Assembly: GCA_903893855.1 (NCBI GenBank)
Contig: CAITNV010000023.1
Coordinates: 1-53,396 of the forward strand
Reading direction: 5' to 3'
Source of the DNA: Candidatus Tayloriibacteriota bacterium
GTDB taxonomy: Bacteria > Patescibacteriota > Minisyncoccia > Phycocordibacterales > PALSA-1337
DNA length: 53,396 nt
Part shown: one piece after another, positions 1 to 53,396 of the stretch
How the letters are laid out: the number at the start of each line of letters is the position of its first letter
Numbering within the stretch: position 1 is the first letter of the stretch
The notes under the pieces: generated by a model
Told to the model about the DNA's origin: nothing
The model's input: only the letters and a program-made list of their open reading frames with translations
Databases searched by the model: none
Position numbers and translations under genes: made by a program

Positions 1-20
1 ATAAATAATATTACTAATTC

Positions 21-644
21 CTATCTACTATAAAATTCCAATACCGATCCGACATTAAACAGTAACTCTGTCTGTACAGCTGTAGGAATACCATCAATCG
101 TGATTTCTTTCTTGTCGAGATTGAGCTTTAACCAAGCGGGAATTTTGACCGTCTTGAATCGCTCATCGAGTGTAGTGAAAATAGCTTTCTTTTTGCTACC
201 CTCTCGAATCGCAATAACATCACCAAGCTTTACCTGATATGAAGGAATAGTTACCTTTGTTCCATTGATAGTAAGATGACCATGAGACACCATCTGGCGA
301 GCTGCCTGACGTGTAAGTGCAAAACCTGCTCGGAGTGCTACGTTATCAAGACGTCCTTCGAGGCTTCGAACAAGGAGTTCTGCTGAGTTACCCTTCTCTG
401 CAAGAGCGCTCTTAACGTAGTTAGTAAACTGGCGACCTGGTACGCCATAGCTCATACGAGCCTTCTGCTTTTCGAGCATGCCGAGACCGTAATCGCTCTT
501 TGCGCGAGGCTTGCTTCCACCTGAACGGCCGCGAGGGCTTGGTGTTGAAGCTCCGGTTCGCATAGCGTACTTCTGTGTCTGAGTCTTCTCAAACACTGGT
601 GCTCCGAGTCGTCGTGCTATTTTGTATCGTGGTCCAATTATCAT
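21..644 (-). CDS. rpsD: 30S ribosomal protein S4
   Basis: S4 N-terminal region plus S4 RNA-binding domain (RLDNVALRAGFALTRQAARQMVSHGHLTING); ribosomal operon context. Confidence 0.97.
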   Translation of the reverse strand: MIIGPRYKIARRLGAPVFEKTQTQKYAMRTGASTPSPRGRSGGSKPRAKSDYGLGMLEKQKARMSYGVPGRQFTNYVKSALAEKGNSAELLVRSLEGRLDNVALRAGFALTRQAARQMVSHGHLTINGTKVTIPSYQVKLGDVIAIREGSKKKAIFTTLDERFKTVKIPAWLKLNLDKKEITIDGIPTAVQTELLFNVGSVLEFYSR

Positions 645-662
645 ATAAAAAATTATTAAATA

Positions 663-1154
663 TTAAACTCTTCGTGCTCGCTTAGGCTTCGGTCCGTTAA
701 AAGGAACTGGAGTAGCGTCTTTGATAGAAGAAATAGTTACGCCTTTAGACGTAAAGCCACGAATCGATGATTCGCGGCCTGATCCTGTACCTTTAACAAC
801 GACAGATACTTCCTTAAGTCCCATATGTGCAACCTTAGCAAAAAGAGTCTCACCAACCTTTGCAGCTGCAAAAGGTGTACCCTTCTTAGCACCCTTGAAA
901 CCTAGAGCTCCAGCAGAAGAAGCAGCAACGGCGTTGCCTTTCTCATCAGTAAGGAGGAGTTTGGTGTTATTGTAGGTAGATTGAACATAGAGAACACCCG
1001 TATCAAGGCGTTTTTTGCTTGATACTGCTACGACTACAGGTTCACCAGATGCTTGTTTAGGAGCATCAGCGTTGGTTTTAGCTGTTTTTGGTGTCTTTGC
1101 TGAAGCTGGTTTAACTGCTTCGTCTTTTTTTGTTGTTGTTGCTGGTTTTGCCAT
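663..1154 (-). CDS. rpsK: 30S ribosomal protein S11 with Ala/Lys-rich N-terminal extension
   Basis: S11 core (VQSTYNNTKLLLTDEKGNAVAASSAGALGFKGAKKGTPFAA...GSGRESSIRGF). Confidence 0.97.
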   Translation of the reverse strand: MAKPATTTKKDEAVKPASAKTPKTAKTNADAPKQASGEPVVVAVSSKKRLDTGVLYVQSTYNNTKLLLTDEKGNAVAASSAGALGFKGAKKGTPFAAAKVGETLFAKVAHMGLKEVSVVVKGTGSGRESSIRGFTSKGVTISSIKDATPVPFNGPKPKRARRV

Positions 1155-1189
1155 ATGGTTAGTTATAAGAGGAGAGTAATGAATTAGGT

Positions 1190-1570
1190 CTATGTCTTTT
1201 CTTCTTTCTTACGACCAGAACCCATAGTCTTTCGAACGTTACCTCGGAGTGTTCGAGAGTTGGTCTTTGTTCGCTGGCCTCGTACTGGTAATCGTCGAGC
1301 GTGTCGAGAACCTCGATATGATTTGATGTCCTTCAAACGCTTGATGTTAGCTCCAACTTCACGTCGTAGCTCACCTTCAATTTTGAAAGATTCAACAATT
1401 TTTCGGATCTCATTCTCCTGCTCAACGGTAAGGTCTTTAGCCTTGATGTCTCGGCTTACCTTTGCAGTCTCAAGAATGTGAACCGCTCGAGATCGTCCAA
1501 CACCGTATAGTGTCGTGAGGGCGATTTCGAGCTTTTTATTATCTGGAAGTGTTATACCGAGGATACGCAT
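1190..1570 (-). CDS. rpsM: 30S ribosomal protein S13
   Basis: MRILGITLPDNKKLEIALTTLYGVGRSRAVHIL...RGSRHARRLPVRGQRTKTNSRTLRG. Confidence 0.97.
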   Translation of the reverse strand: MRILGITLPDNKKLEIALTTLYGVGRSRAVHILETAKVSRDIKAKDLTVEQENEIRKIVESFKIEGELRREVGANIKRLKDIKSYRGSRHARRLPVRGQRTKTNSRTLRGNVRKTMGSGRKKEEKT

Positions 1571-1612
1571 TTTATTATTTTAATTTATGTAAACTATGTA
1601 TGAAAATTAATA

Positions 1613-1729
1613 CTATCCTTGACGCTGCTTATGTCGTGGGTTTGCTGTACAGATAACAAACACATAACCCTTGCGGCGAACTACGCTGCACTTTGGACAA
1701 TTTTTTTTAACTGATGCTTTTACTTTCAT
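1613..1729 (-). CDS. rpmJ: 50S ribosomal protein L36
   Basis: 38-aa product [38 protein letters not shown]; start chosen inside the longer ORF. Confidence 0.96.
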
Positions 1730-1769
1730 TTTGTTCTTCAGGTTATGCGAAATATTTATAATAATGGCA

Positions 1770-1994
1770 CTAGAGTCTTCGAGTAATTCTTGCTCGTCCA
1801 CCATACGAGTCGAGGGTTAGCTCAACCTTATCACCTATCAAAATACGGATATGGTGCATTCGCATTTTGCCTGCTAGATACGCTAATACAATGTCTTCTG
1901 TAGCCTCTATCTTTACACGAAAAAGTGTATTGGGGAGGGCCTCAGTGACAATGCCGTATGCTGCAGGACTTTTTGTTTTTTGGGGTGAATCCAT
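1770..1994 (-). CDS. infA: translation initiation factor IF-1
   Basis: S1/OB fold ([61 protein letters not shown]); start at MDSPQK. Confidence 0.93.
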
Positions 1995-2098
1995 TACTAT
2001 AAAAACGCGTTGTTTATCATAGCAGATACATACTTTAAAAGTCAAGGCCTAACGACCTTGCGTTTTGATATACGCTTTAAAAGTGACGCTATTTGTTA

Positions 2099-3430
2099 TT
2101 ATTGGGTATCAATAGTGATTTTTGATACGGAATCAGGAAACGTATGTCTCCAGAACGGGGTTATTATAGCACGAGCATTGGCAATTGTGCTATACCTATT
2201 GAAAATAGCTTTACTGTCAGCTACTGGAACGCCAGATAAAGCCTTAATAAGGCTGTCTTTTTGAAAAGTACCCGTTATCTTAACGTGACCATTAAGAGCG
2301 AAAGCTATAGGATCTCCTGTCTGATTCTTCAAATTGGCTGTAAAAAGACTAGGGTTAATAGGCGTAAATACCAAGGATTCTACACCAGAAAGCGTGTAGG
2401 AATTAGCTGGGAATTCAGCCATTTGATTGGGAGCAACATTTCGCATAATATCGGTCTTTTTGAACATAATGCCGTAAAGTATGCCGGTGACAGTAACGGA
2501 AGCAGTTGTCGAGCTTATCATTGCAGTAGTTGAAGTGGCGAAATTAACTGCGTATGCATTGTTATAGAGTACATATCCATCCGGAACCAAGACGTGCAGG
2601 TCACTAGTAAGTTCAGAGCTTATCGTCTGTGAAAGACTCGTTACCGCACTCGCAAGTGATGAAGTAGCAATAATCTGAGTGTACCCCAGATATCCACCTA
2701 CAAGGGATCCATTCGGCTTAAGACTACCTGTAATGGCGGTGTACTTTGGAGTATTTGCAAATGATTCGACACGAAAGACCGCGCTGGAATCATTTGGTCC
2801 ATAAGAAGTCATATTGTATTGAGCACCCGCATCTTTAGCGACGATGTAGACAGAAGCGGATCCAGTTGTCGTTCCAGTATCGGTTTTGTGAATCCCCGGA
2901 ACTGTAACTGGATTAGCGGTGACATATAATTGCCCGCGATTATTAGAAAGTAGCGTACCTTGAGGCAATTTCTGAGATGAAGAGCTGTAATTATTGGTAA
3001 TGATGATTTGTCCCCAAGCTTTTTTCTCAACTGAAGGACCTTGGGTTGCTTGCACCGTGGTACTAGCGATCTCATTGGTCTGAATAATCTGATATGGGAA
3101 AGGTGCAGTGTCTTTTGCGGCATTATATGCCCCATTCACCATAATATCTGCGGTTTTTGGGGTAACGACCACAACCGCTTTATCGTAAATATAGGTAAAA
3201 ATGACGTATATACTTGCGCAACAGATCACAAGCGCCAAAACAATGCCAAAAATAGTGCGCCTGCGTAACATTCGTCTACGCTTATTAAAATGACGAAAAG
3301 GCTCAGCGTCAGGCTGGCGCTGTTTACGCTTCGGAGAGACTATTTTTGGTTCGGTTTCTGGTTCAGGTTCAGTGTGAATTCGATGAACCTTAACACGGAC
3401 CATATCTTGTAATACTTTTTTTTCTGGCAT
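2099..3430 (-). CDS. membrane-anchored baseplate-J-like/CPR surface protein
   Basis: Basic N-terminus, one TM segment (FGIVLALVICCASIYVIFTYIY), long Ser/Thr-rich beta region resembling CPR baseplate-J-like proteins. Confidence 0.6.
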   Translation of the reverse strand: MPEKKVLQDMVRVKVHRIHTEPEPETEPKIVSPKRKQRQPDAEPFRHFNKRRRMLRRRTIFGIVLALVICCASIYVIFTYIYDKAVVVVTPKTADIMVNGAYNAAKDTAPFPYQIIQTNEIASTTVQATQGPSVEKKAWGQIIITNNYSSSSQKLPQGTLLSNNRGQLYVTANPVTVPGIHKTDTGTTTGSASVYIVAKDAGAQYNMTSYGPNDSSAVFRVESFANTPKYTAITGSLKPNGSLVGGYLGYTQIIATSSLASAVTSLSQTISSELTSDLHVLVPDGYVLYNNAYAVNFATSTTAMISSTTASVTVTGILYGIMFKKTDIMRNVAPNQMAEFPANSYTLSGVESLVFTPINPSLFTANLKNQTGDPIAFALNGHVKITGTFQKDSLIKALSGVPVADSKAIFNRYSTIANARAIITPFWRHTFPDSVSKITIDTQ

Positions 3431-3435
3431 ATATG

Positions 3436-4557
3436 CTAAATTCTAAAAAGCCGATGTAAAACATCCGTATTTACATGAGTCACGACGAAGCGCTGAGTTT
3501 TGGCAAGTATTCCGTCTTTGCCATCTTTATTACTTCTAGCAACTCGCTCTTCGAGCATGTTCTCGAGTGCTCGCTTGAAATGTGGGTAATATTGTTTCGG
3601 CACATTAAGCATAATTTCATACGGCAAGAGTTCATTCTCAGTAGTATCGAGAAACACTTGAGCCCATTTATCTTGCACCGCCATATCAATATGCTTTGAT
3701 GTGCGATTATGTTCGTCGCGATGAAGAGCATTCGCTGCATGAAGAGTGACTTTTGATGCACTCGTATCATGAGATTCTCCGGTCTGACCTGCTACATAGC
3801 GATTGAGCGTCTGATAGCCGAAAGGAAGTGATGTTATTCTTGATATTCGGCCATTATCTACGATGAAAAAATCAGAAAGCTCCCCATGCACATGCGCAGA
3901 TATAAAGCTTGGATCTTCACGCGTAATATTTCGAGAAGAAGCGTAGTGTAGAAGAGTATCTGATTGGCAAGTGATTTTACCCTTAGCATATGCAAAGTGT
4001 GCAACGATTGTATTGTTAATATGCTCGACAATAACTTCAGATGTCATACCAATGCCGAAGAAAACGCTTAATTCTCGGGCTTTTTTATTATTAAATTCAG
4101 CAATTGAATAACCATTGATTGCAACATCGAACAACTTCTGCTCGACGATAGCCATGTCCGGCTGTGCGAGCTTTTTACGCTCTATCGACATGATATCAAG
4201 TACTCGCTGCTGGGTAACAACGGTAGGTTTGTCATATGCTATTGAGACACTCCGGCTCGAAACTGTTATCCATGGACTCGACAATATACAGTCGAAACTA
4301 ACAAGTTGATGTGCGACAGCCTCATGAGCCATGTCCTTTGCAAGTATCGAGAGGACGTTTGAGAGAGCCTTCGTCATGCTCGAAAGAAGATGGAAACTAT
4401 CGCGATGTGGAGCACCTGATATGAGGGCTGACGCGCTCCAGAGTGTATCTGTAGAGAATTCATGGTTATCTCTCGGCGAATGAGCGCGCGGAACAACAAT
4501 GTGTCCTTTCACAACACCGCTTTCAATTTCAAGAATAAGTGAATACAAAGGATTCAT
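3436..4557 (-). CDS. hypothetical protein, actin-like (FtsA/PilM-like) fold suspected
   Basis: N-terminal LILEIESGVVKGHIV and overall layout; 5 nt from the downstream CDS. Confidence 0.45.
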   Translation of the reverse strand: MNPLYSLILEIESGVVKGHIVVPRAHSPRDNHEFSTDTLWSASALISGAPHRDSFHLLSSMTKALSNVLSILAKDMAHEAVAHQLVSFDCILSSPWITVSSRSVSIAYDKPTVVTQQRVLDIMSIERKKLAQPDMAIVEQKLFDVAINGYSIAEFNNKKARELSVFFGIGMTSEVIVEHINNTIVAHFAYAKGKITCQSDTLLHYASSRNITREDPSFISAHVHGELSDFFIVDNGRISRITSLPFGYQTLNRYVAGQTGESHDTSASKVTLHAANALHRDEHNRTSKHIDMAVQDKWAQVFLDTTENELLPYEIMLNVPKQYYPHFKRALENMLEERVARSNKDGKDGILAKTQRFVVTHVNTDVLHRLFRI

Positions 4558-4628
4558 ATAATAAAATTATATCATATTTAAAAAAATAAAAAGCGCCACA
4601 TTGTGACGCCTGTTTGTAAACAGTTTTT

Positions 4629-6422
4629 TTAAGCTGCGAGCGACTCCAATTCGCGTTCAACCATGATTCGATAGATATCGCATGTACGCATCAATTCCTG
4701 ATGCGAACCACGCCCGATGATCCGTCCTTTATCGAGAACAAAGATCTGATCCGAATTGCGAATCGTCGACAGACGATGAGCAATGATAATGTTTGTCCTG
4801 CCGGCAAATGCATCTCTTAATTGTCGGTGAACAAGAGCTTCATTTTCCGAATCGATTGCGCTAGTGGCTTCATCAAGGATGATGACTGGCGGTTGCTTTG
4901 CAGCTACGCGTGCTAAAACCACTCGTTGACGTTGCCCTCCAGAGAGTTCGACGCCGTTTTCGCCGATTTGAGTTTCGAAGCCATCCTCTTCTAGGCGGTC
5001 CCAGAATTCACTTATTCGAGTCATCTTTGCCAGTTCGTATAGGTGATCCTTTTCAAAACTGTCAGGATCAATATGTCCGAACGTCATGTTTTCGGCAAGT
5101 GTACCATCCCAAACTGAAGGGTTTTGATCAACATAACCGACATTTTCCCTCCAGTGGCCAACCGCCAAGTCCACCAGATTATGGCCATCAATTAGGATGT
5201 TTCCACCAGTGGGGTCAGCTCCACGAATAATGAGGTTCGCGATGGTTGACTTACCAGAACCTGAGGGTCCGACGAATGCACATGTCGTACCTGGTTCAAT
5301 CGTAAACGATACGTCATGAAGGGCAGATAACGGAGGTTGTTTAGCTGGTTTTTTACCCTTCGGCAATTCATCCTTTGGATAGCTAAATGATACTGACTTG
5401 AACTCAATACGCCCAGAGAATTTTGAGGGACATATCGGGTTCTCACGTTCTGTCACCAAAGGCTTTGTCTCGAGTAATTTGAAATATCGCGCGATATGAA
5501 CAAATTGACGAGTGATATTACGTTGCATGGAACCTATAGAATCAACAGCGTTGAATGCATTGCGCGAAAAGGTTAATGCTGCTACGAGTGCTCCTGATGT
5601 GATTTCCTTGGTATAGACAAAGTGCAAACCAAGGGCTAGCACTCCAAAGACACCAAGTATTGAGAATGGCGAACGAAACATCGATATGCGCTCGATATAG
5701 GTTATCCAAAGATTAATGCCATTAGAGCTGCACGAAAGCTGCTGCTTCCTCAACTTTGCTAGTACTTGCTCTTGTCGATTAGAAAGCATAACGGTTTTCA
5801 TGTGACGAAGTACCTCGAGATAATATTTGCTAAGCTGGTTTTCCATTTCGTTAGCATTAACCACTTTTTCCGTCATAAACCTATTAATAACTATGCTTGA
5901 AAAGACGAATCCAATTCCACCAGTAAGAGCTACGGAACCGAGCCGGTAGTCAATGAAGAATAGTGCGATAATTGAGCCAATGAGTTGTGCCAGTGCAGGT
6001 AGTAGACTGAAACACATAGTTTCGACGATATCGTTGATTGCAGAATCACCCTTTTTAATAACCTCACCTTTGTAGCCTGAATTACCTTTGGTGATTTGCC
6101 CGATCGATAATTTAAATAATTTCGAGAGGGAGAACATCGAAGCTAGATTATTTGCAGCATATGCTACATAGCGTATGTGTATTTGCCCACGTATAAGCAT
6201 GAGTACTTCTTTGCAGATTTCAAGGCATAAAGCCCAAAAAGCCCACCGAAAGACAATCGAGAACGTCTGATTAGCCGCGGCACCGTCAATGATTTGCTTA
6301 TATATGAAGGGCGTGACTAGTCCGAGTAATTGAGCCGAAAACACGACCACACTCAAGGCTACTATGTAGCGCCGAATAGGACGGTATACGTCCCATACCT
6401 GAAGGAATCTTTTTTTGAACAT
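4629..6422 (-). CDS. ABC transporter, fused permease and ATP-binding protein
   Basis: Walker A GPSGSGKST, signature LSGGQRQRV, Walker B VIILDEATS, N-terminal TM domain. Confidence 0.95.
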   Translation of the reverse strand: MFKKRFLQVWDVYRPIRRYIVALSVVVFSAQLLGLVTPFIYKQIIDGAAANQTFSIVFRWAFWALCLEICKEVLMLIRGQIHIRYVAYAANNLASMFSLSKLFKLSIGQITKGNSGYKGEVIKKGDSAINDIVETMCFSLLPALAQLIGSIIALFFIDYRLGSVALTGGIGFVFSSIVINRFMTEKVVNANEMENQLSKYYLEVLRHMKTVMLSNRQEQVLAKLRKQQLSCSSNGINLWITYIERISMFRSPFSILGVFGVLALGLHFVYTKEITSGALVAALTFSRNAFNAVDSIGSMQRNITRQFVHIARYFKLLETKPLVTERENPICPSKFSGRIEFKSVSFSYPKDELPKGKKPAKQPPLSALHDVSFTIEPGTTCAFVGPSGSGKSTIANLIIRGADPTGGNILIDGHNLVDLAVGHWRENVGYVDQNPSVWDGTLAENMTFGHIDPDSFEKDHLYELAKMTRISEFWDRLEEDGFETQIGENGVELSGGQRQRVVLARVAAKQPPVIILDEATSAIDSENEALVHRQLRDAFAGRTNIIIAHRLSTIRNSDQIFVLDKGRIIGRGSHQELMRTCDIYRIMVERELESLAA

Positions 6423-6551
6423 GCAGTATCACTTTCTTTTTTTTCTGAGTTATTTTGCAAAATTTTCAAGGACCAAAAAAGCTATGATAGCATTTTATAA
6501 ACGCTATGTCAAATTATATGTTGTAATTTACGCAGCAATTCTGCAGACTAT

Positions 6552-8444
6552 TTAACTCAAAACCGCCTTGATTCGACGCACTCCCTGTGCAACTGCTTCT
6601 TCTTTAGCAATTTTGAAAGTCCACTTCCCTTCATCACCAGCAAGTTCACTCGTATTCTTAACGTGTGGTCCCCCACAGAATTCTTTAGAGTAAGCATTCG
6701 CGATATCAGAACCTACATAATAAATCGATACAGTATCGCCGTATTTTTCATTAAAGAAATGCCGTGCACCGGTCTTCTCTGCGAGAGCGAGCGGCAGACT
6801 GACCATAGTAACTGGTATATGAGCAGTAATCTTCGTATTCACAATCTCTTCAACACGCTTCTTCTGTTCATCGGTCATCTTCGCAGGATACGAGAAATCA
6901 AAACGTAATCGTTCAGCCGTAATATTCGAACCCTTCTGCTCCACACCATCTCCGAGTACATCATGAAGTGCCTGATGAAGTAAATGCGTAGCTGTATGAT
7001 AGCGAATGACCATAGGATCATTAGCGTCTGCAAGGCCACCCTTGAACTTCTGCTCTGCTCCAGCACGTGAGAGCGATTGATGCTTCTTAAACTCTTCATC
7101 AAAACCTGCTCGGTCAACTGTGAGCTTTTTGTCCGCAGCTAAAGCCACCGTAAGATCAATCGGCAAACCAAAAGAAGTAAATAGTGTAAAGGCATCAGCA
7201 CCACTAATATTCATGCCATTTTTAGCTAAACGATCGAATTCATGCACCGCACGTGAAAGTGTCCCTGAGAACTTTTCGATCTCTTCTTGAAGGGTCTGTG
7301 CAATTATTGAAGCTTTCGATGTAATGTCTGGGTATGCAGAAGCGTATGTGTGAGCGACTGCACCAACAATTTTCTTTACTGTCTCACTATCAATAGTGTG
7401 GCTTGTGGCATTAAAAACTGCTTTACGAATAAGACGTCGGAGGATGTAACCACGGCCAACGTTTGACGGCACAACTCCATCACCAATAAGGAAAATACTC
7501 GAACGCATATGATCAGCAATAATACGCTGCCTCACAACTTCACTCGAAAGTGTGCGTGTTATATCCATCACATTCTTGAACAGGTCAGTGTCATAGATAT
7601 TATCAACTCCTTGCAACGTCATTGTAAGTCGTTCAAGTCCAGCTCCAGTATCTACCGAAGGCTTAGGGAGTGTGCCGACGATCTTGCCATCTTTCTTCTC
7701 ATACTGCATGAATACATCATTCCATATCTCAAGTACATCTCGAACATCGTCAGCTTGAACATATTCATCGTGACTAATAGTTCGCCCTGCAAAACGATTC
7801 GCCACATCATAAAACATCTCTGAATCCGGACCGCAGGGACCATTGTCTCCCGCTTCCCACCAGTTATTTTTCGCTGGCATGTAGAAAATGCGACCATTTT
7901 CACCCTTGGTAGTATCGCCTCCAGCATCAATATTGTGACGCTTGAAAACATCTCTCCAAATAGCAGCTGCTTCATCGTCACGCGGAGCTACAGCATCACC
8001 TTCGAAAACCGTTACATATAGTCGTGTAGGATCAAGACCGAGACCTTGTTCACCAAGCACATCAGATGTAGAAGTAAGGAAATCAAAGCTCCATTCTATA
8101 GCCTCTTTTTTGAAATAATCTCCAAGCGACCAGTTACCAAGCATTTCAAAAAATGTAGCATGCGACTTATCCCCAATGTCATCGAAATCGACTGTCCTAA
8201 GGCATTTCTGAGAGTCTACAAGGCGTGTAATTAGCTTACCATCGGCAATGTAGGGTTCGCCAAGAAGATATGGGATAAGAGGCTGCATTCCTGCAGTATT
8301 AAAGAGCGTGGGGTTAGTAATACCCTTTTCGTCCGTAGTGATGAGCGAAGCAGATGAAATAATGGTATGTCCTCCGCGTTTAGGATGCGCGAAAAACTCC
8401 AAGAATCGCTTGCGTATATCTGCTGCGGTTAATTGTGTAGGCAT
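6552..8444 (-). CDS. alaS: alanyl-tRNA synthetase, short form
   Basis: Catalytic domain (RFLEFFAHPKRGGHTIISSASL), editing motif HTATHLLHQALHDVLG; ends after the editing domain at 630 aa. Confidence 0.95.
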   Translation of the reverse strand: MPTQLTAADIRKRFLEFFAHPKRGGHTIISSASLITTDEKGITNPTLFNTAGMQPLIPYLLGEPYIADGKLITRLVDSQKCLRTVDFDDIGDKSHATFFEMLGNWSLGDYFKKEAIEWSFDFLTSTSDVLGEQGLGLDPTRLYVTVFEGDAVAPRDDEAAAIWRDVFKRHNIDAGGDTTKGENGRIFYMPAKNNWWEAGDNGPCGPDSEMFYDVANRFAGRTISHDEYVQADDVRDVLEIWNDVFMQYEKKDGKIVGTLPKPSVDTGAGLERLTMTLQGVDNIYDTDLFKNVMDITRTLSSEVVRQRIIADHMRSSIFLIGDGVVPSNVGRGYILRRLIRKAVFNATSHTIDSETVKKIVGAVAHTYASAYPDITSKASIIAQTLQEEIEKFSGTLSRAVHEFDRLAKNGMNISGADAFTLFTSFGLPIDLTVALAADKKLTVDRAGFDEEFKKHQSLSRAGAEQKFKGGLADANDPMVIRYHTATHLLHQALHDVLGDGVEQKGSNITAERLRFDFSYPAKMTDEQKKRVEEIVNTKITAHIPVTMVSLPLALAEKTGARHFFNEKYGDTVSIYYVGSDIANAYSKEFCGGPHVKNTSELAGDEGKWTFKIAKEEAVAQGVRRIKAVLS

Positions 8445-8509
8445 GGGAGAATACTAACAAATTTAGCTGAATATTTCAAAAAAATAGTGCAAAATATTTC
8501 GCGAAAACT

Positions 8510-10360
8510 TTATCGTTTCTTGATAACATTTTTTCGAGCTGGAGATTTTTGAGTTAACTTTCGAAGCTTTTCTATATCAGCCTCAATCTCCGCTATACCC
8601 TCACGGAAGAATTCCGGTGAATACATGTCAATGCCGATTTCAGCGAGGATCTCTTCGGGGCTTGCTTTGCCACCTGAAGAGAGGAATTTCTCAATAGAAG
8701 ACCAGAAGCTCTTGTCCTGACGATATCGTCGAAGAAGCGCTTTCGAAACGAGCATTCCGTATGCGTATGTGTACACATAAAAGAACCGTCGTATATGACT
8801 CCACGATACGAAAGCGTAACCTGCATTAGGTTCAAGATCAAAAACTGGGCCTAAATATTCCTTCATGTTTTTATTATGAAGTTCGGCGATGACTTCTTTG
8901 GTCACAAAACCTTTTGTACGCACAGCTTCATGAATATCCTTCTCGAAATTAAAACAAGCCACTTGTCGGAATATTGTACTGATATCATCGTTAATCTTAT
9001 CGTGCAAAACTACAATCTTTTCCGCATCAGAAAGTGAGTCGAAAACAGAATCCATAACAAGCGATTCGAAGAGTGTACTTGCGGTCTCAGCAAGTGCTAT
9101 AGAGTACTGTGAATATATCGGGCCTTGTGAACGCGACAATTCACCATGGAAAGCGTGACCCATTTCATGACCATAGGTCTTCAAAGAATAAAGATTACCC
9201 ACGTGATTGAGTAGCACAAACGTCGGTAATTTATAGAAACCTGCACAATACGCTCCGCCCTGCTTGCCAACTCGTGGCGCTACGTCAATCTGCCCATTCG
9301 CAATATAGCTATCAAGATAATCAGCGTACTTTTTATCAATAGCTCCGAATGTCTTCTTTAAAATCTCAGTTGATTGTGCAAAATCAAATCCTCTCTTAAC
9401 TGTGCCTATTTTCGCGGCTCGATCTGAATATGAAAGTTTTTTGATCTTGAGGAGTTTTGCTTTCAATTTAAAGAAGGAATGCGCTACATGATTATGTTTG
9501 GTGACGGTAGTAATGAGATTCTCAATAACCTTCGGATCATTGCGATATTCAAGAACGGTCGCTTCATATGGAGTCTTGTAGCCTCGAAGTTCATCTTCGA
9601 TCTTTTTATCTGTGACGACGGCATTCATTTCGGCTTCGGCGGCAGATGCAATTCCTTTCTGAGCTTCATTAACCAAAGCTTCAAGAGCCTTACGTTCACG
9701 AGGGCTTGAGAGCGAACTAACAGAATAATGTGCTTCGGATAATGGCATCTTTTTTCCTTTCCATGTTACCGTAATCGTGCTCAGTAAACGTTCTGTAGCC
9801 ATAATCCACATCTCTCGTGAGGGCATATTTTTGAGATTGAGCACTTTCTCTTCTGAGGTCGTGAGGCTGTAGCGTGCATCAGCAAATATTCGCGAAATGA
9901 GGACCTTAAAACGTGCGAGCTGTGGATCAGCAAGGAATTTCTTTTGAAATTCAGCTGAAATAGTACCGAGTGTAATTAAAAAGAAAGTTAGGGCGTTGGC
10001 GGCTTTGGTCAAGCGATTACCGAGCAAGGCTAATTGCGACGTTGCAATAGTGCCAAGCTCACTTGTTCCCTCAATATCTTTGAGGAAATAAAAATACATA
10101 ATAGGTTTTGAATCGGAATCCTCGGCTAATTTCTCATAATCAGTGAGAGCTTCGAGCAGGGCCTTAGCGTCTCTTGTATAGACCTTATCTGCAACATCAT
10201 ATGTTGACGCAAAGGCTGCATATTTTTTCTCAAGTATTTCAACGTCCTTCATGATAGCTGGATCTTGTGGCGAGCTATATAGAAGAGCGAGATTCCATTG
10301 TGGAGCCTTTGGGCTTGTTTTCTTTATTATCTTTTTAGTTTTTTTTATATTTTTCTTCAT
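8510..10360 (-). CDS. pepF: M3-family oligoendopeptidase
   Basis: HEMGHAFHGELSR zinc motif and overall M3/PepF architecture. Confidence 0.92.
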   Translation of the reverse strand: MKKNIKKTKKIIKKTSPKAPQWNLALLYSSPQDPAIMKDVEILEKKYAAFASTYDVADKVYTRDAKALLEALTDYEKLAEDSDSKPIMYFYFLKDIEGTSELGTIATSQLALLGNRLTKAANALTFFLITLGTISAEFQKKFLADPQLARFKVLISRIFADARYSLTTSEEKVLNLKNMPSREMWIMATERLLSTITVTWKGKKMPLSEAHYSVSSLSSPRERKALEALVNEAQKGIASAAEAEMNAVVTDKKIEDELRGYKTPYEATVLEYRNDPKVIENLITTVTKHNHVAHSFFKLKAKLLKIKKLSYSDRAAKIGTVKRGFDFAQSTEILKKTFGAIDKKYADYLDSYIANGQIDVAPRVGKQGGAYCAGFYKLPTFVLLNHVGNLYSLKTYGHEMGHAFHGELSRSQGPIYSQYSIALAETASTLFESLVMDSVFDSLSDAEKIVVLHDKINDDISTIFRQVACFNFEKDIHEAVRTKGFVTKEVIAELHNKNMKEYLGPVFDLEPNAGYAFVSWSHIRRFFYVYTYAYGMLVSKALLRRYRQDKSFWSSIEKFLSSGGKASPEEILAEIGIDMYSPEFFREGIAEIEADIEKLRKLTQKSPARKNVIKKR

Positions 10361-10399
10361 TTCGGTATGATATGTTTGAGTAGTTAATTTAATTTAAAT

Positions 10400-11278
10400 T
10401 TATAGACTACACACTTCATTTATCTCTTTATGGACCGCTTCGATTTTGGTATCGTCAAGACCGATTTTTTGGAGAATGCGTGGGTTGATTTCTTTGCAGA
10501 GAATCACGCCTTCTTTCAATAGATTTTTTTTATCGACATTAGAAAGTGAAGAAAGGCATGTAAATGGATGCAAATGTGACCGTGTAATGAGGTCATGGAG
10601 ATTTCCCTCTGCAGGATAATTCCAACCAATCATTTTAAGCCCCACACATTCCCCATATCGAATAGCTTGATCAGTGAACTTAGTATTCGTCACGAGCCAG
10701 CCTTCGCTTAGAGCACGTTTGGTCGTATCTGGTGCCGTAACGCCATATGTATACGCCTCACCTGCTTTGCGGATATCATCGAACCTCGCTTTAACATAGA
10801 GAGCTACCTTGAGATCAGACTTGAGGCCGAATTCATTGTGGAATTTTGCTTCAACCATAATGAGCTTTTCAGCATTCCATGCGACCACATCAGCTTCATG
10901 CTCAACACAATTACCATGAATGATCTGATCTGTTAGTGTCTCATAGCCCCAAGCTCGAAAAATATTCGATACAAAACGCTCGAATGGAAAACCATCAGGA
11001 CCGAGATCGGCTAGCGCTCGTCGGAGCGAATACCTCGTCGCAGCCGGAAGTGATTCCTTACGTAAAAGACCAAAAGCGTGATGATAAATGTCTGCAGTAG
11101 TCACCAATGAAACTGGTGGTTGTTCAACAGCCTCATGTCCAATCTCTCGCTTCACATGAGCGACGATCTTTGCAATTGATTCTTTACTTCCTCCTGCATT
11201 AATAAGTGATTCTGCTAATTTATTTTCATCAAACGGTTCCTGACTTCCATCAGCCTTGGTTATAAAAAGTTGGTTCAT
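10400..11278 (-). CDS. ATP-cone domain fused to PD-(D/E)XK/Mrr-like restriction endonuclease domain
   Basis: N-terminal ATP-cone (ITKADGSQEPFDENKLAESLINAGGS...RYSLRRAL); nuclease core (HEADVVAWNAEKLIMVEAKFH). Confidence 0.8.
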   Translation of the reverse strand: MNQLFITKADGSQEPFDENKLAESLINAGGSKESIAKIVAHVKREIGHEAVEQPPVSLVTTADIYHHAFGLLRKESLPAATRYSLRRALADLGPDGFPFERFVSNIFRAWGYETLTDQIIHGNCVEHEADVVAWNAEKLIMVEAKFHNEFGLKSDLKVALYVKARFDDIRKAGEAYTYGVTAPDTTKRALSEGWLVTNTKFTDQAIRYGECVGLKMIGWNYPAEGNLHDLITRSHLHPFTCLSSLSNVDKKNLLKEGVILCKEINPRILQKIGLDDTKIEAVHKEINEVCSL

Positions 11279-12432
11279 TACACTATACTATCAATAACTC
11301 CCCCACCGAGGCAAACTGCGCCGTCGTATATCACCAATGATTGACCTGGAGATATCGTCATTTGTGGCTCGTTAAACGTCACGATTATTTGATTGCTTTT
11401 CTCTTGCGTAACAGTAATGTCGACAAGTTCCGCACGATATCGGGGGCGAGCATGATACGTCATACCATTTTCAGGCACCACTCCTCGAACCCAATTAACA
11501 TCTGCGAGCTTGATACGCAATGAGCCTTTTACTGGAGTATTAACACCACAATTGGCAGCTTTTGTATTCGAAACCGTGATCGTATTATCATCAATATTCT
11601 TAGCGACGACATAGTATGGCTCATCGTGCGGTGTCTTATGACGATCATCAATAATGAATCCATGTCGTTCGCCAATAGTAAATAAAGCGGAGCCGTCATG
11701 CGAGCCAATTACCGCCCCATGAGTATCTAGCACATTGCCACGCTCCTTTGGAATATAATGTGCGAGGAATTCTTTCACGTCGATTTTGCCGATGAAACAC
11801 AGTCCTTGGCTATCTTTTTTCTCTGCAGTAGGCAGACCGAATGAACGAGCTAGTTCTCGCACCTTTGGCTTCTCAATATCACCAACAGGAAAAAGCGTTC
11901 GCGATACCTGCTCTTGGGTAAGAGTCCATAGGAAATACGATTGGTCTTTATTGGTATCATCTCCAGCGACAAGATCGGTCGTAATGGTACCGTCATCAAG
12001 AGTACGCTTCACTGTACGAGCATAATGTCCGGTCGCCACAAAGTCCGCACCCTTTTTCATTGCCCAATCAAAAAAGCCACCGAACTTCACGTATTTATTA
12101 CACATCACATCAGGATTTGGCGTGCGTCCTCGACGATATTCTTCGATCATATAGTCAACCACGTGTTTCTTGTATTCACTCTCGAGATCAAGCGTGATAA
12201 ATGGAATACCGAGAAGTGCAGCCACGCGCATTGCATCAAGTCGATCGTCTCTCCATGTACACCTAAGGCCAGATATATCGCGGTCCGGTTGCCAGACTTT
12301 GATAAATACTCCAGTGACATCATAGCCAGCTTTAACTAAAAGCGCCGCAGACACTGAGCTATCAACTCCACCAGACATGCCAATAAAGACCTTTTTGCGA
12401 GGTCCTCTGGTGGCTTTGGGGCTATTTGACAT
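11278..12432 (-). CDS. mnmA: tRNA-specific 2-thiouridylase
   Basis: FIGMSGGVDSSVSAALL PP-loop, NPDVMCNKYVKFG; start at MSNSPK, overlapping the 3' end of the upstream CDS by 11 bp. Confidence 0.95.
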   Translation of the reverse strand: MSNSPKATRGPRKKVFIGMSGGVDSSVSAALLVKAGYDVTGVFIKVWQPDRDISGLRCTWRDDRLDAMRVAALLGIPFITLDLESEYKKHVVDYMIEEYRRGRTPNPDVMCNKYVKFGGFFDWAMKKGADFVATGHYARTVKRTLDDGTITTDLVAGDDTNKDQSYFLWTLTQEQVSRTLFPVGDIEKPKVRELARSFGLPTAEKKDSQGLCFIGKIDVKEFLAHYIPKERGNVLDTHGAVIGSHDGSALFTIGERHGFIIDDRHKTPHDEPYYVVAKNIDDNTITVSNTKAANCGVNTPVKGSLRIKLADVNWVRGVVPENGMTYHARPRYRAELVDITVTQEKSNQIIVTFNEPQMTISPGQSLVIYDGAVCLGGGVIDSIV

Positions 12433-13501
12433 ATTTCGCTTTATTGACCAAATGTTCCGCATAGGTTGTAGCATAATGCATATTGCCTTTTGTGTCACTA
12501 AAATAGAACCAGAATGCCGATGGAGTAGGATGCACGGTTGCAGTAAGTGCATCAAGGCCTGGATTGCCAATTGGTGTCGATGGGAGACCTTTATGAACAT
12601 ACGTATTGTATGGTGATGTTGTTGCGAGATCAGTCAAGGTAATCTCAGCACTCGTTTTACCTAAAAAATACATAAAAGGTGGATCAACTCCCAACGGAAC
12701 TCCAGAATCAAGTCGTTTCCAAAGTATTCCTGCCACCATTGCCCTGTCGATAGAGCTTGTCGCTTCTCGCTCGACAATTGATGCAAGAGTAACGATATTC
12801 GCAATCGTACGAGGGTAGATATGATTTGTCTTAGCCTGCAATCGCGATTGTGTTTGCAAAGCAGCGACATCTGGCTCGAGTGTCGAGACTTTATCATTGA
12901 ATGTATCTGTTAGTTCTGCTAACACCGCGGCTGGCGTAGTGTTGGGAATAAAAAGATAGGTATCAGGAAATAAATATCCCTCTGAAGTACTTGCAAGCGA
13001 AAGAAATTCCTTTTCATTGAAAGAAAAGACTGATTCCGAACTTGAGCTAATACTCAAACTTTTCTTCAGAATATCTCCCATATCATGAACCGTACTACCC
13101 TCAGGAAGAGTTACTTTGATAGGATTGAAACCTTGTTCATTATGAATAAGTCGTGAAGCCACACGCCAGACTGTGCTCGGACTCGTGAATAAATAATCCC
13201 CAGCGTTAACTCCAGCACCTCGTCCTGTAAGCTCGATTGCCAAACGAAAAGCCACTGATGATTTAATAATATGCCCATCTACCAATTCTTTCGCAATAGT
13301 TGAGAGCGTAGCATTCTTAGTGACATGCACTACCGTCCCCGAAGTAAATTCACTGGGACTCTGTGCATACTCGTAGGCAACACTTCCGACAATTGCAGCC
13401 ACACACAACAGTAAAACAAAGAAACGAAGTACGTATGATTTTTTACGGACCGGCACTTCACGCTCGCGCATCATAGATAGTTCATCTTGTTCTTCGGGCA
13501 T
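12422..13501 (-). CDS. mltG: endolytic murein transglycosylase MltG (YceG-like)
   Basis: N-terminal TM; LASIVEREA, PLGVDPPFMYFLGK, SPYNTYVHKGLPSTPIGNPGLDAL. Confidence 0.92.
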   Translation of the reverse strand: MPEEQDELSMMREREVPVRKKSYVLRFFVLLLCVAAIVGSVAYEYAQSPSEFTSGTVVHVTKNATLSTIAKELVDGHIIKSSVAFRLAIELTGRGAGVNAGDYLFTSPSTVWRVASRLIHNEQGFNPIKVTLPEGSTVHDMGDILKKSLSISSSSESVFSFNEKEFLSLASTSEGYLFPDTYLFIPNTTPAAVLAELTDTFNDKVSTLEPDVAALQTQSRLQAKTNHIYPRTIANIVTLASIVEREATSSIDRAMVAGILWKRLDSGVPLGVDPPFMYFLGKTSAEITLTDLATTSPYNTYVHKGLPSTPIGNPGLDALTATVHPTPSAFWFYFSDTKGNMHYATTYAEHLVNKAKYVK

Positions 13502-13527
13502 ACTATGTGAGAAAAATAATATTAAAA

Positions 13528-14817
13528 TTAAATAGGAAGATTTGCTGGAGCCTGACCCTTCTTTGAACCAACACGACCAAGTGTAGGAGTAGCAGCCACC
13601 TGACCTGGGAAGTGGAATATTGTCGCAAGCTCTTCACTATTCAAAACCATTGGATTGCCATGATACGGGTCAAAGAAGAAAGCACGGCGCTTGTAGACAT
13701 TGAGCAGTTCAGCACGCATTTTATTCTGGCGAATATTCTTAAAATCCTGCCATGGGTAACTAAACTTCGGGCTCCACTGATCGCCGCGAGGTTTAAAACC
13801 ATTCATATGCTCGGTATTAAACTGTTTAAACGAACCGAGCATTCCTGAAATATTAGTCGGCGAGAACGACTCTTTAGCACCAATATACATAAGTCGAATT
13901 CCCACATCATATGCTTGCTTCGAGAGCGATCGCTCAATAGCCTTCACGAGGTCCTGTTCACCGGAGGTTGTAATAATACGCTGACCAGAACCAGAATCAT
14001 CCACAGCCATAGCCACTTTGGTCTTTGGATCTCGATTAAGAATCTTATTAATCTCCGCAGCCGCTTCATCCTTCCATTTGTCAGTAGTCTTCCAGAAATG
14101 CCCAGCCTTCTTATGTTCAGCCTTGTGCGCACGAACAATAATCTGTATCCAAGCCTGTTGATTGACCCCAATAGCACCCAAAAATTCAAGTAATGGAGCG
14201 AGCGGATCCACCTTGAATTCTTCTTTAGGATCTTTATCAAGACCATAATCAATGTAGGTCTTTATAGGATAAAAATCGGGCTTCGTAGAAGTAAGCTCGG
14301 CACCCCAAATGACCATTTTATCTCCTTCAAAATGAACTGACTTCGCATAATCATCGACTTCATTTACCTCAATACCGGGGAATTGTGCGTACAGGCTCGT
14401 CTCGATAAAGTTTTTAAACGATGCTCGTGTCCAAATAAAGAAGTGCACTTGACCCTCAAGTGAGACCATTTCAAGTGAAAACCAAGGCCGCATCTTGCCA
14501 AGCCAGAACTTATCGTACCAACTTCCTTCTCCGCCTGTCTGATGAAGCGCGGTTAGAAAAAGCTCCATAGCAGCAGGAGATTTAAACGTCTCCTTAGGTA
14601 GACGAATACCGAGAAGTACCACCTTCTCTTTGTAAATAAATTCAGCACGGACATACTTTACCCATACCTCCCAAAAAATAATAAAAAGCGATATTGCAAC
14701 CGCAATTGGTAAGAACGTAAGAATGATACCCATTGAAGGCTGTATCGTATCCCAAAAACCTTTCAAATCAAAAGTGGAATATAATTGTTGAAATGCTTGA
14801 GTCAAGTTCATACCCAT
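13528..14817 (-). CDS. conserved CPR-type membrane protein of unknown function
   Basis: N-terminal TM (GIILTFLPIAVAISLFIIFWEVWV) and long soluble domain; 14811 is an alternative start. Confidence 0.6.
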   Translation of the reverse strand: MGMNLTQAFQQLYSTFDLKGFWDTIQPSMGIILTFLPIAVAISLFIIFWEVWVKYVRAEFIYKEKVVLLGIRLPKETFKSPAAMELFLTALHQTGGEGSWYDKFWLGKMRPWFSLEMVSLEGQVHFFIWTRASFKNFIETSLYAQFPGIEVNEVDDYAKSVHFEGDKMVIWGAELTSTKPDFYPIKTYIDYGLDKDPKEEFKVDPLAPLLEFLGAIGVNQQAWIQIIVRAHKAEHKKAGHFWKTTDKWKDEAAAEINKILNRDPKTKVAMAVDDSGSGQRIITTSGEQDLVKAIERSLSKQAYDVGIRLMYIGAKESFSPTNISGMLGSFKQFNTEHMNGFKPRGDQWSPKFSYPWQDFKNIRQNKMRAELLNVYKRRAFFFDPYHGNPMVLNSEELATIFHFPGQVAATPTLGRVGSKKGQAPANLPI

Positions 14818-14907
14818 ATAGTATACCCCAAAGCCAAAACAGAAAAAAGAGCCTCATGGCACTTTTTTCTGAAAACTATTTTACTAATTCTTTAAAACTT
14901 CTTGAAA

Positions 14908-15936
14908 CTACGCGTTACTGTATTTATTATCTTTATCTTTTTTGAAAAACTTGTGGTTCTGGAGATTGACGACAATAGTGTTTTCCTTTACATATCGTTC
15001 CTTCATAACCTTGTCGACGATCTCTTCTCGAGTAAGTGGACCGTTCTTGTCGAGGATCTTACGAATAACATCCTTAACAACTCCGCTCATATAACCCCAT
15101 TCTGCGAGAGCATATAGACCACGGCCTACGAGAACGAAACGAGGATCCTTAATAAGTTCATTATGTGTCGTTGCAACATGAGCCTTCTTCTTGAAGACCT
15201 TATTGATCTGATTAGCAACTTCTCGGAAATGGATTGGTGAACCATGCTTTCGAATAACAAGGAAAGCGTAATCACGCATACCCTTAGTCTTAATGTTAGG
15301 AGAATGTGATACACCCCATTCACCAATAGCATTCTTACCAACTCGCTTTGAAAGACCGAGCCATCGTCGAACGACTTCCTGATTCTTGTACTTCTCTGAA
15401 ACGCTTTCGAGATGAGTTAGGAATGTATTAACCATTTCTGATTCTGGAAGGAGGTCCTGATCTGAAAGACTTGCATAGAGCTTGTGAAGTGATCCTTCAA
15501 CCTGCGCTGCAAGCTCTTCATTAACATGCCATCGATGCTTGAAATCATCATCTTCTTTTCGCTTCTTAAATGTCTCACCAAGAACAAGGAGAAAGTTAAC
15601 TGCATTCTGTGTAGCTGCATCCTTTGAAACAGTATTAAGGAAATCTTCTTCAACAACGATACCTCCGAGGGAGTGGATGAGGTTTTCGAGTTCTTTAAAC
15701 GCTGCAGTCTCAGACTTGTAAGCCTCTGCTTTGCGAATATTGTTAATAGCGTAGTTTTCAATCTGACGTACTCGCTCACGAGTAATACCATACGTCTTAC
15801 CAATAGCATCAAGCGTCATCTTTGTCGTAGATTTACCAAGACCGTATCGCGACACAAGAACTGCTCGAGCACGATCTGGTAGTACTGCAAGAAGACGCTT
15901 AACTGACTGTTTTGGTTTAAATTGAATTGTTGCCAT
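14908..15936 (-). CDS. sigma-70 region-4-like HTH protein with HARE-HTH-like C-terminal modules
   Basis: Region-4-like RYGLGKSTTKMTLDAIGKTYGITRERVRQIENYAINNIRKAE; C-terminal REVANQINKVFKKKAHVATTHNELIKDPRFVLVGRGLYALAEWGY; start MATIQF. Confidence 0.75.
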   Translation of the reverse strand: MATIQFKPKQSVKRLLAVLPDRARAVLVSRYGLGKSTTKMTLDAIGKTYGITRERVRQIENYAINNIRKAEAYKSETAAFKELENLIHSLGGIVVEEDFLNTVSKDAATQNAVNFLLVLGETFKKRKEDDDFKHRWHVNEELAAQVEGSLHKLYASLSDQDLLPESEMVNTFLTHLESVSEKYKNQEVVRRWLGLSKRVGKNAIGEWGVSHSPNIKTKGMRDYAFLVIRKHGSPIHFREVANQINKVFKKKAHVATTHNELIKDPRFVLVGRGLYALAEWGYMSGVVKDVIRKILDKNGPLTREEIVDKVMKERYVKENTIVVNLQNHKFFKKDKDNKYSNA

Positions 15937-16025
15937 TTGAATTAATTTGCTATTAATATGTGTAACTTTATATACATTACTTATATCATTTTGTTGTCTT
16001 GCCGTCAAACAACGTGTCACAAGTG

Positions 16026-18986
16026 CTAGCCGATGACGAAGTTGATAAGACGACCCTTGACATAAATGACTTTTTTGATGTTATTACTATATACTTTATC
16101 CTTAATTCCGTCAAGGTTTAGGGCCTTTTCTTTGACATATGCCTCTGCTTGAGCGTCAGTCATACCCGCGATATCCGTTGCGGGGAATTCGAAGCGAGTG
16201 CGAGTTTTACCGTTGATTTGCACAGGTATTGTGATATTTGCATCGGCAATCTTCGCAGGGTCAAAGACTGGCCAAGGCTCAGTATGAATGGACTTTTTAT
16301 TCCCCATACTTGCCCATAATTCATCAGCCACATGAGGCGCAAAAGGTGCAAGAATAGTAAGTATTATACCATAATGATCTTGCGAAATTGTAGGCATTTT
16401 CTCCATTTCATTAACGGCTATCATGAGTGCTGAGACTGCAGTGTTAAAGTGCATAGTCTCTATATCTTCAGAAACTTTCTTTATCGTGCGATGGACGAGT
16501 TTGTCGGCTTCGGCACTGGTAGTATTCCCCGCCACTTCTTGAAGCACCCCTGCTTTACTTTTTTTGGTGTCTAACGCGACCTTCTCTCGAAGCTTCCAAA
16601 CACGCTCGATGAATCTTCGAGTTCCCACGATACCATTCTCATCCCAAGCAATAGCCTGATCGAAAGGTCCCATGAACATTTCATACAAGCGAAGTGCATC
16701 TGCACCAACTGCTTCAACGATACCATCAGGGTTGACCACATTACCCTTCGACTTCGACATTTTCTCACCTCCCTTTGCAAGGATAAGGCCGTGTGAAGTG
16801 CGCTTTGCATACGGTTCATTGGTAGGCACAAGCTTTTGATCAAAGAGGAATTTATGCCAGAAGCGAGAATAGAGGAGGTGGAGCGTAGTGTGCTCCATGC
16901 CGCCATTGTACCAATCGACGGGAGTCCAGAATTTTAATTTATCTGCCGCTGCGAACTCTTTTTTATTCTTAGCATCAGTGTAACGAAGATAATACCACGA
17001 TGAACCAGCCCAATTCGGCATAGTGTCAGTCTCGCGCTTGGCTTTGCCTTTACACTTTGGACATTTAGTATTGACCCATGAGTCGATAGCAGCGAGGGGT
17101 GATTCACCTGTCTCAGTTGGTTTATAGTTCTTCACCTTCGGAAGCTTCACCGGCAAATCCTTCACCGGCACCGGTACGATACCGCACTTATCACAATGAA
17201 CAACTGGAATCGGCTCACCCCAATAACGCTGGCGAGAGAAGACCCAATCGCGAAGCTTGTAGTTCACCGCTCGTGTAGCAATGCCCTTATGTACGAGATG
17301 CTCAATAATGTCATTACGAACTTCACTCCACTCTCGGCCTTTGAATTCTTTTGGTTCAATGAGGATGCCGTTTTTTACCGCAGGCTTCGATCGTCCCACT
17401 ACCCTATCCCACACAAGCTTCATGCCTTCATGTGTAAGGAAAGCATCCACCTCAGCTGCCGTTAGCCATGACATACTTTCATGGACATTCTTCTCTTCTT
17501 CAGTAATTTCTCGACGATCGCCGTTTTTTAATTTAAATAAAGCAGGCGTAAAATGCGCAAAACGATTTTGTCCTTTCGCTACTTGGTAAAACTTAGCATG
17601 AATAGTGCCACCAAGGATCTTCTCAAAATGTGCGCTGGTATAGCCAGTCTCTTCAGCAATCTCACGAACGCCTGCAACACTCGGTTCTTCGCCCTTTTCA
17701 ATGCCACCAACGACGAAGCCTTGCCATTTCACACCCTTAAGGCTCACACAAAGATATTTATCCTCTGCCCAGTGCTTCACGATACATACCACTGCATTAC
17801 GCTCTACAATAGGCATGTCGTGACGGAAAGCATCGTCACCGCCCACAGTGACTGCGAGAGGCTCAGCGACCTCGTGGAGCGGTATAGAGTACTTCTTCGC
17901 GAATTTATAGTCTCGCTCATCATGAGCGCTACAATTGACCATACCGCTACCATAGTCGGCAAGAGCATACGATGCCACCCAGATCGGAAGATCTCGCCCA
18001 AGTCCTGCATAATTCTCTATATATCGGCCGGTAAATATGCCTTCGAGATCAGTATCGATGTCGAATTTATTCTCAAGCTTCTTTTGCTTGATCTTTGCGA
18101 CGAGCTCGAGGACGGGCTTCTCATATGAAGTTCCCTTTACGAGCTTCTCTACGAGCGGATGTTCAGGTGCGATAACGGTAAATGTCTCCGCACAATAAGT
18201 CTGAGGTACAGAATTATACATCTCAACGGTTATGCCGAGGTCTTTGATCTTACATTTAAAATTAACTCCTTCGCTTCGACCGATCCAATTGCGCTGTTGG
18301 GTCTTAATCTGCTCGAGATAGTCAACAGCGTCAAGGTCTTTGTGAAGCCGGTCTGCATACTTGGTAATAGCGAGCATCCACTGTTCTTTCTCTCGCTTCT
18401 CAACTGCGGTGCCGCAACGTTCGCATTTACCATCGATCACTTCTTCATTGGCAAGACCGATGAGGTCCTTCGGACACCAGTTAATGGTCATGCGCTTCTT
18501 ATACGCAAGGCCAGCATCGAGGAGACGAAGGAAAATCCACTGCGTCCATTTATAATACTTAGGGTCGGTAGTATTGATCTCTCGATCCCAGTCAAATGAG
18601 AAACCGAGCGACTTCAACTGTCGGCGGAAATTGTCAGTGTTGGTCTTCGTAACAATGGCCGGCTGAATTCCGGTCTTAATGGCGTAGTTCTCCGTAGGAA
18701 GACCGAAAGCATCCCAACCAATAGGATAAAGCACGTCATAACCTTCGCGACGACGCTTGTGAGATATGATGTCCATTGCAGTGTTGCTTCGAATATGGCC
18801 AACATGAAGACCGTCACCAGATGGATATGGGAATTCGATCAGGGCGTAGAATTTTTTCGCGGGCAGAGTGGCTTTCGCGGTTTTTTTCGCTGCCGTTTTC
18901 TTTGGGTCAAGCGCTTTAAAAAGCTTTTTCTTTTCCCACACCTTCTGCCATTTCTTCTCTATTTTTTTGTGATCGTATGTTTGCAT
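16026..18986 (-). CDS. leuS: leucyl-tRNA synthetase with inserted Nudix hydrolase domain
   Basis: YPSGDGLHVGHIRSNTAMD (HIGH), KMSKSKGNVVNPD (KMSKS); internal Nudix box GGIEKGEEPSVAGVREIAEETGY in the editing region; start MQTYDHKK. Confidence 0.95.
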   Translation of the reverse strand: MQTYDHKKIEKKWQKVWEKKKLFKALDPKKTAAKKTAKATLPAKKFYALIEFPYPSGDGLHVGHIRSNTAMDIISHKRRREGYDVLYPIGWDAFGLPTENYAIKTGIQPAIVTKTNTDNFRRQLKSLGFSFDWDREINTTDPKYYKWTQWIFLRLLDAGLAYKKRMTINWCPKDLIGLANEEVIDGKCERCGTAVEKREKEQWMLAITKYADRLHKDLDAVDYLEQIKTQQRNWIGRSEGVNFKCKIKDLGITVEMYNSVPQTYCAETFTVIAPEHPLVEKLVKGTSYEKPVLELVAKIKQKKLENKFDIDTDLEGIFTGRYIENYAGLGRDLPIWVASYALADYGSGMVNCSAHDERDYKFAKKYSIPLHEVAEPLAVTVGGDDAFRHDMPIVERNAVVCIVKHWAEDKYLCVSLKGVKWQGFVVGGIEKGEEPSVAGVREIAEETGYTSAHFEKILGGTIHAKFYQVAKGQNRFAHFTPALFKLKNGDRREITEEEKNVHESMSWLTAAEVDAFLTHEGMKLVWDRVVGRSKPAVKNGILIEPKEFKGREWSEVRNDIIEHLVHKGIATRAVNYKLRDWVFSRQRYWGEPIPVVHCDKCGIVPVPVKDLPVKLPKVKNYKPTETGESPLAAIDSWVNTKCPKCKGKAKRETDTMPNWAGSSWYYLRYTDAKNKKEFAAADKLKFWTPVDWYNGGMEHTTLHLLYSRFWHKFLFDQKLVPTNEPYAKRTSHGLILAKGGEKMSKSKGNVVNPDGIVEAVGADALRLYEMFMGPFDQAIAWDENGIVGTRRFIERVWKLREKVALDTKKSKAGVLQEVAGNTTSAEADKLVHRTIKKVSEDIETMHFNTAVSALMIAVNEMEKMPTISQDHYGIILTILAPFAPHVADELWASMGNKKSIHTEPWPVFDPAKIADANITIPVQINGKTRTRFEFPATDIAGMTDAQAEAYVKEKALNLDGIKDKVYSNNIKKVIYVKGRLINFVIG

Positions 18987-19012
18987 ATATGTATATGTCC
19001 TTTGACTATATA

Positions 19013-19050
19013 ATAAAAAAAGACCGCTCACAAGGGAGCGGAATTTTGAC
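19013..19050 (-). terminator. rho-independent terminator downstream of the 49-aa ORF
   Basis: Minus strand CCGCTCCCTTGTGAGCGG followed by TCTTTTTTT. Confidence 0.7.
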
Positions 19051-19177
19051 TTTTGACGGGTTCATTGTGTGCCACAGGAAATGCTTCGTAAAAAGCCTTT
19101 CCGGTTCCATAAAGCGCCAACACAACAATTATTAGAATGGCAAACCAAGACGTTAAAAACGTGACGATTATTCTCAT
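19028..19177 (-). CDS. 49-aa membrane peptide (MRIIVTFLTSWFAILIIVVLALYGTGKAFYEAFPVAHNEPVKSQNSAPL)
   Basis: Hand translation; single hydrophobic helix; stop lies in the terminator stem; not in the ORF track. Confidence 0.5.
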   Translation of the reverse strand: MRIIVTFLTSWFAILIIVVLALYGTGKAFYEAFPVAHNEPVKSQNSAPL

Positions 19178-19273
19178 TTTTTTACAAAGTTGACTGCAAT
19201 TTCTGAGAACGACTCTAAAGCAACTTTGTTTACAATACCATGTTTATAAAGAATTAGCTAGGATTTTATTTCA

Positions 19274-19669
19274 TTAAAATACCGCCGCAAGCGCCTTTTT
19301 CAAAACCGGAACAATCCCCTTTTGATTAAAACCAAGCTCCAGTGCCTCAACTTCCTCAATACTCATCCATTTCATGGCCAAGCCTTCATGAAGAATCGGC
19401 TCTTGGTTTGGATTTATTCTGCAGACATAGACTTTATTGGCCCTGCCATTGTCGTAATCCATGAGGAAACTGCACTGGTCGAGCGTAAGATCAATACTGT
19501 ATTCTTCTGTAACTTCACGAATAAGGGTATCGGTATAGTCCTCACCATCGTCGCTTCCTCCACCCGGTATGCACCAACTAAAAGGGTAAGTTTTACTATG
19601 AGCATCACGCTGCTGCATTAGGACTTTATTATCACGCACGAGAGCAAATATGACGCCGATTTTTGACAT
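19274..19669 (-). CDS. Nudix hydrolase
   Basis: Nudix box GGGSDDGEDYTDTLIREVTEEYSI; start MSKIGV is 6 nt after -10 TATACT. Confidence 0.88.
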   Translation of the reverse strand: MSKIGVIFALVRDNKVLMQQRDAHSKTYPFSWCIPGGGSDDGEDYTDTLIREVTEEYSIDLTLDQCSFLMDYDNGRANKVYVCRINPNQEPILHEGLAMKWMSIEEVEALELGFNQKGIVPVLKKALAAVF

Positions 19670-19732
19670 GTGATTAGTATAGCAAATATGCTGTAAATTA
19701 TTAAAATAAAAAAAAGCACACATATCATTGAC

Positions 19733-19760
19733 TTGACAATTTTATATATCATGCTAAGGT
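19733..19760 (+). promoter_or_regulatory. promoter for orphan RNA
   Basis: TTGACA-N16-TAAGGT with extended -10 TGC. Confidence 0.6.
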
Positions 19761-19766
19761 ACAAAT

Positions 19767-19930
19767 AGGCGTAGTGCGGTTTGATCCGGACCCGATTGGC
19801 GAACACTATGTGTTTCGGGCGACTACGTGCGACGGCCAGCGCCTTCCAAGCCGTCTCCGCAGCCTCTCATATTGAGTTGTGCGTGTGATGCGATCACCCG
19901 AAGCCAAATGGTTAGGGTGATCATCTTTTT
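19767..19930 (+). ncRNA. unidentified structured small RNA (~164 nt)
   Basis: Own promoter; stems CGTAGT/ACTACG (19770-19775/19822-19827), AACAC/GTGTT, GACGGC/GCCGTC (19831-19836/19850-19855); terminator GATCACCC...GGGTGATC-TCTTTTT; no ORF. Confidence 0.65.
19892..19930 (+). terminator. rho-independent terminator of orphan RNA
   Basis: GATCACCC-N15-GGGTGATC then TCTTTTT. Confidence 0.8.
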
Positions 19931-19961
19931 ATAGTATTCCCCACGACTCATCAGAATTTAT

Positions 19962-21113
19962 CTAAATCTTAAACTCCATCACGTCCCCATCCACCACCAC
20001 ATATTCTTTCCCTTCTGTACGAACAAGCCCTTGCTCGCGAGCGGCTGCGAATGATCCAGCTTCAATGAGCTTGCTCCAGAGAATGACTTCGGCGCGGATG
20101 AATTTATCCTTGAAATCCCCGTGAATTGCAGTGCCTGCAAGCGGTGCAGTCCAGCCACGTTCAATAGTCCACGCACGTGTCTCTACTTCGCCAGTGGTAA
20201 AGTATGTGATGAGATTTAGAAGCTCATAGCCCTTCTTGATAAGTTCGTCGATGCCGTCGGAGCCGGCTTTACTCTCCCCTGCGCCAGTCGCCCCCGCGAC
20301 CGAACCGATAAGCCCTTCTCGCATCTCTTTCTTATCTGCATCATTTAAATCCTTGAGTTCATGCTCAATACCCGCATCTACCACGACGTATTTCGATCCG
20401 GTCTGCGCGAAGAAAGCGAGCAATGCTTTGAAACGCTCATCACCTGCGATCTCATCAAGATTACGTCCACCGGCCTTTTTATTGAGCACATACATAATTG
20501 GTTTCGCAGTGAGTAGATGAAGATGCTTGAGAAATGGCATTTCGAGCTCTTCAATTCCCTGCATTACTTCTTGAGATGATATGAGCTTGCCTGCTTCAAG
20601 TGCTGCTATGACCTTGTTGCACAGTGTCGCTTCAGCTACCGCTTCTTTCTTGCCGGCTTTAATCTCTTTACCAAGATTGGCAAGTCGTTTAGTCACCGTC
20701 TGAAGGTCAGCGAGAATGAGCTCGAGATTGATAACTTCGATATCTTTAATAGGATCGATTTTGCCGTCGACGTGAATGATATTGTCATCTTCGAATATGC
20801 GCACCACTTCAGCGATCGCATCAGTCTCGCGAATGTTGGTGAGGAATTGATTGCCAAGTCCTTCACCCGCAGAAGCACCCTTCACGAGTCCTGCGATGTC
20901 AACGAATTCCACTACTGCAGGAATAGTCTTCCCTGTCTTCGAGAATTCTGAGAGCTTCCAGAGCCGTTCATCAGGCACGGCCACAACGCCGACCGATGGG
21001 TCAATCGTACAGAATGGATAATTCTCCGCTGGCACGCTCTTCTTGGTAAGCGCATTAAAAAGCGTCGATTTCCCGACATTCGGAAGCCCAACAATACCGA
21101 TGGATAATTTCAT
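19962..21113 (-). CDS. ychF: redox-regulated ATPase YchF
   Basis: GLPNVGKSTLFNALTKKSVPAENYPFCTIDPSVGVVAVPDERL; C-terminal TGS. Confidence 0.97.
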   Translation of the reverse strand: MKLSIGIVGLPNVGKSTLFNALTKKSVPAENYPFCTIDPSVGVVAVPDERLWKLSEFSKTGKTIPAVVEFVDIAGLVKGASAGEGLGNQFLTNIRETDAIAEVVRIFEDDNIIHVDGKIDPIKDIEVINLELILADLQTVTKRLANLGKEIKAGKKEAVAEATLCNKVIAALEAGKLISSQEVMQGIEELEMPFLKHLHLLTAKPIMYVLNKKAGGRNLDEIAGDERFKALLAFFAQTGSKYVVVDAGIEHELKDLNDADKKEMREGLIGSVAGATGAGESKAGSDGIDELIKKGYELLNLITYFTTGEVETRAWTIERGWTAPLAGTAIHGDFKDKFIRAEVILWSKLIEAGSFAAAREQGLVRTEGKEYVVVDGDVMEFKI

Positions 21114-21169
21114 AAGGTGATAGTAGCGTATTTTTGGGGTTGGGGCAAATGAATCTTATTGCATAAACT

Positions 21170-22579
21170 CTACAACACCTCCCTCGCACCCTTGCGATAC
21201 ATAGTAAGTGGTAATGTGCCCAAAGCATGCCAGACTGGGGTGATGAATTTCCATGCAGCCATGACCTCATCGGTACTTGTGAAGAGTGTCTGATCGCCGA
21301 CAACTGCATCATAGAGCACACGTTCATATGCGTCCGGCGTTATCGCTTCAGGAGGAAAGTCTGCGTATTTAAATTTAAGCGTCTTAGGCTCAACGTTGAA
21401 GGTAAAACCGGGAGTCTTCACCCAGAAACGGATCTTGATACTTTCATCTGGCTGAATACGGAACGTAAGCACATTCTGACCCGCGAGTGGATCGCGAGTG
21501 TGATCGTTGGTACCGAATGAGCCGGCCTCATTATTTTTAAAATAAATATCAATCTCTGAGCGATTCTCGGCGAGGCCTTTACCACTCTCAAGAAAGAATG
21601 GCACACCTTTCCAACGGCTGTTCGCAATAGCCGCTTCAAGCCGGAAATATGTCTCGGTACTCGACGCTGGAGAGACTCCTTTCTCAGATGTGTATCCTTC
21701 ATACTGACCACGTAGGCCGAGCTCGCCAACGGTCTTCGGTGTTATGACTTTAAGCCGACTGAGAACCTTCGCTCGTTCGCTACGAATGTGCAGAGCATCA
21801 AGCATTGCCGGTCGCTCCATAGCCACAAGTGCCATCATCTGGAGAATGTGATTCTGTCCCACATCCTTAAGCGCACCAACTGGATCGTAGAATTCCCCAC
21901 GGCCTTCAATGCCGTTCTTTTCCAAGAGCTTGATATGCACCTTATCGATATAACGATAGTTCCATAACGGCTCAAAAAGCGCATTAGCGAAACGGAATGT
22001 CACGATATTCTGCAGTGCCTCCTTCGCGAGATAGTGATCGATACGGAAGATCTGCTCTTCTTTAAAAAGGTCAGCGAGCTTAGCATCAAGCTTACGAGCA
22101 GTCTCAATATCATTACCAAAAGGCTTCTCCACGAGCACACGGGTCCAGCCTTCATTACCTCCGCAAGGAATCGTCAGTCCCGATTCCGAAAGACGGTCGA
22201 GTATGGTCTCATAGAAGGATGGCTGCACAGCAAGATGGAAGAGCTTATTCGAACAGCGATGAAAGCCATCGTCAATAGCAGTGAGTCGAAGCGCGAGTGT
22301 ACTGTATGAAGCCGGACTATCGAATGTTCCTTGTTCATAGCACATATGATCTAGGAAATGCTTTATATCCTCTTCACGATACTGCCCTGCGCGAATATTC
22401 ATATTTTCACGAACGTACTGTCGAAAATCCTCTCGGCTAAAATGTCGCCGAGAAAAGCCAACGATAAAAAACTTCGCTGGCAAAAGCTTCTTTACATACA
22501 GACTAAGAAGAGACGGCAAGAGCTTTCTCTGGGCCAAGTCTCCCGTCACTCCAAAAATGATAAATGTTGTTGGATTCAT
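21170..22579 (-). CDS. zwf: glucose-6-phosphate 1-dehydrogenase
   Basis: GVTGDLAQRKLLPSL, RIDHYLAKEALQNI active site. Confidence 0.96.
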   Translation of the reverse strand: MNPTTFIIFGVTGDLAQRKLLPSLLSLYVKKLLPAKFFIVGFSRRHFSREDFRQYVRENMNIRAGQYREEDIKHFLDHMCYEQGTFDSPASYSTLALRLTAIDDGFHRCSNKLFHLAVQPSFYETILDRLSESGLTIPCGGNEGWTRVLVEKPFGNDIETARKLDAKLADLFKEEQIFRIDHYLAKEALQNIVTFRFANALFEPLWNYRYIDKVHIKLLEKNGIEGRGEFYDPVGALKDVGQNHILQMMALVAMERPAMLDALHIRSERAKVLSRLKVITPKTVGELGLRGQYEGYTSEKGVSPASSTETYFRLEAAIANSRWKGVPFFLESGKGLAENRSEIDIYFKNNEAGSFGTNDHTRDPLAGQNVLTFRIQPDESIKIRFWVKTPGFTFNVEPKTLKFKYADFPPEAITPDAYERVLYDAVVGDQTLFTSTDEVMAAWKFITPVWHALGTLPLTMYRKGAREVL

Positions 22580-22580
22580 A

Positions 22581-22709
22581 TTAAAAACCTTCGCCCCATT
22601 TCTCCCATTTAGGGTAAATTACTCCGGCAACGAAAACACACGGCAAAATAAACGCAGCCGATATAACCCAAGCCACAAAATGGAGACCTTTTTTGATGTC
22701 ATCAATCAT
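22581..22709 (-). CDS. 42-aa membrane peptide upstream of zwf (MIDDIKKGLHFVAWVISAAFILPCVFVAGVIYPKWEKWGEGF)
   Basis: Hand translation; stop adjoins the zwf start; -10 TATAAT 7 nt before ATG. Confidence 0.5.
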   Translation of the reverse strand: MIDDIKKGLHFVAWVISAAFILPCVFVAGVIYPKWEKWGEGF

Positions 22710-22759
22710 GGAATGAATTATAGGTGGATTAAGCACAAAATCAAGTGTATACTATATAA

Positions 22760-23350
22760 ATGCAGCAGTGGTTCATCCATGCATCTCTTGCGTATCCCTT
22801 TCTTGTCTATGGACTTATCATCCTTTTTGCTTGTGCGGAAGGACCGATTCTCTCTATTATCTTCGGTATATTACTGAAACTCGGCTACTTTTATTTCATT
22901 CCGGTATACGCTTCGCTTATGGTTGGTGATCTTATTGGGGATGTTGGCTGGTATTGGATTGGGCGAAAGTTTGGGCATGGTTTCATCCACCGTTTTGGGA
23001 AATACTTCAATATCACCGAGGATAAAGTGGAGAAAGTGACAGAATTATTCCATCGCTATAAGCATAGCATTCTCTTCATATCCAAGATTAGCAATGGTTT
23101 TGGCTTCGCTCTTATCACCCTCATGACTGCGGGTATGGTACGGATTCCTTTTGCGCGGTACCTCGTGATTAATTTGTCGGGACAACTCATCTGGACTGGA
23201 CTACTCTTAGGTGTTGGATTTTTCTTTAGTCAAATGTACACCACAGCAACGAATATTTTCGAACAAATGACGGTTGTTGCTGGCTTCGTCGTCTTAGTAG
23301 TGATTTTTATCGGCTTTTCGAAATACCTTCGCAAGCGTGCGGGGATGTAA
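22760..23350 (+). CDS. DedA-family membrane protein
   Basis: VGDLIGDVGWYWIGRKFGHGFIHRFGKYF, FARYLVINLSGQLIWTGLLLGVGFFF. Confidence 0.88.
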   Translation: MQQWFIHASLAYPFLVYGLIILFACAEGPILSIIFGILLKLGYFYFIPVYASLMVGDLIGDVGWYWIGRKFGHGFIHRFGKYFNITEDKVEKVTELFHRYKHSILFISKISNGFGFALITLMTAGMVRIPFARYLVINLSGQLIWTGLLLGVGFFFSQMYTTATNIFEQMTVVAGFVVLVVIFIGFSKYLRKRAGM

Positions 23351-23401
23351 GCGAAATATTGAGAAATAATCAAATAGTAATAAAATTTTCATTCAAATAA
23401 A

Positions 23402-24172
23402 ATGGACAAAATCTCAATTATCATTCCGGTGCGCAATGAAGAGGACTATATCGATGGCGCCTTGGGACAATTCTTTATTGACCCAATTGCAGGAGAAATT
23501 ATCGTCACTGACGATGGTAGTACCGACCGCACGCGCGAGATCGCCGAGAGTTATGGAGTAATATTCCTCGATCACACCGTCGAGCACCACCTCGCGAAGC
23601 GCTTTCCACACCTTGAGCGATCAACCATCGGAGCAAATCGTAACTTCGGTGCGCGTAATGCCACTGGCGAATTCCTGCTCTTTATAGACGCTGAGACAAG
23701 AATAGAAAATTGCAAGGATTTTATCACAAGATCTTTAAAACATTTTCATAATGATCCGGAGCTCGTGGCCCTTACAGGTGCCCTTTGGGTTATACCCGAG
23801 CTTGAGACTTGGGGTGATCGTTTGGTCTATACAGTATTTAACTGGGTGCATCGCATTAAAAATAACTGGCTCGGCGCCGGTGAAGCTTCAGGTAAATTCC
23901 AGATGATACGCCGCACTGCATTCGACAAAGTCGGTGGCTATCGCGAAGATCTCGTTACTCGTGAAGATGGCGATATGTTCGCAAGACTTTCTCGTATCGG
24001 TACTACCCTCTGTGATCCGAAGCTTGTCGTCCTCTACAGTGGACGCAGGGCTCACGCTATCGGCTGGCCGCGTCTGCTTTTGACATGGCTGTTGGAATCA
24101 TTGAGTTTTGTATTTCGAGGACGCGCGATTAGTACCAATTGGGATCGGATTGATACAAAAGCCAAAAAATAA
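23402..24172 (+). CDS. family 2 glycosyltransferase
   Basis: ISIIIPVRNEEDYIDGAL...IIVTDDGSTDRTREIA. Confidence 0.92.
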   Translation: MDKISIIIPVRNEEDYIDGALGQFFIDPIAGEIIVTDDGSTDRTREIAESYGVIFLDHTVEHHLAKRFPHLERSTIGANRNFGARNATGEFLLFIDAETRIENCKDFITRSLKHFHNDPELVALTGALWVIPELETWGDRLVYTVFNWVHRIKNNWLGAGEASGKFQMIRRTAFDKVGGYREDLVTREDGDMFARLSRIGTTLCDPKLVVLYSGRRAHAIGWPRLLLTWLLESLSFVFRGRAISTNWDRIDTKAKK

Positions 24173-24207
24173 CCGAACAACGATTCACCATCAAATATAA
24201 ATAAAAG

Positions 24208-24230
24208 ACCCGCTTTTGAAGCGGGTTTGT
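24208..24230. terminator. bidirectional rho-independent terminator
   Basis: ACCCGCTTttgAAGCGGGT with flanking A/T tracts. Confidence 0.75.
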
Positions 24231-24252
24231 TGTGTGCGATTCAGAAGGTCAG

Positions 24253-24870
24253 TTAAAATAACTTATAACCGAATACCCTGAACCAACAAACAGCACTGAG
24301 TACAATCATTCCTATTGTGACTTGAGCCATTGCTTGGCTATCGAACTTATATCTTTTATTAAACTTCATCGCACCAAGTGCAAAGAATGGGGCAAGTGCA
24401 AGCGAAATAAAACAAAACTCCAAGCTATGCGGTTTAAGTTCTGCACTGAGGTAGTACATCGCTATTACCCACGCGGCAATTGTTGCAAATACCGCGTGAA
24501 ACCACCCAGCCCACGTCGTACGACCGTGGTGTGCGTGCGCTTCGGGGGTCTTCAGGCTCGCTTTGGCATATCCCCTACCGAGGAAACCAAACAAGACCAA
24601 AATACACGCAAGCACGGCAAACCCCGCGAAGCTAATGAAGTGGAGGTTGCATTCCTTGCGCACACTGAGAATGTACGCAACGATAGGGCTGATAAGAAAA
24701 ATATCTGCCCACACACCGCCATGTTCCATGTACGAATACCCCTTCTGCGGCAGCCGATAACGCATTTGACCTTGGAAAAGGTATCCGTCGACATACGCTG
24801 CAATTGCCTGTGCAAAAACGAACCCCCAACCAAGGAACAAGTACAACCAAAATTCTTCCAACAAGTTCAC
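24253..24870 (-). CDS. multi-pass membrane protein, hypothetical (GTG start)
   Basis: Several hydrophobic helices across 205 aa. Confidence 0.55.
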   Translation of the reverse strand: MNLLEEFWLYLFLGWGFVFAQAIAAYVDGYLFQGQMRYRLPQKGYSYMEHGGVWADIFLISPIVAYILSVRKECNLHFISFAGFAVLACILVLFGFLGRGYAKASLKTPEAHAHHGRTTWAGWFHAVFATIAAWVIAMYYLSAELKPHSLEFCFISLALAPFFALGAMKFNKRYKFDSQAMAQVTIGMIVLSAVCWFRVFGYKLF

Positions 24871-24976
24871 AATGATCTCTCTTTCTGTTGACCGAATTTT
24901 TTGTTAAATTGCTTATTTCCAATTGTATTTTCAGCTCACAACTGGTACAATACATATATAACACGCTTTTAAATAT

Positions 24977-25720
24977 ATGTCAAAGAATACGTACAGTCTT
25001 GTAATCCCTGCATACAATGAAGAGAAATACATTGGCGATTGTCTCGAATACGCACTGCGCCAAAAAGACTTCTCTGAAATTATTGTCATCGATAATGCGA
25101 GCACCGATGGAACAAAAAAACTCGTTGAAAAGATTGCTAAGGAACACCCACACGCTCTCGGGCGCTTGCGAGTAGTAACCGAGATGAAAAAAGGCCTCAC
25201 TCGTGCTCGCGAACGAGGTCGCTTGGAAGCTCGCGGGAATGTGATTGCATACGTAGACGCAGATACACGCATGCCCGAGAAGTGGCTTGGTATGGTGATC
25301 CATGAATTCGAGAAAAATAAAAATCTCGCTGTGCTTAGTGGCCCATACGTCTATCACGATATTCCCCGCTATGAGCAGCATTTAATTACCATTTTATATT
25401 GGTACATTCTTGCAATGCCGATATACTGGCTGGTCGGTTACATGACCGTTGGGGGTAATTTCGCTATTCGAACATCAGCGCTCGAGAAAATGGGCGGTTT
25501 TGATACGAGCATCGAGTTTTACGGAGAGGATACGAATATTGCTCGTCGCGCTTCAAAATACGGTAAGGTTAAATTTATGCCGAGCCTCTATATGTACACA
25601 TCCGCACGGCGCTTTGAAGGACAGGGCGTGTGGAAAACAGGACTTATTTATATGACGAATTTTGTCACTGAAGTCGTTTTTAAAAAGCCCGTCACCAAAA
25701 AATACGTTGATATCCGATAG
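24977..25720 (+). CDS. family 2 glycosyltransferase
   Basis: YSLVIPAYNEEKYIGDCLEYAL...EIIVIDNASTDGTKKL; YVDADTRMPEKWL. Confidence 0.92.
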   Translation: MSKNTYSLVIPAYNEEKYIGDCLEYALRQKDFSEIIVIDNASTDGTKKLVEKIAKEHPHALGRLRVVTEMKKGLTRARERGRLEARGNVIAYVDADTRMPEKWLGMVIHEFEKNKNLAVLSGPYVYHDIPRYEQHLITILYWYILAMPIYWLVGYMTVGGNFAIRTSALEKMGGFDTSIEFYGEDTNIARRASKYGKVKFMPSLYMYTSARRFEGQGVWKTGLIYMTNFVTEVVFKKPVTKKYVDIR

Positions 25721-25727
25721 TACTGAC

Positions 25728-25757
25728 AAAAAACACTCAGAATAATGAGTGTTTTTT
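25728..25757. terminator. bidirectional rho-independent terminator
   Basis: AAAAAACACTCA-N6-TGAGTGTTTTTT perfect inverted repeat. Confidence 0.85.
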
Positions 25758-25796
25758 GTAGTCTTTAAAACTGAGATATTACGATAAATAAACGTG

Positions 25797-25886
25797 CTAT
25801 TTTGTGCCCTGTGTGCAACCACAACTACATGTTCCATCGGCTGCATGCTGGTGATTACAAGCTGGGCATACTTTTGTTTCTGCCAT
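25797..25886 (-). CDS. 29-aa Cys/His-rich putative metal-binding peptide (MAETKVCPACNHQHAADGTCSCGCTQGTK)
   Basis: Hand translation; CxxC plus CxCxC and two His; between terminators; not in the ORF track. Confidence 0.5.
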   Translation of the reverse strand: MAETKVCPACNHQHAADGTCSCGCTQGTK

Positions 25887-25993
25887 ATATTATAAATTAA
25901 GGTTTTTTTGTATACATTATGTATCGACCATCCTTATTACACTGCTCATGACAAAAAATTTCACAAAACAGTATTGACACAGACAAATAAAAA

Positions 25994-26012
25994 GAGCCTA
26001 GTATATAGGCTC
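25994..26012 (-). terminator. rho-independent terminator of the PEP-CTERM-like gene
   Basis: GAGCCTA-N5-TAGGCTC then TTTTTATTTG on the minus strand. Confidence 0.75.
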
Positions 26013-26043
26013 CGTGTTGGAACGAGAGACTGTCTAAAGACAG

Positions 26044-26583
26044 CTAGTACGTAGCTCGTCGGAAAGGGATGAAACAAATCAGCACGAGACTGATCAGAAG
26101 CATCAGTAGTGTCCAGCCACCATCAGGCGCTGAGGCGGGAACGGGCGGAGGTGCCCAATGTGCTCCGAATGTTGCATCGAAATAACCGCCGCCAATCCCT
26201 CGAATGGAATCGATCCCCACGATGGCGTGGTTACCAACCCCATCAAACCACGATAAGTGGAAGAACGTAAGACCTGAGATTTGATCCCACTCGAGGGGGC
26301 CAAATGTGGAAGCCGACGACGGATCGTAGATGATTTTGCCGATATTCGGTGTGATGACATAACCACCGAGAACGTCATTGACGTTGCCGTTCACGTTCGA
26401 TGCCTCGGCAAGAAAAAGCTTGCCAGAATAGCCCGGATCTGCACCGTAAATGTCGAACTCGAAGCTTGACCCATTCACGGTGCTGACCTGAAACAAATTG
26501 CCGATGAGGAGAATAACCGCCAAGCATAGGGCCGAAAAGCCCTTATAGCTGGCGCCGACGTAAACTGAAATATGATTTTTCAT
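26044..26583 (-). CDS. secreted protein with PEP/VPDSG-CTERM-like sorting signal
   Basis: N-terminal hydrophobic signal; C-terminus APDGGWTLLMLLISLVLICFIPFRRATY (motif, TM, basic tail). Start uncertain (26583 ATG or 26640 GTG). Confidence 0.6.
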   Translation of the reverse strand: MKNHISVYVGASYKGFSALCLAVILLIGNLFQVSTVNGSSFEFDIYGADPGYSGKLFLAEASNVNGNVNDVLGGYVITPNIGKIIYDPSSASTFGPLEWDQISGLTFFHLSWFDGVGNHAIVGIDSIRGIGGGYFDATFGAHWAPPPVPASAPDGGWTLLMLLISLVLICFIPFRRATY

Positions 26584-26783
26584 AAGCTGAGGAGGGCTCT
26601 GAAACATCACGCACACCGGCCACGGCGCACGTACTGTCACAATTTAAAAGAACTATATTGCAACGTTATCATGTACACGTCAATTGTCAAGCTTTTTTGC
26701 ACGAAAATTTTATTATTTCTTTATTTGCCAATATTATGGATATGATATGATTACCCTATTAAAATAATTCGAAGTATTTTCAA

Positions 26784-27506
26784 ATGAACACCAAGTCACA
26801 TACACCAGAGACCCTCGTAGCAAATGCCGGTAAGTCCACCGTTATTAACCTTGCCGACAGCATGGGTTCTTGGCAGCGCCTTCCAGTACGAACACATGTC
26901 ATTACCAAAGATGATGTAATGGTCGATGTTCTCCGTCGCTACGCCACAGCGCATATCAAAGCCGGCGATATGATATTCATTAGCGAACGTATTGTCGCTA
27001 TTTCACAAGGCCGTGCTTTCCCTATCAAGGACATTCACCCGAGCAGGCTCGCGAATTTCCTCGTCAAATTCGTCCACAAATCGCCCTACGGTATTGGTCT
27101 TGGAAGCGCGTGGACCATGGAACTAGCTATCCGTGAAGCTGGAGCATTGCGAATCCTCTTTGCGGCGGCTGCATCGGCTTTCACAAAACCCTTTGGTTTT
27201 AAAGGAGTTTTCTATCGAGTGGTTGGTAACAATATTAATGCCATAGACGGCCCATGTTCATATACCCTGCCACCCTACAATGAATACGCAAAGCTCGGCC
27301 CTGCGAAGCCTGACAAAGTAGCACGCGAACTTTCGAAAGCCGTCGGTTGCCCTGTGGTGATTATCGATGCCAATGATATTGGAGTAAATGTTCTCGGGCG
27401 ATCCGATAAGTCTATTTCAATAAAGTTTTGTCAGGCCGTCTTTAAAGACAATCCTCTTGGTCAAACGAAAGAGCAGACGCCGGTGTGTATTGTGAGGAAA
27501 GCGTAA
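26784..27506 (+). CDS. coenzyme F420:L-glutamate ligase-like (CofE-like) domain protein
   Basis: DMIFISERIVAISQGRAFPIKDI, NNINAIDGPCSYTLPPYN, PVVIIDANDIGVNVLGRS. Confidence 0.7.
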   Translation: MNTKSHTPETLVANAGKSTVINLADSMGSWQRLPVRTHVITKDDVMVDVLRRYATAHIKAGDMIFISERIVAISQGRAFPIKDIHPSRLANFLVKFVHKSPYGIGLGSAWTMELAIREAGALRILFAAAASAFTKPFGFKGVFYRVVGNNINAIDGPCSYTLPPYNEYAKLGPAKPDKVARELSKAVGCPVVIIDANDIGVNVLGRSDKSISIKFCQAVFKDNPLGQTKEQTPVCIVRKA

Positions 27507-27825
27507 TATTATAAAATCAAGGAATATGAAGGGTAAAAATATTGAAGATAGGCTAATAGACTATACTGAAATCCGCGTGTTATTCCCGCTTGGTTCATAC
27601 GGCAGTATCGTGAAATAAAACTAATTCAAAATTCAACTGGATCAGGACTACGTATCGAGGATGATGCTGAGGTATTAAAAAACGCCACTCAAGGTGACGT
27701 ACTTTAATGTGCCTGTCTCCAGCTCAGTATGGCCAGATAGGTCTGACGACCCGCAGACACTCATATAGTATACAGCAAATAATAAAAAAGGCAAATAACA
27801 GCAGGCTTGGTCTAACAAAAGAAAA

Positions 27826-27851
27826 GGAGCACAACCTTGCGGTAATGCTCC
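27826..27851 (-). terminator. rho-independent terminator of the 29.2-27.9 kb operon
   Basis: GGAGCA...TGCTCC followed by TTTTCTTTT on the minus strand. Confidence 0.75.
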
Positions 27852-27876
27852 GTGTTTAATTTAGCTTAGCTGTGTT

Positions 27877-28221
27877 TTATTTCCACAACTGCTTGAGGTG
27901 GTACCACGACCACCAGATACCCCAGAAGAGGTAGCGTGGCCGGTCACGCATTCTCCGGCAACCACTGCGACGTTCGCATTGAGCGGCGTACCACATTTGG
28001 TCTCGAGTATATAGGCGTGCCCGATGTTCTTCGTCGCGGCGACGCTTGTCTACTTTGTCAGAGAGCGCGCTCCAACGAGGCCGATCGGGGTCCCGCATCC
28101 TCCAGAGCAATGCCACGATAAGTGGCAGGCCGATTGCGACTAGCCAAGCGTAGTTCATGATGGCCAGCCATAGGATGCCCAGCCACGAGTTAACCGTCGG
28201 TAATTGGATTTCGTCATCCAT
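27877..28221 (-). CDS. hypothetical membrane protein
   Basis: Strong SD (AAGGAGG) upstream; TM segment; basic C-terminus. Confidence 0.5.
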   Translation of the reverse strand: MDDEIQLPTVNSWLGILWLAIMNYAWLVAIGLPLIVALLWRMRDPDRPRWSALSDKVDKRRRDEEHRARLYTRDQMWYAAQCERRSGCRRMRDRPRYLFWGIWWSWYHLKQLWK

Positions 28222-28234
28222 ACGTCTGTCCTCC

Positions 28235-28732
28235 TTATATCGCGACCCCGATGGCTCGCAGTTTGAAGATGATGAGGTCCCGATTAGATGCTACAACCCA
28301 GACTATACCCACCCAAACGGCGGTATATAGAATGTTGATGATTGTGCGTAGGAACAAGTTTGCACCAGTAAGCCAAATGTCTGCGAAGACGAATAGCACT
28401 GGAATTACCACAAACCCGAAGAACATACCCACCGTTGCAGCTGCATTCCATGCCAAGCCTTGGAATGCGAACGAGCCGGCGAGGAGGATTGTGAATAGGC
28501 AATTAATGCCAAACAAGGCAAGAAATGCATCTTCATTTTCCTGCACGGCGGCCTCAATAAAGCCGCTTGCTGTCACGAGCCAAACGAGCGAGGAAACGAC
28601 CAACATAACGGAAAAGGACTGATCATTCTCCGGCGCACAGACAACTGCCATGAAATTCATGGCGAGCCAAACCGGAACGGTCCACTTATGGAGGGTCCGC
28701 GGGCTTTTTACCAACTCTAGGAATTTTTCCAT
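28235..28732 (-). CDS. hypothetical membrane protein
   Basis: Four or more hydrophobic segments; SD-like AAGGAAA; operonic spacing. Confidence 0.55.
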   Translation of the reverse strand: MEKFLELVKSPRTLHKWTVPVWLAMNFMAVVCAPENDQSFSVMLVVSSLVWLVTASGFIEAAVQENEDAFLALFGINCLFTILLAGSFAFQGLAWNAAATVGMFFGFVVIPVLFVFADIWLTGANLFLRTIINILYTAVWVGIVWVVASNRDLIIFKLRAIGVAI

Positions 28733-28751
28733 ATTTTTTTCCTTATAGTGA

Positions 28752-29243
28752 TCAGATTTTTCGCGCCGCTTTCAATTCTGCGATTCGGTTAGTGTACCCA
28801 CGCAGTCCGATGTGGGAATCCGAACTCCCTGTCGAACGCACGAATTCGATGGCGACACCGTCGTGGAAATACACCGTGAACACTTCGACGGGGTGATTTT
28901 CCTCCTTGCGGTACAGCCCGATACTGACTTGCGCCGTAGCATGTTGGCACATTCTGTCTTCACCAACCCAGATGCGCTGTTCAATCCGGTATGGTTTCAC
29001 ATACCGCACCACATTAACAAGCCCTTCAGCCGCTCCGTGGCTATGGTATTCAGGCTCATCACCGAAGTCGAGAATTGCCCTCAAACGTTCGGCAACCTCA
29101 CTGACCTTAACCTCGGGGTTAATGTCAACGTACTCGATTTCAAGCCCCAGCATGGTGCCGAGGCGATTCATCGTGTGGTGGTTTTTGGCACCGAGTGCCG
29201 CTACATTTGCCGGTGTGATAAACCGGCCAATTTTATGGACCAT
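28752..29243 (-). CDS. hypothetical protein
   Basis: 163-aa ORF; first gene after a consensus promoter. Confidence 0.55.
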   Translation of the reverse strand: MVHKIGRFITPANVAALGAKNHHTMNRLGTMLGLEIEYVDINPEVKVSEVAERLRAILDFGDEPEYHSHGAAEGLVNVVRYVKPYRIEQRIWVGEDRMCQHATAQVSIGLYRKEENHPVEVFTVYFHDGVAIEFVRSTGSSDSHIGLRGYTNRIAELKAARKI

Positions 29244-29318
29244 AAACGATTCTCCGATTGGAATGGCTCATTCTGGGGCCATATTTGCTCGTTGTCCGTG
29301 AGCGACGATCTGACCGTT

Positions 29319-29371
29319 CATCGGTACAGACACAAGAAAGCTAAGCTAGCTTGCTCATTTCTGTACCGATG
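29319..29371 (-). promoter_or_regulatory. long inverted repeat in the 5' leader of the 28752-29243 gene
   Basis: CATCGGTACAGA (29319-29330) / TCTGTACCGATG (29360-29371) perfect 12-bp arms. Confidence 0.7.
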
Positions 29372-29394
29372 GTTTGTCAAAGTTCTTTTAGTAC

Positions 29395-29422
29395 ATTATA
29401 ACATATATGGCTATATTGTCAA
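29395..29422 (-). promoter_or_regulatory. consensus sigma-70-type promoter
   Basis: TTGACA-N16-TATAAT with TGT extended -10. Confidence 0.85.
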
Positions 29423-29527
29423 TCATTTTGACACCTCTAAAATATATAGGAATAGAGCCATTTAAATAATAAAAAATCCCACGCAGAGTATGCGCGAGAT
29501 ATTGATGATGTGCCTTTTACTACGAGA

Positions 29528-29935
29528 CTATCCACTTATTCGTACTGCCTCAATGATATGGCAAATAAAGGTCAGAGCTAATCCCCAAAATACAGGAAGA
29601 AGTAATAATTGAGGTGGGGCTTCAGCAATTAAAACAACTGGAGTGAATACGAAACCCGTAACTAGAGCAATGATGTACGTGCGGGCAGTGCGATTGGCTT
29701 GACTGATCGATAGTATCGTCTGAGCCCAACCAGTGACAAATGCGACCAAAACGGCATCAATGCCACAGAGCATGACTGCGATTCCGAGTTTGCAGAGTAG
29801 TGGTAAATTACTCGGAAATGATCCCGTATGGCTAGCCTGATACCTATCGGTATGCAACTGGACGTTACCAACTGCACATAAGGTCAGACCGAGGCAGAAA
29901 ATAATCCCGCCGAATACACTTAATCGTTTTCTCAT
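29528..29935 (-). CDS. hypothetical membrane protein
   Basis: Hydrophobic segments; SD AAAGGA before ATG at 29935. Confidence 0.5.
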   Translation of the reverse strand: MRKRLSVFGGIIFCLGLTLCAVGNVQLHTDRYQASHTGSFPSNLPLLCKLGIAVMLCGIDAVLVAFVTGWAQTILSISQANRTARTYIIALVTGFVFTPVVLIAEAPPQLLLLPVFWGLALTFICHIIEAVRISG

Positions 29936-30124
29936 TTTCAAGGTCCTTTCGTTGCGGGAAGTGTAGCATATTGAGCAAGTTTTTTACAACGCGATTATTC
30001 GCGTTTTTTTATGTAAAAGAAGACCGATATCCCGCAGTGTAGCAGTGATTTTTGGTTGCAAAGATAGCGCTTTAGCATTAAACTAAATTAGGTTAACGTT
30101 ACGACTGTAGTACGAAACAATGTT

Positions 30125-30364
30125 ATGAAGAATTCGATTCCACGTAATGAGTTCGCCGATCTAGTGACCCTATATTTCGGCGAAGCAACGAGACGAAGCT
30201 ACGATGCCATACGTAGGGCTCTTGGAGAGAAGCAAAAATTGGCCCCCTGCGCTACCAAGACGTTCCGATTCACCTCAAAGCCTTTTAGAGGGATTCTGAA
30301 CATGCGCAACAACGTCTACACTGAGGACAAGCTCGGCCAGATGCCGAAGACTCGAGATTGGTAA
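30125..30364 (+). CDS. hypothetical 79-aa protein
   Basis: ORF immediately followed by a strong terminator. Confidence 0.45.
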   Translation: MKNSIPRNEFADLVTLYFGEATRRSYDAIRRALGEKQKLAPCATKTFRFTSKPFRGILNMRNNVYTEDKLGQMPKTRDW

Positions 30365-30378
30365 TTGCAAGTACTCTC

Positions 30379-30404
30379 GCCGAACTTTATGTTCGGCTTT
30401 TTTA
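30379..30404 (+). terminator. rho-independent terminator
   Basis: GCCGAAC-tttat-GTTCGGC-TTTTTTT. Confidence 0.85.
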
Positions 30405-30454
30405 TGTTAAATAAAATACCCTGCATCGACTTAAGCGATACAGGGTTTGGAAGT

Positions 30455-31519
30455 CTAGCGATAGGAATCAAGCTCAAGGCGCGAATACACCGCCAAAATT
30501 CGTCTGGCATCCGAGTTTACAGGAATGAGCCTGTAAATATTTTGCCAGATTGGATTGCCACGGGGTCCGATGTCTCGCAGTGCGAATTGTGTCACTTCGA
30601 TTTTACCATGCTTTCGCACAAGTCTATCAAAGACTACATCAGCACTTGAATTACGTTCCAAGTTCGCAAGTACGCGTTGAGCAATTCGCTCCACCATGTA
30701 ATGGTTGAGATACAAAGCGCTCTCAGCAATATGTACCCAATCATCAATGACGTGCTCCAACCGCTCGCATTCGCAGTAGAGGTAGAGAGCATATTGCGCG
30801 AATACGCGATTCGTCATTCTTCCCTCTGCGCTCCTTTGAGTGCGAGTAATATTACGGAGGAAAGATCTCACCTCATGAATATCACCCAATTCGGTAAATT
30901 TCCTGAGCCTTCTCATTTCACAAATCGAAGGATTTTCGATCTTAAGAACCGTCTTGGAAGCCCACAACTTTAGGAATTTAGGGTTGTTTGGGTTGCCGTT
31001 TAGGGCACGGTAACGCTTTACCCACGGAGACCAATTACCAACCTGAGAAGCAGCGATCAAGCAAACTTCAGGATCGGTAACTTCATCGGGATGCTTGCCG
31101 ACAAAAGTTGCCAAAGCCTCTTGACCTCCTGCAAGAGCAGGATTGTCCCAGATACCGTTCCAACTTGGTTCAAGTGACTTACGATGACAATCAATCGCCA
31201 ACCCTAGCCCACCCAAACCTATAGTCCTGCTACGTATTGGGTTATTTAACCACCGAACAGACGCTTCGAGGCTTTTCACATTTGTGCAGAGCTTTAGGTG
31301 CTTGCGAAAAAGGAAAGAAGCTTTTTTCCTTAGTGTTAAATTCCCATAATGGAAACCGAGCACACTCATGATTGTAATCAGATTCTGTGGCCAGAACGCT
31401 GTTGTCTCCTGAAGGAAGGACAGAGCCTCAGCTCCTTTTCCTTCATTCAAAGCTTTGCGAGCAAAAGTTGCTTGGGCTTGTTCTTGCTGTATGCGAAGCT
31501 TTTTTTCCTCATCATTCAT
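30455..31519 (-). CDS. hypothetical protein, helical-repeat-like
   Basis: 354-aa ORF; AAGG SD-like sequence upstream. Confidence 0.55.
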   Translation of the reverse strand: MNDEEKKLRIQQEQAQATFARKALNEGKGAEALSFLQETTAFWPQNLITIMSVLGFHYGNLTLRKKASFLFRKHLKLCTNVKSLEASVRWLNNPIRSRTIGLGGLGLAIDCHRKSLEPSWNGIWDNPALAGGQEALATFVGKHPDEVTDPEVCLIAASQVGNWSPWVKRYRALNGNPNNPKFLKLWASKTVLKIENPSICEMRRLRKFTELGDIHEVRSFLRNITRTQRSAEGRMTNRVFAQYALYLYCECERLEHVIDDWVHIAESALYLNHYMVERIAQRVLANLERNSSADVVFDRLVRKHGKIEVTQFALRDIGPRGNPIWQNIYRLIPVNSDARRILAVYSRLELDSYR

Positions 31520-31616
31520 ACATGACCTTATGCTGTATTATTTGTTATACGTTGCGAAATGCAAAGTCCACCTTGGATGATTTCATTATTTTATGAAGAT
31601 GTCAACAGCAAAATAA

Positions 31617-31645
31617 TTGACATCTACTGTAAGCTATGGTAAATA
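31617..31645 (+). promoter_or_regulatory. promoter of the 31747 gene
   Basis: TTGACA-N17-TAAATA. Confidence 0.65.
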
Positions 31646-31665
31646 TGATACAGTAAAACACGATT

Positions 31666-31732
31666 CCTTGACCCAAGGTTAGCACAACTGAGTCCGTATA
31701 CATGGTGTGTATAGACTCTGATTGCCAACCTT
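31666..31732 (+). promoter_or_regulatory. structured, possibly switching 5' leader
   Basis: AAGGTT/AACCTT + GC/GC + GAGTC/GACTC + TATACA/TGTATA stem; alternative CCTTG/CAAGG hairpin shares AAGG. Confidence 0.6.
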
Positions 31733-31746
31733 CAACACAGGAGTTT

Positions 31747-32094
31747 ATGAATCCTCTACTTTCGTTCCTTGCAAATCTTCAGTACAAATTCCTCAAATGG
31801 CGCGTAAACCGTGAAATTTATAACCGTATCATGGCCCACAACCGAGGAAACGATTGTCATGATTACCCGTTCATGGATCGCGAGCAGATGTTGAAATTAA
31901 CCGAAATGCTCGATGTGCAAGCGCTTCTCGACGACACAGAAGCTTGCATCGCTCAAATGCCCACAGGCTATGGCCAAGCGTTTCGCTACATCATGCATCG
32001 GAATCTTTGTCAGCAACTCCTCCGATACCACCAGCTCGCAAAATGGCAAGCCCGTCCGCGCACCGTCCCCGCCGCTTACGCGACTAAAGCGTAG
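31747..32094 (+). CDS. hypothetical protein
   Basis: SD AGGAG 3 nt upstream of ATG at 31747; terminator downstream. Confidence 0.65.
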   Translation: MNPLLSFLANLQYKFLKWRVNREIYNRIMAHNRGNDCHDYPFMDREQMLKLTEMLDVQALLDDTEACIAQMPTGYGQAFRYIMHRNLCQQLLRYHQLAKWQARPRTVPAAYATKA

Positions 32095-32114
32095 TATCTT
32101 GTAATTACGTTACC

Positions 32115-32142
32115 CCCCACTCAGGAGTGGGGCTTTATTTTA
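32115..32142 (+). terminator. rho-independent terminator
   Basis: CCCCACTC-ag-GAGTGGGG-CTTTATTTTATT. Confidence 0.85.
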
Positions 32143-32286
32143 TTAATTTCAAAGTTTTATTTTATATTAGTTTAAAAAAATATGTGAAAGATTAACTTGA
32201 TTTTGAGGAAAATAAAATGCGCACCGGCAATGGTACGCTTGATTTGAAAGTTTTAGACTTACATCCCGATACCCTACTGAGTAAGT

Positions 32287-32457
32287 CTAGCCTTTCCTGT
32301 TGTCTGCCAGAATCTGCCGAATAAGTTCAGCAATTGCTCCTACGAATAGGATTGCAATTAGAACACCACCGGCGATTTTGTTTATCCGTAACACTCCCGC
32401 ATCTAAGGCGAGAGTGAAGAGACAGACATACATGAGGTCTTTAAATGACGAGTTCAT
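32287..32457 (-). CDS. 56-aa membrane peptide (MNSSFKDLMYVCLFTLALDAGVLRINKIAGGVLIAILFVGAIAELIRQILADNRKG)
   Basis: Hand translation; SD AAGGAAA; stop embedded in TAGACTTAC/GTAAGTCTA hairpin; not in the ORF track. Confidence 0.6.
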   Translation of the reverse strand: MNSSFKDLMYVCLFTLALDAGVLRINKIAGGVLIAILFVGAIAELIRQILADNRKG

Positions 32458-32531
32458 AAATTTCCTTTCCGTTAATCGTTGAACTTGCTAAAGACAAAAT
32501 AACATACGTTATTATTGTTTGTCAAATGTTG

Positions 32532-32604
32532 TGGACCCTACAGGACTCGAACCTGCCACCCCCTCATTGCAAATGAGGTGCTCTACCAGATGAGCTAAGG
32601 GCCC
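32532..32604 (-). tRNA. tRNA-Ala (anticodon TGC)
   Basis: GGGCCCT acceptor, TAGCTCATCTGGTAGAGCA D-arm, CTCATTTGCAATGAG anticodon arm, GCAGGTTCGAGTCCTGT T-arm. Confidence 0.96.
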
Positions 32605-32659
32605 GCTTTAATACATTGTAACTTATACGAACATTGCTTCCTAGCCGAAAGGTGTATAT

Positions 32660-32682
32660 CTACCAAAACAGCTAAGGGCCCG
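32660..32682. repeat. partial tRNA-Ala copy (5' portion)
   Basis: CTACCAaaacAGCTAAGGGCCCG vs tRNA CTACCAgatgAGCTAAGGGCCCG (20/23 identical). Confidence 0.7.
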
Positions 32683-32727
32683 TATGTAACGGGTATATTC
32701 AAATTTCAACAACGATAGTATTTTACA

Positions 32728-33771
32728 TTATTTTCCTTCGATTGCAAGTGTCACGATATGATCGAAGAAATCGGGCAGACTTGCGCCCACTGCAGCGAGG
32801 GCTTTGGGGACAATGGACGTCTCGGTAAGGCCGGGTAGCGTATTGACCTCAAGCGCATAAATCCCCCGTCGTGGAGCCACGATAAAGTCAGATCGGGAGT
32901 AGTGTCGAAGCCCAAGCACTCGGTGAATGTCACGGGCCAGACGCTCGAGTTCAGCCTTGATCTCGCTACTAAAATGACTTGGCACTATTTCCTCCGCAGC
33001 GACTTTTTTACCACGATGATCAACAACGTCGTCGCGTGAATATTTCGATTCATAGTCAAAAAAGTCCCGATTGTGGCGAATCTCAACGACAGGCAAGGCA
33101 TAAAGCTCTTCTCCACGGAAATTATCAATGATACCCACAGTCGCTTCAGTGCCCGCGATGAATTCCTCAACCATTACTGGAGCGACGGTACCATCGCGAC
33201 GCACGCTATATTGAAACGCTTTCAAAATATGCGGGGCAAGATCACCATGCGCACGGGCAATTGATATACCAACCGAAGAACCGCTCTCCGACGGCTTCAC
33301 TACGACCGGTAATGAAAAAGTTCTAAAGATAGTATCAATTTTCTCTAAAAGACTTCCATCAGCGAGGCTTGCGGAGTCAATTAAAATATGCCTCGGCGTC
33401 TTTATTCCATAACGCACGAAACTATCTTTCGTCAAGACTTTATTCATTGCCACAGCAGAAGCAAAAGCCTTACTACCCGTAAACGGAACACCATGGGCTT
33501 CCAAAAGCATTTGCACCTTACCATCCTCACCATAGGCTCCATGAAGCGCATTCACCACCACATCCACCTGAGCAAGAGCACGCTCCACCGCAATGGGCAC
33601 ACCTGAGTGATACCACACTCCATCCTTCGAGAGGAGGATATCGTGCACGTGGTATTTGTCGCGAAATTTATCATGCGAAAGACTCGCGAGCACGGTCTTG
33701 CCGGTTGCGAGTGAGACATCGTATTCATCTGAAGGGCCTCCGCGAAGGACACCGACTCTGATAATTGCCAT
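32728..33771 (-). CDS. ddl: D-alanine--D-alanine ligase
   Basis: GVLRGGPSDEYDVSLATG, NALHGAYGEDG, VEEFIAGTEATVG, ALEVNTLPGLTETS. Confidence 0.95.
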   Translation of the reverse strand: MAIIRVGVLRGGPSDEYDVSLATGKTVLASLSHDKFRDKYHVHDILLSKDGVWYHSGVPIAVERALAQVDVVVNALHGAYGEDGKVQMLLEAHGVPFTGSKAFASAVAMNKVLTKDSFVRYGIKTPRHILIDSASLADGSLLEKIDTIFRTFSLPVVVKPSESGSSVGISIARAHGDLAPHILKAFQYSVRRDGTVAPVMVEEFIAGTEATVGIIDNFRGEELYALPVVEIRHNRDFFDYESKYSRDDVVDHRGKKVAAEEIVPSHFSSEIKAELERLARDIHRVLGLRHYSRSDFIVAPRRGIYALEVNTLPGLTETSIVPKALAAVGASLPDFFDHIVTLAIEGK

Positions 33772-33780
33772 ATGGCATTA

Positions 33781-35055
33781 TTATAGCATCATTTTTTTCT
33801 CGAGTCGCTTGCGGTGGAAAGTAATAGCAAAACGATGCGCTTCACTATTGGCAACAAGGATGTGCGCTCGATACGATACAGGGAACGTGGCTGGCGTCTT
33901 CCCCACCATAATATCGCGAGGACGATGATGTTCATCCTTCACCACGGACACGACAGGAATACCGAGGCCACGCTCATTAAGTATATTCTCTGCAGCATTA
34001 ATCTGCGCTGTACCGCCATCCACCACGATAATATTGGGCATTGGCCATTCGGTATGTTCAAGACGACGCCGAAGAATCTCGGTGAGACTTGCAACGTCAT
34101 TGTTGACATCGCGAGAGATTTTAAATTTACGATACTGAGTCTTCTCGATCTCACCATTCTCGACGACGGTCATAACGCCGACATTCTCGGAACCGCCAAG
34201 GTGTGCGACGTCGTAGGCTTCGATGCGGAACGGGGTGTGGGTTGGGGAACCAGTACCTTCTGCAGGTGTTACTACATCACTTTTTTTAATAAGTGACACG
34301 TCCTGAATGTGGCCGAGAGCATAGAGTGTTTTCTTCACTGCGCCGGCCTTTTCGAACTGTTGGGTCTTCGCAAATGCTTTCATCTCTCGCTCAAGCGCGC
34401 GCACGAGGGCTTTCTTTTTTCCTTCGAAAAAGAGGGTGAGATTGCGTATGGTGCGAGCGTATTCCTTGCGAGCCTCTGGCGATCTCGTATCCGGAGAAAG
34501 GCCGATCGATTGGTAAAAAGCTTCATTATATGGCACGCGTGCTCGTGCATCGCGGAAAGGAAAGATCTTGCGAATGATGGCCAAAGCCTCACGAAGAAGT
34601 GCTCCTTGTGGGTAGGGGCCGAATTGTTTACGAATCTTATAGACTGCCGGAGATGAAGTGTCGGCCGCGGTCTTCTCGAGTTCACGCCCACGCACTACGA
34701 TTACACGTGGGAATTCTTCTTCGGTGATGATGACATAGTTATATGAACGATCGTCTTTCTCCTTAGTATTGTAGTATGGCTGGTGCTTCTTAATAAGATT
34801 GCTCTCGAGAATGATGGCTTCGAGGACGGAGTCCGCTTGTTCGTACTTGATATGATCCGCAGTTGCGACCATATCTACGAGAAGTTGCCCGCGGGTGGCG
34901 ATGAGGTCGTCTTTAAAATAACTCTTTACACGATCACGAAGAGACGTAGCACGACCGATATAGAGAATCTTATTATTTTTATTCAAGAAAAAATAAACCC
35001 CCGGTGCATCGGGCAATGGTTTTGTCGTCTTTTTTTTAAAATATCCGCTATCCAT
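33781..35055 (-). CDS. uvrC: UvrABC system protein C, short form
   Basis: GIY-YIG N-terminus (PGVYFFLNKNNKILYIGRATSLRDRV), UvrBC-like segment, endonuclease domain (AYDVAHLGG...IIVVDGGTAQINAA); no clear HhH tail. Confidence 0.92.
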   Translation of the reverse strand: MDSGYFKKKTTKPLPDAPGVYFFLNKNNKILYIGRATSLRDRVKSYFKDDLIATRGQLLVDMVATADHIKYEQADSVLEAIILESNLIKKHQPYYNTKEKDDRSYNYVIITEEEFPRVIVVRGRELEKTAADTSSPAVYKIRKQFGPYPQGALLREALAIIRKIFPFRDARARVPYNEAFYQSIGLSPDTRSPEARKEYARTIRNLTLFFEGKKKALVRALEREMKAFAKTQQFEKAGAVKKTLYALGHIQDVSLIKKSDVVTPAEGTGSPTHTPFRIEAYDVAHLGGSENVGVMTVVENGEIEKTQYRKFKISRDVNNDVASLTEILRRRLEHTEWPMPNIIVVDGGTAQINAAENILNERGLGIPVVSVVKDEHHRPRDIMVGKTPATFPVSYRAHILVANSEAHRFAITFHRKRLEKKMML

Positions 35056-37799
35056 TATGACTTCTTCAAGCTTTTTTTAAGGTATTGACCTGTGAAAGAT
35101 GCAGCGTTCCTTGCGACATCCTCTGGTGTGCCCTTTGCGACAATTTTACCACCTTTTGCTCCTCCCTCAGGACCGATATCAATAATATAGTCAGCAGCTT
35201 TAATAAGATCGAGATTATGCTCAATGACCACAACGGTATTGCCTTTGTTCACGAGTCGCTGGAGAATCTCAATAAGCTTAGCCACATCCTCATAGTGAAG
35301 TCCTACGGTCGGTTCATCAAGAAGATAAATAGTCTTCTGCAAATGCGCGCGATACAGCTCCGCAGATATTTTCACACGCTGTGCTTCTCCACCTGAGAGA
35401 GTCGTTGCAGACTGACCGAGCTCGAGATACCCAAGACCCACTTCTTGCAGGGTCTTTAATCGATCTGAAACAGCAGGAATATCCTCGAAGAATTCAAGTG
35501 CTTCATCGATAGTCATATGAAGAATTTCAAAAACATTCTTCTTCTTGTACTTGATCTCGAGCGTCTCTTTGGTAAATCTCTTGCCGGCGCACACTTCACA
35601 CGGCACATAGACAGTCGGCAAGAAATGCATCTCGACGGCAATCTCTCCATTACCCTGACATGCTTCGCAACGTCCACCCTTCACATTGAAAGAAAATCTT
35701 CCTGAACCCCAGCCTCGTGCTCGCGCTTCTGCAGATGCAGTAAAAAGATCGCGGATATGTGACCAAGCGCCAGTGTATGTTGCGGGGTTTGAACGTGGAG
35801 TACGACCGATCGGTGATTGGTCGATGAGGATAGTACGGCCGAGGTATTCAGTTCCTGCAAAGCTCGCTACATTATAAATTTGCGCAGTTCGATGGCGGAA
35901 TTCGAGGCGAGCTTGGAGATTCTTATGAAGAATCTCATACATAAATGAAGATTTTCCAGAACCAGACACTCCGGTGATAACATTGAAGCAACCGAGCGGT
36001 ACATCAATGTCCATATTTTTAATATTAAATACATTTCCTCCACGAATCATAAGCTTGCCTTTCGGTTCGCGACGTTCATCGGGCATTGGAATCTTTTTGT
36101 CTCCTCGAAGGTAAGCCAGAGTGAGTGATGTTCGAGCACCAAGCTTGTCACTCGATGAACCGCTCGGCTCTCCGTTAGCTGGAAGAGTCTTTGCAGTGAG
36201 CAAGTCTTCAAGCCATCCTTGCACTACCACTTCACCGCCATGCACGCCGGCTTTGGGACCAATATCCACAATATAATCAGAAGCATACATAGTATCTTCA
36301 TCGTGTTCGACGACAATAATAGTGTTACCAATATCACGAAGATGTAAAAGCGTACCGATGAGACGATCGTTATCTCGCTGGTGAAGACCAATAGTTGGCT
36401 CATCGAGCACATAAAGAGCTCCAACGAGGCCGGAACCTAGCTGTGAAGCAAGACGAATACGCTGTGCTTCTCCACCTGAAAGTGTATTGGCTCTTCGGTC
36501 GAGCGTGAGGTATTCAATACCGACATTAATCATGAATTGTAGTCGGTCTTCGATTTCTTTTAGCACCACCTTTGCGATTTCGCGTTCAGTTGGAGTGAGT
36601 GATAATTTCTCAAAGAAATCCCGCGCTTGATCAATAGCTAATGCCGTCGTCTCAACGATATTCTTTCCATCAATACGTACAAAAAGCGCTTCATCGCGAA
36701 GACGCGCTCCGTGACAGCGTTTACATGGATCATCACTAAAGAGCCCTTCGGTACCGAGACCATTACATTCAGGACAAGCTCCATATGGAGAGTTAAATGA
36801 GAAAAGCCGCGGCTCGATCTCGGGATATGAGAAGCCATCGTATGGGCACATGAATTTGACCGACATGAGCTTCTCTTCGGGGCCATTCTCACCGGGCATT
36901 TCAATCTTAATCAGCCCGCTCGCTTCCTCTATAGCCTTTTCAAGCGCCTCTGACAAACGCTCGCGGGCATTCTCCACCTGAGAATTGTTTGCAGGCTTTT
37001 TATCATTTTTATCAGTCTTGTCGCTCTTGTCGGCTTTGTCAGTCTTCACTTTGTCACTCGCGATAACAAATTCACTCAAGAAAATCTCATCAACAAGCAC
37101 ATCAATATCATGCTTTTTATTTTTATCAAGAATAATCTGCTCGCGAAGACGCATGACTTTGCCGTCGATTTTCACACGGTCATAGCCTTTACCCAACATA
37201 TCATAGAGAAGTTGATAGTATTCACCCTTTCGTCCCACAACAACCGGAGCGTAAATGCCCACTTTCGCTTGTGTCACCTCCACACCAAAAACCTCGCGAG
37301 ACTTTTTATTCTTCCCCGTTACCTGCCGAACAATAGTGTCAAGAATTTCTTCTTTCGATAGACGATAAATCGGACGATTACACTCGAGACAGTGAGGTCG
37401 GCCAACGCGAGCAAAAAGCACGCGCAAGTAATCGTAAATCTCTGTAATAGTCGCGACCGTCGAACGTGGGTTATTAGACCGAGACTTTTGGTCGATAGAA
37501 ATAGCGGGAGAAAGACCAGTTATCTCATCAACATCGGGCTTTTGGAATTGGCGGAGGAATTGTCGAGCATATGAAGAGAGCGATTCGATGTAACGTCGCT
37601 GTCCTTCGGCAAATATCGTATCGAAAGCGAGCGAAGACTTACCCGAGCCAGATAGTCCGGTAATTGCCACCATTTTATTACGAGGCATCGTAACCGTAAT
37701 ATTTTTTAAATTATGGGTACGCGCTCCCCGCACGACGATCTCATCGCTTGCAGTGATGGCTTTTTTCGCACCTTTTTGAGCAGTTTTTTTGTCAGTCAT
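35055..37799 (-). CDS. uvrA: excinuclease ABC subunit A
   Basis: Two ABC domains ([30 protein letters not shown]), [53 protein letters not shown]. Confidence 0.97.
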
Positions 37800-37853
37800 T
37801 GCCGCAAGCGTACCATGAAATGGGGTGAGTGGTCAAACCCACATATTTAAAAT

Positions 37854-38636
37854 TTAATATGTCTCCCCCATTAACTGCGCCAAGACCTCCGGATCACGAA
37901 CATCTACCCAGCGACCTTCGATCTCCATTCCAGCGACACCGTGCTTCGCATTGACAAGCATAGCGATAGCATCGGTCAGTTCATATTCGCCACGAGGAGA
38001 TTTAACGAGCTGACGGGTGAATTCAAAAATATGCGGTTCGAAAATATAAATACCAGCATTGTACCAGACCGTATCGCCTTCAGTAATAAGCCCTTCACGC
38101 TTTAATTCTTCAAGCTGAGCAAGACTCGGCTTCTCGACAAGACGCTTCATATTAAAATCCTGATCAAAAAAAATCACACCTCCTTTAGTCACGTCTTTGC
38201 CCGCAACAACCGTGAGAAGATTCGGCGAATCAGTCTTGGCATGACGCTGGACCATTTTGGTATATGTCTCAGGCTTAACGAGAATATCACCATAGGTTAA
38301 AAGAAATGGAGAGCCACCGATAAAATCCCGAGCTATCTCAGGCGCTTTACCCGTACCATCCTGCACCGTCTGTTCGCCATAGGCTATCGTCAAACCCCAT
38401 TTCGATCCGTCTCCGAAATAATTCGTAATAATCTCGGATCGATGTCCAACTACAATAAAAATCTCTTTAATACCCGCGTCCGCTATGCCCATAATGATGT
38501 GCTCGAGAATTGGCTTGCCAAAAACCGAGAGCATCGGCTTCGGAATGCTCTTCGTCAAATCTCCCATGCGCGTACCTTTGCCCGCGGCTAAAATAATTGC
38601 TTTCATCTTTTGTCCGGCAGTACTTTTCTTAATCAT
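37854..38636 (-). CDS. sugar-phosphate nucleotidyltransferase
   Basis: MKAIILAAGKGTRMGDLTKSIPKPMLSVFGKPILEHII; start 38636 favoured by a -10 6 nt upstream (38606 possible). Confidence 0.9.
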   Translation of the reverse strand: MIKKSTAGQKMKAIILAAGKGTRMGDLTKSIPKPMLSVFGKPILEHIIMGIADAGIKEIFIVVGHRSEIITNYFGDGSKWGLTIAYGEQTVQDGTGKAPEIARDFIGGSPFLLTYGDILVKPETYTKMVQRHAKTDSPNLLTVVAGKDVTKGGVIFFDQDFNMKRLVEKPSLAQLEELKREGLITEGDTVWYNAGIYIFEPHIFEFTRQLVKSPRGEYELTDAIAMLVNAKHGVAGMEIEGRWVDVRDPEVLAQLMGETY

Positions 38637-38731
38637 TAGGGTAGATTACCACGAAAATAGACGGTTCATCAAATATAAAATAAATAAAAAGACCACACTG
38701 TATATGTGGCCTATTCGACGCTATCAAAGTC

Positions 38732-39616
38732 CTAATCATGCTCAATCTTAACGCTGTATGCTACAGCGTAATATTGATTGTTCGGAAGATGAAACATCGA
38801 GGTAATTTTCTCACTTGAGATGAAAAAATGTCGAATGATGACCATGAAGTGTCCTGAGTCCTCAGTGTCACTCCAAGCTCCAGTACCACTTTCACCCTGC
38901 TCTACCTCGAGGGGAAAAAAGATGTACTGCACACCCGGTTTAACATCTGCAATGAATCCACCCCTCACGATCTGATTAGGGTATGTGCGTAAATGAAAGA
39001 TTCCATCATACTTCTTCATTTCAAGCTCCATGCCTGGTGTAAATTCAACGAAGTGATTCGTCGAAAATGGAAGATAGATAGTTGGGAATGTGGTACCCTT
39101 CGGATCACTTCTGCAAATGATGAAATCATCAGTCAGAATATTTGTACTTGGTACACAGTTAGTGATTGGGACAACGGGCTCCAAACCGCGAAGCTCTCTC
39201 CGACTGATAATGCGATACCCGTATTCTCCGGGCTGATCCTCGAGGACATGATACGCTGTAGCAATATCACCATCCCGAAAATTGGCAAGGAGTGTACCTG
39301 TTCCCATGAGCTGCCATTTGTAATGACTATTGCGACGATAGACAATGTGGACGGGGATTTTATTTGGATCCACCGGCGGGTCAGGAATGTTATGGACGAT
39401 CCACAAGTGTCTGTCGACAATTTTATCATCTCCGCCCTCCAAGCCGAGTGCAATGATTTCTTCCGCACGAACTTTCTGGCAATGCTCATGCCACAGTTCG
39501 AATGCATATCCGGCGACTGCAAGAAGTCCCAATGCGACAAACGTCGCAATGACACTCCTCTGGATGTTTTTTTCTTTTTTATTAAGCGCTGTTTTGGCGC
39601 GTTTTTTGTTTTTCAA
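38732..39616 (-). CDS. membrane-anchored trypsin-like serine protease
   Basis: N-terminal TM; triad-like GDIATAYHVLED (His), LTDDFIICRSD (Asp), EQGESGTGAWSD (Ser); TTG start with AAAGGG SD. Confidence 0.6.
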   Translation of the reverse strand: MKNKKRAKTALNKKEKNIQRSVIATFVALGLLAVAGYAFELWHEHCQKVRAEEIIALGLEGGDDKIVDRHLWIVHNIPDPPVDPNKIPVHIVYRRNSHYKWQLMGTGTLLANFRDGDIATAYHVLEDQPGEYGYRIISRRELRGLEPVVPITNCVPSTNILTDDFIICRSDPKGTTFPTIYLPFSTNHFVEFTPGMELEMKKYDGIFHLRTYPNQIVRGGFIADVKPGVQYIFFPLEVEQGESGTGAWSDTEDSGHFMVIIRHFFISSEKITSMFHLPNNQYYAVAYSVKIEHD

Positions 39617-39724
39617 GCAAAACCCTTTGTTTAATCGTTAGTTTTGGGACAAATTCAAAAAAACCATAGCACATTAGCTACTCATTTGTCAAATTTTTAT
39701 AAATTTAAAAAGATTGGCGCGATA

Positions 39725-41824
39725 CTATTTCATCGAACTCTTTCGCGTTTTCGCAGCCTTCCCCTTCTTCTCTTCTTTCGCTGCACGTTCGGTCTTCTTA
39801 CGAAGCGCTTCAAGTTCATCGCGAAGTATCGCTGCAGTCTCGAAATCGAGCACCTTAACAGCTTCGCTCATCTGTCGTTCTTTCTCAGCTATGACCTTCT
39901 TGGGATTTTCTTTGAAAGCAATTTCGTCGATTTTAATAAGTTCGACCACCGCTTTATCATGATCGCTTCGAAGCTGATCGGTAATATCGTGAATCTTTTT
40001 GAGAATTGTCTGTGGAGTGATGCCGTGCTTAGTATTGTACGCGGTCTGAATTGTTCGACGACGCTCGGTCTCGGCAATAGCGCGATTGAGCGATCCTGTC
40101 ATATGATCCGCATAGAGAATCACTCGTCCAGCTGCATTACGCGCAGCACGACCAATAGTCTGAATGAGCGAAGTATCAGAACGCAAAAAGCCTTCTTTAT
40201 CTGCATCAAGAATACCGATAAGCGACACTTCCGGTAGGTCGAGTCCCTCTCGGAGCAAGTTCACACCAATGAGACAATCAAATTTACCGCGACGAAATTC
40301 CGTAAGAATAGTAATTCGATCAATCGTTTTAATATCACTATGTAAATATTCGGCTTTAATTCCCTTCTCTTTAAGGTATACCGAAAGGTCCTCCGCCATT
40401 TTCTTGGTGAGGGTTGTCGCTATCGCGCGTTCATTACGAGCGATGACTTTGGTCGCTTCTTCAATGAAGTCGAAAATTTGTCCTTTATATGTAGTAGATC
40501 CAGTCACTGGCTTAATATCAATCACCGGATCGACAAGACCCGTCGGACGAATGACTTGTTCAACGGTGCGTCCCGCAGGTGGCACGCTAAGTTCTCGCTC
40601 ATAACTACCCGGAGTCGCGGACGTATATATAGTCTGGCCAACAGCCTTGTCGAATTCAGCAAAAGTAAGCGGACGATTATCCCGCGCCGAAGGAAGACGG
40701 AAGCCATAGTCAATGAGCGTACTCTTACGTGAAGCATCGCCAGCATACATTCCTCCAAGCTGTGGCACCGTCACATGCGATTCATCGATGATGGTGAGAA
40801 AGTCGGGAACCATTTCTCCGGTCTTTGGATCCTTCACATGAGGGAAATATGCAAGCAACGTGTCCGGAGCTTCACCAGGCATTTTACCTGAGAAGTGCCG
40901 AGAATAATTCTCAATACCATTGCAATACCCCACTTCGCGAATGAGAGCGAGATCGTATTTCACCCTTCGCTTCAAGCGTTCGGTCTCGATGACTTTGCCG
41001 GCCTTTTCGAGTTCTTTCAATCGCGATTCAAGCTCAGCGCCGATAGTCTTAAATGCTCGCTTTGATTGTTCATCATTACTAATGAAATGCTTCGCAGGGA
41101 AAATAAATACTGTCGCGACACTTCGCACCACAGCGCGGGTAATAGAGTCAATCTCGGTTATACTCGATATCGTTGACATGTCATATTCGATACGATAAAT
41201 AATGCGTTCATTCACCGGCATAATCTCAATAACATTCCCCACTCCACGAAAACTTCCGGGAGTTATGTCTGCGTTAGTACGAGTAAAATGAATATCAATG
41301 AGCCAACGAATGAGTTCATTACGCGAGATTTCCATGCCACGCGCAAGCTTCATATTTACCTTTTGGTATTCTTCTGGTGAACCGAGGCCATATATGCACG
41401 ATACCGAAGCGACAATGATCACATCACGACGTGTGAGGAGTGCTTGTGTCGAAGCGTGGCGAAGGCGGTCGATCTCTTCATTGATCATTGCTTCTTTCTC
41501 GATATAGGTGTCGGTAACCGGCATATACGCTTCTGGCTGATAATAGTCGTAGTATGAGACGAAATAATGCACGGCATTATTAGGAAAAAATTCCCGATAC
41601 TCCTGAGCGAGCTGGGCTGCAAGCGTCTTATTGTGAGCGATGACAAGCGTCGGCTTATTGTGGGCCGCGATAACATTCGCCGCGGTAAATGTCTTACCCG
41701 ACCCAGTAACACCAAAAAGCGTCTGATGACGCAAACCTTTTTTGAGCCCATCAACGAGGCCCTCTATAGCCTTCGGTTGATCTCCTGCTGGTTCAAATTG
41801 TGATACTAAATTAAAAAGTGACAT
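39725..41824 (-). CDS. uvrB: excinuclease ABC subunit B
   Basis: GVTGSGKTFTAANVIA, YYDYYQPEAYMP, LREGLDLPEVSLIGILDADKEGFLRS. Confidence 0.97.
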   Translation of the reverse strand: MSLFNLVSQFEPAGDQPKAIEGLVDGLKKGLRHQTLFGVTGSGKTFTAANVIAAHNKPTLVIAHNKTLAAQLAQEYREFFPNNAVHYFVSYYDYYQPEAYMPVTDTYIEKEAMINEEIDRLRHASTQALLTRRDVIIVASVSCIYGLGSPEEYQKVNMKLARGMEISRNELIRWLIDIHFTRTNADITPGSFRGVGNVIEIMPVNERIIYRIEYDMSTISSITEIDSITRAVVRSVATVFIFPAKHFISNDEQSKRAFKTIGAELESRLKELEKAGKVIETERLKRRVKYDLALIREVGYCNGIENYSRHFSGKMPGEAPDTLLAYFPHVKDPKTGEMVPDFLTIIDESHVTVPQLGGMYAGDASRKSTLIDYGFRLPSARDNRPLTFAEFDKAVGQTIYTSATPGSYERELSVPPAGRTVEQVIRPTGLVDPVIDIKPVTGSTTYKGQIFDFIEEATKVIARNERAIATTLTKKMAEDLSVYLKEKGIKAEYLHSDIKTIDRITILTEFRRGKFDCLIGVNLLREGLDLPEVSLIGILDADKEGFLRSDTSLIQTIGRAARNAAGRVILYADHMTGSLNRAIAETERRRTIQTAYNTKHGITPQTILKKIHDITDQLRSDHDKAVVELIKIDEIAFKENPKKVIAEKERQMSEAVKVLDFETAAILRDELEALRKKTERAAKEEKKGKAAKTRKSSMK

Positions 41825-41873
41825 ATGATTACAGTCAATATTACTATACTATATATCGTGAAAACTGATGCTA

Positions 41874-41901
41874 TTGACTTATTTATTATACATGTTATAC
41901 A
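41874..41901 (+). promoter_or_regulatory. promoter of the 41983 gene
   Basis: TTGACT-N16-TATACA. Confidence 0.6.
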
Positions 41902-41982
41902 TAACGTAGCAATTTGACAGCTCCATGGAGAATTAACTCATGGGGTGATTGAACGAAATGATCTTAAATAATATCTAGAAAT

Positions 41983-42417
41983 ATGAATGAAATGACATAC
42001 AGTATCAGCATAAGCCCAGATGCCGTAAGTAAACTTGGTATTCAAACACTCAGGTCAATTAGTTGCACCCGCAAGGGTTTCATTGTGGTGGTCGAAAGCA
42101 TCATTGCAGCCGGTAGCGAAGCTACTACCACTGCCAATGGAAACCTTAAAGCAGTCTTCCACAAGCCAGCAAAAGACTGTAGTATCTTGGTGGATCGATT
42201 GCTGCGAATACTTCGAGGTCCGAAAATTTTTATGATCGAACAGATCATCGAACCTTCGGTACGGAGTGACATCGGCAGCACAGCGAGACTGATAATCAAT
42301 TTGTATCGGGGCGAAGTTCGGCCGGATGATGTGATCATCGTCTATTTCTACAACGACAAACCGATCTGTATCGAACATTCATGGGCCACCGGCGAATGGA
42401 CCTACTCGTTACGTTGA
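41983..42417 (+). CDS. hypothetical protein, paralogue of 44427-44867
   Basis: Shared C-terminus (RLIINLYRGE...VIIVYFYNDKPICIEHSWATGEWTYSLR) and GSEATTTANGNLKAVF. Confidence 0.65.
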   Translation: MNEMTYSISISPDAVSKLGIQTLRSISCTRKGFIVVVESIIAAGSEATTTANGNLKAVFHKPAKDCSILVDRLLRILRGPKIFMIEQIIEPSVRSDIGSTARLIINLYRGEVRPDDVIIVYFYNDKPICIEHSWATGEWTYSLR

Positions 42418-42424
42418 GCTTCAA

Positions 42425-42457
42425 GCATTCTGATCGAAGGGTCGGAATGCTTTTTCT
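42425..42457 (+). terminator. rho-independent terminator
   Basis: GCATTC-N14-GAATGC-TTTTTC. Confidence 0.85.
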
Positions 42458-42486
42458 TTTAGTCTTATAAAAATTTTTTAATAAAG

Positions 42487-42515
42487 TTGACACTATTAAA
42501 GTTGTATGCTAACGT
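42487..42515 (+). promoter_or_regulatory. promoter of the 42567 gene
   Basis: TTGACA-N17-TAACGT with TGC extended -10. Confidence 0.55.
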
Positions 42516-42566
42516 ATTTTTAGGTAGATTTTTAAATAACAAAACCAAGAAAGGCTATAGAAAAAA

Positions 42567-43175
42567 ATGGCTGCTGCAATACATAAAGTTGGAGAACCAC
42601 GCTTCTGGGAAGTGTGGCGACGGTCTGGAGCAATTGGCAGGGTCGTTCCACCGAAAACCATCGATAGTGGACCGCCACTGGGATCAGAGAAAATCGAAGA
42701 ATTGCTCGAGCAGGCTGCTAGATTTGGATTACCCATTTATTTGGGATTCCCGAGAAGCGAGCAGTTCGAGATCTTGGGTGTCATGAATGACCGAACACAG
42801 AGGGTTTTTACTGTGCTATTCTCTATTATGGCTACGCGTAACAATCTCGACAGAACGATTGCAGCACGGGCTTTCGACTCAGCATTCGGAATCACCGAAC
42901 TGCGGGCGTACGGCATGGGCTTACAAGACATGATGTTCTCGAAGATGCAAACCACCGAACTTCTTGCCGAGAGCATTCGATTGGAGGGCATGTATGCTGA
43001 AGTTCAAGACCTCTTGGAGAAAACGATCATGTATCAGTTCCCTCAAGTCGAACTCGGCTCTGCCGTGTGCATTCTAGACGACTTTGTCGTCGCAGTGATT
43101 CCACGGGGCGTTACGTTCGATGACCTCGAAAAGCGATTCCCCGGCTTTAACGAGCAGTTGCTGACGCGAATCTAA
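42567..43175 (+). CDS. hypothetical protein
   Basis: 202-aa ORF; SD-like AGAAAGG; own promoter and terminator. Confidence 0.65.
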   Translation: MAAAIHKVGEPRFWEVWRRSGAIGRVVPPKTIDSGPPLGSEKIEELLEQAARFGLPIYLGFPRSEQFEILGVMNDRTQRVFTVLFSIMATRNNLDRTIAARAFDSAFGITELRAYGMGLQDMMFSKMQTTELLAESIRLEGMYAEVQDLLEKTIMYQFPQVELGSAVCILDDFVVAVIPRGVTFDDLEKRFPGFNEQLLTRI

Positions 43176-43182
43176 TTCTTCA

Positions 43183-43216
43183 CCCACGTGCCGTAAATGG
43201 CAGGTGGGCTTTTATT
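43183..43216 (+). terminator. rho-independent terminator
   Basis: CCCACgTGCC-gtaaat-GGCAgGTGGG-CTTTTATTT. Confidence 0.85.
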
Positions 43217-43219
43217 TAA

Positions 43220-43247
43220 TTGACTTCTATATATTGTGTATTAGTAT
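43220..43247 (+). promoter_or_regulatory. promoter now separated from the 44427 gene by an IS30 element
   Basis: TTGACT-N16-TAGTAT; IS begins ~27 nt after the predicted start site. Confidence 0.5.
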
Positions 43248-43280
43248 GTTAAACAAAGCACTTTCCCGCCCGACGGCCTC

Positions 43281-44336
43281 AATTAGAATGAATCATTTTC
43301 TTTTGTTTCTCCGAATTTCTCGGAGATTTTTTTGTTTACGACAAAGGGTTAAGGCTTCAGAAGGGGTTTGAAAGTCGAGGCATTCCATGAATCGATCGTT
43401 AAGCTTCTTTTCCATCTTCTTCCAGAATGTAGGAGGATATTTTGAAATATCACTTCCTTTGGGAACGTCATCACGTATCTCTCCATTTACATTTTCAATT
43501 GATCCTTTCTCCCATGAATGGTAGGGGTGGCAAAAATATATCCTGATACTGAGTTCTTTCTCGAGCTCTTTGTGCCGTACGAAGAGGATATCGTTGTCAG
43601 TGGTTCCTGTCTTCCACTCAGAATACCTTTCTTTGATCTTCCACATCGCTTTGTGGATGGCAGGTACGGTCACGTCATATATCGGTTCGAAAAATGATAC
43701 ACGTAACTTACGATCAGTAGCTGTGAGTACGATCCCTTTTCCTCCTTTCCCTGATACGATGAAATCGAACTCTGCATGCCCGACTCTCATCCTTTCGTTG
43801 ATATACTTAGGTCGTTTGTCGATGAAGGTTCTACCATCAAGGGTACCTTTGTTACCCCTCTTCTTTCCTCGCTTCTTTTCCTTTTTCAATTTCGCCTCGA
43901 TTTTCCTCCCATACGGAGACTTTATGTACCGATATATGCTCTCTTTTGAGATGTAGGGGATATTCTTTTCTCTTTTGTATCTGAGCCTCCCTGAAATACC
44001 TTCAGGTGACTGTCCTGCAAGGAGTGATATCTCAACAAATTCCTTAAGTCTTTTGTCCTCAACAATCTTCATTCCTTGGTATTTTGCTTCTTGACGACTC
44101 ACGTATGCCTTGTGCTTTGCCTTCAGGGGATCATAGATACCATTTACTTTGTTTCTCTCTACTTCATTCCATATTGCTGATGATGCTCGTTGGAGAGCGT
44201 CTCCCACATCTTCATATGAGTATCCTTTCTTTCTCAAGAGATATATTTCATTACGTTCACTGTCAGAAAACCGCGAGAAGTTTCTGGTTCTTAAGTTTTT
44301 TTCATAGGTACAGAATACAGGAGATTCATTCTAATT
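43281..44336 (-). mobile_element. IS30-family insertion sequence
   Basis: 14-bp perfect terminal inverted repeats AATTAGAATGAATC (43281-43294) / GATTCATTCTAATT (44323-44336) flanking an IS30 transposase. Confidence 0.85.
43293..44237 (-). CDS. IS30-family transposase (N-terminus out of frame with the upstream ATG)
   Basis: DDE motifs (HAEFDFIVSG, TDNDILF, HPYHSWEKGSIENVNGEIR). Homologous N-terminus continues upstream of TTG 44237 without an in-frame ATG. Confidence 0.85.
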   Translation of the reverse strand: MRKKGYSYEDVGDALQRASSAIWNEVERNKVNGIYDPLKAKHKAYVSRQEAKYQGMKIVEDKRLKEFVEISLLAGQSPEGISGRLRYKREKNIPYISKESIYRYIKSPYGRKIEAKLKKEKKRGKKRGNKGTLDGRTFIDKRPKYINERMRVGHAEFDFIVSGKGGKGIVLTATDRKLRVSFFEPIYDVTVPAIHKAMWKIKERYSEWKTGTTDNDILFVRHKELEKELSIRIYFCHPYHSWEKGSIENVNGEIRDDVPKGSDISKYPPTFWKKMEKKLNDRFMECLDFQTPSEALTLCRKQKNLREIRRNKRK

Positions 44337-44426
44337 CAAAAGAGAATTCGGGTTTTAATATATTTTTCAGACAAATCCCTCAGTACAACAATAAAATAGG
44401 TCACTACGGCAACAACGAAAGGTAAC

Positions 44427-44867
44427 ATGAGCGTCCCAAACATTGAGTATCGTGTAATTAATTGTCCCGAGGTCGCCGCTAAGCTCGGCCACCTCACGTA
44501 CACAGCTATTGATTCGGTCCGCATTAAGCTAATCGTCGCACTACAAGGCATCGTGAAAGCTGACGGCGAAGCAACTGATGAAGCCATCGGCAAAAACCTT
44601 CAGGAAGCATTTGATTTGCACAGTCAAAATGTCACGCCGCTACTAGAAAAGTTCCAGCGTTTGGTACTTGAGCCAGCGCCTCGCCGAATAGACCAAAGTA
44701 TTATTGCCGAAACGGACAGCACGTTGAATAGCAATGCCAAGTTAATACTGACGTTTTTTTACGATGAATCCCCGAGATGTGAGCTCAGAATTTATTTCTG
44801 CGGCGAGCAGCCACTCTTCATTGAGTGCGAATCTCGTGTGAGTACATGGGGCTTTAGATTACGTTAA
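44427..44867 (+). CDS. hypothetical protein, paralogue of 41983-42417
   Basis: KLILTFFYDESPRCELRIYFCGEQPLFIECESRVSTWGFRLR; SD GAAAGG. Confidence 0.65.
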   Translation: MSVPNIEYRVINCPEVAAKLGHLTYTAIDSVRIKLIVALQGIVKADGEATDEAIGKNLQEAFDLHSQNVTPLLEKFQRLVLEPAPRRIDQSIIAETDSTLNSNAKLILTFFYDESPRCELRIYFCGEQPLFIECESRVSTWGFRLR

Positions 44868-44872
44868 TTTAT

Positions 44873-44904
44873 CGCATTCTGATTGAAAGATCAGGATGTT
44901 TTTT
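44873..44904 (+). terminator. rho-independent terminator
   Basis: GCATTCTGAT...ATCAGGATGT-TTTTT; sequence related to the 42425 terminator. Confidence 0.75.
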
Positions 44905-44977
44905 ATTTATTAAAATTTTGACTAGCCATATAAAAACCCCGCTTTCGCGAGGTCTGGGAACAATGTACGTACTACTG

Positions 44978-45478
44978 CTAAGCCACAGTTGTCTTTCTGG
45001 CGAGGGAAACACTCCACCATTGACCATTGGTAAATACGCAACGAATGCGACGGCCATGGCTAGTCCGACCATTGGTCTGGCAGTATACCCAACCAGACAT
45101 GCACTCCGCTGGCATGGTAATAATCTGGAAGCCAGTCTTCGAAGAGAAGTGCAAGAGTTCTCCGGATCGCACCCGAGCAATGACCGAAGCAACGTACACT
45201 TCACGCTCATTTTTTGTCATGAGCTCAGGTTCCGCAACATCTGATCTTTGCAGTCTAAAGAATTCCCGACGGCCAAAACCATCCCCAAGGTCTCGCCACA
45301 CCACACTTGCATCTTTTGGAGCAAGAGTGTCGCCCCGCTTCTTTTTATAAAGCCGATCCTGTTGTGGGGGCTTGTCACGAACAGTTATCGTCGCAATGAA
45401 CTCTTTCCTTGGTGGCTTTGCACTAGCAGGCACCGTCTTTCTGAACGGACTTCTGAGTAATCTTGTCTCAACTGGCAT
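44978..45478 (-). CDS. hypothetical protein
   Basis: SD AAAGGA upstream of ATG 45478; basic protein. Confidence 0.5.
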   Translation of the reverse strand: MPVETRLLRSPFRKTVPASAKPPRKEFIATITVRDKPPQQDRLYKKKRGDTLAPKDASVVWRDLGDGFGRREFFRLQRSDVAEPELMTKNEREVYVASVIARVRSGELLHFSSKTGFQIITMPAECMSGWVYCQTNGRTSHGRRIRCVFTNGQWWSVSLARKTTVA

Positions 45479-45613
45479 AATTCCTTTCAACGTTGATGTT
45501 TACTGCATTACCGACATTTTAAACAATGAACATATGAGCATATAAGGTACCGCGCCGTATATGCAAAGAGCCCTGTTTCCGGGGCTCGTTTCTGGGATTC
45601 ATTCTTTCTTTCG

Positions 45614-45706
45614 TTATGAGAGTTTCGAATGCATCACAAAGGCTAGCCCCGGAGTGGTACCAGTAATCAGTAGGGTCACCTTAATAAATGTGGCATTTGA
45701 AATCAT
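45614..45706 (-). CDS. 30-aa hydrophobic peptide, probably leaderless (MISNATFIKVTLLITGTTPGLAFVMHSKLS)
   Basis: Promoter TTTACA-N17-TACAAT (45714-45742) places the start site within about 1 nt of the ATG; GAGCCC...GGGCTC hairpin follows. Confidence 0.4.
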   Translation of the reverse strand: MISNATFIKVTLLITGTTPGLAFVMHSKLS

Positions 45707-45764
45707 GTGTACGATTGTAGCGGATATTGAGGTTTTTGTAAATATGGGGTGTTGAAAAGAAGTT

Positions 45765-46763
45765 TTACCGCTTCCTAAGCAATACTTTCTCCACCGCCGC
45801 TTTAATGTGACTTACTCCCATACCATAGTGCTCGATGAGCTCTGCCGGAGTGCCTGATTGGCCGAATTGATCACGGACACCGATGAATTCCACAGGAACT
45901 GGAGCGTGTTGAGCAAGGCATTCAGCTACTGCACTTCCCATCCCGCCTGCGATCTGATGCTCTTCGACGGTCACTATTGCACCAGTTTCTTGAGCGAGAG
46001 TCCAGATGGCTTGTTCATCGAGAGGTTTAATCGTCGCGAGATTCACTACTTTCACCGCAACACCCTCGTTCTCAAGCTCTTGTGCAGCCGAAAGAGCCTT
46101 ATGAAGAAGCGCGCCCGTGGCTACGATTCCTACTACTGCTTTCCCTTCTTTCGGAGCGAAATATACTTCAGCTTTCCCTATCGTAAATGGCGTCTGATCA
46201 CTCGTAATGATCGGCGTTTTGTCTCGGGCAAGGCGGATGTATACTGGCGTGGTGGTCTTCGCCGCAGCGACGATGGCTTTCCTAGCTTCGATAGCGTCAC
46301 ATGGAGAAAGCACTACCATCCGTGGCATCACTCGGGTAATAGCAATGTCTTCAATTGCCTGATGCGTTCCTCCATCGGGACCGACTGATACACCCGCATG
46401 TGAACCAGCAATCTTCACTGGCCGATAATTGTATGCAATAGTCGTGCGAATCTGCTCCCAATTGCGTCCGGGGCTAAACATCGCATATGAAGTGATAAAT
46501 GGCACTTTACCCATAGCAGCCATACCACTCGCAACCGCCGCAAGATTCTGTTCTGCAATGCCGATCTCGAGGAAGCGCGTTGGGAATTTCTCTTTAAAAA
46601 GGTACATTTGTGTCGATTCAGTAAGGTCAGCACAAAGGCCCACAACATTCATATCTGCTTCTGCAGCCACTACCAAACCTTCGCCAAAACCCTTGCGAAT
46701 CGGAACTTGCTCGACATCTTTGTCGAACATTTTTTCATTGAGTTTTTGTAAGGGGTTCAGCAT
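45765..46763 (-). CDS. transketolase, C-terminal subunit
   Basis: Pyrimidine-binding and C-terminal domains (VGLCADLTESTQMYLFKEKFPTRFLEIGIAEQNLAAVASGMAAMGKVPF). Confidence 0.93.
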   Translation of the reverse strand: MLNPLQKLNEKMFDKDVEQVPIRKGFGEGLVVAAEADMNVVGLCADLTESTQMYLFKEKFPTRFLEIGIAEQNLAAVASGMAAMGKVPFITSYAMFSPGRNWEQIRTTIAYNYRPVKIAGSHAGVSVGPDGGTHQAIEDIAITRVMPRMVVLSPCDAIEARKAIVAAAKTTTPVYIRLARDKTPIITSDQTPFTIGKAEVYFAPKEGKAVVGIVATGALLHKALSAAQELENEGVAVKVVNLATIKPLDEQAIWTLAQETGAIVTVEEHQIAGGMGSAVAECLAQHAPVPVEFIGVRDQFGQSGTPAELIEHYGMGVSHIKAAVEKVLLRKR

Positions 46764-46824
46764 TTTAAAATTTTAATAAAGTTTTTGTGATATTTTTATT
46801 GACAAAACATACGCAACAGCTTTG

Positions 46825-47667
46825 CTACATATGAAGCGCTTCGCGGGCAGTAGCAATCTCCTCCGGTGTTGTCGGAGGCTTACCATGCCATTCGAACTTT
46901 CGCTCGAAAGCAGGAATTCCTTTCGATGCTATCGTGCGCGCAAGAATAACCGAAGGCTTGTCGAATATTGCTCGAGCTTCACCGAACGCTCGGTCAATAT
47001 CAAGGAAATTATGCCCATCGCACTCCTGCACATGCCAACCGAAAGCACGCCATTTGTCCCCCAAAGGTTCAAGCGGCATGATATCCTCAGTAAATCCATC
47101 AATCTGTATACAGTTACGATCTACAACTACCGTGAGATTATGCAAACGCTCCTTACCCGCAAGCATAATTGCTTCCCAATTATTTCCTTCATCAAGCTCG
47201 CCATCGCCCAAGAGGCAGAAGATTTGCTTCGACGACACCGCTCCGTGATCCATTCTGTCAGCAATAGCCATACCAACTGCCTGAGAAAGTCCGCAACCAA
47301 GCGGGCCAGATGAAGTCTCAAGTGCCGGTAACCATTCGCGATGCGGGTGCCCTTGGAGTATCGAGCCGAATTTGCGTAGTGTTGCGAGCTTGTCCATAGG
47401 AAAATAGCCCGCATGTGCCATGGTCGCATAGAGTACCGGAGCAATGTGGCCATTTGAGAGGACAAGCCTGTCGCGTTCTAGCCAATCGGGTCGCTTAGAG
47501 TCGTACTTCATCGCACCTGAGAAATAGAGATAGGTAAAAATATCCGCCATATCAAGAGGACCGGCAGTGTGGCCGGATTTTGCCTCGATAAGCATCTCGA
47601 TAATCGACACTCGAATATCGTGCGCTTTGGTTTCAAGCTCGCGGACTTTTGCGTCAGTGAGAGACAT
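46825..47667 (-). CDS. transketolase, N-terminal subunit
   Basis: TPP domain (SGHTAGPLDMADIFTYLYF...LLGDGELDEGNNWEAIM). Confidence 0.93.
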   Translation of the reverse strand: MSLTDAKVRELETKAHDIRVSIIEMLIEAKSGHTAGPLDMADIFTYLYFSGAMKYDSKRPDWLERDRLVLSNGHIAPVLYATMAHAGYFPMDKLATLRKFGSILQGHPHREWLPALETSSGPLGCGLSQAVGMAIADRMDHGAVSSKQIFCLLGDGELDEGNNWEAIMLAGKERLHNLTVVVDRNCIQIDGFTEDIMPLEPLGDKWRAFGWHVQECDGHNFLDIDRAFGEARAIFDKPSVILARTIASKGIPAFERKFEWHGKPPTTPEEIATAREALHM

Positions 47668-47704
47668 GCGTATATTATATCATACGCAAGAGTTTGTTTC
47701 GCAA

Positions 47705-48388
47705 TTAAATATTCTCGAACTTCTGGAAAGCGTCTACGACATTACCGTTATCGAAGATGGCCGAACCGACAATAAGCCGATCTGCTCCAGCGTCGCGGAG
47801 AATTCCAGCATCTTCTATAGATACGCTGCCGTCAACCGATATCGTCTTCTCTGGAAAGCGTTCTTTGAGTTCGCGGACCTTCTCAATAACCTGTGGGTTG
47901 AAGTCTTGCCCTTGGAAGCCGATCTTGTCGATACCCATGCACTGCACCACATCGATATCATGAATGTAAGGAGCGATATCATCGACTGGAGTGTCGATAT
48001 TAATTGCGAGACCAATCTCCACCCGACCAAGAAGCGTAGCGATAATTGCCTCCATTCGGTCGGCGATTTTACCCGAGCCCTTCAATGCCTCATAGTGAAT
48101 GATGAGTCGCTTTGCTCCAGCAAGCACCCAGTTCTCAAGCTCGGTCTCAGGGTCAGCTATCATAAGATCCATCTCATAGTCGACATCTTCCCAATACGGT
48201 AGTCCTCGCTCTTCGCGAAGGATCGCTTCGAAGTTATCATCCTGCTTCTTATATGGCCAGCAGGGCTTGGGAGTGAATTTCCCATCACAGATGTCTACTT
48301 GAACAAGATTGACCATACCCTTAACCATCTCGACCTTCTCTTCGAGTTCAGCAAAATCTTTTGGCAGTATAGCGGGGATTATTTCCAT
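47705..48388 (-). CDS. rpe: ribulose-phosphate 3-epimerase-like protein
   Basis: MEIIPAILPKDFAELEEKV, QVDICDGKFTPKPCWP, ISVDGSVSIEDAGILRDAGADRLIVGSAIF. Confidence 0.8.
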   Translation of the reverse strand: MEIIPAILPKDFAELEEKVEMVKGMVNLVQVDICDGKFTPKPCWPYKKQDDNFEAILREERGLPYWEDVDYEMDLMIADPETELENWVLAGAKRLIIHYEALKGSGKIADRMEAIIATLLGRVEIGLAINIDTPVDDIAPYIHDIDVVQCMGIDKIGFQGQDFNPQVIEKVRELKERFPEKTISVDGSVSIEDAGILRDAGADRLIVGSAIFDNGNVVDAFQKFENI

Positions 48389-48433
48389 GTATTTAAATTA
48401 ATTATATAAATTGTACACAATACTTCGTACATA

Positions 48434-48964
48434 CTACTCAATCGTATCGATCTCGCGAATCCGACGCGCGTGACGCTCATCACCTGAGAAAGGTGTCTCG
48501 AGAAATATCTCGACTGCCGCTTTCGCTTCATCATCAGTAACGAACCGCGCACCAAGTGAAAGAATATTCGCATCATTATGCTCACGAGCAAGACGAACAA
48601 TGTCGAGGCTGCTTCTATTCTCACTCTTACCCGCGCCGACCTCATCATTCTTCTCAATATAGCCACCACCATAATAGACTGCAGCACGCACGCTTGGGAA
48701 ACGATTACATAGCATAGCTTCGCCATTGCCAGAACCGCCGAGCACGATAGCGGTGTATTTCTCTGGCTCAGTAGCGACACGCATAGCAACAGGCGTGAGG
48801 ATAACAGGATAATCATCTTCGGGATCGAGAGTCTTCGCCCCCATATCCTCCACGTCATAGCCGAGGCTCTTTATGTGTGCGGTAAGGATGGCTTTAAGCT
48901 CAAAGCCTGCATGATCAGAAGCAATGATCACCTTGTGTTTAGTTCCGGTAGTTTTTTTATTCAT
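48434..48964 (-). CDS. rpiB: RpiB/LacA/LacB-family sugar-phosphate isomerase
   Basis: VIIASDHAGFELKAILTAHIKSLGYDVEDMG, VLGGSGNGEAMLCNRFPSVRAAVYYG. Confidence 0.92.
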   Translation of the reverse strand: MNKKTTGTKHKVIIASDHAGFELKAILTAHIKSLGYDVEDMGAKTLDPEDDYPVILTPVAMRVATEPEKYTAIVLGGSGNGEAMLCNRFPSVRAAVYYGGGYIEKNDEVGAGKSENRSSLDIVRLAREHNDANILSLGARFVTDDEAKAAVEIFLETPFSGDERHARRIREIDTIE

Positions 48965-48974
48965 AAAATTAAAA

Positions 48975-49006
48975 CGATAGTGAATACCTGTAGTATAGCA
49001 CTATCG
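48975..49006. promoter_or_regulatory. inverted repeat around the rpiB -10 box (candidate operator)
   Basis: CGATAGTG (48975-48982) / CACTATCG (48999-49006) enclosing TATACT on the minus strand. Confidence 0.45.
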
Positions 49007-49023
49007 TGGGCTATTGTATAAAA

Positions 49024-49475
49024 ATTTTGCCCCGCTGCGACTTTGATCTCGAGAGATCGTTGTCGCTGCGGGGCTGGGTGAAGTGCGCCTTATTTTGATG
49101 TCAGTCTAATCCATTCGTCGGTGCTGTGGGGTAGCACCTGTACGAGCGAATTTAGACCTAAACCGACTCGCCGCATGCCATAAGAGGGCAGCCAATAAAC
49201 GGCGGCGTAGTCGGAGAAACATCATCCGATGATAGGGCGGTCAATCACCACGTCTGTGGATGTCGGCTAATATGCTGACGGGACTGCAAGCAGCCCGTGC
49301 TGATAGCTAGCCGTCACTGGGCCCGCCGCTCAGAACAATTTTTGGGCGGGGCCGGTGGACATCCGGGATCGGCGGCCGGGGTCGGCGCCGTGAATCGAGG
49401 CCGGGGAGACATTATATTTTTGGAAGGTGCCGAGACAGGGACGGGACGGGTCTTTCATTTGGAGGCCTTTTTGTT
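49024..49475. ncRNA. unidentified large structured RNA locus (strand unresolved, + favoured)
   Basis: GC-rich region with many nested inverted repeats: 49029-49035/49068-49074, 49104-49109/49152-49157, 49163-49168/49209-49214, 49262-49267/49274-49279; no credible ORF. Confidence 0.6.
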
Positions 49476-49585
49476 GGGTGGAGCACACTGGCTTGTATAC
49501 TTCACCTTGTTATTTTGCCGTTTGATCGGGTGAATACACTATAACGCTGGTCCCTCAGTAGGGGGCGTACCGGATCAAGATTGAT

Positions 49586-50635
49586 CTCCCCACCTTTAAA
49601 TACGAAGGGTTGGTATCATTGAATATATGGCTAACAAAAAGAAGCACCTGTCGGATCAGGAGAGATTTTGTATCGAAAAAATGCTTGGAGTTGGAGATAG
49701 TTTTGGAAAGGTTGCGCACACTCTCGGGAGAGGTCTGTCCACCATAAGCGAAGAGGTAAACAGTAATGGAGGAAGGAACGCATATACTGCAGAGAAAGCA
49801 ATACGGAGAGCATACTGGAAGCAGTATCGGAAGAAGCGAAACTGTAACAAAGTAGCTCTCGATGGACACCTTACAAAGTTTGTAGAGAAGAAACTAGAAA
49901 AAGGATGGTCACCCGAGAGTATATCATCTCGGCTTGAAGTACAATCAGGACTTGCATATGCAAGTGCCAAAAGCATCCGCAAGTTCATCAGCAGACGACC
50001 GGGACTTGAGAGATTCCTCTTCTGGGAAAGAAATGATGTGAAAAGCGGTCCCAAAAGAGGAAACAAAATATTTCTCACTGATCCAGAACGTAAATTCATA
50101 GAACTACGCCCTCTCAGGGCTCTCTATGAGTATGGGCATTGGGAAATGGACTTCATTGTATCGAAACACAATGCATGGGTGCTTCTTGTCTGTGTTGAGA
50201 AGTACAGCAAAATACTCAAGCTTGCGCTCATTCCGAACAGAACCACTGACGTGGTACATGAGACCCTTAGGGAGCTTCTTGGGGGATATACCATCAAAAG
50301 CATTACCACTGACAATGATATCGCTTTCAGACAGTGGAGAGAGCTTGAGAGTATACTCTGTACTCATATCTACTTCTGTCACCCCTACCATTCATGGGAA
50401 AAGGGACTGGTGGAGAATACCAACAGATGGATCCGTGAGTTCATACCAAAAAAGACCAACTTGGGGTTGATCTCTTCTGGATTCATTACTGATATTGAAA
50501 ATTACTTTAATCACAAACCGAGGGAGTGTCTCGGAGGATATACCGCATACGAAGTGATGATGAAAAAAGAGTGTGGTAGAATGGTCGAATCATTAGAAAT
50601 TAATTTACCTAGTCTTCGTATTATGGGGTAGGGAG
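49586..50635 (+). mobile_element. IS30-family insertion sequence
   Basis: Imperfect 22-bp terminal inverted repeats (17/22): CTCCCCACCTTTAAATACGAAG (49586-49607) vs reverse complement of 50614-50635. Confidence 0.8.
49627..50631 (+). CDS. IS30-family transposase
   Basis: N-terminal HTH; DDE motifs (HWEMDFIVSKH, TTDNDIAF, HPYHSWEKGLVENTNRWIREF). Confidence 0.93.
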   Translation: MANKKKHLSDQERFCIEKMLGVGDSFGKVAHTLGRGLSTISEEVNSNGGRNAYTAEKAIRRAYWKQYRKKRNCNKVALDGHLTKFVEKKLEKGWSPESISSRLEVQSGLAYASAKSIRKFISRRPGLERFLFWERNDVKSGPKRGNKIFLTDPERKFIELRPLRALYEYGHWEMDFIVSKHNAWVLLVCVEKYSKILKLALIPNRTTDVVHETLRELLGGYTIKSITTDNDIAFRQWRELESILCTHIYFCHPYHSWEKGLVENTNRWIREFIPKKTNLGLISSGFITDIENYFNHKPRECLGGYTAYEVMMKKECGRMVESLEINLPSLRIMG

Positions 50636-50655
50636 AGGAACCTTTCTTGCAAGAA

Positions 50656-50684
50656 TTGATAACATATTTTGACAATAAAGTCAA
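50656..50684 (-). promoter_or_regulatory. promoter facing the IS30 copy and the ncRNA locus
   Basis: TTGACT-N17-TATCAA with TGT extended -10, minus strand. Confidence 0.5.
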
Positions 50685-50730
50685 CAAAATTTAAAATAAT
50701 TACCATAAGGCGAACTTAAGAAACGTAACC

Positions 50731-51513
50731 CTACGGCTGATACGCTTTCACATGTAAGATCTTATCTACAGTTACAAAGGTATACCCTTTCGCACGCAGG
50801 TCCTCAATAAGGGTCGATAACGCTTCAATTGTATTATTTCGAGAATATGATGCACCAGTTTCGTGCCCATCGTGGAAGAGGATTATATTGTTTGGACGGA
50901 TATTATTCATAACCGTAGCGATGATTGTAGTTGAAGAATTAGTATTGACCCAATCTTTCGTATCGATATCCCAACCGACTACCGTATACCCTTCATGTTC
51001 AATCTCCCCCACCATATTTGGACTTGTTGCGCCATACGGAGCCCTGAACAATTCTGGAATGAGGCCGGTTGTGGTAGCGATAATTTCTTCAGCACGACTG
51101 ACATCGACTCGTAACGTAGTCGTCGCTTCGCTCGGCAAAGCGCGTGTGTGACTAAAGCTATGATTCCCTACAACGTCGCCGTCTGCGATTTCTCTTCGTA
51201 TTTCGTCGGGGTGCAGTTTGGCATTTTTACCAATTAAAAAGAAAGTTGCCGGCACCTTCTCGCGTTCAAGGATAGTTAAAATAGCATCGGTGCTTGTGCC
51301 GTATGGCCCATCGTCAAATGTGAGAGCGACGTATTTTGGTAGCTGGATTTTAGTTGATAGCGAAATTTTGCTGCCATTTTCCTCAATAGAAGATATTGTT
51401 GGTTCGGCACCCATCATATGCAGATGAGCGAATGCTGGCACCAATAAAATAACAAAAACTGCAATCGATATTATTAGGACAAAACCACCGCCGTTTTTGT
51501 CTATTTTTTCCAT
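50731..51513 (-). CDS. polysaccharide deacetylase family protein
   Basis: KYVALTFDDGPYGTSTDAIL, GNHSFSHTRAL, RAPYGATSPNM; N-terminal TM. Confidence 0.94.
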   Translation of the reverse strand: MEKIDKNGGGFVLIISIAVFVILLVPAFAHLHMMGAEPTISSIEENGSKISLSTKIQLPKYVALTFDDGPYGTSTDAILTILEREKVPATFFLIGKNAKLHPDEIRREIADGDVVGNHSFSHTRALPSEATTTLRVDVSRAEEIIATTTGLIPELFRAPYGATSPNMVGEIEHEGYTVVGWDIDTKDWVNTNSSTTIIATVMNNIRPNNIILFHDGHETGASYSRNNTIEALSTLIEDLRAKGYTFVTVDKILHVKAYQP

Positions 51514-51737
51514 CGTGGGGCGAATCGTATCATAAAAGTAAAGAACTTCGCTTTGAAAATATTCATTCCGCTTTTGCGCATGCTTTCATAGCAAACCTTC
51601 TGGAACTCTTTTACGTCATTACCCTTGTAGCACAGAGCGCCGTCTTTGAAGCAAAGACTACAATATTTATCTGATTCACGCTTCCCTGTATCCTTAGCAA
51701 ATGGCATAAGGCAACTTTCACACATTGTATTTTTCAT
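51501..51737 (-). CDS. putative zinc-ribbon protein
   Basis: MCESCLMPFAKDTGKRESDKYCSLCFKDG (two CxxC). Confidence 0.75.
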   Translation of the reverse strand: MKNTMCESCLMPFAKDTGKRESDKYCSLCFKDGALCYKGNDVKEFQKVCYESMRKSGMNIFKAKFFTFMIRFAPRWKK

Positions 51738-51781
51738 TTGTTTATCTGTATATTATAATGACTATATTGTACACTTCTCGC

Positions 51782-52795
51782 ATGGATCATCAACCTTCAT
51801 TTGAACAAATTATCGGTGGGACTCAGGAAGATCAAGACGCACTGAGAATTAAAGCCGCTAAAGCAACAGAGCGAGGCATAGAAGAAAAATATGAACAATA
51901 CATTGTCGAAAGAACCTCATCAGAAGATGCGGCTATTAAAAGTGCAGTATCTTATACGAGTGAGGTAGCCCGACAGTATGGATCGACTAAGCAAGTCGAT
52001 GAAAAAAGAATATTTTTATTGAAATCGGGAGCAATTCAAGAGGTTAGTAAGAATGATATGAGGAAGGGGTTTCATGATCCATTCAATCAGATTATTGCTG
52101 TCGATAGATACGAATCAATCGCAGTACTCGCAGTAAGAGTCGCCCATGAACTTTTTCATATGCATAGCTATCACTCAGCTCAAATATTTCAAGACACTAA
52201 TAGTGCCATATACCGAAGTGGGATAGGGATGTTAGGTCGAGAACAAGAGTGGGCATATTTTTCTTTTGCAGAAGAAGCTATTATTGCAACACTTTCAAAA
52301 CGATTTTTCGATGAAGTGATATGTCACGATCCACTCTATGAAGAGGATATCAGATATACCGGCTTGATTAAAGATTGGATAATTAATAATATAAAAGAGG
52401 CTGAATTACCTGAGGATAAAATGAGTTCCCGCATGTCATTCATACAAGAAATACTTATTTTTCCGAATGGTAAAAGCGTGTTTGAAGTATTAATTGATCA
52501 AGAAAAAAAATTCGCCATCAAATTGGGTTATTTTAGTGATAGGTATGAAAAAGAACTCAAGCAAGGAAACATTATGCGAGAGCGACGTAAAGAACGTGAA
52601 GCGTTTTCGATCGTGCTCGATAGAATAATATATCAATCGAAAGGTGCCATAACAAACAAAGAAATCCTATTTGATGCTTTTGCTCGAGCACACTTTACTG
52701 GCAACTATATTCCTCTCGCTAGACTTATTGATGGGGCTCTCGGTAAAGGCTCGTTCAGAGCAATTGCAACCGAACTAGGGGAAAAGTATGACTAA
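51782..52795 (+). CDS. putative zinc metalloprotease-like protein
   Basis: HELFHMHSYH (HExxH) and downstream FAEEAIIATLSKRF; start MDHQPSF chosen (51725 ORF start also possible). Confidence 0.55.
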   Translation: MDHQPSFEQIIGGTQEDQDALRIKAAKATERGIEEKYEQYIVERTSSEDAAIKSAVSYTSEVARQYGSTKQVDEKRIFLLKSGAIQEVSKNDMRKGFHDPFNQIIAVDRYESIAVLAVRVAHELFHMHSYHSAQIFQDTNSAIYRSGIGMLGREQEWAYFSFAEEAIIATLSKRFFDEVICHDPLYEEDIRYTGLIKDWIINNIKEAELPEDKMSSRMSFIQEILIFPNGKSVFEVLIDQEKKFAIKLGYFSDRYEKELKQGNIMRERRKEREAFSIVLDRIIYQSKGAITNKEILFDAFARAHFTGNYIPLARLIDGALGKGSFRAIATELGEKYD

Positions 52796-52850
52796 TTGAC
52801 GTGAGCACACAGAATTCCCTCGCCGTCTTTAATCTCCCTATTACTCATGG

Positions 52851-53216
52851 CTAATACCCATTTTCACTCAGGATTCGATCGATATCTTTTGCGAGATCTG
52901 TCGTCGACGGATCTGATTTTGCATTATTTTCAAGGCCCAGAAAATCACCGATTCCGTCTTGGTGATATTCTGGATGATTAGATAATAATTTTACAGTTGC
53001 GATTTTAATTTCGGCAAGAATATACGCGTGGTTTGGAAGAACTGGCGACCCTAGGTCTTGATCAATCATCGCATTAGCTTCACTATGACATTGATCTGAG
53101 TATTTGCGCATCATTTCTATTGCCTCAGGCGCCATATACTCATGATCGTCGAGAACACGAATTACGCCCTCTTCAGTTAGTGGCATCTTTTCGCCAGATT
53201 CAAAAGTTTTATCCAT
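52851..53216 (-). CDS. hypothetical protein
   Basis: 121-aa ORF; -10 TATACT exactly 6 nt before ATG. Confidence 0.55.
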   Translation of the reverse strand: MDKTFESGEKMPLTEEGVIRVLDDHEYMAPEAIEMMRKYSDQCHSEANAMIDQDLGSPVLPNHAYILAEIKIATVKLLSNHPEYHQDGIGDFLGLENNAKSDPSTTDLAKDIDRILSENGY

Positions 53217-53305
53217 GTGATAAGTATACTCTTAACTATCGATAAATAAAATGTGTTACAAAATTCCACAAAAAAACCGCGAAAACGCGGCTGTGAGCTA
53301 AGCAC

Positions 53306-53395
53306 TTACTGAACCAAGACTGCCCGATACGCAATGCTCTTTGGTCTGAAATCAGCAAGTGACCAGAGATCAGGGTAAAACTGACCGCCAATAAA
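53306..53395 (-). CDS. C-terminal fragment of a gene running off the window (FIGGQFYPDLWSLADFRPKSIAYRAVLVQ)
   Basis: Open frame to the window edge, followed by a CCGCG...CGCGG hairpin and T-tract on the minus strand. Confidence 0.4.
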   Translation of the reverse strand, partial: FIGGQFYPDLWSLADFRPKSIAYRAVLVQ

Positions 53396-53396
53396 C

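What the first reader, a model, noticed from the sequence alone, without database searches (positions are those of the whole stretch)
49024..49580. Unidentified large, densely structured non-coding locus
The ~450 nt between rpiB and an IS30 copy are much more GC-rich than the surroundings and have no credible ORF. Seen directly: a long near-perfect hairpin GCCCCGCtGCGAC...GTCGCtGCGGGGC (49029-49074); a nested stem GTCTAA/TTAGAC + ATTCG/CGAAT + GGTGCT/AGCACC (49104-49157); CCGACT/AGTCGG + CCGC/GCGG + TGCC/GGCA (49163-49214); ATCAT/ATGAT; CCAC/GTGG; GTCgGC/GCtGAC; ACGGGaCTG/CAGcCCGT; and GGCCCGCC/GGGCGGGGCC. Purine-rich loops, overall G-richness and a GGGTCT...AGGCCT-TTTTT end favour the + strand. 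The long 5' hairpin could instead be a minus-strand terminator. I could not match it to tmRNA (no T-arm, no CCA end), RNase P RNA (no GAAAGUC/ACAGAA cores) or SRP RNA. It may be a lineage-specific large RNA.
Basis: partly seen in the sequence, partly recalled or inferred. Interest (0 to 1): 0.85.

Follow-up and report, generated by a model that had tools for sequence, protein, structure and literature searches.

The report
Orphan structured non-coding locus beside rpiB
A GC-rich, gene-free stretch of about 340-450 bases in an uncultured parcubacterium folds more strongly than chance, about as strongly as the genome's own tmRNA, but has no detectable relative anywhere searched, so it is a good candidate for a one-lineage RNA gene rather than a proven one.

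Summary
Between rpiB (minus strand) and an IS30 copy lies a GC-rich stretch without a credible ORF. Its GC is 57.7% at 49029-49475; other intergenic gaps in the window average 36% (sd 6%). The named stems are there. Two corrections apply. The excess structure is confined to 49029-49364 (z -5.3 to -6.1; own tmRNA -4.4, own RNase P -9.0). The G-rich remainder, 49365-49582, folds no better than shuffled sequence. The strand is also undetermined: both strands fold into the same two-domain architecture, and promoter and terminator cues conflict. No Rfam family matches credibly. Genuine RNase P and tmRNA genes lie elsewhere in the genome, which removes those two identities. DNA searches (60 relatives, 399 order and 392 class genomes) and two single-sequence covariance models (299 relatives each; 389 phylum genomes for one) found no homologue. 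In the one other species of the genus, rpiB follows gapA with no such locus. Covariation could therefore not be tested. Best reading: an orphan, lineage-specific structured RNA candidate, probably acting in trans, with transcription and function unshown. Main rival: a non-functional GC-rich relic or insertion that folds well by composition and chance.

The parts
49029..49074 (.). Long near-perfect GC-rich hairpin (7+5+6 bp), flanked outward by AAAAATTTT. Either the 5' hairpin of a plus-strand RNA or the 3' hairpin of a minus-strand RNA.
   Evidence: Pair probability 0.96-1.0; z -6.6 on plus and -6.3 on minus. Not a classical terminator: on the minus strand four A separate stem and T run, unlike the flush terminators after this genome's RNase P and tmRNA genes.
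49077..49249 (.). Domain I: closing stem GGTGA/TCACC, then CGCCTTATT/GATAGGGCG, then TGATGT/ACATCA, with a three-way junction carrying hairpin A (49104-49157) and hairpin B (49163-49214).
   Evidence: Same architecture predicted on both strands; closing stem p 0.98, inner stems p 0.58-0.97; z for 49075-49250 -3.5 plus, -3.8 minus.
49258..49364 (.). Domain II: three-way junction closed by GGATGTC/GACATCC with two arms (49265-49312 and 49315-49357).
   Evidence: Closing stem p 0.97-0.98 on both strands; z -4.55 plus, -3.06 minus.
49365..49582 (.). G-rich (plus strand) remainder up to the IS. Not more structured than chance. Contains a weak terminator-like site on plus (49448-49472) and a perfect TATAAT on minus (49411-49416).
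   Evidence: z 0.0 plus, -1.3 minus; terminator scan 4 found against 1.7 +/- 1.2 expected; TATAAT.
48434..48964 (-). rpiB (ribose-5-phosphate isomerase B), with its own promoter TATACA-17-TATACT (TG-extended) at 49020-48992, directly beside the long hairpin.
   Evidence: Orthologues in 59 of 61 related genomes; promoter scan.
49585..50636 (+). IS30-family insertion sequence; transposase 49627-50631, imperfect terminal repeats TCTCCC(C/T)ACC..AATACGAAG. It bounds the locus on the right.
   Evidence: Second copy starts at the same base on contig C49; inverted repeat arms; HTH_38 and rve domains.

Best explanation
An orphan, lineage-specific structured non-coding RNA gene. A transcript of about 340-450 nt would carry one rigid terminal hairpin plus two autonomous three-way-junction domains, and would act in trans as a stable RNA or RNP scaffold rather than as a leader. 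No gene lies downstream on the plus strand except the inserted IS, and rpiB on the minus strand has its own promoter just past the hairpin. Shown: position, composition, lack of ORF, statistically unusual fold, absence of known-family matches and of relatives. Inferred: that it is transcribed, that it acts in trans and that it has a function. The strand is open. Plus: start near 49029, end near 49473. Minus: start near 49404, end at the hairpin.
For: GC 57.7% against 36% for intergenic DNA in a 44% GC window, with sharp AT-rich flanks. Fold excess z -6.1 and -5.3 for 49029-49364, no shuffle as good; own tmRNA -4.4 and RNase P -9.0. Of 356 scanned 180-nt windows the ones starting at 48901, which take in the hairpin, are the most and fourth most extreme. 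Well-defined helices. No protein families. Trinucleotide bias is that of the genome, 63rd percentile, so it is not obviously foreign or a chimeric contig piece. High GC plus length is the signature by which structured RNAs are found in AT-rich intergenic regions (PMC11109978).
Against: No homologue by DNA or covariance model in any genome searched, including the only other held species of the genus, so there is no covariation and no sign of selection. Without the long hairpin, z falls to -3.5 to -4.4, a level that about 1-2.5% of windows in this sequence reach. Strand is not resolved and both promoter candidates lack a -35 box; the plus -10 (49017-49022) overlaps the rpiB -35.
Confidence: 0.5

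Rival explanations
1. A non-functional GC-rich intergenic relic, such as an old insertion or decayed element trimmed by the IS30 insertion, whose folding is a by-product of GC content plus a few chance or element-derived inverted repeats.
For: Absent from the same-genus species, where rpiB directly follows gapA. No relatives anywhere searched. Sharp GC boundaries, as an insertion would give. It sits beside an IS in an IS-bearing genome. The right part has no structure excess.
Against: Dinucleotide-preserving shuffles already control for composition and still give z -5 to -6 for 49029-49364. No matching protein family, no repeat copy in the genome, no foreign trinucleotide bias.
Confidence: 0.3
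2. A minus-strand element: an RNA of about 380 nt starting near 49404 from the TATAAT at 49416-49411, ending at the long hairpin, possibly reading through and tuning rpiB as a long leader.
For: Hairpin A is far better defined on minus (p 0.98 against 0.2). Perfect TATAAT in GC-rich DNA. The unstructured 49365-49582 would then be upstream DNA. Whole-interval z is better on minus (-5.36 against -3.65).
Against: No -35 box. Four A between stem and T run, unlike this genome's terminators. rpiB has its own extended -10 promoter downstream of the hairpin, so a leader role is unlikely. Chance expectation of TATAAT in the flanking 3.6 kb is 2.7.
Confidence: 0.15
3. A member of a known RNA family too diverged for Rfam models.
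For: Parcubacterial RNAs score low even when genuine: own RNase P 111.6 bits against a cut-off of 100.
Against: Permissive cmscan gave only implausible eukaryotic, viral or archaeal families far below cut-off. tmRNA and RNase P are accounted for elsewhere.
Confidence: 0.05

Closest known systems
Orphan candidate structured RNAs found by GC content and length of intergenic regions (GC-IGR pipeline, PMC11109978)
   Same: Long, GC-rich, ORF-free intergenic region in a less GC-rich genome; stable predicted structure.
   Different: As far as I know the published motifs rest on alignments of several homologues; this has none.
Large ornate bacterial RNAs OLE, ROOL, GOLLD (PMC12286853, PMC9723947)
   Same: Long structured bacterial RNA with several multi-stem junctions and no ORF.
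   Different: Those are about 600 to more than 800 nt and recurrent, with conserved sequence blocks; ROOL and GOLLD sit in phages or prophages, often near tRNA islands. This is about 340-450 nt, single-copy, beside rpiB, and no such Rfam model matches.
tmRNA and RNase P RNA of the same genome
   Same: Similar size and comparable fold excess.
   Different: Both are present elsewhere (contigs C4 and C37); the locus matches neither model.

Membership tests
Any Rfam 15 family | Covariance-model score at or above the gathering score | tested here: not met
   Only the tRNA at 32532-32604 in the whole window; permissive scans give GlsR18 20.6 bits against 100 and similar noise.
tmRNA | tRNA-like domain plus tag ORF (ARAGORN, RF00023) | tested here: not met
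   No ARAGORN tmRNA in the window; genuine tmRNA on C4 with a tag peptide.
RNase P RNA | RF00010 core | tested here: not met
   No match at the locus; genuine gene on C37.
OLE, ROOL, GOLLD, group I and II introns, HEARO | Match to the corresponding Rfam model | tested here: not met
   None of these appears among the matches of the permissive scans.
Evolutionarily conserved structured ncRNA | Homologues with compensatory base changes | tested here: inconclusive
   No homologue found, so covariation is untestable.
Expressed ncRNA gene | Discrete transcript | not testable with these tools
   No RNA-seq available here.
Intrinsic terminator (minus strand) for the 49029-49074 hairpin | GC stem followed at once by a T run | tested here: inconclusive
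   Stem is followed by AAAATTTTTAT; this genome's clear terminators have flush T runs.

The most novel reading that the evidence does not exclude
A previously undescribed class of structured RNA of about 340-450 nt, with a terminal hairpin and two three-way-junction domains, restricted to one parcubacterial lineage with a 0.94 Mb genome, where keeping such an RNA would imply an essential or symbiosis-related role.
Probability: 0.3. Interest if true: 0.6.

Novelty: new member of a known kind. Interest (0 to 1): 0.36.

Why it matters
Patescibacteria have very small genomes, so a dedicated large RNA with no counterpart elsewhere would be notable and might be tied to their host-dependent lifestyle. 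As it stands it is one locus in one genome without conservation evidence, which limits its weight.

Tried and rejected
Viral-contig pattern scans: five were run; four gave nothing, and the two hits of the fifth (CATGCCATAAGAGGGCA; L151, L152) match only that 15-17 nt hairpin and are chance. Phage and plasmid blastn: only short GC-rich chance matches. The one covariance hit in a relative (G100, 18 bits, E 0.0017 per genome over 299 genomes) overlaps an ORF of 79 aa and lacks most helices: rejected. Order-wide blastn hits at E 0.005-0.1 are 17-47 nt scraps. Nothing in rpiB-flanking loci of other bacteria. Integron attC site considered for hairpin A (GTCTAAT...TTTAGAC): the AAC/GTT core is absent (from memory of the attC consensus). 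Coding or decayed-gene reading: no family hits. Long-range closing of 49077-49091 with 49562-49576 in the full-length fold: set aside because the 3' part shows no structure excess. One long shuffle run timed out and was replaced by a smaller one.

Full report
Setting. The window is one whole contig (C23) of a 0.94 Mb, 62-contig genome. The nearest named records by rpiB are Candidatus Yonathbacteria, Zambryskibacteria and Kaiserbacteria, so it is a parcubacterium. The locus lies between rpiB (48434-48964, minus) and an IS30-family element. A second, truncated copy on contig C49 fixes the left end of the IS at about 49583-49585, and imperfect terminal repeats put its right end near 50636. Before that insertion the gap ran on to the stop of a polysaccharide deacetylase gene (50731-51513, minus).

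Observation. The stretch is the GC maximum of the window and far above other intergenic gaps (57.7% against 35.7% +/- 6.3%), even above the genome's own RNase P (49.7%) and tmRNA (46.4%) genes; the flanks are 28-29% GC. No open frame in it resembles a known protein family.

How much structure. Cut into parts, the excess over dinucleotide-preserving shuffles is strong for the long hairpin (z about -6.5), clear for domain I (-3.5 to -3.8) and domain II (-3.1 to -4.6), and nil for 49365-49582 (0.0 and -1.3). For 49029-49364 z is -6.1 and -5.3 on plus and -5.0 on minus. The same measure gives -4.4 for the genome's tmRNA and -9.0 for its RNase P. Without the hairpin it is -3.5 to -4.4; the 1st and 2.5th percentiles of 356 windows are -4.9 and -3.5. 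So the locus is unusual, but part of the signal is the one long hairpin.

Strand. Both strands give the same architecture, with 113 and 116 pairs and 7 G-U pairs each. For plus: U-U instead of A-A mismatches in the long hairpin, a weak flush T-run site at 49448-49472, and a TATAAA six bases before 49029, which however overlaps the -35 of the rpiB promoter. For minus: hairpin A is better defined, there is a perfect TATAAT at 49416-49411, and the unstructured part would fall upstream. I leave the strand open.

Identity. Rfam has no credible match. tmRNA and RNase P are accounted for elsewhere. No DNA homologue appears in 60 relatives, 399 order and 392 class genomes (the sets overlap). Single-sequence covariance models of 49163-49364 (R1) and 49077-49249 (R2) find only the query in 299 relatives each, apart from one weak R1 hit (G100) judged chance, and R1 finds only the query in 389 phylum genomes. 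In the only other held species of the genus rpiB follows gapA directly.

Interpretation. The best reading is an orphan structured RNA gene of one lineage, acting in trans, at even odds. The leading rival is a relic that folds well by chance. Transcription, strand and function are inferred, not shown; covariation could not be tested because there are no relatives.

Noticed in passing
window 16026-19031 (minus): Leucyl-tRNA synthetase with a NUDIX domain (PF00293, E 9e-9, residues 417-514) embedded after the editing domain and before the rest of the catalytic domain: an unusual fusion.
   Followed up: partly
window 48975-49006: Perfect 8-bp inverted repeat CGATAGTG/CACTATCG with a 16-bp gap around the rpiB extended -10 promoter, a possible operator or 5' UTR stem.
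   Followed up: no
window 43350-44273 (minus): A second, diverged IS30-like transposase (36% identity to the one at 49627-50631); further relatives lie on contigs C54, C11, C9, C49 and C4, so the family is numerous in this genome.
   Followed up: partly
window 26401-26580 (minus), 51901-52080 (plus), 2101-2280 (minus): Other windows with unusually stable predicted folds (z -5.5, -5.95, -4.5) in the background scan.
   Followed up: no
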